Positions 1-46,882 of a stretch of DNA of 46,882 nucleotides are shown one piece after another (within the stretch, counting starts at the first letter, position 1; the number at the start of each line of letters is the position of its first letter). Below the pieces are notes generated by a model. That model was not told the DNA's origin. It saw only the letters and a program-made list of their open reading frames with translations, and did no database searches. The DNA is from Lachnospiraceae bacterium (lineage in GTDB: Bacteria; Bacillota; Clostridia; Lachnospirales; Lachnospiraceae), in contig JAFXTJ010000121.1 in the NCBI GenBank assembly GCA_017535945.1, positions 1-46,882 on the forward strand, written 5' to 3'. The translations under genes and the position numbers were made by a program.

Positions 1-211
1 TCCAGGATTCCCTGCAGCCGCTCATCGCCTCCCCGATGATATCCCGCGATTTGGGATCCGCCATCCAGCAATCCACGATATTGATACCTTTTTCGTGCGC
101 GTATTTAAGCAGCGCGACCGAATGCTCCACCTCGTGCCGCTCCAGCCATTCCCCGCCGAAGCCGACCTCGCTGATTTCCAGTCCGGTTTTTCCGAGTTTT
201 CTGTAATTCAT
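1..211 (-). CDS. Aldo/keto reductase, N-terminal fragment (cut by window edge)
   Basis: The first 70 residues are visible, starting MNYRKLGKTGLEISEVGFGG, which is the classic start of the aldo/keto reductase (NADPH-dependent oxidoreductase) TIM barrel. The stretch KYAHEKGINIVDCWMADPKS follows, where the family normally has NFFDTAxxYG around the catalytic Asp. Here the YG is replaced by MA, so the catalytic Tyr is not at its usual place, as in a subgroup of Clostridia AKRs with C-terminal ferredoxin domains (inference; the C-terminus is outside the window). The start is set by AAGGAGGAACCT just upstream of ATG. It lies 78 bp downstream of the phosphopantetheinyl transferase on the same strand and may be cotranscribed. 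The family call is firm; the substrate is unknown. Confidence 0.85.
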   Translation of the reverse strand, partial: MNYRKLGKTGLEISEVGFGGEWLERHEVEHSVALLKYAHEKGINIVDCWMADPKSRDIIGEAMSGCRESW

Positions 212-289
212 AGGTTCCTCCTTATCCGGTATCTCTGTGCTTTAGTCACAGACTGCCGAGATCCTCCTCCGCGACCGCCGGCACCTCCG

Positions 290-958
290 TCACAGAATCA
301 CGAGATCCACGTCCCTGATCGCCGGCATCACGGTACATAACGGAGAGCACACGGCGCAGACATAACCGCCGTGCTCCGCCGCGAAAGAGGCGACCGGCGC
401 CTCGTCAACGGCGAAGCCTGCATAGTTCTCCGCGAGCCCGTTGCCGGTGTACTTGGAATAGGCCTCCTTGCGCGTCCAGATCCGGAAGAAATCCGGGCGG
501 TCCGTACAGCCTTTTTCCTGCTCAGAAAGCACCATGTGCGCGAGTTTTTCTACATCGGTCTTTCTCTCCGGATCCTCGATATCACAGCCCACCTCTGTCC
601 CGGAGACGGCGCACAGTACGGCGCCCCGCGTATGGGACAGGGAGAAACGGATCCCGGGCGCCCCGTCGAAATACGGTTTGCCCTTCTCCGTCACGCGAAA
701 GTCCAAATCCTCCCAGACCGAAGGCGCGCGCATATCCAGTCCCGTCCTCTCCAGCACATGGAGGAGCAGGGAAAAGGCCGCCACGGATCCGTATCTTGTT
801 TCCTCCGCGCGGATCGTCTCCGCTTTCTCTCTGCGAAAGCGCGGCAGTCTCTCAAAGAGGCGCCGGTATACCTCGGGATCCGACAGACAGCCGGTCTGAG
901 CCATGCAGATATTCAGTTCCTCCGGCGGCAGTCCCCGCGCCGGCCCGCTTCCCTGCAT
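290..958 (-). CDS. 4'-phosphopantetheinyl transferase, Sfp type
   Basis: About 222 residues, normal for the Sfp/Gsp family, which moves the phosphopantetheine arm of CoA onto carrier proteins of fatty acid, polyketide or peptide synthases. The signature is clear: GCDIEDPERKTD carries the Mg-binding Asp and is followed by FFRIWTRKEAYSKYTGNGL, the WxxKEAxxK motif of the family. I chose the ATG at 958 because GGGGGTG sits seven bases upstream; an ATG 24 bp further up has no ribosome site. A promoter with an extended -10 lies at 1001-1009. No PKS or NRPS gene is seen in the window, so the carrier protein served cannot be told; the enzyme may equally serve the fatty acid carrier protein. Confidence 0.9.
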   Translation of the reverse strand: MQGSGPARGLPPEELNICMAQTGCLSDPEVYRRLFERLPRFRREKAETIRAEETRYGSVAAFSLLLHVLERTGLDMRAPSVWEDLDFRVTEKGKPYFDGAPGIRFSLSHTRGAVLCAVSGTEVGCDIEDPERKTDVEKLAHMVLSEQEKGCTDRPDFFRIWTRKEAYSKYTGNGLAENYAGFAVDEAPVASFAAEHGGYVCAVCSPLCTVMPAIRDVDLVIL

Positions 959-1000
959 CAATACACCCCCGATATCATCCAAAATACTTCATACTTCCTC

Positions 1001-1009
1001 ATTGTATCA
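1001..1009 (-). promoter_or_regulatory. Extended -10 promoter for the phosphopantetheinyl transferase
   Basis: Read on the minus strand this is TGATACAAT, an extended -10 element (TGn plus TACAAT). The -35 region (TTCCTT, 17 bp upstream) is poor, which is typical of extended -10 promoters. It lies between the flotillin terminator and the transferase start. Confidence 0.4.
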
Positions 1010-1017
1010 TCATCCGC

Positions 1018-1052
1018 GGGAAAAAGGAAACCGGGCAGTTTCCCGCCCGGTT
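1018..1052 (-). terminator. Rho-independent terminator of the flotillin gene
   Basis: An 8-bp perfect stem (AACCGGGC/GCCCGGTT, arms 1029-1036 and 1045-1052) with an 8-nt loop, followed on the minus strand by a pyrimidine run TCCTTTTTCCC. It starts 28 bp past the flotillin stop codon. Confidence 0.8.
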
Positions 1053-1079
1053 CCCCGTTCCTACTCCTGCTTCAGCGGA

Positions 1080-2600
1080 TCACTTATCCGCATCCGCCTT
1101 GCCGTCCACATGGACACTCATGCCGTCACCGGAGAGATTGATGTTCTTCGTAACCTTGGCATCATAGGTGCCGGCCCTCATGATCTCGGTGAAGTCCACA
1201 CCGGTTGCCTCGCTCATCATATCAAAGACCTGCTTCATGACCACGGGCATGTTGCCGGAAATCTGGCTCGCGCCTGTCGAGCCGTCGCCTGTGCCGTAGA
1301 TGTTGATCTTGTCGATCTGGCTCAAAGGCTTTGCGATCTCGGCGGCCATCTGAGGCATGATCTTGATCATCATCTCCGCCATGGCAGCGCCGTTGTATTT
1401 CCGGTAGGCCTCGGCCTTCTTCTCCATGGCTTCCGCTTCCGCCAGACCCTTGGCCTTGATCGCTTCCGCTTCGGCCAGACCTTTCGCGGCGATACCTGCC
1501 GCCTCGGCGTCATACTTGGCCTTGATACCGGCGGCTTCCTGCTCGGCGGCGTATTTCTGCGCCTCGGCCTGCGCCTTTTTCGCCTCGGCGTCCTTTTCCT
1601 GCTCGTACTTCTCCGCCTCTGCATTCTTCTGGCGCTTGATCAGGTCGGCTTCCGCGGTCTTCTCGGCGCGGTACTTCTCGGCATCGGCCTGCTTCTCGAT
1701 CTGCGCGGCCAGCTCCTGCTGCTTGACGGTGACTTCACGCTGCTTCAGCTCTGCTTCGCGCTCGGCTTTTGCGATCTGAGCGTTCACGGTCGCCGTCTGG
1801 ATGGATTTCTCCTGTTCCTGCTTCTGGATCTCGTAGGCGGCATCGGCTTCCGCGTTCTTGGTGTCGGCCTCTTTCTTTAACTCCGCCTGCTTGATGGCCA
1901 GCGCGTTGTTCTTCTCCGCGATCTCCGTCTGCGCCATGACTCTCGCGTCATTGGCTGCCTTGTCGGCTTCCGCCTTGGCGATCGCCACATCACGGTCGGC
2001 CTGCGCCTTGGCGATGGCGGCGTCCTTCTTGATCTTGGCGGTGTTGTCCATACCGAGGTCATTGATGAGGCCGTTCTCATCGGTGACATTCTGGATGTTG
2101 CACGAGAGGATCTCGATACCCAGCTTGTTCATGTCCCGGGACGCCTTTTCCATGACCTGATCCGAGAAGGAATCCCGGTCAGTATTGATGGTCTTGAGCG
2201 CCAGTGTGCCGATGATCTCACGCATGTTGCCCTGCAGGGAATCCTGGAGGTCCTGGGTGATCTGCTCCGGCGATTTGTTCAGGAAGTTCTTGGCCGCGAG
2301 CTGGATCGCTTCCGGATTCGTACCGATCCTGACCTTAGCCACCGCGTCTACATTGACATTGATGAAATCATTGGTCGGAACGGACTGCTCTGTCTTGATA
2401 TCGACGGTCATCTGTCCGAGATACAACCGGTCCACCCTTTCCAGGAACGGGATCTTGATGCCGGCGCGCCCGATCAGGATGCGGGGCTTTGCGCGGAGGC
2501 CGGAGATGATGAACGCTTTGTCCGGCGGCGCCTTGACATACCCGGCAGCCACGACGACGATCAACAGGATGATGATCGCAGCAAGTATCAGTGTTAACAT
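1080..2600 (-). CDS. Flotillin-like membrane scaffold protein
   Basis: A 506-residue flotillin/SPFH-family protein. One hydrophobic N-terminal helix (residues about 2-20) anchors it, then YVKAPPDKAFIISGLRAKPRILIGRAG opens the SPFH/band 7 domain (about 25-190). A long Ala/Glu/Lys-rich coiled coil follows (about 200-410, many AEA repeats) and ends in a flotillin C-terminal region. Flotillins form oligomers in ordered membrane microdomains and help assemble membrane signalling and secretion complexes. The start is the ATG behind AAAGGAGGAGCGT; an ORF extension of 21 codons upstream has no ribosome site. In many Firmicutes flotillin follows an NfeD-type protease partner; none is seen here, so the gene appears to be monocistronic, with its own terminator. 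Confidence 0.95.
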   Translation of the reverse strand: MLTLILAAIIILLIVVVAAGYVKAPPDKAFIISGLRAKPRILIGRAGIKIPFLERVDRLYLGQMTVDIKTEQSVPTNDFINVNVDAVAKVRIGTNPEAIQLAAKNFLNKSPEQITQDLQDSLQGNMREIIGTLALKTINTDRDSFSDQVMEKASRDMNKLGIEILSCNIQNVTDENGLINDLGMDNTAKIKKDAAIAKAQADRDVAIAKAEADKAANDARVMAQTEIAEKNNALAIKQAELKKEADTKNAEADAAYEIQKQEQEKSIQTATVNAQIAKAEREAELKQREVTVKQQELAAQIEKQADAEKYRAEKTAEADLIKRQKNAEAEKYEQEKDAEAKKAQAEAQKYAAEQEAAGIKAKYDAEAAGIAAKGLAEAEAIKAKGLAEAEAMEKKAEAYRKYNGAAMAEMMIKIMPQMAAEIAKPLSQIDKINIYGTGDGSTGASQISGNMPVVMKQVFDMMSEATGVDFTEIMRAGTYDAKVTKNINLSGDGMSVHVDGKADADK

Positions 2601-2770
2601 ACGCTCCTCCTTTCGCGGACCTCTGTATCCGCTCCGTGTTAGTAGTTGTATATAAGATACCATCGTCCGGCCCGGGAATAAACCTCCGGTTTGGCGGAAG
2701 GCGGGATGTTATTCTTCTTTTTTCGCGAAATAGTCCGTTACACCGCAGGAAAAGTTTATAGAAATTTTCT

Positions 2771-2799
2771 TTGTTTTTTCCTGCAAAGCGGTGTATCAT
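2771..2799 (+). promoter_or_regulatory. Promoter for comM-dprA
   Basis: TTGTTT (2771-2776), a 17-bp spacer, and TATCAT (2794-2799) match a sigma-A promoter pointing right. The start codon of comM is about 65 bp downstream of the expected transcription start. Confidence 0.6.
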
Positions 2800-2870
2800 A
2801 GCACCATCGACGCGGTCATCACCGCATTTTTCCACGGATTCAGGGGCCTACAGACAGGAAAGGATATGTT

Positions 2871-4439
2871 ATGTTTGCTGCCGTATTATCGGGCGGCGTA
2901 CGCGGGATCACCAGCTATCTCATGCAGGTGGAGGTGGACGCTGCCGACGGTCTGCCGTCGTTTGTGATGGTAGGCTATGCCTCCGGCGATACGAGGGAGG
3001 CCGGCGACCGGGTCCGCGTGGCCCTGAAAAATGCCGGCTATCACATCCCTCCCATGAGGATCACCGTTAATCTCTCCCCCGCCGCGATCCGTAAGGAGCG
3101 GGTCTCCGTCGATCTGCCGCTTGCCATGGGGCTGCTGTGTGCGACCGGTGAACTGCCGGAGGAGTGTCTTGCGGATACGCTGGTCTTCGGCGAACTGGGT
3201 CTCGACGGCGAGGTGCGAAGCGTCCGCGGTACCCTGCCCATCGTCGCCCGGGCCGCGCAGGCCGGGATCCGGACCTGCATCCTGCCCGCTGACAACGCAA
3301 GGGAAGGTGCGGCCGTGAGCGGGATGAAGATCGTCGGTGTCCGCACACTCGAAGAAGCCGTACTCTATCTCAAAGCCTCCGCGGAGGAACGGGACGGACT
3401 GATCCCGCCCACCACGGTGGATCTGGAAGAGGTGTTTGCCGCCGGTGAGACCTCCGATCCGGCGGATTTTTCCGACATCAACGGTCAGGAGACCGTCAAG
3501 CGCGCCGCCATGATCGCCGCGGCGGGCTTCCATCATCTGCTGCTGATCGGGCCGCCGGGGACAGGGAAAAGTATGATCGCCAAGCGGATGCCCGGCATCC
3601 TGCCGCCCCTGTCCGAGGACGAGAGCATCGAGGTCTCCACAATCTATTCCGTCGCCGGTCTCATGGGGCCGGAGGACACCCTGATCACGAGGCGCCCCTT
3701 CATCAGCCCGCACCATACCGTGACCGAGGCGGCCCTGACGGGCGGAGGCGCGAGTCCCCGGCCCGGGCTCATTTCCCTCGCGCACCGCGGCGTGCTCTTC
3801 CTCGATGAGCTGCCGGAATTTCACCGGGCGACGCTCGATCTGCTCAGACAGCCGATGGAGGACCGCCGGATCAGCATCGCGCGGGCCGGCTTCAACTGCG
3901 TCTATCCCGCGGATTTCATGCTGATCGCCGCCATGAACCCCTGCCCGTGCGGCTACTATCCGGACAGAAACCGCTGCCGGTGCGCGGAGCATGAGATCCG
4001 CCGCTATCTCGGCAGGATCTCCGGCCCCATCCTCGACCGGATCGATATCTGTGTGGAGGCGCCTCGTGTGAAGATCGAGGATCTGTCGGGAACACACCCG
4101 GCGGGTGATCTGACCAGCGCTGCGATCAGGGACCGGGTCCTTGCTGCCCGCGGGATCCAGAAAAAGCGCTTTACCGGGACGAAGCTCCGGTTCAACGCCG
4201 ATATGGAACCGGCGGACATCAAACGCTACTGCGCGCTTGGAGACGCGGAGAACGCGATGCTCTCCGGGCTCTTCCGTTCCATGGGGCTGAGCGCCCGGGC
4301 CTATCACAGGATCCTCAGGCTTGCCAGGACCATCGCGGATCTGGACGGCTCGGAGCGGATCTGTAAGAAGCATATCGCGGAAGCCGCCTGTTACCGGCGC
4401 GCGGACAGCAGTTACTGGTCGGGAGGAGGTGCGGCATGA
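2871..4439 (+). CDS. comM: ComM/YifB family Mg-chelatase-like AAA+ ATPase
   Basis: 522 residues, the usual length of YifB/ComM. It begins MFAAVLSGGVRGITSYLMQVEVDAADGLPSF-like sequence typical of the N-terminal Lon-protease-like (ChlI) domain (about 1-180). The AAA+ core has Walker A GPPGTGKSMIAK (about 226) and Walker B LFLDELPEF. A Cys cluster, CPCGYYPDRNRCRC (about residue 360), matches the family's zinc-like insertion. In Gram-negative bacteria ComM is a hexameric helicase that promotes branch migration during natural transformation; in Firmicutes the role is inferred. It overlaps dprA by four bases (ATGA), so the two are translationally coupled. This is the standard comM-dprA pairing in Clostridia. 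Confidence 0.95.
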   Translation: MFAAVLSGGVRGITSYLMQVEVDAADGLPSFVMVGYASGDTREAGDRVRVALKNAGYHIPPMRITVNLSPAAIRKERVSVDLPLAMGLLCATGELPEECLADTLVFGELGLDGEVRSVRGTLPIVARAAQAGIRTCILPADNAREGAAVSGMKIVGVRTLEEAVLYLKASAEERDGLIPPTTVDLEEVFAAGETSDPADFSDINGQETVKRAAMIAAAGFHHLLLIGPPGTGKSMIAKRMPGILPPLSEDESIEVSTIYSVAGLMGPEDTLITRRPFISPHHTVTEAALTGGGASPRPGLISLAHRGVLFLDELPEFHRATLDLLRQPMEDRRISIARAGFNCVYPADFMLIAAMNPCPCGYYPDRNRCRCAEHEIRRYLGRISGPILDRIDICVEAPRVKIEDLSGTHPAGDLTSAAIRDRVLAARGIQKKRFTGTKLRFNADMEPADIKRYCALGDAENAMLSGLFRSMGLSARAYHRILRLARTIADLDGSERICKKHIAEAACYRRADSSYWSGGGAA

Positions 4440-5638
4440 ACGCGGAAGATACTGACAGGGCATATCTCTACTGGCTGTTTTCCGCCCCGGGTGTCGACCG
4501 GGTCACGGCCATGACGATGCTCGCGGCATACGGCAGCGCGCAGGAGGTCTGTCGTCATGCCGTCTCCTGCCTGCGCTATATCGACCGTCCGAAGAGACGG
4601 GAGGCGTTTCTTGCCTATGCGCAGGCCGGCGATCCGACAGCGTCCTATGAACGGATCCGGGAAGCGGGGATCTCCTTTACGGCGATGCCGTTGCCCGATT
4701 ATCCGGAGAAGCTGCGGGACATCCCGGATCCGCCCTTCGGCCTCACCTGGATCGGTCGCCTGCCGGATCCGGTGCAGCCTGCCGTCGCGGTCGTCGGTGC
4801 GAGACAATGCTCGGAATACGGGCGGATCATGGCGGCGCGCTTCGGCGAGGAACTCGGCGCGGCGGGGATCCGGGTGATCAGCGGGATGGCGGTCGGGATC
4901 GACGGACTCGCCCAGAGAGGCGCGCTCCGGGCCGGCGGGGAGAGCTACGCGCTCTTAGCCGGCGGTGTGGACAACTGTTACCCGGCGGAAAACCGGGAGC
5001 TCTATGAAGCGCTGAAGGAACACGGCGGTGTGATCTCAGAGAGCCCGGTCGGAATGGAGCCGCTGCGGCAGCTGTTCCCTGCGAGGAACCGCCTGATCAG
5101 CGGATTCTGTGACATATTGCTGGTGATCGAGGCAAGAAAACGCTCCGGCACCTCCATCACGGTGGATATGGCACTGGAGCAGGGGCGGGATGTCTTCGCG
5201 CTCCCCGGCCGTGTCACCGACGGCCTGAGCGAGGGCTGTAACAATCTCATCCGTCAGGGCGCCGGCATCGCCACCTGCGCGGCGGATCTCATTGATGCCC
5301 TCCGGACGGGAGAATTGTACCCCGACAGGCGCATCCGTACGGGGATCCACATGTTTGACAACACAGACGGGGACAGTCACGGGGCAGAGAACACACCACA
5401 TGGCTCTGCGAACAGCCGCGGAAAACGCCGCACCCCTCCCCCGCTCCTCTCACCGGAGGAGGAGACCGCTCTGCGCGGGCTGGATCTCATGCCGCGCTCG
5501 ATGGACGAGATCGCCTCGGCCCTGCAGGCGCTCGGCACGCCGCTTGAACTCCCCATTCTCATGGAGAGTCTGGTGGATCTGTGCATGAAGAATGTCGCGG
5601 CCGAAGAGGCTGGCCGCTTCTACAGAAAGGGGGTGTAG
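4436..5638 (+). CDS. dprA: DNA-processing protein DprA
   Basis: 400 residues. Residues about 10-70 form a SAM/HhH-like domain. The Rossmann-like core (about 70-290) has VAVVGARQCSEYG, GMAVGIDGLAQRGAL, FPARNRLISG and RSGTSITVDMALEQGR, all hallmarks of DprA. A winged-helix DML1-like domain is at the C-terminus (about 345-400). DprA binds incoming single-stranded DNA and loads RecA during transformation or other recombination. A linker rich in Gly, Asp and Asn (about 300-340) is longer than usual. The ribosome site GGGAGGAGG lies inside the end of comM. No other competence genes are in the window, so competence itself cannot be inferred. Confidence 0.95.
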   Translation: MNAEDTDRAYLYWLFSAPGVDRVTAMTMLAAYGSAQEVCRHAVSCLRYIDRPKRREAFLAYAQAGDPTASYERIREAGISFTAMPLPDYPEKLRDIPDPPFGLTWIGRLPDPVQPAVAVVGARQCSEYGRIMAARFGEELGAAGIRVISGMAVGIDGLAQRGALRAGGESYALLAGGVDNCYPAENRELYEALKEHGGVISESPVGMEPLRQLFPARNRLISGFCDILLVIEARKRSGTSITVDMALEQGRDVFALPGRVTDGLSEGCNNLIRQGAGIATCAADLIDALRTGELYPDRRIRTGIHMFDNTDGDSHGAENTPHGSANSRGKRRTPPPLLSPEEETALRGLDLMPRSMDEIASALQALGTPLELPILMESLVDLCMKNVAAEEAGRFYRKGV

Positions 5639-5653
5639 AGGGATCCGGTCTCC

Positions 5654-6055
5654 TCAGTAGACCAGGCCGTCGTCGCCGATACAGCCTTTATTGACATCTT
5701 TATCCTCCGCAGGCGGGGGATCCGCGATGAGACGGTCCGTATCGGTATCGATCTCTTTCTGGTCCGCGCCCGCACCCGGGACCGGCAGTTTGATCGCACT
5801 CTTCTTTATGGTGATCTCTTCCTGCTTCTCTTCTTGTTTCTCTTCCGCTTTGTCTTCGGCCGGTTTCCGAAACGCCGGCTTGTCCGCGGACTTTTCGCTC
5901 TTCGGTGCCGCGGCAGGTTCGATCCCCTGCGCCGACTCTGTATCATGCGTGAGTCCCATCATCCTCTGGGGAACTCCCACGATGAACAGGACGATGATGA
6001 TCAATAGTACGCCGACGACTCCCGCTATGGCTGCTGTTATGCCTCTGTCACTCAT
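5654..6055 (-). CDS. Small membrane-anchored protein with charged tail, unknown function
   Basis: 133 residues, not recognised. Residues about 7-28 form one strong transmembrane helix (AAIAGVVGVLLIIIVLFIVG). Most of the rest is low-complexity Lys/Glu/Ala/Pro sequence (residues about 45-85), ending in an acidic part with a lone Cys near the C-terminus (CIGDDGLVY). The predicted layout is a short N-terminal part inside and a disordered tail outside, like a spacer through the cell wall. It starts 16 bp after the M15 peptidase stop, behind GGGGGAGAAGAACGGAT, so it is the third gene of that operon. The ATG at 6055 is chosen for this ribosome site; the longer reading frame runs back into the peptidase gene. 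Confidence 0.75.
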   Translation of the reverse strand: MSDRGITAAIAGVVGVLLIIIVLFIVGVPQRMMGLTHDTESAQGIEPAAAPKSEKSADKPAFRKPAEDKAEEKQEEKQEEITIKKSAIKLPVPGAGADQKEIDTDTDRLIADPPPAEDKDVNKGCIGDDGLVY

Positions 6056-6071
6056 ATCCGTTCTTCTCCCC

Positions 6072-8378
6072 CTATCTCTCCGTGTAGCCGTCGGCATCAA
6101 ACGCATACTCCCGGCCATCGATCTCCAGTGTCCCGGACACTGTATAGTCCCCCTTTTCATCGCGGTATTTCCAGCCGCGTCCGTCATACTTCCAGCCCTC
6201 CACGCTGATCCCGTTCTCGAGGACCGGCGGAGCGAGTTTCGTCGTCAGTTCGTTATCCTGGAAATGCCACCACTCACTGCTGATCATCGCAAATCCGGCA
6301 GCCTCCAGATGTCTCTTGAGCGTATTGGCATTGTCATTGTTGAATTTCTGTGCGGAATTCCAGCTCAGGTTGTGCATGTTTGTCTGCATCTCCAGCGGTT
6401 CGCTCACATCGTCCTCGCTCACGATCGTCATATCCATGGCGACGCCCAGGTTATGTCTGGAGGCGACGGCCGCCAGGAACGCGCCCAGCTTATATGTGCC
6501 GTTCGTCATTTCCCACTGATAGGTGTTTCTGGGCGTGTTGTCATTCACCAGCTCCATATCCTCCATATCGAGACCCTGGAGTGTCTCCTGCTCCGCCCAG
6601 ATCTGATCCAGCTCCAGCTTGTCCAGATCCTCTTCGGAAGAAGTGCTCACGCCCTTCGGCGCGTCATGCGCCGGTCCCTCATATCCGTCCGGATACACGG
6701 AGGACACATTCTCGATGACCTTGCGGTCGTTCTGCAGATAGATGTCGAACGGGGTGCGGTAGGCCCAGTATTTCACGTACGGCAGCTTGATGTTCACGAT
6801 CTTGCTCGTGGTGTCGTAGATGTAACGGGTCGCGCAGTGCGGCCGGAAACTGTCGTTGATCAGGATCTTCATGCCCTCCTCCCGGACCGATTTTGCCGCG
6901 ACCGTGAGTTTTTCCGCGACGGGATACAGCAGGGGCACCAGGAAGGTGTTGTCGTTTAAGAGCACATTCTCATATCCGGGGATGATCTGCGCGGTCACAC
7001 CGGGGATATAATAATCATTGACCATGTAGATGGAGGCGTAGCTGTTGGGGATGTCATACTCGCAGTAATCGCCCAGATAATCCGGGAGATTGATCATGCA
7101 GTAATCACTGTTGATATAACCCTCGATGTCACCGGACCGCACCCGGAACAGATGCGCTTCCTTATCCTGATCCAGCACGCACAGGCATTTCTGCGCCTCC
7201 ACCGTGCCGATCTTGTCCTTCTTTGAAGTATCCGAATAGATCTCCAGTGCCTTCATGGGCCAGATGTTGGCATACTGTGTGCCCTCTTCCGTCTTCACCG
7301 TCAGGATCCCGGCGTTCTTGTCGTCGACCTCCTCCTTCTTGGCTCCTCTGGTCGGCTTGGATCCCGTTTTGGCCTCACCGCCCTCTCCCGACGCGGCGGC
7401 GATCTCCTCTTCGCTCAGACCTCTGACGCGGAAGGTGTATTCCGTTCCGGAATTCAGATGCTCCGCGATCTCGTAGACCAGTTTTTCGTCCCCGCCGATC
7501 CGCGTCAGTTCCTTGTAGCCCTTCTTTTTGGACTCCTTCATCTCCACGCAGTATCCGGGGCTGCCCGTATCGTTCCAGTTGATCCTGTAGATATTGTTAT
7601 CCAGCCGTTCATACTGGAGCGTGATCTTCTTTGTGATCAGATTGACTCTGGTGATGGACCCCACCGGCTGCAGATCGCCCGGGAGCATGACGCGGAATCC
7701 GCCTCTGTGCGCTTCCATTTCCACAACATATTCCCTGTCGTCCTTGGGGATCTCGAAATCCCCCCAATGGCCGTAGGGGATCGTAATGAGGTATTCCTTG
7801 TCCGTAAGCGTAGTGCCGTCGGTCTCCGCCTCGATCTCCCGCACCTTCTTCCTGTTGTCGTCGGGGTCGCGCAGATAGATCGTATAGATATCGCAGTCCC
7901 ATCCCTTCCACCTGACTTCGATGCTCTGCGTATCGATGTCGATGATCCCTTCCAGATCCTCTATCCTGGGCATGCTGAGACAGCAGAGATAGTCCGTCAC
8001 AATGGATTCTTCGTCCTTCTTCCGGCCGGTCCCGGTCGTGATCCGGATATCGACCTGCTTATCCATGGGGATCTTAGCCAGATCCTCGGGATCGAGCAGG
8101 CACTTCGCCTTCCGGGAGGACTTCTCCACGATGGGCGCGCTGTCATTGTCCGGATCATAGACCTCCATCCGGTAGCCGCCGGCATTCTCCGCTTCATTCC
8201 ATGACAGGATCAGGCCGTCGTTCTTGGCATAGTTGACCGTCAGTCCTTCCTCATTTGCGATCATCGTCTTTTTGACGGTCAGCTTCCGGTAGAACAGGAA
8301 AGCGATCCCGCCCACGACGAGGATCGTGACGATCGCGATGATCAGATAGATAAATCCGTAGCTTCTTCTCCGTGACAT
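6072..8378 (-). CDS. Membrane-anchored M15 (VanX/VanY-type) D-Ala-D-Ala peptidase with Fn3-like, SH3-like and cell-wall-binding modules
   Basis: 768 residues. One transmembrane helix (about 8-28) is followed by three beta-rich Fn3-like segments (about 40-330), a charged linker, and an SH3b-like segment (about 360-430). The C-terminal catalytic domain (about 440-710) shows the M15 peptidase motifs SRHNLGVAMDMT (His642, Asp649) and SEWWHF (Glu702, His705), together with FRPH (Arg512). These are the zinc ligands and catalytic Glu of D-Ala-D-Ala dipeptidases/carboxypeptidases, which trim peptidoglycan stems. An insertion of some 90 residues sits between the FRPH and SRH motifs. Aromatic repeats GWKYRDEKGDYTVSGTL at about 728-768 resemble choline/glucan-binding repeats. 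It lies 4 bp after the transglutaminase-like gene. Enzyme family is firm; substrate and the role of the large N-terminal part are inferred. Confidence 0.85.
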   Translation of the reverse strand: MSRRRSYGFIYLIIAIVTILVVGGIAFLFYRKLTVKKTMIANEEGLTVNYAKNDGLILSWNEAENAGGYRMEVYDPDNDSAPIVEKSSRKAKCLLDPEDLAKIPMDKQVDIRITTGTGRKKDEESIVTDYLCCLSMPRIEDLEGIIDIDTQSIEVRWKGWDCDIYTIYLRDPDDNRKKVREIEAETDGTTLTDKEYLITIPYGHWGDFEIPKDDREYVVEMEAHRGGFRVMLPGDLQPVGSITRVNLITKKITLQYERLDNNIYRINWNDTGSPGYCVEMKESKKKGYKELTRIGGDEKLVYEIAEHLNSGTEYTFRVRGLSEEEIAAASGEGGEAKTGSKPTRGAKKEEVDDKNAGILTVKTEEGTQYANIWPMKALEIYSDTSKKDKIGTVEAQKCLCVLDQDKEAHLFRVRSGDIEGYINSDYCMINLPDYLGDYCEYDIPNSYASIYMVNDYYIPGVTAQIIPGYENVLLNDNTFLVPLLYPVAEKLTVAAKSVREEGMKILINDSFRPHCATRYIYDTTSKIVNIKLPYVKYWAYRTPFDIYLQNDRKVIENVSSVYPDGYEGPAHDAPKGVSTSSEEDLDKLELDQIWAEQETLQGLDMEDMELVNDNTPRNTYQWEMTNGTYKLGAFLAAVASRHNLGVAMDMTIVSEDDVSEPLEMQTNMHNLSWNSAQKFNNDNANTLKRHLEAAGFAMISSEWWHFQDNELTTKLAPPVLENGISVEGWKYDGRGWKYRDEKGDYTVSGTLEIDGREYAFDADGYTER

Positions 8379-8382
8379 GTCG

Positions 8383-9954
8383 TTACTCGCTCATCTCAGA
8401 ATAGTCCTGGTATCTCCAGGTCCCCTTTTGCCCGTACTGCAGTCCGAATCCGTCCAGTCCCTTGTTGTACTGAAAATCCGGGTCGTATACATAGGTCTGT
8501 CCGTCGAAATCCATCTCGACCCACGAATGGATCGTCAGCCCGCCCTTTCTGCTCGGCACCATCCCGCACATCTGTCTCGGTTCGTACCCGCAGAGCTTGG
8601 CGAATTCGTAAAAGGTGGCCGCCATGACAAAGCAGTTCCCCTTCAGATTGGTAAAGCCGAATTCCGCGAACCAGCAGGTGCCCGGATCGGCCGTCTCCGG
8701 CATATCCGCTTTCCCGTGTCCGTAGTAGGTGAGGCCGGCCGACCAGTCAAAAGCGGCTTCGATGTCCCAGTCCAGCGAATCCAGGACCGCGGCCGCCTGC
8801 GCATAGGAGGGATCGGACGTACCGGGGATGCTTCTCCAGTCCGCCGCGGCCGGAGCGCTTTCGATCACGGGTTTGTCATCGCTCCCGCCGAAGCCGCACA
8901 CACCGGCGATATAGGCCGACGCGTCGACTCCTGCCGTACCGGCGGGAACCGTCCCCTCGCTGATCTCGATCAGGATCTCCTGCAGATCCCGGTCGCGGTA
9001 CCGCTCAGCCCCGTTGCACAGGCCCTCGTGAAAGGTCCCGCTGAACACGGCCGAATCCGCTTCGTTCTCGCTTTTCAGCCAGATGCTGAGATCTCCGTTC
9101 CCCTCCGGCTTAAAGCCGTTCCATTCTCCGCTGTAGACGGAATAGGTGTTGCCGGCGGATATGACCGCCGTGGCGGTACCCTCTCCGCTGTCTCTGCTCA
9201 GTCCGCCGTAGATGACGATATCATTATCTCGATCCCGTTCGATCAGGATGTCATCGCCGATGTAATGCCTGCCGCTCAGACCCGTTGTATCCGCGACCGC
9301 TGTATACTCCGTCCCGTCCAGGAGCTTCGCCAGTTCCTCGTCATGATCTCCGCCCGCCAGGCTGATGATCTCGCCGTATACCCGGCTGATAGAACGGTTC
9401 GGCTCGAGGACCGACTGATCCGCGCCTTTATCCGCGGCCAGATCATAGTAGGTCGCCGCGTTTTTCCAGTTGCCCTCCGAAAACTCGCTTTCGGCATGGC
9501 CCAGCAGGCCGGCGATCTCCTTCTGTCCCGCATACTTCTCACGCCGCTCGTCCGCGACCCGGACCATCAGATCGTCGTCCCCCAGGATATCCCCGAACCC
9601 CTGCACGAGTCCGGAGAGATGCACTGCCGTATCGTAGTCCTGATCCAGTGAGGCCTGATCCGCCGTGACAAGGATCTGTTCCATATGATTCCGTACGGCT
9701 CTCCTCCCCCGCTCACTCTGCGGATCGATCTCAAGCGCCCTGCGAAATGTCGCTGCCGCTTCATCGTAATCAAGAGCTGCGAGATCCCGCTCACCCGCCG
9801 TGATCAGCCTGGATGTCCGGCGGGCCGGCGCCGTCTTGCAGATCACCATCCCCACCACGATGAGTTCGAGCAGCGTAAGAAGCGCAACCCCCAGAAAGCC
9901 CGAATATTTTCTCAGTTTTTTCAGTTTTTTCAAAGCCAGAACACGCACAGCCAT
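8383..9954 (-). CDS. Membrane-anchored transglutaminase-like protein with TPR and MORN-like repeats
   Basis: 523 residues. A basic N-terminus leads into a transmembrane helix (about 19-38), then a TPR-like pair of helices (about 50-110). Two MORN-like units, YSGEWNGFKPEGNGDL and FSGTFHEGLCNGAERY (about 274-320), follow. The C-terminal domain has a full transglutaminase-like triad: Cys441 in KGNCFVMAATF, His476 in IHSWVE and Asp491 in YVYDPDF. Such domains act as Cys proteases, amidases or cross-linkers, here probably outside the membrane. It is the first gene of an operon with the M15 peptidase. The ATG at 9954 has no ribosome site and directly follows a TATAAT box; an in-frame GTG at 9948 falls on the predicted transcription start, so translation may be leaderless from there. 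Confidence 0.8.
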   Translation of the reverse strand: MAVRVLALKKLKKLRKYSGFLGVALLTLLELIVVGMVICKTAPARRTSRLITAGERDLAALDYDEAAATFRRALEIDPQSERGRRAVRNHMEQILVTADQASLDQDYDTAVHLSGLVQGFGDILGDDDLMVRVADERREKYAGQKEIAGLLGHAESEFSEGNWKNAATYYDLAADKGADQSVLEPNRSISRVYGEIISLAGGDHDEELAKLLDGTEYTAVADTTGLSGRHYIGDDILIERDRDNDIVIYGGLSRDSGEGTATAVISAGNTYSVYSGEWNGFKPEGNGDLSIWLKSENEADSAVFSGTFHEGLCNGAERYRDRDLQEILIEISEGTVPAGTAGVDASAYIAGVCGFGGSDDKPVIESAPAAADWRSIPGTSDPSYAQAAAVLDSLDWDIEAAFDWSAGLTYYGHGKADMPETADPGTCWFAEFGFTNLKGNCFVMAATFYEFAKLCGYEPRQMCGMVPSRKGGLTIHSWVEMDFDGQTYVYDPDFQYNKGLDGFGLQYGQKGTWRYQDYSEMSE

Positions 9955-9982
9955 ATTATAGCCGAATTCTCACAGAATTCAA
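9955..9982 (-). promoter_or_regulatory. Promoter with palindromic operator in its spacer (envelope cassette)
   Basis: On the minus strand TTGAAT (9977-9982), a 16-bp spacer and TATAAT (9955-9960) form a promoter for the transglutaminase-like gene. A perfect inverted repeat, GAATTCT-CAC-AGAATTC (9964-9980), fills the spacer and overlaps the -35 box, where a bound repressor would block RNA polymerase. The regulator is unknown. Confidence 0.6.
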
Positions 9983-10012
9983 GAAAAAACGGGCCTCCCG
10001 TATGATCCCCCG

Positions 10013-10041
10013 TTGCGGGGCGGCGCCGTTCGTGATACGAT
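10013..10041 (+). promoter_or_regulatory. Promoter for the Cof-type HAD phosphatase
   Basis: TTGCGG (10013-10018), 17-bp spacer, TACGAT (10036-10041) preceded by TGA, which makes it an extended -10. It points right, divergent from the envelope cassette. Confidence 0.5.
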
Positions 10042-10090
10042 GAGTCAGCCATAGCGGCACAGAACGTTGTATTCACAGACCGGAGACTGT

Positions 10091-10909
10091 ATGAGACTCT
10101 TTTTCACCGACCTGGACGGGACTCTTTTAACGGATGACAAGCGGATCGGAGAACGCACAAGGCAGGCACTGACGGATTTCTCGGAGGCGGGCGGCGCGTT
10201 TGCCGTCTCGACCGGCCGTGCCCTCGAGAGCGCGATGGCCGTACAGAAACAGCTCGGGCTCTTCTATCCCCGCATGTATCTCATCGCCTATAACGGCGCA
10301 CAGATCTATGACTGCGACCGCAAGGAAACCATCTACCGTTCCGGCATCCCCGTCGAACAGGTTCTGCGGTTTTCCGGACTGGCCGCGGCGCACGGGATCC
10401 ATCTGCACACCTACAATGACGATGCCATCGTGAGCCCGCCCCTGCGTGACGAAGCGGACCGGGAGTGCATGGATTTCTACCGCCGGGCGATCAAGTCGCC
10501 CCTCATCCTGACCGATGACCTCGCGGCACATCTGCCTCAGCCGCCCTGCAAATGCATCGCCATCGAACTGCATGACAGGGAGAAGCTCGAGCGCTTCCGT
10601 CAGGCGCTCGCGCCCGTCGCGGGTGACGGGATCACCCTCCTGTATTCCAATCCGTATTATCTGGAGATCTTCCCGGCGGAAGCGGGAAAAGGTTCCGCCG
10701 TCACACGGCTGTGTGAATATCTGAACATCCCCGTCGCCGATGCCGTCGCGGCAGGCGACGAGGAGAATGACATATCCATGATCCGGGCGGCCGGCCTGGG
10801 CATTGCGATGTGCAACGGCTCACCCTCTGCAATAGCGGCGGCGGACGCCGTCACCGGAAAAGACAATAACCACGACGGGCTGGCGGATTTTCTCGACCGC
10901 GCCCGGTGA
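10091..10909 (+). CDS. Cof-type HAD-IIB family phosphatase
   Basis: 272 residues. HAD motif I FFTDLDGTLLT is at the N-terminus, motif II is STGR, motif III is the Lys in AGKGSAVTRL, and motif IV is AAGDEENDISMI. The large C2-type cap between motifs II and III places it in the Cof/YbiV subfamily, which dephosphorylates sugar phosphates, FMN or pyridoxal phosphate with low specificity. The ATG at 10091 follows GGAGACTGT; the ORF reaches eight codons further up without a ribosome site. It converges on the small acidic gene with only six bases between the stop codons. Exact substrate cannot be told from sequence. Confidence 0.9.
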   Translation: MRLFFTDLDGTLLTDDKRIGERTRQALTDFSEAGGAFAVSTGRALESAMAVQKQLGLFYPRMYLIAYNGAQIYDCDRKETIYRSGIPVEQVLRFSGLAAAHGIHLHTYNDDAIVSPPLRDEADRECMDFYRRAIKSPLILTDDLAAHLPQPPCKCIAIELHDREKLERFRQALAPVAGDGITLLYSNPYYLEIFPAEAGKGSAVTRLCEYLNIPVADAVAAGDEENDISMIRAAGLGIAMCNGSPSAIAAADAVTGKDNNHDGLADFLDRAR

Positions 10910-10915
10910 GGGATC

Positions 10916-11170
10916 TTATCCCTCGACGATCAGATAGCGGCCGTCTCCGACCTCGAAGACCTCGACCGCGTCCAGTGCGGAGCCTTCTCCGATCTCCATC
11001 CCTTCCTCTTCGAAGTACTCCTCCACCTCGTCGGCGGAGTCCAGGACCACCGCCATGCAGTCGGAGAGAAACGCCTCCGCTTCCTCCGGTGTGGTCGCGA
11101 CCTCTTCGTCGAAGAGCTGTCCCTGTTGTTCCAGAAAACATCTTAAGACCGCTTCATCGTACTCATGCAT
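10916..11170 (-). CDS. Small acidic protein of unknown function
   Basis: 84 residues, not recognised. About a quarter of the residues are Glu or Asp, with a run EVEEYFEEEGMEIGEG in the middle and a GDGRYLIVEG-type strand at the C-terminus. A helix-rich N-terminal half and a short beta C-terminal half are likely, with no signal or membrane helix. It has an excellent ribosome site (AGGAGGTGACTT) and lies 32 bp after maf on the same strand, so it is a real gene and probably cotranscribed with maf. Confidence 0.75.
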   Translation of the reverse strand: MHEYDEAVLRCFLEQQGQLFDEEVATTPEEAEAFLSDCMAVVLDSADEVEEYFEEEGMEIGEGSALDAVEVFEVGDGRYLIVEG

Positions 11171-11202
11171 AAGTCACCTCCTGATGATATCCAAAGCAGC
11201 CG

Positions 11203-11790
11203 TTACAGCAGATCATGATCCCTGAGTGTCCGGTACAGGCGGGAGACGGGAAGTCCCACCACATTGGCATAGTCCCCGCGGATCCCGGTCACATGGATCC
11301 CGAAGCGCCCCTGGATCCCGTAGGCGCCGGCTTTGTCATCCGCTTCGCCGGTGGCCAGATAGGCTTCGATCTCCTCCGCCGACAGAGTCTCCACATCCAC
11401 CTCTGTCCGCTCCGCAAAGAGGATCTCTTCGTCCGGCGACAGGACCGCCACGCCGGTATACACTTCGTGCGTCCGCCCGGAGAGCTGTCCCAGCATCCGC
11501 GCCGCGTCCGCCCGGTCCCGGGGCTTGCCGAAGATCCTCCCCTCTAATGATACTACGGTGTCCGCACCGATGACAATCGGTTTTTGAAACTCTCCCGCCC
11601 GCGCGCCGTGCGTGACGAGTTCCCAGATCTCCTCCGCCTTGGCGCGGGCGAGGACGCGCACTGTCTCCTCCGGGGAGAGATCCGCGCATTTCTCCTCTCC
11701 CGCAGCCGGGATCACCGTGCAGGCAAGTCCCGCCGTTTCCATCAGTTCTTTGCGCCTCGGCGAAGCCGAAGCCAGGATCAATTCCGTCAT
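11203..11790 (-). CDS. maf: Maf family nucleotide pyrophosphatase
   Basis: 195 residues, the normal Maf length. The N-terminal SASPRRKELM phosphate-binding motif, IGADTVVSLEGRIFGKP with the catalytic Asp, and DKAGAYGIQG are all present. Maf proteins hydrolyse non-canonical or modified nucleoside triphosphates (dTTP/UTP or m7GTP groups) and overproduction can block septum formation. SGRTHEVYTGVAV is the family's usual subgroup motif. Start is the ATG with GGGGAAAG upstream. It is divergent from the GH31 gene and followed by the small acidic protein. Confidence 0.95.
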   Translation of the reverse strand: MTELILASASPRRKELMETAGLACTVIPAAGEEKCADLSPEETVRVLARAKAEEIWELVTHGARAGEFQKPIVIGADTVVSLEGRIFGKPRDRADAARMLGQLSGRTHEVYTGVAVLSPDEEILFAERTEVDVETLSAEEIEAYLATGEADDKAGAYGIQGRFGIHVTGIRGDYANVVGLPVSRLYRTLRDHDLL

Positions 11791-11873
11791 TGCTTTCCCC
11801 GGTCACCTCTAATACAATAGGATCATCGTTATCTGTTACTATCATATCACAGTTGTGGAGCGGAGGAAAAACC

Positions 11874-13910
11874 ATGTTCTTTTCGGAAGTAGACGGTGCA
11901 TTGCGCGCGACACGAAACGGCGAAACGCTGCTCATCGAAGCCTGGGGACGCGATGCCCTGCGGATCCGCGTCACCCGCCATCCGGAGTTTTCCGGGCGGG
12001 ACTGGGCCCTGACGGAAAAGCGCCCGGACACCCCTCTTGAGATCACTTACACCAAAGCGGAGCAGATCAACGGGACCGGCACCGGCAGGGACTGCGGCGG
12101 GATCGGTGCAAAAGAGGCGCTGGTGCGTAACGGCCGCATCTCCGTGCGGGTCAACCGCGTCGGCATCCTCACCTTCTACAGGGATGATGTGAAGATCCTG
12201 GAGGAGTATTTCCGTTTCTACGACGGTACCGTCTCCAAAGAGAGCCGCTGCCTCAAGCAGCCGGCGAGGCAGTTCCGTGCGCATACCGGCGGCGACTGGC
12301 AGATCACGCAGCGCTTTGAATCAAATGACGGCGAGAAGCTCTTCGGCATGGGCCAGTATCAGCAGCCGAACACGGACCTCAAGGGCTGCACGCTCGATCT
12401 CGAGCAGCGCAATTCGCAGAACTCCGTACCTTTCCTCGTATCGAGTCTGGGCTACGGCTTCCTCTGGAACAATCCGGCCGTGGGCCGCGCCGTCTTCGGC
12501 AACAACCGGACGGAATGGGTGGCGGAGTGCGCAAAGGAGCTCGATTACTGGATCACGGCGGCCGATGATCCACGCGGGATCCTCGCCAACTACACCGCCG
12601 TGACCGGCCGTGCGCCGATGCTGCCGGATGGATATCTGGGACTCTGGCAGTCGAAGCTGCGCTACCGCACGCAGGAGGAGGTCCTGCAGGTCGCGCATGC
12701 CTACAAGGACCGCGGGATCCCGCTCGACGTGATCGTCATCGACTTTTTCCACTGGACCGTTCAGGGCGACTGGAAATTTGATAAAACCTACTGGCCGGAC
12801 CCCAAAGCGATGGTCGACGAACTCCATTCCATGGGGATCAAGGTCGTGGTCTCCGTCTGGCCCTCCGTCGACAAGCGCAGCGAGAATTACTATCCGATGG
12901 CGGAGCGCGGGCTCCTCATGCGCACGGAGCGCGGCGGCGTGCAGACCTATGATTATCAGGGCGACTGCGTGGTGATCGACGCCACGAACCCGGAGACCTC
13001 GGAATATGTCTGGGAGGTCTGTAAGAAGAACTACTACGATATCGGTGTCGATGTCTTCTGGCTGGACAATTCGGAGCCGGATCTGGAGGCCTATGACTTC
13101 GACAACTACCGCTATTATCTCGGGCCCGCCCTCTCCTGCACCAACATCTTCCCGCAGTACTACAGCAGGATCTTCCACGATCATGAGAAGGCCCTCGGAG
13201 AGCGGGAGCCGTTAAACCTCCTGCGCTCGTGCTGGGCGGGCAGCCAGAAGTACGCCAATGTGGTCTGGTCCGGAGATGTGCCCAGCACCTGGGAGGCCCT
13301 GCGCGACCAGCTCGCCGCAGGCATCAACATGGGTCTGGCCGGCATCTCCTGGTGGACAACGGATATCGGCGGCTTCATGACCGATGATGTCGACGATCCG
13401 GATTTCCGGGAACTGCTCATCCGCTGGTATGAATTCGCGGCCTTCACCGGGTTCCTGCGCATGCACGGCGACCGAGGTCCCTACAATATCCCCGCGCTGG
13501 ACGACCGTGACTGGGGCGGCGGCTATCTCCACACCGGCCAGCCCAATGAGCTCTGGAGCTACGGCGAAGACAATCTCGCCATCATGAAGAAGTATCTGGA
13601 CATCCGTCTGGGGATGCGGGATTATCTGCAGGAGGTCTTTCAGGAAGCTCACGAGGACGGTTCTCCTATCCTGCGTGCCATGTTCTACGAATTCCCCGAT
13701 GACGCAAAGGCCTGGGAGACCTATGATCAGTTCATGCTGGGAAGGGATGTGCTGGTGGCGCCGGTACTTTATCCCGGTGTCAAAGAGCGTGAGGTGTATC
13801 TGCCGGCCGGCAGCTGGAAGAACATCCACACGGAGGAAGTCGTGGAGGGCGGCCGCGTGATCACGGCCGAAGCGCCGCTCGACATCATCCCGGTCTACCG
13901 GCGCGTGTGA
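11874..13910 (+). CDS. Glycoside hydrolase family 31 (alpha-xylosidase/alpha-glucosidase type)
   Basis: 678 residues. The N-terminal beta-sandwich has the mutarotase-like fold start and the FGMGQYQQPN motif; the TIM barrel contains the nucleophile region FWLDNSEPDLEAY (Asp398) and the acid/base region WSGDVPSTWEAL (Asp468), followed by GISWWTTDIGGF. The WLDxSEP form of the nucleophile motif is common in alpha-xylosidase-like GH31 enzymes. No signal peptide is seen, so it should act inside the cell on imported oligosaccharides such as xyloglucan fragments; this is inference. The start at 11874 has GGAGCGGAGGAAAAACC upstream; the ORF extends 28 codons further without a ribosome site and into the Maf start region. 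It converges on the next gene with three bases between stops. Confidence 0.93.
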   Translation: MFFSEVDGALRATRNGETLLIEAWGRDALRIRVTRHPEFSGRDWALTEKRPDTPLEITYTKAEQINGTGTGRDCGGIGAKEALVRNGRISVRVNRVGILTFYRDDVKILEEYFRFYDGTVSKESRCLKQPARQFRAHTGGDWQITQRFESNDGEKLFGMGQYQQPNTDLKGCTLDLEQRNSQNSVPFLVSSLGYGFLWNNPAVGRAVFGNNRTEWVAECAKELDYWITAADDPRGILANYTAVTGRAPMLPDGYLGLWQSKLRYRTQEEVLQVAHAYKDRGIPLDVIVIDFFHWTVQGDWKFDKTYWPDPKAMVDELHSMGIKVVVSVWPSVDKRSENYYPMAERGLLMRTERGGVQTYDYQGDCVVIDATNPETSEYVWEVCKKNYYDIGVDVFWLDNSEPDLEAYDFDNYRYYLGPALSCTNIFPQYYSRIFHDHEKALGEREPLNLLRSCWAGSQKYANVVWSGDVPSTWEALRDQLAAGINMGLAGISWWTTDIGGFMTDDVDDPDFRELLIRWYEFAAFTGFLRMHGDRGPYNIPALDDRDWGGGYLHTGQPNELWSYGEDNLAIMKKYLDIRLGMRDYLQEVFQEAHEDGSPILRAMFYEFPDDAKAWETYDQFMLGRDVLVAPVLYPGVKEREVYLPAGSWKNIHTEEVVEGGRVITAEAPLDIIPVYRRV

Positions 13911-13913
13911 TTT

Positions 13914-14231
13914 TTAACGGACGCGGATGCCGTTCTTCTTCAGGTACTCCGCGGCCTCAAGCCCGCCCGTCATCCCGATCCGGCCGTCGGCGTCCACGGT
14001 CACGATCGTGCGGGTATGTGCGCTGTTCATGCTCCAGATCTGTTCCGTGACCGCGATGCTGCCGTCTTCCATACGGCTCCACTCGTGCACAGTGTCCAGA
14101 TCATAAGCAGCCTGATGGATGATCTCCGTGAAGGAATTCACGGAGATCTCTTTTTTGTCGATGATCCCCCGCAGTTCCTCTTCGGGGAGCAGCTCCCCGC
14201 CGATCTTTGCTCTGAGTTCTTTGATATTCAT
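13914..14231 (-). CDS. Conserved-looking small protein of unknown function
   Basis: 105 residues, not recognised. The N-terminal half looks helical (MNIKELRAKIGGELLPEEEL, then an ISVNSF...AYDLD helix) and the C-terminal half has alternating beta strands (GSIAVTEQIWSM, HTRTIVTVDADG). No signal, membrane helix or Cys. It follows ppk by 20 bp on the same strand and ends the long pheA-ppk operon. The ribosome site is weak (GCAGG). Linkage to ppk is the only hint of role. Confidence 0.7.
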   Translation of the reverse strand: MNIKELRAKIGGELLPEEELRGIIDKKEISVNSFTEIIHQAAYDLDTVHEWSRMEDGSIAVTEQIWSMNSAHTRTIVTVDADGRIGMTGGLEAAEYLKKNGIRVR

Positions 14232-14251
14232 GTTCAGTGCCTGCTGTGTGC

Positions 14252-16393
14252 TTACGATGTCATCGGGATGAAGACCCGCGACTCCTTTTCATTCTCCGTC
14301 TTTGCGGCGCGCTCCGCTTCCTCGCCGAAGACGCGCTGCGAATTGACGCGTTTCCTGCCGCGCTTGTCCACGCGGGCGTAGGTATTGTCCGGCATCAGGA
14401 TGTGCGCCTTCTCCGTGTCCGCAAGCTCCGTCTCCAAGATATGGAGGAGCTTGGCCCGTCCCTCTTTGTTCTCCACCGGGAAGAGGATCTCGACGCGGCG
14501 CTCCAGGTTGCGCGGCATCCAGTCCGCACTGCTTAAGTAATACTCGGGATTGCCGGCATTCTCGAAGTAGAAGATCCGGCTGTGCTCGAGGAAATTGCCG
14601 ACGATGGAACGGACCGTGATGTGCTCGCTGATCCCGGGGATCCCGGTCCTCAGACAGCAGATCCCGCGGATGATGAGATCGATCTGCACGCCAGCGGCGC
14701 TCGCCTCGTAGAGCGCGGCGATGACCTCCTCATGGCAGAGGGAATTCATTTTGGCGATGATCCGGGCGGGCCTGCCGGCGCGCGCATGCTCCGTCTCGCG
14801 CCTGATGAGGGAGAGGATTCGGTCCTTCAGCCACAGCGGCGCCAGGAAGAGCTTGTTCCACGCGAGCGGCTCGGAATACCCGGAGAGCATGTTGAAGACC
14901 GCCGTGGCGTCCTCGCCGTAGGCCTCCTCGCAGGTGAACATCCCCAGATCCGTGTAGAGTCTGGCTGTGGAATCATTGTAATTGCCGGTCGCGAGATGGA
15001 CATAGCGCCGGATGCCGTCCTCCTCACGCCGCACCACGAGGGTGATCTTGCAGTGGGTCTTCAGGCCGACCAGTCCGTAGATGACGTGACAGCCCGCTTT
15101 CTCCAGCATCTTCGCCCAGACGATGTTGTGCTCCTCGTCAAAGCGCGCCTTGAGTTCCACCAGGACGGAGACCTGCTTGCCGCGCTCCGCCGCGCGCGCG
15201 AGTGCCGCGATGATGGGCGAGTTGCCGCTGACACGGTAGAGGGTCTGTTTGATGGCGAGCACTTTATCATCCGTGGCTGCCTGTTCGATGAAGCGCACGA
15301 CGGGGTCAAAGGTCTCATAGGGATGGTGCATGAGGATATCGCCCGCGCGGATCCCCGCAAAGATATCCGGCACTTCCTCCCCGAGGAAGGCCGGCACCGG
15401 CTGTCCGGAAATGTAGCCGTGCTCCTTCAGCGCGTCAAAACCGTCCATGCCATAGAGCTTCATGAGGAAGGTAAGATCGAGCGGTCCGTCGATCGGGTAG
15501 ATCTCCTGCTCCTCCACTTCCAGCTCGCTCCGGATGTGGCCGAGCAGACGCTCATCCATTCCACCCGAGACCTCGAGCCGGATCGCCTGTCCCCATTGTC
15601 TTTTCTTGAGCTGCTTCTCGATCTCCTTTAAGAGGTCCTCCGCCTCGTCCTCGTCGATCGAGAGGTCGGCGTTTCGTCCGACGCGGTAGGCGCCCGCGCA
15701 GACGATATCATAGTTGAGGAAGAGCTTCGGCATGTTGCGCCGGATGATCTCCTCCAGCAGGATCATGCGCCGTTTCCCGCCGCCCGGCAGTTCGATCAGG
15801 CGCTCCGTTCCCCCGGGCACCTGCACCGTGGCGAATTCGATCCCGCCGTCCCCGCCTTTCTTGGTGACCAGGGCGCCGATATTGAGGCTCTTGTTGCGGA
15901 TCAGCGGGAAAGGTCTGGACGAATCGACCGCCATGGGCGTCAGCACGGGATAGACGAATTCATCGAAATAGCGGTCCGCAAAGGCGGCATCGTCTCCCGT
16001 GAGCACCGTCCCGTCCGTCAGGATCTCCAGCCCCTGCTCGACGAGCATCGGCTTGAGCTGCCGGTTCCAGATCTCGTACTGCCGTCCGACAAAGGCGTGC
16101 AGGCGCTCCTCCACGGCGATCAGCTGCTCCGTGACGGTCATACCGGCGATGTCACGTTTTTTATAGCCGGCATTCAGCATATCCTTGAGGGAGGCGACGC
16201 GCACCATAAAGAATTCGTCGAGGTTGCTCGCCGTGATGCTCAGGAATTTCAGCCGCTCGAACAGCGGGTTCTCCGGGATCGTCGCCTCATAGAGACAGCG
16301 CTCGTTAAAGGCGATCCAGGACAGTTCTCTGTTGGCGTAATACGCGGGATCGCGGTAATCGACCGGATCCGTTTCCCTGGCTGTCTTGCTCAT
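14252..16393 (-). CDS. ppk1: Polyphosphate kinase 1
   Basis: 713 residues, the usual PPK1 length. The N-terminal region has NRELSWIAFNERCL and ITASNLDEFFMVRVA; the two phospholipase-D-like catalytic domains carry ELKARFDEEHNIVWA and RRYVHLATGNYN, where His466 corresponds to the phosphorylated His of the E. coli enzyme. It reversibly transfers the gamma phosphate of ATP onto polyphosphate at the membrane. The ATG overlaps the ppx stop by four bases, so synthesis and breakdown of polyphosphate are translationally coupled. The ribosome site (AAAGGGG) lies in the end of ppx. Confidence 0.97.
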   Translation of the reverse strand: MSKTARETDPVDYRDPAYYANRELSWIAFNERCLYEATIPENPLFERLKFLSITASNLDEFFMVRVASLKDMLNAGYKKRDIAGMTVTEQLIAVEERLHAFVGRQYEIWNRQLKPMLVEQGLEILTDGTVLTGDDAAFADRYFDEFVYPVLTPMAVDSSRPFPLIRNKSLNIGALVTKKGGDGGIEFATVQVPGGTERLIELPGGGKRRMILLEEIIRRNMPKLFLNYDIVCAGAYRVGRNADLSIDEDEAEDLLKEIEKQLKKRQWGQAIRLEVSGGMDERLLGHIRSELEVEEQEIYPIDGPLDLTFLMKLYGMDGFDALKEHGYISGQPVPAFLGEEVPDIFAGIRAGDILMHHPYETFDPVVRFIEQAATDDKVLAIKQTLYRVSGNSPIIAALARAAERGKQVSVLVELKARFDEEHNIVWAKMLEKAGCHVIYGLVGLKTHCKITLVVRREEDGIRRYVHLATGNYNDSTARLYTDLGMFTCEEAYGEDATAVFNMLSGYSEPLAWNKLFLAPLWLKDRILSLIRRETEHARAGRPARIIAKMNSLCHEEVIAALYEASAAGVQIDLIIRGICCLRTGIPGISEHITVRSIVGNFLEHSRIFYFENAGNPEYYLSSADWMPRNLERRVEILFPVENKEGRAKLLHILETELADTEKAHILMPDNTYARVDKRGRKRVNSQRVFGEEAERAAKTENEKESRVFIPMTS

Positions 16394-17976
16394 TTTGTCC
16401 CCTTTCTGCGGATGACGGGTACGACACCGAAAATCTGCTCAAAAAACGCCGCTCGGTTACCGAACAGTCCCTTCTCGAGCGTCACATCCTCTGCCGTATC
16501 CACCGTGATGCGCAGTTCCTGGTCTTTTAGGGCAAAGGTCGACTTGCGGAATTTCTTCATGTGGGAGCGGTCCAGACCGCCCGCCACGCGCAGGATCGCG
16601 GTGAGCTTCAGGATGATCAACCGGCTCGCCTCGTCCGTCACCGGCATGCTGCTTCGAACATCGTCATAGCCCGGGATCGGGGCGTAGGCGTAGCGAACCG
16701 TACAGGCGACGATCTCGCGTTCTCTGTGGGAGAGCCCGATGATCTCGGTCGCCATGATGATCGCGTAGGCGCTCTCGCCGATGTTCATCATGCTCACATA
16801 TTTGCCGCAGTCATGGAGGATCGCGGCGATCTGCAGCAGGAGCCTCTCGCGCTTTGCGAGGCCGTGGATCCGCTTCGTGCTGTCAAAGATCCCGAGCGCG
16901 AGTTCGCCGATGAGCTCGCTCCGCTTGCGGTTGCCCTTGTAGCGCGCGGAAATGTTATAGGCGCTGGCGATGATGTCCTGTTCGAAATCATGCTGTCTGG
17001 CGAGGACACGCTTCTTCTGCGCATATTCGTAGACGATGCCGTCGCAGAGTGTGACACCGGGTGCCCAGACGGCCTGCGCCTGCATGACGTCGGCGATGCA
17101 TTTCACGATGAGGCCCGAGATGTAGACGAGGGGCATGTTCTCATACGGGATCCCGAGGATCCTGGCATTGATCGTGCTCGATTCCGTGGGGACACTGTTC
17201 AGGAACCGGATAAAGGTGTCCGCGGACGCGTAGCCCGGCATCTTTGCCATCTGCTGCGCCTGCTCGTGAGAGATGATCCCCGCCTCCTCGAGCGCCGCGC
17301 TCTTCTGCAAAATGGGGGAGATATAGTCATCGGCGATGATCACATTGACGATCTCGCGGTCCTTTAAATACATCCGGGTGAAAACAGAGAGCTGCGCGCC
17401 GACGATCTCGCTGATGAGTTCGTTGTATCTCCCGGTGCCGACCCCCAGGACGTTGACATTCTCCTTGAGCCGCAGCACGCCCAGCTTGAGGTTCTGTGTG
17501 GTGACAAGCTTCTGCCTGTCAAAGAGCGAGATCTGCACGCTCCCGCCGCCGATGTCCACGATCGCGGAGTTGGTCTCGATCATCTGCCCGAAGGCATCGC
17601 TCTTTAAGGCGATCGCCTTGTAGTCCAGAAAACGCTGCTCCGAGTTGGACAGCAGTTCCACGCGGATCCCGGTGCGCTTCTCGATCTGCTCGAGCACGAC
17701 TGCCGCGTTGCTGCTCTCGCGGATGGCGCTCGTCGCGCAGGCGCGCACCTTTTCCACGCCCCAGCTCTTCATGACCTGGCCGAATTCCGTGAGGATCCGG
17801 CATATCTCGTTGATGTGCGCGCTGCCGAGCCTCCCCGTGGCATAACTCTCACTGCCCAGGTCCACGCGGTGGCGCACATGATCCAGTTCACGGACACCTT
17901 TTCTGGACGAGAGTTCAAAGACCTTCATGGAGATCTCATAGGAGCCTACATCGATCGCTGCATAGATTTCCGCCAT
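16390..17976 (-). CDS. ppx: Ppx/GppA exopolyphosphatase family protein
   Basis: 528 residues. Two actin-like ASKHA lobes (about 1-310) have IDVGSYEISMKVFE as phosphate loop and VDIGGGSVQIS as the second; a C-terminal HD-like domain (about 320-500) contains ILHDCGKYV. The family removes terminal phosphates from polyphosphate or pppGpp. The first loop reads DVGSYE where most members have DxGSNS/T, a deviation that could alter phosphate handling. The start at 17976 is set by GGAGAGACGCACT; the extra seven upstream codons overlap the DUF815 stop. Position between the DUF815 ATPase (13 bp) and ppk1 (4-bp overlap) supports a polyphosphate role. Confidence 0.92.
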   Translation of the reverse strand: MAEIYAAIDVGSYEISMKVFELSSRKGVRELDHVRHRVDLGSESYATGRLGSAHINEICRILTEFGQVMKSWGVEKVRACATSAIRESSNAAVVLEQIEKRTGIRVELLSNSEQRFLDYKAIALKSDAFGQMIETNSAIVDIGGGSVQISLFDRQKLVTTQNLKLGVLRLKENVNVLGVGTGRYNELISEIVGAQLSVFTRMYLKDREIVNVIIADDYISPILQKSAALEEAGIISHEQAQQMAKMPGYASADTFIRFLNSVPTESSTINARILGIPYENMPLVYISGLIVKCIADVMQAQAVWAPGVTLCDGIVYEYAQKKRVLARQHDFEQDIIASAYNISARYKGNRKRSELIGELALGIFDSTKRIHGLAKRERLLLQIAAILHDCGKYVSMMNIGESAYAIIMATEIIGLSHREREIVACTVRYAYAPIPGYDDVRSSMPVTDEASRLIILKLTAILRVAGGLDRSHMKKFRKSTFALKDQELRITVDTAEDVTLEKGLFGNRAAFFEQIFGVVPVIRRKGTK

Positions 17977-17989
17977 AGTGCGTCTCTCC

Positions 17990-19303
17990 TCAACCATCCG
18001 CCGGCTTCGGAGGATCCCCCGCGAGGATCCGGCGGCCCACCAGGTCGTCCACCAGCTGTCTCGCGGTCCGGCCCGAATAGCCCGCGTGCTTCAGTTCCCA
18101 TTGGTTAGCCAGCTCCAGCAGTTCCTGTCTGTCGATCTTAAGTCCCGCGCGCTCCGCGAGCGTGGTCACGATCCGGTAATACTCCGCGGGCGCCGGTGCG
18201 CCGTAGTAGATCGCGAGGCCGAAGCGGTCGTAGAGCGAGAGCTTCTCCTGCACCGTATCATTGCGGTGCACATCGTCATCCGACAGGGTGCGCTTGTCAT
18301 TGAAGCTCTCGCGGATCAGATGGCGCCTGTTGGAGGTTGCCAGGATCAGCACATTATCCGGCTTCTTCTCGAGGCCGCCCTCGATGATCGCCTTGAGGTA
18401 TTTGTACTCCGTCTCGAATTCCTCGAAGCTTAAGTCATCCATGTAGAGAAGGAAGCGGTAGTTGCGGTTCTTGATCTCCCCGATGACATCATTGAGATAC
18501 CGGTATTCATGGCGGTAGATCTCGATGATCCTGAGGCCCTTTTCGTAGTAGGTGTTGGCCAGCGCCTTGACCGAGGTGGACTTGCCGGTGCCGGCATCGC
18601 CGTAGAGCAGGCAATTGTTGGCATCCGCTCCCGCGAGGAACGCCTCGGTGTTGTTTCGCAGGAGTTCCTTGGCGCTCTCGTAACCCACGAGGTCATCGAA
18701 GCGTACGTCCGCGATCCGCATCACGGGGACGATCTCCACGCGCTCCTCTCTCACCTGCAGGCGGAAGGCCCGGTGCAGGCCGTAGGCGCCGACGCCGTAG
18801 CGCTCGTAGAATCCCGTGACTTCATCGAGCATGCTCTGCGCGTCCGGACATTTCGCCAGACGACGCGCCAGTTCGCAGATCTCCCGGCAGGCTTCTTTTC
18901 CGTAGACACGTCCCGCCGCGGGATCCGTGCGGTAATCCGTGAGCAGTCCGATCTCCCGGACGCCGAAACGGTAGACCATATGCTCCAGATCGACGGCGAA
19001 CCAGCTGCGGAAGATCTCCATGTCATGCAGGGCAAAGGCGTTCACAGTCCCCTCCGGCCTGCCGCGGCGCTCCGCGGAGAGCGTGTAGCTGTTCTCGCTC
19101 TCGATGAGAACCCTGGTGAGGAGGACATGGAGGAGGTTGCCGTAGAAGCCGGTCTCGCCGGCCATGGCGAGCAGTGCGTGCGCCAGTCTCGTACAGGCGC
19201 GCGCCGCCCCCGGATCCTTGTCATCCGCCGCCGTGCACAGGTCGGTCAGAAGCGGTGTATACCGTGTGTTTCCGTAGAGTAAGAGCTGTTCCGCTCCGAG
19301 CAT
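17990..19303 (-). CDS. DUF815 family AAA+ ATPase
   Basis: 437 residues. The C-terminal half is a DUF815 AAA+ domain: Walker A YGDAGTGKSTSVKAL (about 225), Walker B FLLYMDDLSFEEF (about 285) and sensor LILATSNRRHL. A helical N-terminal region of about 200 residues has no recognised domain. DUF815 proteins are widespread in Firmicutes and Proteobacteria; their targets are not established. Start ATG is preceded by GGAACGGAGGCGCCT. It sits 14 bp after pheA and 13 bp before ppx, so it is in the middle of one transcription unit. A remodelling role in nutrient stress is a guess from context only. Confidence 0.9.
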   Translation of the reverse strand: MLGAEQLLLYGNTRYTPLLTDLCTAADDKDPGAARACTRLAHALLAMAGETGFYGNLLHVLLTRVLIESENSYTLSAERRGRPEGTVNAFALHDMEIFRSWFAVDLEHMVYRFGVREIGLLTDYRTDPAAGRVYGKEACREICELARRLAKCPDAQSMLDEVTGFYERYGVGAYGLHRAFRLQVREERVEIVPVMRIADVRFDDLVGYESAKELLRNNTEAFLAGADANNCLLYGDAGTGKSTSVKALANTYYEKGLRIIEIYRHEYRYLNDVIGEIKNRNYRFLLYMDDLSFEEFETEYKYLKAIIEGGLEKKPDNVLILATSNRRHLIRESFNDKRTLSDDDVHRNDTVQEKLSLYDRFGLAIYYGAPAPAEYYRIVTTLAERAGLKIDRQELLELANQWELKHAGYSGRTARQLVDDLVGRRILAGDPPKPADG

Positions 19304-19317
19304 AGGCGCCTCCGTTC

Positions 19318-20445
19318 CTAATAGTTTCCGAGGATCCGCAGATTTCTGGCTTCCTCTCTGAGCCCGCGCAGGGCGTTCTTTACGGCATCATCCGCGAGGT
19401 TCCCCTCGAAATCCACGAAGAACCGGTATTCCCAGGCCATATCCGGGATGGGGCGGCTCTCGATCCGGGTCATGTTGAGATCGTTGTAGATGATGTGGGA
19501 CAGCATGCGGTAGAGCGCTCCGGGCTCATGCGGCAGTTCAAAGGAGATGCTCACGCACCGCGCGTTCTTTAAGAAGACCTTCTGATTGGTGATGATGACA
19601 AAGCGCGTGGAATTGCTGCCGTCGCGGTTGATCCCGCGCTCCAGGATCTCCATCCCGTAGTACCGGGCCGCGTATTCGCCCGCGATGGCGGCCTGTGTCG
19701 GATCGTTATCCGCAAGCACCTTCTGCACCGCGAACGCGTTATTCTTCATGCCGACCTGTTTCCAGGAGGGATGAGCGTAGAGAAAGGCATAGCTCTGCAT
19801 GAGGGCCTGCGGGTGGGCGTAGACGGTGGCGATCCGGTCAACGCTGCTCCCCGGGAGGCCCAGGAGGCAGTGCTCGATCTTCATGATCTGTTCCGCCACG
19901 ATCGTGTTCTCGTACGCGGAGAGCAGGTCGTAGATCTCGCTCACCATGCCGGCCGTGGAATTCTCGATCGGCAGCACGCCGTAATCCGCGCGTCCGTCCT
20001 CGATGGCGATCATCGCATCGCGAAAGGTCTCCACCGGAAAGCTGTTCACATCCTCGCCGAAGAACTGTTTCATGGCCGCCTGGGAATAGGAACCCTCCGC
20101 GCCCTGGAAGACCACGCGGATGTTCTCCCGGTCCACGTCGTCGATGCCGATGAAGGGGAGCCGCCCCGCCGTGCCGGCCTCATTGATCTTGCGGTACTGG
20201 AGCTTGCGGCTCATCGCCATGATCTGCCGGTAGAGTTCCTCGACGCCGCGGCGGTTGAAATCGTTGGAGGCTTTGGCGCCCAGCTCGGCGAGTTTGCTCT
20301 GCTCGCGCTCCCTGTCGAGCACGGCCTTGCCGGTTTTGATCTTGTACGCCGCGATCTGTTCGGAGACCGCCATCCGTTCCTCATATAATGCCACGATCTG
20401 ATCGTCGATGGCATCCAGTTGTTTACGAAATTCCGCCAGATCCAT
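19318..20445 (-). CDS. pheA: Bifunctional chorismate mutase/prephenate dehydratase
   Basis: 375 residues. The N-terminal chorismate mutase helices (MDLAEFRKQLDAIDDQIVAL onward, about 1-85) contain the usual Arg, Lys and Glu positions. The prephenate dehydratase domain (about 100-280) has FQGAEGSYSQAA, ENSTAGMV, and NSTRFVIIT with the catalytic Thr of the TRF motif. A C-terminal ACT domain (about 290-370, ELPHEPGALYRML and ESRP) binds phenylalanine for feedback inhibition. It converts chorismate to phenylpyruvate for phenylalanine. The start has AAGGGAGTATATTCC upstream; nine further codons in frame lack a ribosome site. It is the first gene of the operon with DUF815, ppx and ppk1. Confidence 0.96.
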   Translation of the reverse strand: MDLAEFRKQLDAIDDQIVALYEERMAVSEQIAAYKIKTGKAVLDREREQSKLAELGAKASNDFNRRGVEELYRQIMAMSRKLQYRKINEAGTAGRLPFIGIDDVDRENIRVVFQGAEGSYSQAAMKQFFGEDVNSFPVETFRDAMIAIEDGRADYGVLPIENSTAGMVSEIYDLLSAYENTIVAEQIMKIEHCLLGLPGSSVDRIATVYAHPQALMQSYAFLYAHPSWKQVGMKNNAFAVQKVLADNDPTQAAIAGEYAARYYGMEILERGINRDGSNSTRFVIITNQKVFLKNARCVSISFELPHEPGALYRMLSHIIYNDLNMTRIESRPIPDMAWEYRFFVDFEGNLADDAVKNALRGLREEARNLRILGNY

Positions 20446-20463
20446 GGAATATACTCCCTTAAA

Positions 20464-20479
20464 CGCAGGCAAGCCTGCG
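20464..20479 (-). promoter_or_regulatory. Hairpin just upstream of the pheA ribosome site
   Basis: The pheA leader RNA has a 6-bp stem CGCAGG/CCTGCG with a CUUG tetraloop, ending three bases before the AAGGGAG ribosome site. A nearby CAGGC upstream (in CTCAGGCAG) can pair with the same GCCTG, giving an alternative fold. It could tune translation. No Phe-rich leader peptide is present. Confidence 0.4.
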
Positions 20480-20560
20480 CTCTTTCTGCCTGAGCAGGTG
20501 CCGGCAGCGATCTACAGCCCCTCACATATTCGCACACGGCCGCTTCGCGACCTTGTTGTT

Positions 20561-20590
20561 ATTATAATTCGAAAAAGGTCTTGATAGCAA
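20561..20590 (-). promoter_or_regulatory. Promoter for the pheA operon
   Basis: On the minus strand TTGCTA (20585-20590), an 18-bp spacer, and TATAAT (20561-20566). Its -35 box overlaps that of the divergent promoter by two bases. Confidence 0.65.
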
Positions 20591-20610
20591 CCTCGGAAAA
20601 GAAGTATAAT
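20581..20610 (+). promoter_or_regulatory. Promoter for the DUF5050 gene
   Basis: TTGATA (20581-20586), 18-bp spacer, perfect TATAAT (20605-20610), pointing right. The start codon is about 48 bp past the expected transcription start. Confidence 0.7.
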
Positions 20611-20663
20611 AAATAGTCGAAAGCACTTGATTTGGGGTCAGGTCATTTGACGGAGCACAATAT

Positions 20664-21695
20664 ATGGATAATCGAAAAAAACTCGTCCTTGCGCTTCTGG
20701 TCTTTGCCGTACTGTCTGCGGTTGTCGTCACCTATTCCATCCTGTCGGAACGGATCCCCATGAATCCGGACAATACCGTCGGCACCCTGCCGGGGAATGC
20801 CATGAACGGCGGGTATTTCTGTGAGTTCAATGATACCGTGTATTTCTCGCATGTGGAGGACTCCCACTCCCTCTACTCCATGCGTCCCGATGAATCGGAC
20901 TATAAACGCCTGGGCAATATGGGCGTCAATCAGATCTGCGCCGCAGGGAAATTCCTGTATTTCTTCATGGACTCCGATGAGTATTCGAGCGGCAAGGGGC
21001 TGGGCTATGTTGCCAACACCTACGGCATCTACCGCTACCGCATCTCCAATGCCCGTATCACACAGCTCGTGCGGGCCAGGCCGCGGATGATGCAGCTGTG
21101 CGGTTCCACCCTGTATTACGCCGGTGAGAGCGAGAAGGAAGGCAACGGCCTCTACTCGATCCGGATCGATAAAAAGGGTCTGAAGAAGCTCGCGGACCGC
21201 GTGATCTCTCCCGCCGGGTTTGACGGACGTTATCTCTATCACACGGGCATCGGCAGCGATCCGTCCCTCTATTCGCTCAACACCGCCGTGGGCGGCACGG
21301 AGAAGAAGGTGATAAACGGCAATGTCTCGCTGCCCCTGCCGATGGGCGATTTCGTCTACTATGTGGACAATGCCAGAGACTATCATCTCTGCCGGTACAA
21401 CCGGACCACGGCCTCCAGCGAGGAGGTCATCGCGGAACGGATCGATACCTACAATACCGACGGCTTCTTCATCTGGTATGCCACCTCCGTCGGCGACGGC
21501 GCGCTCAAGAGAGCCAATATGGACGGGACGGATATACGTGTCGTGGCTCCCGGTGTCTACAACAATATCTGTCTGACTTCCCGATATACCTATTTCGCAC
21601 CGTTTGACAAGAGCGGTGTAACCACGATGTTCCATGTACCGCGCGATCTGTCGGCTTCCGTGAGCCGTTTCGCTCCGCCGACCGATTTTAAGTAA
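20664..21695 (+). CDS. Membrane-anchored DUF5050-type beta-propeller-like protein
   Basis: 343 residues. One N-terminal transmembrane helix (about 6-25) is followed by an extracytoplasmic domain of repeated units of the form YFxxxDDxxSLYxMxxDGSDxxRL, for example [40 protein letters not shown] and [19 protein letters not shown]. This is the DUF5050 pattern, found in many Clostridia surface proteins and likely a beta-propeller. Function unknown. The ribosome site is weak (ACGGAGCACAATAT). It precedes pyrB by 47 bp with a hairpin in between, so readthrough into pyrBI is possible. Confidence 0.8.
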
Positions 21696-21699
21696 CACA

Positions 21700-21718
21700 G
21701 GCAGAGGGTTCCTCTGCC
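21700..21718 (+). promoter_or_regulatory. Hairpin between the DUF5050 gene and pyrB
   Basis: A perfect 8-bp stem GGCAGAGG/CCTCTGCC with a 3-nt loop and no U-run. I see no promoter between it and pyrB. It could be a weak terminator, an RNA processing site, or an attenuator for pyrBI. Confidence 0.45.
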
Positions 21719-21742
21719 GGCTCACGTTATGGAGGAAGGAAA

Positions 21743-22699
21743 ATGAATGAGATGCGTCACCTGATGACACCGATGGACTTCAGTGTCGATGAATTGGAGC
21801 GGCTGTTTGACAAGGCCGCCGACATCGAAGCCCATCTGCAGGATTATGCCCACGCCTGTGACGGCAGGATCCTGGCGACCTGTTTCTACGAGCCCAGCAC
21901 GCGCACACGCCTCTCTTTTGAGACCGCGATGATCCGGCTGGGCGGCCGGGTGATCGGCTTCGCGGATGCCTCGTCGAGCTCGGCGAGCAAGGGTGAGAGC
22001 GTCGCCGATACGATCCGCGTCATCTCCTGCTTCGCCGACATCTGCGCCATGCGCCATCCCAAGGAAGGCGCGGCCATGGTCGCCGCGGCCAGATCGACGA
22101 TCCCGGTCATCAACGCGGGGGACGGCGGCCATGAGCATCCGACGCAGACCCTGACGGATCTGCTGACGATCCGCTCCCTCCATGGCAGGCTCGGGGATTT
22201 CACGATCGGGCTCTGCGGGGATCTGAAGTTCGGCCGCACCGTCCACTCCCTGATCCACGCTCTGGTCCGCTACAAAGGCATCCGTTTCAAATTCATCTCT
22301 CCCCCCGAATTAAAGGTTCCCGATTATATCATAGAAATGCTCAAGGCGGAAAACATCCCGTTTGAGGAAGTGATCCGTCTGGATGACTGCCTGCCGGATC
22401 TCGATCTGCTCTACATGACGTGAGTCCAGCGGGAACGCTTCTTCAACGAAGAGGACTATGTACGGCTCAAGGATTTCTATATCCTGGATAAGGAGAAGCT
22501 CGCGAGAGCCAAATCCACCATGCGCGTTCTGCATCCCCTGCCGCGTGTCAACGAGATCGCGGTCGATGTGGATGATGATGAGCGGGCCGCCTATTTCGCG
22601 CAGGTCCAGTACGGCCTGTATGTGCGCATGGCGCTGATCCTGACGCTGCTCGATCTGACAGATGATCACATGAACCACGGACTGCTCAAGTGGCAGTAA
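21743..22699 (+). pseudogene. pyrB: Aspartate carbamoyltransferase catalytic subunit, interrupted by an in-frame TGA
   Basis: Read through the stop, the frame gives 318 residues, normal for PyrB. The first part (226 codons) has the carbamoyl phosphate loop [18 protein letters not shown] and [10 protein letters not shown]. Codon 227 is TGA (22421-22423); the frame then continues without any further stop as [12 protein letters not shown] and [15 protein letters not shown], both strongly conserved, and ends in TAA. The family motif here is YMTRVQ, so the TGA replaces the Arg that is Arg229 in E. coli, which binds aspartate. One change (CGA to TGA) would explain it. The downstream part shows no decay, so this is a very recent mutation, a sequence error, or readthrough. 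If real and not read through, the enzyme is inactive. AUG is preceded by GGAGGAAGGAAA. Confidence 0.9.
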
Positions 22700-22717
22700 G
22701 ACCGGAAAGGAGACGAT

Positions 22718-23161
22718 ATGCTTAATGTAGGCAAGATCGAAGAGGGCTTTGTGCTGGATCACATCCAGGCGGGAAAGAGTCTCTCCATCTATCATCAGCT
22801 GGGACTGGACAAGCTCGACAACACCGTCGCCATCATCAAGAACGCACGGAGCGGCAAGTCCGGCAAGAAGGACATCCTGAAGGTCGAGGTCGATATCGAC
22901 ACGCTCAACCTCGACGTGCTGGCCTTCATCGACCACAATATCACGGTGAACGTCATCAAGAACGGCGAGATCATCGAAAAGCGCCGTCTGGTCCTGCCCC
23001 GCGAGATCCGTAACATCATCCACTGCCACAATCCGCGCTGCATCACCTCGATCGAACAGGGCCTGCCCCATATCTTCTATCTGGCGGACGAGGAAAAGGA
23101 GATCTACCGCTGCCGTTACTGTGATGAGCGGTACCGCAAGCGCGACGGCGACGAGCTGTGA
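22718..23161 (+). CDS. pyrI: Aspartate carbamoyltransferase regulatory subunit
   Basis: 147 residues. The N-terminal allosteric domain (about 1-95) begins MLNVGKIEEGFVLDHI. The C-terminal zinc domain has CHNPRC and CRYC, four Cys that hold the zinc and make contact with the catalytic chain. In enteric bacteria the subunit binds CTP/UTP and ATP to regulate pyrimidine synthesis. It starts 18 bp after pyrB behind AAAGGAGACGAT and is intact, so the regulatory gene is kept although pyrB is interrupted. Transcription ends at the hairpin 23195-23220. Confidence 0.96.
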   Translation: MLNVGKIEEGFVLDHIQAGKSLSIYHQLGLDKLDNTVAIIKNARSGKSGKKDILKVEVDIDTLNLDVLAFIDHNITVNVIKNGEIIEKRRLVLPREIRNIIHCHNPRCITSIEQGLPHIFYLADEEKEIYRCRYCDERYRKRDGDEL

Positions 23162-23194
23162 AGCGCTGACAGGCAGTATATAGCGTGTATGAAA

Positions 23195-23226
23195 CAGGCG
23201 CCGGCATGAGCCGGCGCCTGTTCTTT
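23195..23226 (+). terminator. Terminator after pyrI
   Basis: A perfect 11-bp stem CAGGCGCCGGC/GCCGGCGCCTG with loop ATGA (arms 23195-23205 and 23210-23220), followed by TTCTTT. It begins 33 bp after the pyrI stop. Confidence 0.85.
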
Positions 23227-23255
23227 ATGCCTGCGGGAGCATTTTCCGGTAATCG

Positions 23256-23287
23256 AAAACCCCGCCGGGGAATCTCCCGACGGGGTT
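23256..23287 (-). terminator. Terminator of the CAP-domain lipoprotein gene
   Basis: On the minus strand a stem AACCCCG/CGGGGTT, extended inside by CGGG/CCCG past a mismatch, followed by TTTTC. It lies 53 bp downstream of the gene's stop codon, back to back with the pyrI terminator. Confidence 0.75.
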
Positions 23288-23340
23288 CTGTATTTGACTT
23301 GCTTATCCGGATCGATCTTCAGATCATGCCAGCTTGCTTC

Positions 23341-23877
23341 TTAGTAGCCGAACTCCTGTGCCCAGTACCAGTCGCCGCCATCCGCGTAGATGCTGATACC
23401 GCAGGTCTGGAAGCTGCCGTCCATGATGTTCTCACGGTGGGTCGGGGAATTCATCCAGGCGCTCACCACAGAATCCGGAGAATCATAGAACTCTGCGAGG
23501 TTCTCGCCGTACATGATCGTCTCGTTCACCGTGTACCAATCCGAACCGTCGGGCCTCGTGTGAGAGAAGAGGCTGGGAAGCTCGGTGGCGCGGACATAAG
23601 CCGCTGCTGCAAGTCCGTTGCTCCAGGAAAGCGGAGCAAGTCCGGCGGCCGTTCTCTGTGCGTTCACCAGATCAAGGGCCTCGCTCGCTGCTGCAAGCAG
23701 GACCGGATCACCGGGGTTCGCTGCCAGCGGAACCGACTCATCCGGGATGACGCCCTCGACGAACGCACGGCTCGCGGAGCCGGCATCCAGTGCGGGAGCC
23801 TTGGCGCCGCACCCGGCCGTAAATACGAGCATGGATGCGATCAGTGTAAGTGCTGCGATCTTTCTCATCTTCTTCAT
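23341..23877 (-). CDS. CAP (SCP/PR1) domain lipoprotein
   Basis: 178 residues. The signal peptide MKKMRKIAALTLIASMLVFTAGC ends in a lipobox with Cys at about 23, so it is a lipoprotein on the outer face of the membrane. The CAP domain (about 60-178) has LDLVNAQRTAAGLAPLSW, the conserved His in FSHTRPDG, GENLAEF, and SPTHRENIMD with the second His. Bacterial CAP proteins are secreted and of mostly unknown activity. The start is chosen for AAAGGAGATTGCC and because the promoter at 23925-23953 puts the transcription start at about 23918, excluding the longer frame. Confidence 0.92.
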   Translation of the reverse strand: MKKMRKIAALTLIASMLVFTAGCGAKAPALDAGSASRAFVEGVIPDESVPLAANPGDPVLLAAASEALDLVNAQRTAAGLAPLSWSNGLAAAAYVRATELPSLFSHTRPDGSDWYTVNETIMYGENLAEFYDSPDSVVSAWMNSPTHRENIMDGSFQTCGISIYADGGDWYWAQEFGY

Positions 23878-23924
23878 GGCAATCTCCTTTTCCGGATAAC
23901 CTGGTACTATCCTTCTTTGCAAGT

Positions 23925-23953
23925 ATCATAACCCCGTTTCCGGGAAAAATCAA
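23925..23953 (-). promoter_or_regulatory. Promoter of the CAP-domain gene
   Basis: On the minus strand TTGATT (23948-23953), 17-bp spacer, TATGAT (23925-23930). The strip upstream (23941-24000) is very A/T-rich, a possible UP element. Confidence 0.65.
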
Positions 23954-24090
23954 GAGAAAAATCAAATTTTCTCAAAATTTTTCAGAAGTTCTGTTTTTGT
24001 GATGATCCGTTATCTGTATTTCGTGATCCGCACATAAACATCCCTTTATTGTTTAAGACGTCCCGCCGGCGGAAAACGGTTCATGTTTTT

Positions 24091-25800
24091 TTAATTTCTG
24101 TCCTTGATCCGGTAACGGATATGCTGTTCCCTCTTATTCTCAAACATCCGCTCATCCGCCAGCAGGTAGACCGCATGTGCGTTCCCGCCGTGGCATTCAT
24201 GCCGGAAGGCGTAGCCGATGGCCGCGCTGCGGAAGATCGTCTTGTCTTTGGCGTTCATCTCATCCAGATCGCTGTAGAGACGGCGCAGGCGCACACCGAA
24301 GCCGTCCGCGTTGGTGCGTTTCATCACCACGAGGAATTCGTCACCGCCCATCCGCGCGCATAACTCCTCGTCACCGAAATTGGCCTTGAGCGCCGTCGCG
24401 TAGTCCCTGAGCAGCTGGTCTCCCGCCGCGTGTCCGAGCCTGTCGTTGGTATCCTTGAGCCCGTTGACGTCCACGCTGACCAGGCAGTAATCCTCGCGGC
24501 TGCGGTCCAGATCCTCGAACACCTTATCCGCACGGGCCCTGTTGGCGAGGCCTGTCAGGGCATCCGCATAGGCGATGTTCTGCAGGGAGGCGTAATCCTT
24601 CTGCCGCGAGCCCGATTCGGAGATAAAGGAGAGGTAATTGACCACCTGGGAGCAGGCAAAGAGCATGGCTCCCAGCGGGAGCAGGTTGTGTCCCGTCTCG
24701 CGGTCCACATACGGCAGTCCCATCCGCCAGGCAAAGATGACGATCATGCTGACGGTGAGACAGACGATCACGGCCGCCAGTCCCATCATCGTCACGCGGC
24801 TCGCCGCGGGGTTGGTCTTCACCGTCAGGTTACGGATCAGATCCGGCATCTGGATCGCCACGCCCACCGCGGCCAGGAGATAGTAAGGGAACAGGGCGCG
24901 GTTCATATGCGCGATCCCGGTCACATGCAGCAGCACGACCACAATGAAGAACGCGGTCGTGAGCGGAAGCAGCTGCCGGTAGATCTTATCCGGAATGATA
25001 TGCTCCGTGTTCAGCGAGTTGTTCAGGATGATGCTTAACGGCAGCAGAGAATAGATCGACAGATAGTTGATGGTCGCGCCGACATCGGCGTTCATGACCA
25101 GGAAGGCCGCGTGGTCGTTGGTGATGAGCAGGATCCCCAGTACGGCGCACAGGATGCTGCCGTGCAGCTGCGGCTTCAGTTCCGGTACATTGCCCAGATA
25201 GATGAGGGTCAGGAATACAAAGCTCATGCCGAAGATCACCAGGAAAAAGCCGCATCCCAGGGAGAAGAAATTCCACCGGACGAGCATCGCCTCCAGATCT
25301 TCATGGGCACCGATATAGGGCGCGCTCATGACCCGGCCCGCGTGGGATTCCGTCCGGTAGAGCGTGATGCTCACATACTCTCCCGCGTAATCCTCGGGCA
25401 GAGACACGAGATGATAAGTGGATCCCACAAACCGCCTGTTGTGGTACCGGTCCATGGCAAAGCGGTCCACCACAACGCCGTTCACGCTGACTTCATAGGC
25501 CGCGTACCGGGTCTCAAACATGAGTGTGGGAAAAGGGATATCCCCCATGTCGGGCAGTTCCAGGGAGACCTGCAGATAATCCCCCCGCTTGGTAACGGGC
25601 AGCGTGGTGACATTGACCGAATCGTCCTCCAGCGGCATACTGTCTCCGCCGGCATCCGTCAGTTCTCCCCTGAGACGCCAGCCGTCCGACAGGATCCGAT
25701 AAGGGTAATGCGTCACATCCCCGATGATCCCCAGGATGATCGTCAGGAGTGCGATAAAGATCGCCACACACGAGGCACCGATCAGGATATTCCTACGCAT
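24091..25800 (-). CDS. Membrane diguanylate cyclase (GGDEF) with extracellular sensor, second of a pair
   Basis: 569 residues. An N-terminal membrane helix (about 5-27) leads to an extracellular beta-rich domain of some 150 residues, then seven or so membrane helices (about 180-395) and a C-terminal GGDEF domain with the active-site motif MGGDEF. The plan resembles 7TMR-DISM receptors. The position of the RxxD inhibitory site reads GDEE, so product inhibition by c-di-GMP is probably missing. GGDEF enzymes join two GTP into c-di-GMP. The ATG at 25800 is preceded by GGGGGAGG, and it overlaps the end of the upstream GGDEF gene by 8 bp, so the two are coupled. The ligand is not known. Confidence 0.9.
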   Translation of the reverse strand: MRRNILIGASCVAIFIALLTIILGIIGDVTHYPYRILSDGWRLRGELTDAGGDSMPLEDDSVNVTTLPVTKRGDYLQVSLELPDMGDIPFPTLMFETRYAAYEVSVNGVVVDRFAMDRYHNRRFVGSTYHLVSLPEDYAGEYVSITLYRTESHAGRVMSAPYIGAHEDLEAMLVRWNFFSLGCGFFLVIFGMSFVFLTLIYLGNVPELKPQLHGSILCAVLGILLITNDHAAFLVMNADVGATINYLSIYSLLPLSIILNNSLNTEHIIPDKIYRQLLPLTTAFFIVVVLLHVTGIAHMNRALFPYYLLAAVGVAIQMPDLIRNLTVKTNPAASRVTMMGLAAVIVCLTVSMIVIFAWRMGLPYVDRETGHNLLPLGAMLFACSQVVNYLSFISESGSRQKDYASLQNIAYADALTGLANRARADKVFEDLDRSREDYCLVSVDVNGLKDTNDRLGHAAGDQLLRDYATALKANFGDEELCARMGGDEFLVVMKRTNADGFGVRLRRLYSDLDEMNAKDKTIFRSAAIGYAFRHECHGGNAHAVYLLADERMFENKREQHIRYRIKDRN

Positions 25801-27562
25801 TGGCACCTCCCCCGGACTCCGCAGCCATGGCGGAGGGCGTGATGATCCCCCGCTGTCTGTGGTGTTCGTCCTTCATCGCATACATCCGCTCATCCGCCAG
25901 CATGTATACCGCCTGCACATTCTCCCCCTCCGAGCTGTCGGCGATGCCGTAGGAGAACGCATAACGGAAGGTCCCGCCGCGGCGGTTCGCCTCCTCCGTC
26001 CCCTGGATGAGGCTGCGCACATCGCTCTCCATCGCCTCCCGGCCGGTATCTTTGCGGATGACGATAAATTCATCTCCGCCCATCCGTCCGACCAGTTCGC
26101 AGTCCGAGAAGGCATCCTTCATCAGTTCCCCGAAGCCGGAGATCATCATGTCCCCGATGCTGTGTCCCTGTTTGTCGTTGACGATCTTGAGGCCGTCCAG
26201 ATCGATGCTGACGACCGCGTAGCGCGACATGACATCCGCGTCGAGTCCCGTCATGAACTGATCGCAGCTGGCCCGGTTGTCAAGTCCGGTCAGAGAATCC
26301 CGGAAGGCCATCCCGTACAGTTTCACCTTGGTCCGCGCCTCGGTCAGATGGTCGATGGAATGGAAGAAATAATTGAGCATGATCGAGAGAACGATGGCCA
26401 GAGCGCCCACCGTAATGAAATCGATCCCCGCGCTGTCATCCGTCTTGAACACATAGGCCATCAGATAGTACCGCAGGATCTCCAGGAAAATGGAGCAGAT
26501 GAAGAGCATGATCCCGACCAGCAGCACTCTCTCCGAACTCATCCCCACATAATTGCGTCTGGAGCTGCGGGCCTCCCGGTCGCAGCGGATGAGCACATAG
26601 ATCAGATAGATCCCCTCCGTCAGGATCATGGCATGGAAGATCGGCAGCATATGATTGATCATCAGGATCCTCGTGGCATGGAGTACGACCGCAAGCGTGG
26701 CCATTGACAGATCGAACACCAGCAGGATGCGCAGTACGCGCACTCTGGCACCCGCGGATCCGCTCGTGAGGATGTAGAGGATCATGATGGACGGGATAAA
26801 GTACAATGCCATGTACTCGAGCACATGGGAGATCACATCATTATGGATGATATAGGCGATGACCTCGTTGTAGCACAGGATATAGACTCCCAGAAAATGC
26901 GAGATCATGGCGCTGAAGAGGACCGATTTATCCTTGGCGGCGCCGATGATCAGGAAAGGGGAGAGCACAAGCAGCACAGCGCCGAAATAGAACATGAATA
27001 TCCCGATCAGCAGCGCAAGCCTGCGGGTCTGGAGATAATGCCGCATCAGATCCTCGGTATTGCCCAGCGTAACAGGATAAGCCGATGAGAACGCGTCATC
27101 GTCCGCCGCCGTCAGTTCGATCCGGAGGAAGTGGCCTCCGCAGGAGGAAGACAGCGGGACATAATGGACACTCTTCGGCACGAAATGCCCTTCCGGGATA
27201 TCGTAGCCGTAGCTGTAGACCAGAGAGCCGTTCTCAAAGACGCGGACCCGCGCCATCCTGCTCTTAAAGGTGACGCTGGGCGCATAGATGTCGATATCCT
27301 CCGGCAGAACGGTTTCCAGGGTCACCTTCTCCCCCGCCACGATACCGTCCGACTCAAAGCGCTCCAGTTTGGAATTGATATAATTCCGTCCCCGGTAATT
27401 GATCTTCCAGTTCCCGTCGATGACACGGCTCTCGTAGTTCTGCGGCGCATTAAAGATACTGCTGCCCATTCCCAGGATACCGGCCGGGATCAGCAGGGCG
27501 ATGAGGAAATACAGCAACACCCTCACATTAATGCTGTTTTTATTATCCGCAGTATCTGCCAT
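25793..27562 (-). CDS. Membrane diguanylate cyclase (GGDEF) with extracellular sensor, first of a pair
   Basis: 589 residues with the same plan as its downstream neighbour: membrane helix (about 13-33), extracellular beta-rich domain (about 40-185, with SSSCGGHFLRIELTAADDDAF), a bundle of membrane helices (about 190-400), then a GGDEF domain with RMGGDEFIVIRKD. The inhibitory RxxD site is absent (SDCE at its place). Sequence identity to the neighbour seems low outside the GGDEF domain, although the plan is shared; an old duplication with divergence of the sensor is likely. It starts 14 bp after the GH43 gene, with a poor ribosome site, and is therefore in the xylosidase operon. Confidence 0.9.
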   Translation of the reverse strand: MADTADNKNSINVRVLLYFLIALLIPAGILGMGSSIFNAPQNYESRVIDGNWKINYRGRNYINSKLERFESDGIVAGEKVTLETVLPEDIDIYAPSVTFKSRMARVRVFENGSLVYSYGYDIPEGHFVPKSVHYVPLSSSCGGHFLRIELTAADDDAFSSAYPVTLGNTEDLMRHYLQTRRLALLIGIFMFYFGAVLLVLSPFLIIGAAKDKSVLFSAMISHFLGVYILCYNEVIAYIIHNDVISHVLEYMALYFIPSIMILYILTSGSAGARVRVLRILLVFDLSMATLAVVLHATRILMINHMLPIFHAMILTEGIYLIYVLIRCDREARSSRRNYVGMSSERVLLVGIMLFICSIFLEILRYYLMAYVFKTDDSAGIDFITVGALAIVLSIMLNYFFHSIDHLTEARTKVKLYGMAFRDSLTGLDNRASCDQFMTGLDADVMSRYAVVSIDLDGLKIVNDKQGHSIGDMMISGFGELMKDAFSDCELVGRMGGDEFIVIRKDTGREAMESDVRSLIQGTEEANRRGGTFRYAFSYGIADSSEGENVQAVYMLADERMYAMKDEHHRQRGIITPSAMAAESGGGANA

Positions 27563-27576
27563 ACTTTTTCAGTCCG

Positions 27577-29205
27577 CTACCCTTCCCTCAAAAAGATCAG
27601 ATGCGGATCGGTAAATACCGCCTCGCTCTCCTCGGCGAAGAAGCCGAGAAATACACCGGTAAAGGTCATATGCGCCGTGACCTCCGTGCACAGCGCCGCC
27701 ACGGCACCCTCGTCCAGCAATTCATAACGCATGCCGTCCACGGAATAATACAGATGGTAATTCTCCGTATCGGAGGTGATCCGGAGTCTCACGCGGGACC
27801 CGGGGACCATGACTCTCTTCTCCTGCTCGATATTATACACCCGGAGCCGGCTCATAACAAAGAACGCGCCGTCCTCCTTGGTCAGGAGGATGTCCAGATG
27901 ATGCTCGCAGCTGTAATAGGCGCTGATCCCGGCTCCGCCGGCAAAAGGTTCGTCATTCTCCGCCGACACCAGCCGGACCTCGGTATCCAGAGAGGAGAGG
28001 AACTCCTCCTGCCGGACACCGGCAAACGTCGGCGAGAGATGCGCGCCGTCCCAGTCATCCAGCGAGATCTGCCCGCCGTTTAAGCGGATCGTGTTCTCCT
28101 CCGTGTCAAACTCATAGCGCGGCATATCCGGTGTCCGGATAAAGGTGAACGCGCGCTCGTCAAACAGCTCCGTAAGCGAGTATTCCCGCATCTGTCTTGC
28201 TTTTGCATCCTCCGAAGGGATCACCGGCTCATCAAAAAAACCGTCGGTCTCACGCTCGAGATCCGCCACCCAGCCCTCATCGCGGGCGGTCTCATCCGGC
28301 GCTCTGCCGCCGGGGAGATTGGCTTCCATGCGGAGATCGATCCTGCCGCCCCGGCCGACGAAGGGCCAGCCGTCCTCCCAGCGCACGGGCGCGAGGAAAG
28401 TCTCCCGTCCGAGATTGTGCAGCATCAGGTGCGGGAGCTTGCGCACACCGAGACAGACCATCCACAGTCTGCCGTTTTTATCATCCACCAGATCCGCATG
28501 ACCGGTGCAGGCGATAACGGATTCCTTAAACTCCGCATGGGACAGGATGGGATTGTCGGGACAGGGCACGTAAGGTCCGTACGGGGCGCTGCTCCGCAGC
28601 ATCGTCACGCGGTGGCCGTATTCCGTGCCGCCCTCGGCCAGCATCAGATAATAACGGCCCGCGATCTTGTAGAGATGCGGTCCCTCGGCGTCCCGTCCGC
28701 CACAGCCTCTGGTCAGGAGGCGGGAGGGTGTCTTCATCTCGCCCGTCAGCGGGTCGATCTCGGACATATAGATCCCGAGTTCCCCCTGTTCACTGCGGTT
28801 GGACAGGAAATAGCAGGTGTCGTCCGCGAACAGCAACGACGGGTCGATGCCCTGCTGCCGGACGTAGACCGGATCCGACCACGGGCCCGACGGATTCGCC
28901 GCGTGCACGATGAAATTGCCGCCGCCGGACACATTGGTGCAGGTGACGTAGAAGAGCCCGTCGTGATGACGGATCGTCGGCGCATAGAGGCCCCGCGAAT
29001 GCGGTGTCCCCGTGAAGTCCATCTGGGATGCCCTCGTGATCACATGGCCGACACAGTGCCAGTCCGTCAGATTCCTGCTGCGGAAGACCGGGATCCCCGG
29101 AAAAAACTCAAAGGTGGAAGTGACCAGATAGAAGCAGTCGTCCACTCGACAGATGCTGGGATCCGGATGAAAACCGGGCAGGATCGGATTGCGATAACTC
29201 CTCAT
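27577..29205 (-). CDS. Glycoside hydrolase family 43 (beta-xylosidase/arabinofuranosidase type)
   Basis: 542 residues. NPILPGFHPDPSICRV carries the catalytic base Asp of the five-bladed propeller, GIDPSLLFADD the second Asp, and AEGPHLYK the general acid Glu. A C-terminal beta-sandwich of about 200 residues (from about 330) is the GH43 XynB-like domain (Glyco_hydro_43_C2). No signal peptide, so it probably cleaves imported xylo-oligosaccharides inside the cell. The start at 29205 follows AAGGGGAAGAGC; the ORF continues eight codons more without a site. It heads an operon with two GGDEF genes. Confidence 0.94.
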   Translation of the reverse strand: MRSYRNPILPGFHPDPSICRVDDCFYLVTSTFEFFPGIPVFRSRNLTDWHCVGHVITRASQMDFTGTPHSRGLYAPTIRHHDGLFYVTCTNVSGGGNFIVHAANPSGPWSDPVYVRQQGIDPSLLFADDTCYFLSNRSEQGELGIYMSEIDPLTGEMKTPSRLLTRGCGGRDAEGPHLYKIAGRYYLMLAEGGTEYGHRVTMLRSSAPYGPYVPCPDNPILSHAEFKESVIACTGHADLVDDKNGRLWMVCLGVRKLPHLMLHNLGRETFLAPVRWEDGWPFVGRGGRIDLRMEANLPGGRAPDETARDEGWVADLERETDGFFDEPVIPSEDAKARQMREYSLTELFDERAFTFIRTPDMPRYEFDTEENTIRLNGGQISLDDWDGAHLSPTFAGVRQEEFLSSLDTEVRLVSAENDEPFAGGAGISAYYSCEHHLDILLTKEDGAFFVMSRLRVYNIEQEKRVMVPGSRVRLRITSDTENYHLYYSVDGMRYELLDEGAVAALCTEVTAHMTFTGVFLGFFAEESEAVFTDPHLIFLREG

Positions 29206-29258
29206 GCTCTTCCCCTTATCATATATCAACAGTCGTCATTACGGCTTTCCATGGAAAA

Positions 29259-29288
29259 GAGGTTCGGCGCGCCGCGGCACCGAGCCTC
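29259..29288 (-). promoter_or_regulatory. Inverted repeat at the 5' end of the GH43 transcript
   Basis: Arms GAGGTTCGG (29259-29267) and CCGAGCCTC (29280-29288) form a 9-bp stem with one G-T pair. The predicted transcription start lies at about 29286, so the stem covers the first 25-30 bases of the mRNA. It may be an mRNA-stabilising 5' hairpin or an operator. Confidence 0.45.
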
Positions 29289-29292
29289 TACT

Positions 29293-29301
29293 ATTATAAC
29301 A
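29293..29301 (-). promoter_or_regulatory. Extended -10 promoter of the GH43 operon
   Basis: On the minus strand TGTTATAAT (TGn plus perfect TATAAT). No good -35. The upstream 40 bp are A/T-rich. Confidence 0.55.
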
Positions 29302-29343
29302 CATCACAGATCAAAATCTCTATTATTTTATTAAATTTTTCTG

Positions 29344-29358
29344 AAAAACGCTGTTTTT
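29344..29358 (-). terminator. Weak hairpin after minC
   Basis: AAAAAC/GTTTTT stem with a 3-nt loop, 18 bp past the minC stop, in A/T-rich sequence. It is a possible weak terminator of the HD-pilT-HAD-minC operon; nothing better is seen before the GH43 promoter. Confidence 0.3.
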
Positions 29359-29375
29359 ATGATTTTTTATGTCGG

Positions 29376-30155
29376 TCAGATTATCCTGTTCTCTTTGATG
29401 AATTCGGGATAGGACATCCGGACCACTTCACCGCCCTTGATACATGCCACCTCGACCAGACGCTTTTTGCCGAAGGGCTGCCTTTTCGAACGGGAAGATC
29501 CCCGGTACCCTTCCATGGCACCGATCGACAGGGACTGCGGTTTCAGATTGGCGGACATCACGATGGCGGAGCTGTTGCCTTCATATCCGGCACTGACCTC
29601 GCCGAAGAGGCTGCCCAGCACATAGACGCTGCCGTTTGCTTCCACGCGCCCGCCCTCGCGGACATCCCCGAGGATCACCAGGCTGTACTCCGAACGGATC
29701 GTCTCGCCGCTCTTCACGGGGCCGGTATGGATGATGGCGAAATCGCCGGACAGCTGCCGTTCCAGTTCCTTGAGGATCTCACGGTCCGCGGGCGAGAGTT
29801 CCTCCGTATCGCCAAAGGTCCTGCCCTGTTCGTCGTCCTCTTCTTCATCTATGGCATCTTCCGTGTCAAAGATCTCATCGGCGGTCAGATGCCGGGGTTC
29901 CAGCGGCGGCTCAACAACGAGATCCGTCACGGTCACATGGGCGTTCCGGCGGATGATGGCCAGCAGTTCCTCCTGCTCCTCCTCCGAGAGATTCCTGCCC
30001 CGGATCCTGACGGGGAATCTGGCATCCCTGAAGAAATGCGCAGAGGTGCCGATCCGCTCCGCCAGTTCGTCGCGCAGCTCCTCAAAGGACGCTTCCGCGT
30101 CCAGTACCAGGATCACACCTTTATCCGTCCCTTTGATATTCACATATCCGGTCAT
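29376..30155 (-). CDS. minC: Septum site-determining protein MinC
   Basis: 259 residues. The N-terminal domain (about 1-105) begins MTGYVNIKGTDKGVILVLD and contains FFRDARFPVRIRGR. An acidic linker (about 115-150) is longer than usual. The C-terminal beta-helix domain (about 155-245) has IIHTGPVKSGETI, LVILGDVREGGRVEANGSVYVLGSLFG. MinC inhibits FtsZ polymerisation and needs MinD to reach the membrane. minD and minE are not next to it in this window; here minC ends an operon with an HD protein, pilT and a HAD phosphatase. Its ATG overlaps the HAD stop by four bases. Confidence 0.93.
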   Translation of the reverse strand: MTGYVNIKGTDKGVILVLDAEASFEELRDELAERIGTSAHFFRDARFPVRIRGRNLSEEEQEELLAIIRRNAHVTVTDLVVEPPLEPRHLTADEIFDTEDAIDEEEDDEQGRTFGDTEELSPADREILKELERQLSGDFAIIHTGPVKSGETIRSEYSLVILGDVREGGRVEANGSVYVLGSLFGEVSAGYEGNSSAIVMSANLKPQSLSIGAMEGYRGSSRSKRQPFGKKRLVEVACIKGGEVVRMSYPEFIKENRII

Positions 30156-30805
30156 GAGATCAGCACCTCCGGTATCCGGGCCGGCGTCTCCGCGATGAGA
30201 TCCGCTCCGGCCTCTGTCAGTTCCTCTCTGCTCCCGTATCCGTACAGGACGCCGACGGAAGCGGTCCCCGCCGCTTTTGCGCCCAGGATATCATATTTCC
30301 GGTCCCCGATCATCACCGCTTCGGCTGCCGCGCCCCGCACACCGTACGCCGCCAGCGCCCTGCGGATGAGGACATCCTTGCCCGAGTCGGCTTCGCTCAT
30401 ATCCGGGCCGAACAGATCATCGAAATACGGCTGCAGCCCCGAATGCTCCAGGACCCTGACCGCGATCTCCTCCGGTTTGGATGTCACAACGGCGAGCCGC
30501 ATGCCGGCATCGCGCAGCTGTTTCAGCGCATCAAACACGCCGTCATAGACCGGCGCGTCCTTGTATCCTTCCGTGTTGTAGTACGAGCGGTAGATGCCGA
30601 TCGCTTCCTCCACGGCAGCCTCATCGAGGCCCGCATAATAACGCAGGGAATGTCCGAGCGGCGGACCGATATAGCGCCGCAGTTCTTCATCGGAGAGTTC
30701 CGTGATGCCGAAATGTGCCAGAGCCTGCCGGATCGAACGCCCCACACCGAATTCCGACTGCGTGAGCGTGCCGTCCAGGTCAAAAAAGCAGAAAGAAAAC
30801 CCCAT
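30152..30805 (-). CDS. HAD family hydrolase, phosphoglycolate phosphatase-like
   Basis: 217 residues. HAD motif I FFDLDGTLTQS is at the start, then a four-helix C1 cap (about 15-85), motif II VVTSKP, motif III with the Lys of GKDVLIRRAL, and motif IV MIGDRKYDILGAKAAG. This is the Gph/PGP-like subgroup; the cellular substrate cannot be assigned. The gene starts six bases after the pilT stop and overlaps minC by four bases. Confidence 0.9.
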   Translation of the reverse strand: MGFSFCFFDLDGTLTQSEFGVGRSIRQALAHFGITELSDEELRRYIGPPLGHSLRYYAGLDEAAVEEAIGIYRSYYNTEGYKDAPVYDGVFDALKQLRDAGMRLAVVTSKPEEIAVRVLEHSGLQPYFDDLFGPDMSEADSGKDVLIRRALAAYGVRGAAAEAVMIGDRKYDILGAKAAGTASVGVLYGYGSREELTEAGADLIAETPARIPEVLIS

Positions 30806-30811
30806 CGCCGG

Positions 30812-31891
30812 TCAGATCCGCAGCCCCAGCTTCATGGACATGGTGTCGGGATCCTGCGCGAAGCGGACGGCGCTCTCCGGGTTGATCTTGCCCTGCTGGA
30901 AGAGCTGCATCAGCGCGTCATCCATCGTGATCATGCCGAGCTTGCGGTTGGTCTGCATCACGGTGATCAGCTGATGCGTCTTGCCTTCGCGGATCATATT
31001 GCGGACCGCGCCGTTGACATGCAGCACCTCAAATGCCGCGAGCCGTCTCTTGCCGTCCGCGGTGGGGACGAGCTGCTGGGAAACGATGGCTTCGAGCACG
31101 TTAGCGAGCTGGATCCGGATCTGCTGCTGCTGATGCGGCGGGAACACATCGATCATACGGTCCACGGTGCTGGCCGCACCGATCGTGTGCAGGGTCGAGA
31201 GGACCAGATGGCCCGTCTCGGCCGCGGTGACCGCCGTGGAGATCGTCTCCAGATCGCGCATCTCGCCGACCAGGATCACGTCCGGGTCCTCGCGCAGTGC
31301 GGCGCGGAGCGCATCCGCGTAGGAATTGGAGTCCAGACCGATCTCCCGCTGGTTCACGATGGCCTTATCATGGCGGTACAGGAATTCGATCGGATCCTCC
31401 AGTGTGATGATATGCGCCTCCAGATGGGAATTGATCTGGTCGATGATCGAAGCGAGCGTGGTCGATTTGCCGCTGCCGGTGGGGCCGGTCACCAGGACCA
31501 GACCGCGTCTCCTGTTATAGAGATCCACCACGGACTGCGGGATCCCCAGCTCCTGTGCGTCCGGAACCTCGGTCGCCACCAGACGGAATGCCAGGGCGAT
31601 GGAACTCCTCTGTTTGAACACATTTGCGCGGAAGCGCCCGATCGCCGGCACGGAAAAGGACATGTCCAGCTGGCCGTTCTCCTCAAACCGGGCACGCTGT
31701 GACTCATTGACGATGCTGTCGGCAATCGCCTTGGTATCCGGCGGGAGCATGCGCCCGTAATGGTCCATTGTGATCAGCTGCCCGTTGATCCGCATCTTGG
31801 GCGGTATACCGACGGTGATATGCACATCGGAGGCATCCGAGTTCTTGGCTTCCGTGAGGATCTGTTCGAGGATCGACATCTGTCCTTCCAT
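30812..31891 (-). CDS. pilT: Type IV pilus retraction ATPase PilT
   Basis: 359 residues, typical. An N-terminal PAS-like domain (ILTEAKNSDASDVHITVG) precedes the RecA-like ATPase with Walker A VTGPTGSGKST, Asp box EDPIEF, Walker B ILVGEMRD and His box TGHLVLSTLHT. The C-terminal AVRNMIREGKTHQL matches the AIRNLIRE motif of PilT, which separates it from PilB. PilT pulls pili back, giving twitching or DNA uptake. No other pilus gene is in the window. It follows the HD protein by 35 bp. An alternative ATG four codons in (31879) also has a good ribosome site (GGAAGGACAG). Confidence 0.94.
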   Translation of the reverse strand: MEGQMSILEQILTEAKNSDASDVHITVGIPPKMRINGQLITMDHYGRMLPPDTKAIADSIVNESQRARFEENGQLDMSFSVPAIGRFRANVFKQRSSIALAFRLVATEVPDAQELGIPQSVVDLYNRRRGLVLVTGPTGSGKSTTLASIIDQINSHLEAHIITLEDPIEFLYRHDKAIVNQREIGLDSNSYADALRAALREDPDVILVGEMRDLETISTAVTAAETGHLVLSTLHTIGAASTVDRMIDVFPPHQQQQIRIQLANVLEAIVSQQLVPTADGKRRLAAFEVLHVNGAVRNMIREGKTHQLITVMQTNRKLGMITMDDALMQLFQQGKINPESAVRFAQDPDTMSMKLGLRI

Positions 31892-31926
31892 TGCTTTTTC
31901 TCCCTGTTATTGAACGGTATCTGCGG

Positions 31927-33027
31927 TCATGAGAACCCGAACTTCCTGAGCGCGTCGGGGTCCATCACATGGCGGTTGTCCATGGTCTTCTGGATATCAC
32001 TGATCTCCAGATCGTCGTAGGTCTCACGGTCGCTCAGATCGATGATCTCGTTGCGGCTGAAGGTGAGCACCACGGGACGCAGCAGATCTTTCGGATTGGT
32101 GCGGATGACCAGCGCCTTTTCCCCGGTGCTAAGTTCCACGCTGGTGCCGGGCGCAAGGATATTGATGGAATTCATGAGCGCGTTCACCACCTCGGGTTCA
32201 TAGACATCCGGGCGTTCCAGCATCTTGCGCAGCGTCAGCACCTCCGAGAGCGGCGGCTGATCCATCCGGACCGCCGTGTCGGAGTCATAGGTGTCCGCCA
32301 CAAGCAGGATCTTGGCCCCGATCACGGATTTCATCCGTTTCAGTTCCTCCTCGCTGTTCTGCACCTCGAGGATATGCTGCGCCTGGACGCAGATCCGTTT
32401 CATGTTCGGATTGGACGCATAGAGATTGCCGATGAGATCAAAGCCGCCCACTTCCGCATGCAGCAGGCGGATCCGGTCCTCCGGCATCACCTCGCGTTCG
32501 GAGAAGATCTTCTGGTCCACATCCAGCTTGCCGATGTCATGCAGCACCGCCGCCGTCACCACTTCCTGCTGATCCGAGAGCGGCACGACCATCGTATGGG
32601 AGATCAGTGCGCACAGGATCGCCACGTTGAGGCTGTGTTTATAGATGTAATCATCCGCGGACCGGAGACCCTGGATGAAGTTCACCTTATCCTTCTGATT
32701 GCCGTATTGCCGGACGATGCTGTCCACGATCTGCGTGATATGATTGGTCTTGCCGGTCCTGCGGCAGGACTCCATCTCGTCCTGGATCTGGAACGCCATC
32801 ATGGTCTGGAAGCGCTCGAATTCCCTGTCCTCATCCGTCATGGGCGGGACCGGTTCGGCGGGCTCGAGGATGAAGAGTCCGATCAGGCCGAAGCCTTTGA
32901 TGTTCTGTATGCTCTGCGTATCCTTCAGGACTGTCGCGCGGTCATAGAGCATGACGCCTTTCTTGGAGAAAATGGGCCGCGCGATGCGCATGCCGGGTTT
33001 GAGTTCTTCGAGTCGGATAAACCGCAT
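31927..33027 (-). CDS. HD-domain protein, degenerate HD-GYP family
   Basis: 366 residues. The N-terminal DUF3391-like region (MRFIRLEELKPGMRIARPIF) is typical of HD-GYP proteins. The HD domain (about 110-320) keeps YKHSLNVA, VLHDIGKLD, a later His in LLHAEVGG and VADTYDSDTA, so the metal site is mostly complete. The GYP motif that reads HHExxDGxGYP in active c-di-GMP hydrolases is not there; the region reads QAQHILEVQNSEEEL. It may be a c-di-GMP binder or act on another nucleotide. The start at 33027 follows GGGAGGGATCAAT; upstream frame lies inside the promoter. First gene of the operon with pilT, HAD and minC. Confidence 0.88.
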   Translation of the reverse strand: MRFIRLEELKPGMRIARPIFSKKGVMLYDRATVLKDTQSIQNIKGFGLIGLFILEPAEPVPPMTDEDREFERFQTMMAFQIQDEMESCRRTGKTNHITQIVDSIVRQYGNQKDKVNFIQGLRSADDYIYKHSLNVAILCALISHTMVVPLSDQQEVVTAAVLHDIGKLDVDQKIFSEREVMPEDRIRLLHAEVGGFDLIGNLYASNPNMKRICVQAQHILEVQNSEEELKRMKSVIGAKILLVADTYDSDTAVRMDQPPLSEVLTLRKMLERPDVYEPEVVNALMNSINILAPGTSVELSTGEKALVIRTNPKDLLRPVVLTFSRNEIIDLSDRETYDDLEISDIQKTMDNRHVMDPDALRKFGFS

Positions 33028-33072
33028 ATTGATCCCTCCCGAGACTGAACGATCGATCGTGCACAAAAAACC

Positions 33073-33108
33073 GATAACAATTTTATCAGATAATCGTGAG
33101 GATGACAA
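33073..33108 (-). promoter_or_regulatory. Promoter with GATAA half-sites, HD-pilT-minC operon
   Basis: On the minus strand TTGTCA (33103-33108), 17-bp spacer, TAAAAT (33080-33085). Over the -10 box lies an inverted repeat GATAA-CAATT-TTATC (33073-33087), followed after one base by another GATAA (33089-33093). A 12-bp palindrome ACGATCGATCGT is in the leader at 33049-33060. Confidence 0.6.
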
Positions 33109-33127
33109 GAGATTCGATACGTGTTAT

Positions 33128-34392
33128 TCAGAACATGAAGTCCGCCATGACCGTGTTCGCAAGATCCTGTCCACGGTCCGTGAGGCGGACGCGTCCGTTT
33201 TTGCGGACGATCAGGTCCGCCGCGGTATGGCGGCGGAGCGTTTCGCCGTATACCTCATCGATATCCCTGCCGAAACAGCGCCGGAAATCCGCTTCCGCGA
33301 CCCCCTCCGTCAGGCGCAGGCCCAGGAACATGAATTCCTCCATCCTCTCCTGCGGGGACAGCCGCCGCGTCTCTTCCCGGATACAGGAGAGCAGTCCGCC
33401 GCGGGCATTCCCCCCCGCTTCCGCGTACCGCCCGGGATCCCGCGTATTGGTAAGCCGGGTATCGTCAAGGAGCGAAGCCGCTCCGAGACCCAGGCCGAGA
33501 TAATCCTGTCTCATCCAGTAGGCGAGATTCTGTACACAGCGGTACCCCGTCACGGGGCGGCCGCCCTGCCTTGCGTAATTGGAGATCTCATACTGCTCAT
33601 AGCCATGCTCCGCAAGCAGTGCGCGGGCGGCATGGAGCATCTCCCGCTCTTCGTCCTCATCCGGCAGTGCGGGCGTATCCGGATCCGGCGCGGACGGCCG
33701 TTTCCGCTTCCTGTCATAATGCGGGTCCGGCACCTGTCCGGCATAGCGTTCATAGAAAGGTGTACCGGGCTCGATGATGAGGCTGTAGAGGGAGAGGTGT
33801 TCCGGTCCGAGGCGGATCGCCCGGCCGACCGTATCGAGCAGGGAATCCGCGGTCTGTCCGGGCAGCGCCGCCATGAGGTCCAGATTGATATTGTCAAAAC
33901 CGGCATTCCTCGCCTCTTCATACGCCCGCAGTGCATCTGCCGCCGTATGGACTCTTCCGAGGAGTTTTAGTTCCGTGTCATGAAAGCTCTGGACACCGAT
34001 GCTCAGCCGGTTCACGCCCGCGTCACGCAGTTTCTTAAGCTTCGCCGCATCCGCCGTGGCGGGATTGCATTCCAGGGAGATCTCCGCATCCTCCGCAACA
34101 GGGAAGCCGGCGCGGACCGCATCCAGACAGGCCGCGATCCCGGATACCGGGGCAAGACTCGGCGTCCCTCCGCCGAAGTAGATACTCGTCACTTCATATG
34201 CCCGCAGTTCTTCCTCTGCCGCGGCAGCCTCCGCAAGGAGCGCATCAAAATAGCGCCGCATGCGTTCCTCCTGCTCCCCGGCCCGGGGTGCGGGCGGAAA
34301 GGAGAGAAAATCGCAATAGGCGCATTTTCTGATACAGAACGGGATATGGATATAGACGGCCAGCGGTCTGCGGGGTCCCGCGGCGGATCCGC

Positions 34393-34396
<4 letters not shown>
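33128..34396 (-). CDS. hemW: Radical SAM heme chaperone HemW
   Basis: 422 residues. [16 protein letters not shown] binds the 4Fe-4S cluster (CxxxCxxC). The residue two after the last Cys is Phe, as in HemW, and not Cys, as in true oxygen-independent coproporphyrinogen oxidase HemN. GGGTPS, LECNP and GVQSF motifs follow, and a C-terminal HemW domain (about 320-420). A 30-residue charged insertion ([20 protein letters not shown], about 225-245) is unusual. HemW moves heme to respiratory enzymes, in Firmicutes its role is less clear. It overlaps the lepA stop by four bases, a common lepA-hemW arrangement. Confidence 0.93.
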
Positions 34397-36204
<1,808 letters not shown>

Positions 36205-36241
36205 AGGTTCTCCGTTTGTTCCTTTCCGAAGTTACCCGACT

Positions 36242-36250
36242 ATCTTACCA
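36242..36250 (-). promoter_or_regulatory. Extended -10 promoter of lepA-hemW
   Basis: On the minus strand TGGTAAGAT (TGn plus TAAGAT), 38 bp upstream of the lepA start codon. No clear -35. Confidence 0.4.
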
Positions 36251-36288
36251 TCATTCTCCTGTTTTTTCTATTATTTCCGTTTTTTCTA

Positions 36289-36317
36289 TTGACATTTCCG
36301 CGTGTTTTTCATAATAT
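36289..36317 (+). promoter_or_regulatory. Promoter of rpsT
   Basis: Perfect -35 TTGACA (36289-36294), 17-bp spacer, TAATAT (36312-36317), in an A/T-rich strip with two T-runs upstream. Confidence 0.8.
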
Positions 36318-36326
36318 ATTCAAGCA

Positions 36327-36353
36327 CGCGCAAATCGCGAGCGGTTTTGCGCG
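36327..36353 (+). promoter_or_regulatory. Stem-loop in the rpsT leader
   Basis: CGCGCAAA (36327-36334) pairs with TTTGCGCG (36346-36353) over an 11-nt loop, close to the transcription start and 37 bp before the ATG. Ribosomal protein leaders often bind the protein for feedback; S20 does so in E. coli by another sequence. The regulatory role is inference. Confidence 0.5.
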
Positions 36354-36390
36354 CCTTACAGGAGTTATCTGAGGAAGAAAGGATAGTACC

Positions 36391-36654
36391 ATGGCAAATA
36401 TCAAGTCCGCAAAGAAGAGAATCTTAACCGATAAGAAGCGCGCCGCCAAGAATACGGCCGTTAAGTCCGGCATGAAGACCGCGATCAAGAAGGTCCGCAC
36501 CGCTGTCGAGGCGGGTGACAAGGCCGCCGCCGAGGCTGCTCTGCTCAATGCCACTTCCGTCATCGACAAGGCGGAGACCAAGGGCGTCATCAAGAAGGGC
36601 AACGCTTCCCGCCGTGTTTCGCGTCTGGCCAAGGCCGTCAACGGCATCGGCTGA
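36391..36654 (+). CDS. rpsT: 30S ribosomal protein S20
   Basis: 87 residues, the usual size. MANIKSAKKRILTDKKRAAKN at the N-terminus and GVIKKGNASRRVSRLAKAVN near the C-terminus are the S20 signatures. It binds 16S rRNA early in 30S assembly. The ribosome site AAAGGATAGTACC precedes ATG. Single-gene unit with its own promoter and terminator. Confidence 0.98.
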   Translation: MANIKSAKKRILTDKKRAAKNTAVKSGMKTAIKKVRTAVEAGDKAAAEAALLNATSVIDKAETKGVIKKGNASRRVSRLAKAVNGIG

Positions 36655-36681
36655 GCGATCCCGCACAATAAAGCAACATGG

Positions 36682-36714
36682 AAACCGCCGGGAGACGATC
36701 CCGGCGGTTTTGTT
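36682..36714 (+). terminator. Terminator of rpsT
   Basis: A perfect 12-bp stem AAACCGCCGGGA/TCCCGGCGGTTT with a 5-nt loop and a T-run TTTTGTT. It may also serve the leftward CobW-like gene, which ends at 36738. Confidence 0.92.
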
Positions 36715-36737
36715 ATGCTCTTCTCTGCTGTCACGCT

Positions 36738-37697
36738 CTACTCGTTGGGATTTGAGAAATCAATGATCTCTGCCGCCGGCGGCGTGCAGGAGGCGATCGT
36801 CTCCGCGATCAGATAGGGGCCCTCTCCTTCATAGGCTTCGACGAACTTCTTCTCCACCCGGGCCGTCACCTCCACCCAGTCGCGCTCCTTCAAGGAAGAA
36901 ACATCCGTATATTCACAGGCAAACCCCAGGACCTGGATGTCCTGCGCACAGCACGTCATGACGAGACGTCCCGGCACGAAGCATCCCGCGGGGATCCCGC
37001 CGGGTTTCATGACCATACCCTTGAAGCGGATCCGTTTGCCGAGATACCGCTCCACATGGTCCAGCGCATCGAGGTAGAAATTGCCGAAACCGAAATTATT
37101 GAGTTCGATGGGATCCGCGTTCAGATCATAGGGCAGATCCTCATCGAGCGTCACATCGATCTCCCCGTCCGCTCCCTCAAAGATGATATCCGCCTTCTGA
37201 TTGACCGCCTTGACATTGCGCTTGTAGGCAGGCAGCTCCTCCGAGCCGTCGGCCCGGTTGAACAGGATCAGATCGGATGTCCGGAGCATATCGGAGAGCA
37301 GCGACTTCATATTGGTGAAATACATGGAAAAGGTCTGCGTATCGATCATCGTGATCTGCTGCTCCTGCTGCCAGGCTTTCGGCAGCTTGAAATCCCGGAA
37401 CGGCCACATCCCGTTCCATTCGATGAGGATCCGCTCGGGATCGTGCTTCGCCTCCAGTGCCATCAGCGCGGACGGTGTGAAGTCCTCCTTGTCTTCAAAG
37501 ACCTCCATCACCGTGTTGGTCTTTTTGAGAAGGGTCTCATCGTAACCGTTCTCCCCCTCTTCGCAGACAATGAGCAGTGTCAGTCCCTTGGTCTGAAAAT
37601 AGGGCTGCATCATCGTATAGCGGAAAAAGTCCGTCTTGCCGCTGTCCAGGAATCCGTTGATCACATAGACCGGCTTTGTCTTATTCTTACCGAACAT
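36738..37697 (-). CDS. CobW-like GTPase fused to a DUF1980/YcgQ-like domain
   Basis: 319 residues. The N-terminal part is a CobW/COG0523-like GTPase with P-loop NGFLDSGKTDF (15-22) and a NKxD-like NRAD (147-150). The usual metal motif CxCC is missing. The C-terminal part (about 205-305) resembles the DUF1980/TIGR03943 domain of YcgQ, with FVPGRLVMTCCAQDI (Cys249-Cys250) and LKERDWVEVTARVEK, an OB-like fold. YcgQ-type proteins are tied to zinc starvation in Bacillus (established for the YcgR/YcgQ pair under Zur). It lies 26 bp after the His-rich GTPase, same strand, so a joint role in metal supply is likely. Which metal is not proven. Confidence 0.82.
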   Translation of the reverse strand: MFGKNKTKPVYVINGFLDSGKTDFFRYTMMQPYFQTKGLTLLIVCEEGENGYDETLLKKTNTVMEVFEDKEDFTPSALMALEAKHDPERILIEWNGMWPFRDFKLPKAWQQEQQITMIDTQTFSMYFTNMKSLLSDMLRTSDLILFNRADGSEELPAYKRNVKAVNQKADIIFEGADGEIDVTLDEDLPYDLNADPIELNNFGFGNFYLDALDHVERYLGKRIRFKGMVMKPGGIPAGCFVPGRLVMTCCAQDIQVLGFACEYTDVSSLKERDWVEVTARVEKKFVEAYEGEGPYLIAETIASCTPPAAEIIDFSNPNE

Positions 37698-37723
37698 CTT
37701 CTTTCCTCACTTCGTTGCGATCG

Positions 37724-39037
37724 TCACAGCCTTCTGCGGAAGAGCTTCTCCAGATTCTCCTCGTGCAGATCCGCGCCGATGACGCAGAATTTGCCGATGA
37801 CATCGGCGCTCCCGTCTCTCACCTCGGCTTCGCCGGGCACATAATCGAATTCGATCCAGCCGCCCTCCGTGCTTGCGACCATGCCCTTGGCGCGCAGGAT
37901 CACGCCGAAGAGTTCCTCCTCTTCGAGCCGGTCCAGCATCCCGCGGATCTCATCCGCGGTGTACTTCACAGGGGTCTCCATGCCCCAGCTCGTGAAGACC
38001 TCATCGGCATCATGATCATGGTCGTGATGATGGTGCTCATGCTCCTCATGATCGTGGTCATGGTCGTCATGATCATGGTCATGGTGATGATGCTCATGCT
38101 CCTCGTGATCGTGATCATGGTCGTCATGATCATGGTCATGGTGATGGTGCTCATGCTCCTCGTGATCGTGGTCATGGTCGTCATGATCATGGTCATGGTG
38201 ATGGTGCTCATGCTCCTCATGATCGTGGTCATGGTCGTCATGATCATGGTCATGATGATGGTGCTCATGCTCCTCGTGATCGTGGTCGTGTTCCTCATGA
38301 TCATGGTCATGATGGGCGCGGTGCACGATCACTCCCTCCTCATCGGCTTCGGCCGCGGTGCTCTCGTGATGGTGATGGTGGTGATGATGCTCCTCGCGGG
38401 ATGCCATCACTTCTGCCAGCAGCTCCGCCTCCAGATCGTGGTTGCCCTCAAAGGTATCGAGGATCTCTTTGCCGGTAAGCTCCGCAAGCGGCGTTGTGAT
38501 GATCGTGGCCCGGGGATTGTGTGACCGTACCAGTTCAGCCGCCGCCTCGATCCTGTCATCGGCTGCCTTGTCCGTTCTGGTCAGGAGTACCGTCCCGGCG
38601 CTCTCGATCTGATTGGAGAAGAACTCACCGAAATTCTTGAGATAGACTGCCGCCTTGGTACAGTCCACGACAGTGACCGCGCTGTTCAGGCACATATCAG
38701 GCGTCTGATCCGTCACATCACTCACGGCACGCATGACATCGGAGAGTTTGCCGACACCGGAGGGTTCGATGATGATGCGTTCCGGCGCATATTTGTCCAT
38801 GACCTCCCGGAGAGAGGTACCGAAATCACCCACCAGCGAGCAGCAGATGCAGCCGGAATTCATCTCGCGGATCTCGATCCCGGATTCCTTTAAGAAGCCG
38901 CCGTCGATGCCGATCTCGCCGAATTCGTTCTCGATGAGGACCACGCGTGTCCCGGCCAGCGCCTCCTTTAACAGTTTCTTGATGAGTGTGGTCTTGCCGG
39001 CTCCCAGAAAGCCGGAGACGATATCGATCTTGGTCAT
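37724..39037 (-). CDS. COG0523 (CobW/ZNG1-type) metallochaperone GTPase with His-rich tandem repeat
   Basis: 437 residues. P-loop GFLGAGKTTL (9-18), ENEFGEIGIDGG, the metal motif CICC (63-66), and LTRTD as the NKxD-like base-binding motif define the COG0523 GTPase. Between the GTPase and the C-terminal CobW_C domain (about 355-437, with IKxAKG-like VILRAKGMV) sits a long insert: eight His in a row (217-224), then five copies of HDHDHEEHEHHHHDHDHDD (250-344). COG0523 proteins use GTP to deliver zinc, cobalt or nickel; a His tail near the domain joint is known, but one this long should store many metal ions. The start has CAAGGAGGCACATC upstream. First gene of a pair with the CobW/DUF1980 fusion. 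Confidence 0.94.
   Translation of the reverse strand: MTKIDIVSGFLGAGKTTLIKKLLKEALAGTRVVLIENEFGEIGIDGGFLKESGIEIREMNSGCICCSLVGDFGTSLREVMDKYAPERIIIEPSGVGKLSDVMRAVSDVTDQTPDMCLNSAVTVVDCTKAAVYLKNFGEFFSNQIESAGTVLLTRTDKAADDRIEAAAELVRSHNPRATIITTPLAELTGKEILDTFEGNHDLEAELLAEVMASREEHHHHHHHHESTAAEADEEGVIVHRAHHDHDHEEHDHDHEEHEHHHHDHDHDDHDHDHEEHEHHHHDHDHDDHDHDHEEHEHHHHDHDHDDHDHDHEEHEHHHHDHDHDDHDHDHEEHEHHHHDHDHDADEVFTSWGMETPVKYTADEIRGMLDRLEEEELFGVILRAKGMVASTEGGWIEFDYVPGEAEVRDGSADVIGKFCVIGADLHEENLEKLFRRRL
38006..38290 (-). repeat. Tandem repeat, five units of 57 bp, coding His-rich 19-mers
   Basis: Five head-to-tail 57-bp units within the metallochaperone gene. The last four in plus-strand order are nearly identical; nearly all differences are CAT/CAC or GAT/GAC exchanges that leave the protein unchanged. 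The outermost unit at 38006 ends in Ala in place of Asp. A partial unit lies further up (codons 242-249). Confidence 0.95.
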
Positions 39038-39068
39038 GATGTGCCTCCTTGAACTACAACTTCCGAAC

Positions 39069-39105
39069 GATTACCCATTGTAATCCCCGCAGCGCAAAAA
39101 ATCAA
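39069..39105 (-). promoter_or_regulatory. Promoter and palindromic operator of the metal GTPase operon
   Basis: On the minus strand TTGATT (39100-39105), 17-bp spacer, TACAAT (39077-39082). The inverted repeat GATTAC-CCATT-GTAATC (39069-39085) covers the -10 box. The location is that of a repressor site, such as Zur or another metal sensor, although it does not match the Bacillus Zur box. Confidence 0.65.
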
Positions 39106-39137
39106 GGGAGAGCGTCCGCACCGGGCGCGCGGCCGCC

Positions 39138-39168
39138 GTGATCCGGTGCCGGCAGGACACCGGATCAC
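39138..39168 (-). terminator. Hairpin downstream of the coiled-coil protein gene
   Basis: A perfect 11-bp stem GTGATCCGGTG/CACCGGATCAC with a 9-nt loop, 25 bp after the stop codon. There is no U-run, so it is an atypical terminator or a 3' protective hairpin. Confidence 0.5.
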
Positions 39169-39192
39169 AATATGCAGCACACCGTTGCTGTG

Positions 39193-41139
39193 TCAGTAGA
39201 TCAGTTCCATCCGGATCACACGATCGCCGGGGATCAGTTCCGATGCATCGTTCAGCGTCCGGTCTTCGAGAGACTCATCCGGAACGCCGCAGGAAACTGC
39301 CGCTCCGGGACAGTGACCGTCCACAAGATGGGCGAGATAACCCGCATAAGCGGCAGCCTTGGAGGTGCTCGTCGTCGTGCTGGTGGCGGTCCTTGACCAG
39401 GAATTCCCGCAGCTTTTGCAGGTGTAGACATACTTCGTCCAGTCATTGTTACCGTCGCCGTCCGTATCATCCCCGTCCTGGAAATAACTATATCCGGCAT
39501 TGGTATAGCAGGACGCGCAATGTGTATGGGCGGCATGGATCAGCAGCGTGGCTGTCAGCTGGCTTTGCCCGGTCTGCGCATCCGCATAACCCGCCGCGTA
39601 GCCGGCGTCATATCCCGCGTTGTAGCCGTCCTGATAGCCCTTGCTGTATACGCCCGTCGTATCGATGATGCCCCCGATATAGTATCCTCTCGCCAGCTCC
39701 TTAAGTTCACTGCCGGACGGCCGGTATTCCAGAAAGCCGTTCAGACTCACCGAATTGGAGACCGTGACGTCTCTGTCAATATATCCGGCCGGTATCGTCA
39801 GCTGCTGCCCCGGACCGAGATCCGCGGCATATCCGCTCTGCTGAACGGATCTCGCCTCCCCGTCCGGTATGCCGGGCGCATTGTCTCCTCCCGGAAACTC
39901 TCCCGCCGTCCAGGTCAGGGTGTCGTCTCCGCTTGACCGCATGGACCGCAGGGCGCCCGCCATTGTGGAGAATCTCCATACCCGCTCATCCTCCGCCCCC
40001 GTGGTAACCGGGATCTTTTTTGTCAGCAGCGCGCCGGCTACCTCACTCTTACCGCTACTGACAGATGTAAAAGACGATTCGATCCATTGCTGATAGGTAT
40101 CCAGTTTCGCCGCGAGATCCCCGTTGCCGGTTTCCAGCCCCTCCGCGATCTCCTGCAGCCTGTCGGTATTGCCGGTCAGGCTCTCCCTGAGTCCCGCCAG
40201 TACCTGATTGTTGCTGTTCAATCCCTCCTTTACACCGGCCAGTTCCTGACTGTTGCTGCTCAGCCCTTCCTTCACGCCCGTCAGCTCTCTGCTGTTGCCT
40301 GCGACATCCCTGGAAAGCGACCCGAAGCCCGCATCCAGATCGCCTTTGATCTCCGTCACGGAATCCGTGTAGGTCTTGCGCAGTTTGGAGAGTTCCTCGC
40401 TGAAACCGGACAGGCCTTCCCTCTGCGTCTTCTCCATCGCACTCTTCATATCGGAGAGCGAATCGATCACGGACTGGTGCCGGGTCTTGTCCTCGCTCCT
40501 GAGCTTCTCGATGATCTTCTCCACATCGGAGATGGCGCTGTCGTACTCGGAATTCAGTGTCCGGATCGAGTTCTCGATATCACGGAAGGACTTTTCCATC
40601 GCCTCGCGGTCCTCGCCGGTGCTTTTTTCCAGCGTCTGTTTCATGAGCGTGATCAGTTCTTTGGTGCTCTTGATCTCTTCATGGAGGCTTTCCATCCGGG
40701 TCCCCAGATTGACCACATCGCCCTTCAGCTGCTCCTGGGCCTCCGTCATCGCTTCCTCCTCCGACTGGTCCGTATCGGTGCGGCTGCGGACCTCCTCCAG
40801 TGTCGTCTGGTTATCCGTCACCATGCCGTCCAGCTGGACCAGATAGTCATAGATCTCCTGCATCCGGACCGTCATCTCCTCATCCGCCGCCGTCCGGGCG
40901 GCATCCGCAGTGCCGCCCGCCGCGAGCGGATCCTGCGTATAGATCTCCGCCCCCGGGACAGGCATATCTCCCCAGGCCTCCTCCGCTGCCTGTGCATTGG
41001 CTGTATCCGCCGGTGCGCACAGGATGAGGATCAGACAGGCGATCAGCGCCACGGCCGCAGCGGCGCAGCCGATGATGACCGCCTTGTGCTTCTTCCAGGT
41101 GTCGCTGAAATAGGGTTCCAGACTCTTGAGTTTTTTCAT
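39193..41139 (-). CDS. Anchored coiled-coil protein with GY repeats and interrupted zinc ribbon, unknown function
   Basis: 648 residues, not recognised as a known family. A membrane helix (about 20-42) follows a basic N-terminus. Residues about 85-360 form a long coiled coil, with a 14-residue repeat ELxGVKEGLxSNxQ (about 270-330). A beta-rich part follows (about 380-490, GPGQQLTIPAGYIDRDVTV), then a GYxxGYxxGY repeat (about 497-520, GYNAGYDAGYAAGYADA). Next is CASC ... CKSC, a CxxC pair ring like a zinc ribbon, with a calcium-loop-like DGDDTDGDGNNDW in between (about 535-585). More Cys near the C-terminus (HCPGAAVSCG). It probably stands out from the membrane as a stalk. Ribosome site GGGAGAACAATC. 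Single gene between terminator-like hairpins. Confidence 0.8.
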   Translation of the reverse strand: MKKLKSLEPYFSDTWKKHKAVIIGCAAAAVALIACLILILCAPADTANAQAAEEAWGDMPVPGAEIYTQDPLAAGGTADAARTAADEEMTVRMQEIYDYLVQLDGMVTDNQTTLEEVRSRTDTDQSEEEAMTEAQEQLKGDVVNLGTRMESLHEEIKSTKELITLMKQTLEKSTGEDREAMEKSFRDIENSIRTLNSEYDSAISDVEKIIEKLRSEDKTRHQSVIDSLSDMKSAMEKTQREGLSGFSEELSKLRKTYTDSVTEIKGDLDAGFGSLSRDVAGNSRELTGVKEGLSSNSQELAGVKEGLNSNNQVLAGLRESLTGNTDRLQEIAEGLETGNGDLAAKLDTYQQWIESSFTSVSSGKSEVAGALLTKKIPVTTGAEDERVWRFSTMAGALRSMRSSGDDTLTWTAGEFPGGDNAPGIPDGEARSVQQSGYAADLGPGQQLTIPAGYIDRDVTVSNSVSLNGFLEYRPSGSELKELARGYYIGGIIDTTGVYSKGYQDGYNAGYDAGYAAGYADAQTGQSQLTATLLIHAAHTHCASCYTNAGYSYFQDGDDTDGDGNNDWTKYVYTCKSCGNSWSRTATSTTTSTSKAAAYAGYLAHLVDGHCPGAAVSCGVPDESLEDRTLNDASELIPGDRVIRMELIY

Positions 41140-41228
41140 GATTGTTCTCCCTGATCTGTGAATGGACCGGGAGTTTCACGGGAAAGATCATGATCCGGCG
41201 TCTGATGCGCCGTACATGAGAGGATACA

Positions 41229-41266
41229 GAAAACCGCGGGAAAATGCAAGCACTTTCCCGCGGTTT
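41229..41266 (-). terminator. Terminator of the kduI-kdgK operon
   Basis: A perfect 13-bp stem AAACCGCGGGAAA/TTTCCCGCGGTTT (41231-41243 and 41254-41266), followed on the minus strand by TTTTCTGT. It lies 24 bp after the kdgK stop codon. Confidence 0.92.
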
Positions 41267-41290
41267 ATAGAAATTTCACTTTTGCGCCGT

Positions 41291-42316
41291 TTATCTCTGG
41301 ATCCGCCCGGAACCGTCGCCGCCGGCGAGTTTCTTCACCTCGTCCACACTCACCAGATTGAAATCGCCCTCGATCGTGTGCTTCAGGGCCGAAGCCGCCA
41401 CCGCGAACTCGATGGTCGCCTGCGGATCATAGTCATTGACACAGGCGTAGATCAGACCGCCGCCGAAGGAGTCACCGCCGCCCACGCGGTCCACGATGTG
41501 CAGCGCGTACTTCTTGGAGAAATATGCCTGCCCGTCCTTATAGAACATGGCGCTCCAGTTGTTGTCATTGGCAGAGATCGATTCCCTGAGCGTGATCGCC
41601 ACCGCTTTGAAGCCGAAGCGCTCGGTGAGCTTCTGCGCCACTTCGATGTAGCCTTCGCGGTTGAGTTTGCCGGTTGTCACATCCGTGGAGGAAGCAGCAA
41701 TGCCGAACACATCCGCCGCGTCCTCTTCGTTGGCGATGCACACATCCACATACTGACAGAGCTCCGCCATGACCTTGCCGGCCTTTTCCTTGCTCCAGAG
41801 CTTGCCGCGGTAGTTGAGGTCGCAGCTCACCGTGAGGCCCTTTTCCTTGGCTTTCTTCGCCGCGATCAGCGCGATCTCGGCGAGGTTGTCGGAGACCGCC
41901 GGCGTGATGCCCGTCGTGTGGAACCAGCAGGCTCCCTCAAAGATCGCATCCCAGTCAAAATCCTCCGGCTTCGCTTCGGAGATCGCGGAATGGGCGCGGT
42001 CATAGATGCACTTGGAGCCGCGCTGGGAAGCGCCCTTCTCGTTGTAATAGATCCCGACGCGGTCGCCGCCGCGGGTGATGAAGGACGTGTCCACGCCGTA
42101 CTTGCGCAGCTGGTTCACCGCCGCCTGCCCGATCTCATGGGCGGGGAGCTTGGTCACATAGCGGGAGTCCAGTCCGTAGTTGGCCAGCGAGACGGACACA
42201 TTGGCTTCGCCGCCCCCGAATAAGGCCTCATAATGATCCACCTGTACAAAACGGAGATTGTTATCGGGCTGCAGCCGCAGCATGATCTCTCCAAAGGTAA
42301 CCACCCTTTTTGCCAT
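41291..42316 (-). CDS. kdgK: 2-dehydro-3-deoxygluconokinase (PfkB family)
   Basis: 341 residues. PfkB fold: FGEIMLRLQPDNN at the start, GGGEANVSVSLANYG substrate loop, and DRVGGGDSFGGGLIYA with the catalytic Asp and anion hole near the C-terminus. The N-terminal FGExMLRL form is typical of KDG kinases. It phosphorylates 2-keto-3-deoxygluconate to KDPG. Start at 42316 follows GGAAGGAGAATATC; the longer ORF would begin at 42340, inside the ribosome region and the end of eda. Last gene in the operon, 20 bp after eda. Confidence 0.93.
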   Translation of the reverse strand: MAKRVVTFGEIMLRLQPDNNLRFVQVDHYEALFGGGEANVSVSLANYGLDSRYVTKLPAHEIGQAAVNQLRKYGVDTSFITRGGDRVGIYYNEKGASQRGSKCIYDRAHSAISEAKPEDFDWDAIFEGACWFHTTGITPAVSDNLAEIALIAAKKAKEKGLTVSCDLNYRGKLWSKEKAGKVMAELCQYVDVCIANEEDAADVFGIAASSTDVTTGKLNREGYIEVAQKLTERFGFKAVAITLRESISANDNNWSAMFYKDGQAYFSKKYALHIVDRVGGGDSFGGGLIYACVNDYDPQATIEFAVAASALKHTIEGDFNLVSVDEVKKLAGGDGSGRIQR

Positions 42317-42336
42317 GATATTCTCCTTCCTTTCCG

Positions 42337-43299
42337 TCAATTCTTCACGAGGTGCACCGCGAACCCGCCGAATTCCTCCGCGAGGTACGCGACCTTTAAG
42401 TGACCGGCATCATCGTATTTAAAAGAGGACTCGTCAAAGGCGACGCCCTGCCGCGACAGATGGTACACCGCACGGTCCACGTTGTTGGTGCCGACCGCGA
42501 TGTGTCCCATCGCGCCGGGTCCCTTGGCCTTCATGACCTCGATGAAGCTCCCGGCGAAGACCGAGGAGTTGCCGACCTTCTTGGTAAAGCCGAACATCCT
42601 GTCAAAGGCGTCCGCCGTCTTTTCGGCATCGTCCGCGTTCTCCCGGTTGATGCCGACATGCTTGAGCGTGAAGCCCAGCATCGTCTCCACCGCCTCACGG
42701 GTCATCTTCTCGATCACGTCAAACTTCCCCGCCGCGATCAGGTCCTTCTTCACCATCCAGCTGCCGCCGGCGCAGAAGACCTTGCCGAAAGACAGGTAAT
42801 CATTCAGATTGTTCCTGTTCACACCGCCGGTGGGCATGAAGTTCATCTTTGTATAAGGTGCCGCCATCGCCTTGATCTTGGCGATCCCGCCGTTCTGCTC
42901 CGCCGGAAAGAATTTCACGGCATCAAGACCCAGCTCGATGGCCTGTTCCACCTCGCCGGGGGTTGCGGTCCCGGGGACCACCGGCACACCGATCGACTGA
43001 ATATACTCGACATTGCTGCGGTTGAAGCCGGGGCTCACGATAAATTTCGCTCCCGCCGCCTTGGCACGGTCCGCCTGATCCTTATTGAGGACGGTACCGG
43101 CACCGACGATCATCTCCGGAAATTTCGAAGAGATGATCCGGATCGCCTCCTCCGCCGCCGCCGTGCGGAAAGTTACCTCCGCGGCGGGCAGGCCGCCGTC
43201 GATGAGCGCTTTGGCGAGCGGCTCAGCATCCTTCGCATCGTCGATGGCGATGACCGGCACGATGCCGATCCTGTAGAGTTCCTCGCAGATCTTATCCAT
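42337..43299 (-). CDS. eda: KDPG/KHG aldolase fused to a VOC (glyoxalase-like) domain
   Basis: 320 residues, where a plain KDPG aldolase has about 210. Residues 1-205 are a class I aldolase: Glu41 in AEVTFRT and the Schiff-base Lys129 in DAVKFFPAE, plus GGVNRNNL. Residues 210-320 form a VOC domain in which the four metal-ligand positions read His214 (LKHVGIN), Glu254 (FIEVM), His266 (GHIAVG) and His316 (AVHLV), so it may be an active metalloenzyme. The aldolase splits KDPG to pyruvate and glyceraldehyde-3-phosphate. The ATG follows AAGGAGGGCTGAC. One base after the SDR stop. Confidence 0.92.
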   Translation of the reverse strand: MDKICEELYRIGIVPVIAIDDAKDAEPLAKALIDGGLPAAEVTFRTAAAEEAIRIISSKFPEMIVGAGTVLNKDQADRAKAAGAKFIVSPGFNRSNVEYIQSIGVPVVPGTATPGEVEQAIELGLDAVKFFPAEQNGGIAKIKAMAAPYTKMNFMPTGGVNRNNLNDYLSFGKVFCAGGSWMVKKDLIAAGKFDVIEKMTREAVETMLGFTLKHVGINRENADDAEKTADAFDRMFGFTKKVGNSSVFAGSFIEVMKAKGPGAMGHIAVGTNNVDRAVYHLSRQGVAFDESSFKYDDAGHLKVAYLAEEFGGFAVHLVKN

Positions 43300-43300
43300 G

Positions 43301-44170
43301 TCAGCCCTCCTTCTTCACATCCAGATCGTCCTCTTCCTCATCCGCGAATTTCGAGGGATCGAGGTTGCCCGGATCCTGGCCGATGTAGGCGGAAATGCCG
43401 CCGTCGATGTAGATGACCTGTCCGTTGATGAAATCCGAAGCGGAGGAAGCCAGGAACACGGCCAGGCCCATCAGATCCTCCGTCCTGCCCCAGCGCTGCG
43501 CCGGTGTCTTGGAACGGATGAAGCGGTCGAACGGGTTCATGGAGCCGTCGGGTCCTTTCTCGCGCAGCGGTCTCGTCTGCGGGGTCGCGATATAGCCGGG
43601 GCCGATCGCGTTGCACTGAATATTGTACTGTCCGTACTCGGAACAGATATTGCGGGTGAGCATCTTGAGGCCGCCCTTGGCCGCCGCATAGGCGGAGACC
43701 GTCTCACGGCCGAATTCGCTCATCATGGAGCAGGCGTTGATGATCTTGCCGCTCTTCCGCTCCATCATGCCGGGCAGGACCGCCTTGGAGCAGATGAAGG
43801 GACCGGTCAGGTCGATATCCACCACGAGCTTCCATTCTTCGACCGACATCTCGTGCATGGGCACGCGCTTGATGATACCGGCATTGTTCACCAGGATATC
43901 GATCGGGCCCTTTGCCGCTTCGACCTGCTTCACAAAAGCCTGAACCTGATCCTCTTTGGTGACGTCGCAGACCGCGCCGTAGGCATCGATCCCGAGCTTT
44001 TTATACTCCTCGAGTCCGCGGTCCACCAGTTCCTGCCTGATATCATTGAACACGATCTGCGCGCCGCTCTGCGCATAGGCCACGGCATATGCAAAGCCCA
44101 GGCCGTAGGAAGCGCCCGTGATCCATGCCGTCTTGCCCTTTAACGAAAATTTCTGTAAAAAGTCTTCCAT
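43301..44170 (-). CDS. SDR oxidoreductase, KduD/gluconate 5-dehydrogenase type
   Basis: 289 residues. NAD(P)-binding TGASYGLG (18-25), NNAG, the catalytic Ser in INACSMMSEFG, and YxxxK in SAYAAAKGGL are all present. The last 25 residues (DPSKFADEEEDDLDVKKEG) are a charged extension that is not part of the fold. Similar proteins are annotated as gluconate 5-dehydrogenase, but its place between kduI and eda makes 2-deoxy-D-gluconate 3-dehydrogenase / KduD (reduction of the diketo sugar to KDG) the better guess. Ribosome site AGGGAAGGACAG. Gap of 25 bp to kduI. Confidence 0.9.
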   Translation of the reverse strand: MEDFLQKFSLKGKTAWITGASYGLGFAYAVAYAQSGAQIVFNDIRQELVDRGLEEYKKLGIDAYGAVCDVTKEDQVQAFVKQVEAAKGPIDILVNNAGIIKRVPMHEMSVEEWKLVVDIDLTGPFICSKAVLPGMMERKSGKIINACSMMSEFGRETVSAYAAAKGGLKMLTRNICSEYGQYNIQCNAIGPGYIATPQTRPLREKGPDGSMNPFDRFIRSKTPAQRWGRTEDLMGLAVFLASSASDFINGQVIYIDGGISAYIGQDPGNLDPSKFADEEEDDLDVKKEG

Positions 44171-44195
44171 CTGTCCTTCCCTCCTTTGGATATCC

Positions 44196-45059
44196 TCACA
44201 TCAGATCCTGCATGGCACAGTCGTCCATGTCATCGAAATCCTGATTCTCCCCGACCATTCCCCAGATAAAGGTGTAGGCGCGGGTGCCGCAGCCCGAATG
44301 GATCGACCAGCTGGGCGAGATGACCGCCTGTTCATTGCGCATGATGATATGCCTGGTCTCTTTGGGTTCGCCCATAAAGTGCATGACGACCGCATCCTCC
44401 GGCATATCGAAGTAGAGATAAACCTCCATCCGGCGGTCATGTGTATGGCAGGGCATCGTGTTCCACACACTGCCGGGCTTTAACTCGGTCATGCCCATCT
44501 CCAGCTGACAGCTCTGCACCTGGCCCGGCAGGATGTATTTGTTGATCACGCGGTGATTGGCTTCCTCGCTGCTGCCCAGCTCTTTTTTATTCTCTTCCTT
44601 GATGATGACCACGTCCTCCGCGGGGGTGCCTTCGCGCTTAATGAGCACGGTCGGCCACACACGGTGTGCCGGAGCGCTGTTTAAGTAGAATTTCGCCGGC
44701 GCAGCGCTGTCTTTGCTGGCAAAGACGATCTCCTTCGTCCCCATGCCGATATACATCCCGTCCCGGGGCCCGACCTCGTAGGTCCTGCCGTCCACACAAA
44801 CGGTACCGGCTCCGCCGATATTGATCACACCCAGTTCCCTGCGGTCGCAGAAATGCTCCGCCCGGAGTTCCTCGCCGGCCGTAAGTGCCAGCTCGCCCCT
44901 GACGGGCACGGCACTCCCCGTGATGATGCGATCGATATGGCTGTATACCAGCTTGATCTCATCCGCGTTAAAGATATCATCGATCAGGTATTCCTCACGC
45001 AGACGCGTGGTATCATAATACCGCGAATCCTTCGGTGAGGAAGCAGTCCTCAGTTCCAT
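44196..45059 (-). CDS. kduI: 5-dehydro-4-deoxy-D-glucuronate isomerase
   Basis: 287 residues, typical of KduI. A cupin fold with RYYDTTRLREEYLI at the N-terminus and the zinc site MPCHTHDRRMEVYLYF, with later His in WSIHSGCGT. It turns 5-keto-4-deoxyuronate, the product of unsaturated pectin or glycosaminoglycan breakdown, into the 2,5-diketo sugar. Start at 45059 follows GGAAAGGAGGATCT; the 18 upstream codons have no site. First gene of the operon. Confidence 0.96.
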   Translation of the reverse strand: MELRTASSPKDSRYYDTTRLREEYLIDDIFNADEIKLVYSHIDRIITGSAVPVRGELALTAGEELRAEHFCDRRELGVINIGGAGTVCVDGRTYEVGPRDGMYIGMGTKEIVFASKDSAAPAKFYLNSAPAHRVWPTVLIKREGTPAEDVVIIKEENKKELGSSEEANHRVINKYILPGQVQSCQLEMGMTELKPGSVWNTMPCHTHDRRMEVYLYFDMPEDAVVMHFMGEPKETRHIIMRNEQAVISPSWSIHSGCGTRAYTFIWGMVGENQDFDDMDDCAMQDLM

Positions 45060-45128
45060 AGATCCTCCTTTCCCCTGCGAAAACTCATCATACCTGCTGC
45101 GTGAAAAACGCAATTTTCCTTCATGATA

Positions 45129-45137
45129 ATTATATCA
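45129..45137 (-). promoter_or_regulatory. Extended -10 promoter of the kduI operon
   Basis: On the minus strand TGATATAAT (TGn plus perfect TATAAT). A TTGATG lies 19 bp upstream and an ATGACA 16 bp upstream as possible -35. A small TGCG/CGCA stem lies in the leader at about 45098-45112. Confidence 0.6.
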
Positions 45138-45214
45138 GAAAAATGGACCCTGTCATCAATTTTCCCAAAGTTCGCCTTTTTTATCATTTAATACGCAATA
45201 ATTGCCTAATACAG

Positions 45215-45257
45215 TTACTATTCCCGTGTGCGAATGTGGGTGGGCTGTGAATAGTAA
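45215..45257. repeat. Inverted repeat between the protease and kduI
   Basis: Perfect 9-bp arms TTACTATTC (45215-45223) and GAATAGTAA (45249-45257) with a 25-nt centre. A second pair, ATCATTTA (45183-45190) and TAAATGAT (45255-45262), shares the right arm, giving a choice of two pairings. No U-run follows. It sits just after the protease stop codon and about 100 bp upstream of the kduI start of transcription. Confidence 0.55.
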
Positions 45258-45261
45258 ATGA

Positions 45262-45975
45262 TCATTTCCACCCGGCGGCCAGCACGCGTTCCGTCCCCGT
45301 CTCTCCGCCGATCAGGATCCCCGCAAAGCCTCCGCGCGCGTTAAAAATGCCTGCCCCCGACATGCCGGGCACCGCGTCCAGCAGACAGGTGAAGAATCCG
45401 TCGGCAGCTTCCTCTTCCGCACGGGTCCCCGCACTGACCCCTCCGTCAAAGATGCAGAAGATCTCCTCTTCTGCCGGCGGATCCGCATCGGGCGTCACGG
45501 CACGCAGTCCGAGAAAGACGATGTCCGGCACATCTCCGGCTGCAACGGTCAGGACCGCTGTATCGGAAGCCTCATCCGTGCGTTCCACACGGCAGGCGCA
45601 CTCATAACCACCCGTCTCTCCGACGGGAAAAGTGATCCGTCCCTGCTCCGCCCCCGCCGTGACATGCGCCGCCGTCAGGATCCGGATCTCCCGGTCCGTA
45701 AGCCCGATGATACTGCCCCTGCCGTGCAGGGTCTCCGTGCGGACATCCGTCTGTGTCGCGCGCACACATCCGGCCGCCTCCTGCAGATCCGGAGACGGAA
45801 GGGGCAATGCGCCCGTGAGGGAGAGTTCGATCATCGACGCGCGGATCTCCGCCGGAGAGGGGCCCTGTGCCAGCGCCGTCACCCGCGCGCACATAAAAAA
45901 AGCCGTGCAGGCAACAGCCGCACCGGCGATCCGGATCGGGATCCGTTTGAAATTGTCGGGAAAACAGATTCGCAT
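45262..45975 (-). CDS. Secreted trypsin-like serine protease (S1 family)
   Basis: 237 residues. A basic start and hydrophobic helix (about 13-36, ending TALAQG) make a signal peptide or membrane anchor. The chymotrypsin-like triad is visible: His in RILTAAHVTAG, Asp in ASDTAVLTV and Ser in VPGMSGAGIFN. No PDZ domain follows, unlike HtrA. It probably acts outside the cell; substrate unknown. It starts about 20 bp past the 3' end of rnpB and may be read by transcripts passing the rnpB end. The ribosome site is poor (no clear AGGAGG), so the start is not certain. Confidence 0.85.
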   Translation of the reverse strand: MRICFPDNFKRIPIRIAGAAVACTAFFMCARVTALAQGPSPAEIRASMIELSLTGALPLPSPDLQEAAGCVRATQTDVRTETLHGRGSIIGLTDREIRILTAAHVTAGAEQGRITFPVGETGGYECACRVERTDEASDTAVLTVAAGDVPDIVFLGLRAVTPDADPPAEEEIFCIFDGGVSAGTRAEEEAADGFFTCLLDAVPGMSGAGIFNARGGFAGILIGGETGTERVLAAGWK

Positions 45976-45995
45976 TGGGTTGTTACATACCTGAA

Positions 45996-46357
45996 AAGAT
46001 GAGCGGGACTGTAAGCCGGGTTCTGTCGGGGACGATCATCTATCTAGGACCGCCGTCACCGGCGGCCTCAAGCGACCCACCTGCACACCGGACGGGCAGC
46101 CCGATCGTGTGCGTTTCGGTCTTGCTTCGGATGGGGTTTACACGGCTGCCCGTGTTACCACGGACACGGTGAGCTCTTACCTCGCCTTTTCACCCTTACT
46201 CCGCCGGTGAAACCGGCAGAGCGGTCAAATCTCTGTTGCACTGTCCCGGGAGTTGCCTCCGCCGGACGTTATCCGGCATCCTGCCCTGTGAAGCCCGGAC
46301 TTTCCTCCCCTGCGTCCTTGCGGACCATGCAGCGGCGATCGTCCATCCCGCTCATCT
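45996..46357 (-). ncRNA. rnpB: RNase P RNA (bacterial type A)
   Basis: About 362 nt. The ends pair as helix P1: GATGAGCGGGA at the 5' end (46346-46356) with TCCCGCTCATC at the 3' end (45997-46007). The universal core is there: GAGGAAAGTCCGGGC near the 5' end, GGGTGAAAAGGCGAGGTAAG in the middle and ACAGAACCCGGCTTA near the 3' end. RNase P removes 5' leaders from tRNA precursors. P1 with the following TTTTC on the minus strand may end transcription. The promoter at 46363-46391 fits this 5' end exactly. Confidence 0.97.
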
Positions 46358-46362
46358 ATGCC

Positions 46363-46391
46363 AATGTAGCCGATGCCGCTGTGCTTGTCAA
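46363..46391 (-). promoter_or_regulatory. Promoter of rnpB
   Basis: On the minus strand perfect TTGACA (46386-46391), 17-bp spacer, TACATT (46363-46368). It starts 15 bp past the stop codon of the GH13 gene. Confidence 0.85.
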
Positions 46392-46405
46392 GGAGGAGCC
46401 GGCGC

Positions 46406-46882
46406 TTATTTCAGCACCGCGACGCCATAGCCCGGCAGCGTGAGACGGCCGTCCGCATCGAGTGCCGCCTGTTCTCCTCCCGTCGAGAGAGAATCGGCCA
46501 ATTCCATGCGGTCCGTGGGCAGTGTCACGGTTTCCGAACCCGTATTGACGATGATCAGAAGATCGCGCGCATCACCGCCCCCGGCAGCTTCTTTCCCGCC
46601 GGTGCGCAGAAACGCGCAAAGTGCCGGATGCTCTTTCAGTTCCCGTCCGGTCTCCGAGTCCTCCGGCACAGGGACCGTCCGTCCCCTTGCGATCAGCGGA
46701 TGACGCGCCCGCAGATGGATGGCTTCCCGGATATAACCGTAGACGGAATTCGGGTCATCCCGCTGCCCGGCAAGACTGCCGAACGGAGCGGCATCAAAGC
46801 TTTCCATGTCCGGAGGACCCGCGCATACCTTGTCATGATCCCCCCAGGGGAACGGCGCGCGCTTATTCTCGTCACGGCCGGA
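46406..46882 (-). CDS. GH13 alpha-amylase family protein, C-terminal fragment (cut by window edge)
   Basis: The last 158 residues or so are visible. The run RDENKRAPFPWGDHDKVCAG and then GPPDMESF, followed by DDPNSVYGYIREAIHLRARHP, matches the end of the TIM barrel of GH13 alpha-amylase and oligo-glucosidase enzymes. A C-terminal beta domain (LLIIVNTGSETVTLP, LPGYGVAVLK) ends the protein. The catalytic residues lie outside the window, so the exact activity (alpha-amylase, alpha-glucosidase or similar) is open. The frame is open to the window edge. Confidence 0.9.
   Translation of the reverse strand, partial: SGRDENKRAPFPWGDHDKVCAGPPDMESFDAAPFGSLAGQRDDPNSVYGYIREAIHLRARHPLIARGRTVPVPEDSETGRELKEHPALCAFLRTGGKEAAGGGDARDLLIIVNTGSETVTLPTDRMELADSLSTGGEQAALDADGRLTLPGYGVAVLK

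Follow-up and report, generated by a model that had tools for sequence, protein, structure and literature searches.

An in-frame TGA at the Arg229 column of pyrB in a Lachnospiraceae draft genome is probably a consensus error

Here we examined a window, by which we mean the whole analysed stretch of 46,882 nucleotides, from a Lachnospiraceae draft genome (G000), in which pyrB, the gene for the catalytic chain of aspartate carbamoyltransferase (ATCase; 21743..22699, plus strand), is interrupted at codon 227 by an in-frame TGA (22421..22423, plus strand). Comparison of the sequences leads us to regard this TGA as probably a consensus error of sequencing or assembly (probability of about 0.66), in which case the organism would carry a normal pyrB with arginine at codon 227. 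Assembly error had been one of the options left by the original prediction, and we favour it because the draft has further lesions in the threonyl-tRNA synthetase gene thrS and in two more conserved genes; an organism whose only thrS was disrupted could hardly live, and we therefore hold a consensus error to be the likeliest explanation. A single technical fault shared by the draft as a whole would explain all four. The assembly consists of 2,649,334 bases in 144 contigs, is 81.9% complete and is probably of the metagenome type.

The reading frame of pyrB starts at an ATG at position 21743, with which the TGA of codon 227 is in frame, and is otherwise open over 318 codons, 91 of them past the TGA, to a TAA at 22697-22699. 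Both pieces match the family model TIGR00670 (profile positions 1-224 and 226-303): the first piece alone scores 254.8 bits against a cut-off of 236.95, which places it in the PyrB family, and the second continues the model with 71.8 bits. Alignment to the E. coli chains puts the stop at chain position 229 (position counted by eye) within the motif LYMT-R-VQKER, so that the window has TGA where E. coli PyrB has Arg229, the residue that we take to bind aspartate. The interruption of an otherwise intact frame of 318 residues and its identity with the E. coli Arg229 site, both claimed in the original prediction, are thus borne out, as is the claim of an intact regulatory chain: pyrI (22718..23161, plus strand, with TGA as its terminator) scores above the cut-off of NF002063. 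Among the window genes having syntenic homologues, pyrB was by inspection the only one with a stop in the sense frame. The window also encodes a neighbouring pair of GGDEF (diguanylate cyclase) proteins that are alike in length (24094-27562, minus strand).

Related genomes were then compared at this codon, as the original prediction had proposed. Arginine occupies the codon-227 column in all 109 related loci (29 from 79 genus genomes and 80 from a named collection, some being the same record twice), encoded by AGA in 56, CGT in 25, CGC in 12, AGG in 8, CGG in 5 and CGA in 3, and neither TGA nor cysteine was found in this column in any of the 109; the pyrB matches include 94 distinct 140-residue cores. 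A stop lies inside the match in six of these loci, each time at query residue 307 or 309, which is the end of shorter genes. All 79 genus genomes, this draft included, give some match to the pyrB query, which is weak and ornithine carbamoyltransferase (OTCase)-like only in five of them (G042, G054, G057, G075 and G077). Among the 74 genomes with a strong match an in-frame TGA in pyrB appears in this draft only. A TAA is listed in four of the 74, in matches ending at residue 307 or 308, and we read these as the genes' own terminators because six of the fetched loci stop at residue 307 or 309. The pattern of the pyrB flanks found no match in viral contigs. The proposal that a single C to T change produced the stop holds only if the ancestral codon was CGA, and the loci closest in identity have CGC, CGT, AGA or AGG. 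The same alignment bears on the idea that the 226-residue truncated chain is itself a working or regulatory form, for which the open upstream frame speaks and nothing further. Such a chain would stop short of the Arg229 column and lose 91 residues at its C-terminal end, it is absent from the fetched relatives and codon conservation is the same on either side of the stop, all of which makes this idea exceedingly improbable.

Examination of the rest of pyrB upheld the claim that the gene shows no decay, codon 227 being its only departure among the 183 columns with at least 97% conservation. Four further residues are private to the window, all of them at variable columns. The dN/dS values against four of the five nearest relatives (those with finite dS) ranged between 0.056 and 0.084, although these dS values are rough because synonymous sites are near saturation, and pN was similar before and after the stop. 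By these measures the rest of pyrB is under ordinary purifying selection. Across the window region (19 genes, 6,651 columns) the pyrB stop was the only stop at a column where three relatives agree, and no internal stops were found in carB (two copies), pyrC, pyrD or pyrF of the draft. Because pyrB is otherwise conserved and these four other families of the pathway are open, its loss is either very recent or not real. A real and very recent nonsense allele, in a population that lacks ATCase, lives on salvaged pyrimidines and has a gene that has not yet decayed, would likewise leave the rest of the gene conserved. The sequence as given does read TGA, a gut habitat could supply uracil, and a search for an intact second pyrB, which the original prediction had suggested, found none in the assembly (81.9% complete). 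A paralogue considered for that role is 34% identical and probably OTCase-like, and was rejected. Weighing against the allele are the open carB, pyrC, pyrD and pyrF and the absence of an in-frame TGA from pyrB in the 73 genus mates, besides this draft, whose pyrB match is strong. A literature search for pyrimidine auxotrophs in Butyrivibrio returned no papers. The fresh auxotroph of the original prediction thus keeps the support of an otherwise conserved gene, and we consider it a tentative second choice, less likely than an assembly error. A real stop here would add another case to the strain-level losses of biosynthetic genes, and as such would be ordinary.

The strongest argument for a consensus error comes from thrS (G000:C96:8682-10565), which carries an in-frame TGA at codon 206 (L171 9948-9950, minus strand) in a column that is tryptophan, always encoded by TGG, in 29 of 29 fetched orthologues. 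Only one threonyl-tRNA synthetase was found in the assembly, a second match being weaker than the matches listed, and in those listed thrS is free of stops in every genus mate with an identity of at least 70%. A broken sole threonyl-tRNA synthetase would be lethal, and the argument for a real nonsense allele in pyrB hardly extends to the one found here. Two observations temper this view. Besides the stop, thrS departs at four of 432 near-invariant columns, as against none to five in relatives and 12 in one of them; the departures lie within the range of the relatives, so errors are not crowded in this gene, which we counted against a consensus error. In addition, ten of the 79 genomes have a listed paralogue with 45-49% identity over the C-terminal part, and a second threonyl-tRNA synthetase could therefore sit in the missing part of the draft. 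The paralogue matches in two of these genomes (G006 and G033) list a TGA.

The two other broken genes emerged from a search for lesions in 70 stretches of the draft (1,163,378 bases), onto which 201 genes of a sister genome (G059) were mapped at 55% identity or more, giving 66,573 aligned residues. Three of the 201 genes had in-frame stops judged to be real, namely the TGAs of pyrB and thrS and a TAG (L182 5687-5689, minus strand, G000:C114) in a short conserved and seemingly membrane-anchored protein, whose sister gene reads on and whose piece past the TAG has no Pfam match. One gene in 205 had a one-base frameshift judged to be real relative to the sister genome, a DUF5717 gene (L190, position about 1103, plus strand, G000:C99). 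The reverse comparison, of this draft's genes on the sister genome, gave, in our judgement, no genuine stop among 199 genes and no genuine frameshift among 202. The two genomes do not differ significantly, either for all lesions (4/205 vs 0/202; Fisher P = 0.12) or for stops alone (3/201 vs 0/199; P = 0.25), and both counts include pyrB, which had prompted the search. Upon inspection we dropped six of the nine stops from the gene mapping in the draft (leaders, poor alignment or wrong frames), seven in the sister (the same causes or gene ends) and, as upstream extensions, two of the three frameshift-like matches. The stretches of the draft (window included) have a G+C content of 58% and the sister's one of 57%, which is high for Butyrivibrio, the type of uncultured gut bacterium to which the draft probably belongs.

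Scans for interrupted genes were also performed. One based on codon usage was abandoned, its 591 candidates being mostly antisense frames in the part shown. With stricter criteria, another scan returned 91 candidates from the same 1,163,378 bases, 28 of them with no nearby start and ribosome site, and by inspection we read most of the 91 as ordinary gene junctions. Those that we took as interrupted were pyrB, thrS, the short gene at L182 and, as a candidate, a WYL-type regulator, in which a TAG (L151 15006-15008, minus strand, G000:C24) falls within the N-terminal portion of a WYL/WCX-domain protein with both sides open. A surface protein is perhaps another interrupted gene, having a TAA (L186 6155-6157, plus strand, G000:C138) that separates a start resembling a signal peptide from an open frame of 2533 codons with an FG-GAP match; it is among the 91 and outside the 28. 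In the sister genome (732,853 bases) the same scan yielded 40 candidates, of which the filter left 15, and in G055 and G056 combined (126,743 bases) it yielded seven, of which one was left; we read these as probable junctions. Also counting against a consensus error, none of 67 ABC_tran matches in the draft contained a stop, though fewer than one was expected, and C>T/G>A changes were not in excess in the window region (19 genes; rate ratio of 0.93, vs 0.94 to 1.17 in three relatives), the latter in a damage-type test that is insensitive at the implied error rates of about 0.00045 to 0.00095 per base, rates which assume that the three stops in 66,573 codons are all errors.

Whether the pyrB TGA is instead read through, either to a small extent or in a programmed way, so that some full-length PyrB is made, was considered for near-cognate tryptophan tRNA, suppressor tRNA, selenocysteine insertion and codon reassignment. 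In favour of this view, the stop is TGA in both interrupted housekeeping genes, and in thrS it lies at a tryptophan column, where near-cognate tryptophan would give a normal protein. Against it, TGA ends 500 of the 889 coding ORFs of at least 100 amino acids in the stretches of the draft (351 of 574 in the sister) and is the commonest terminator there, whereas reassignment would have it rare, release factor 2 is intact, and the third gene, at L182, is broken by a TAG. Neither tRNA-Sec (150 of 315 candidates scored) nor SelB was found above its cut-off in the draft (81.9% complete), and none of its 32 tRNA matches, all with the anticodon read, has the anticodon UCA (reading covered 60 loci and then 19 of 30 tRNA-match loci, the other 11 being at places already covered). 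The 60 nucleotides starting at the TGA fold no better than shuffled sequences (z = -0.72). A selenocysteine gene was therefore rejected, there being no SelB in this incomplete draft and no tRNA-Sec among the candidates scored over the cut-off, and no structured element after the TGA, and so was reassignment, TGA being common as a terminator and a UCA-reading tRNA not having been found among the 32 matches. Moreover, the pyrB site needs arginine and the thrS site tryptophan, and hence no single recoding serves both. Readthrough with arginine or tryptophan, which the original prediction had offered as an option, accordingly found no support, and we consider it very unlikely. Less likely still is a lineage that tolerates TGA in a few housekeeping genes such as pyrB and thrS by means of leaky termination and near-cognate insertion; were this true, the synthesis of pyrimidines and of threonyl-tRNA would be limited by readthrough.

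Preferring a consensus error as we do, we note that a lone stop in a conserved housekeeping gene of a draft does not by itself amount to auxotrophy or recoding, and that further conserved genes of that assembly need checking before such a reading is adopted. With selenocysteine genes and genes of TGA-reassigned genomes the window pyrB shares an in-frame TGA between conserved flanks, but here no selenocysteine machinery was found above the cut-off, TGA is the commonest terminator and the 109 related loci all have arginine. It resembles bacterial PyrB (TIGR00670; E. coli 1d09) in its match to the whole model, in the adjoining pyrI and in the near-invariant residues kept, and differs in having TGA in the Arg229 column. 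Cooley and Wright (2024, PMC11017572) describe how low coverage or quality produces spurious internal stops, which mark poor assemblies, and take an elevated count of internal stops and frameshifts to indicate that the consensus is poor. They compare near-identical genomes and reassembled reads, whereas here we have one draft of the species and its consensus alone; common to both are conserved genes of a draft assembly that contain frameshifts or internal stops.
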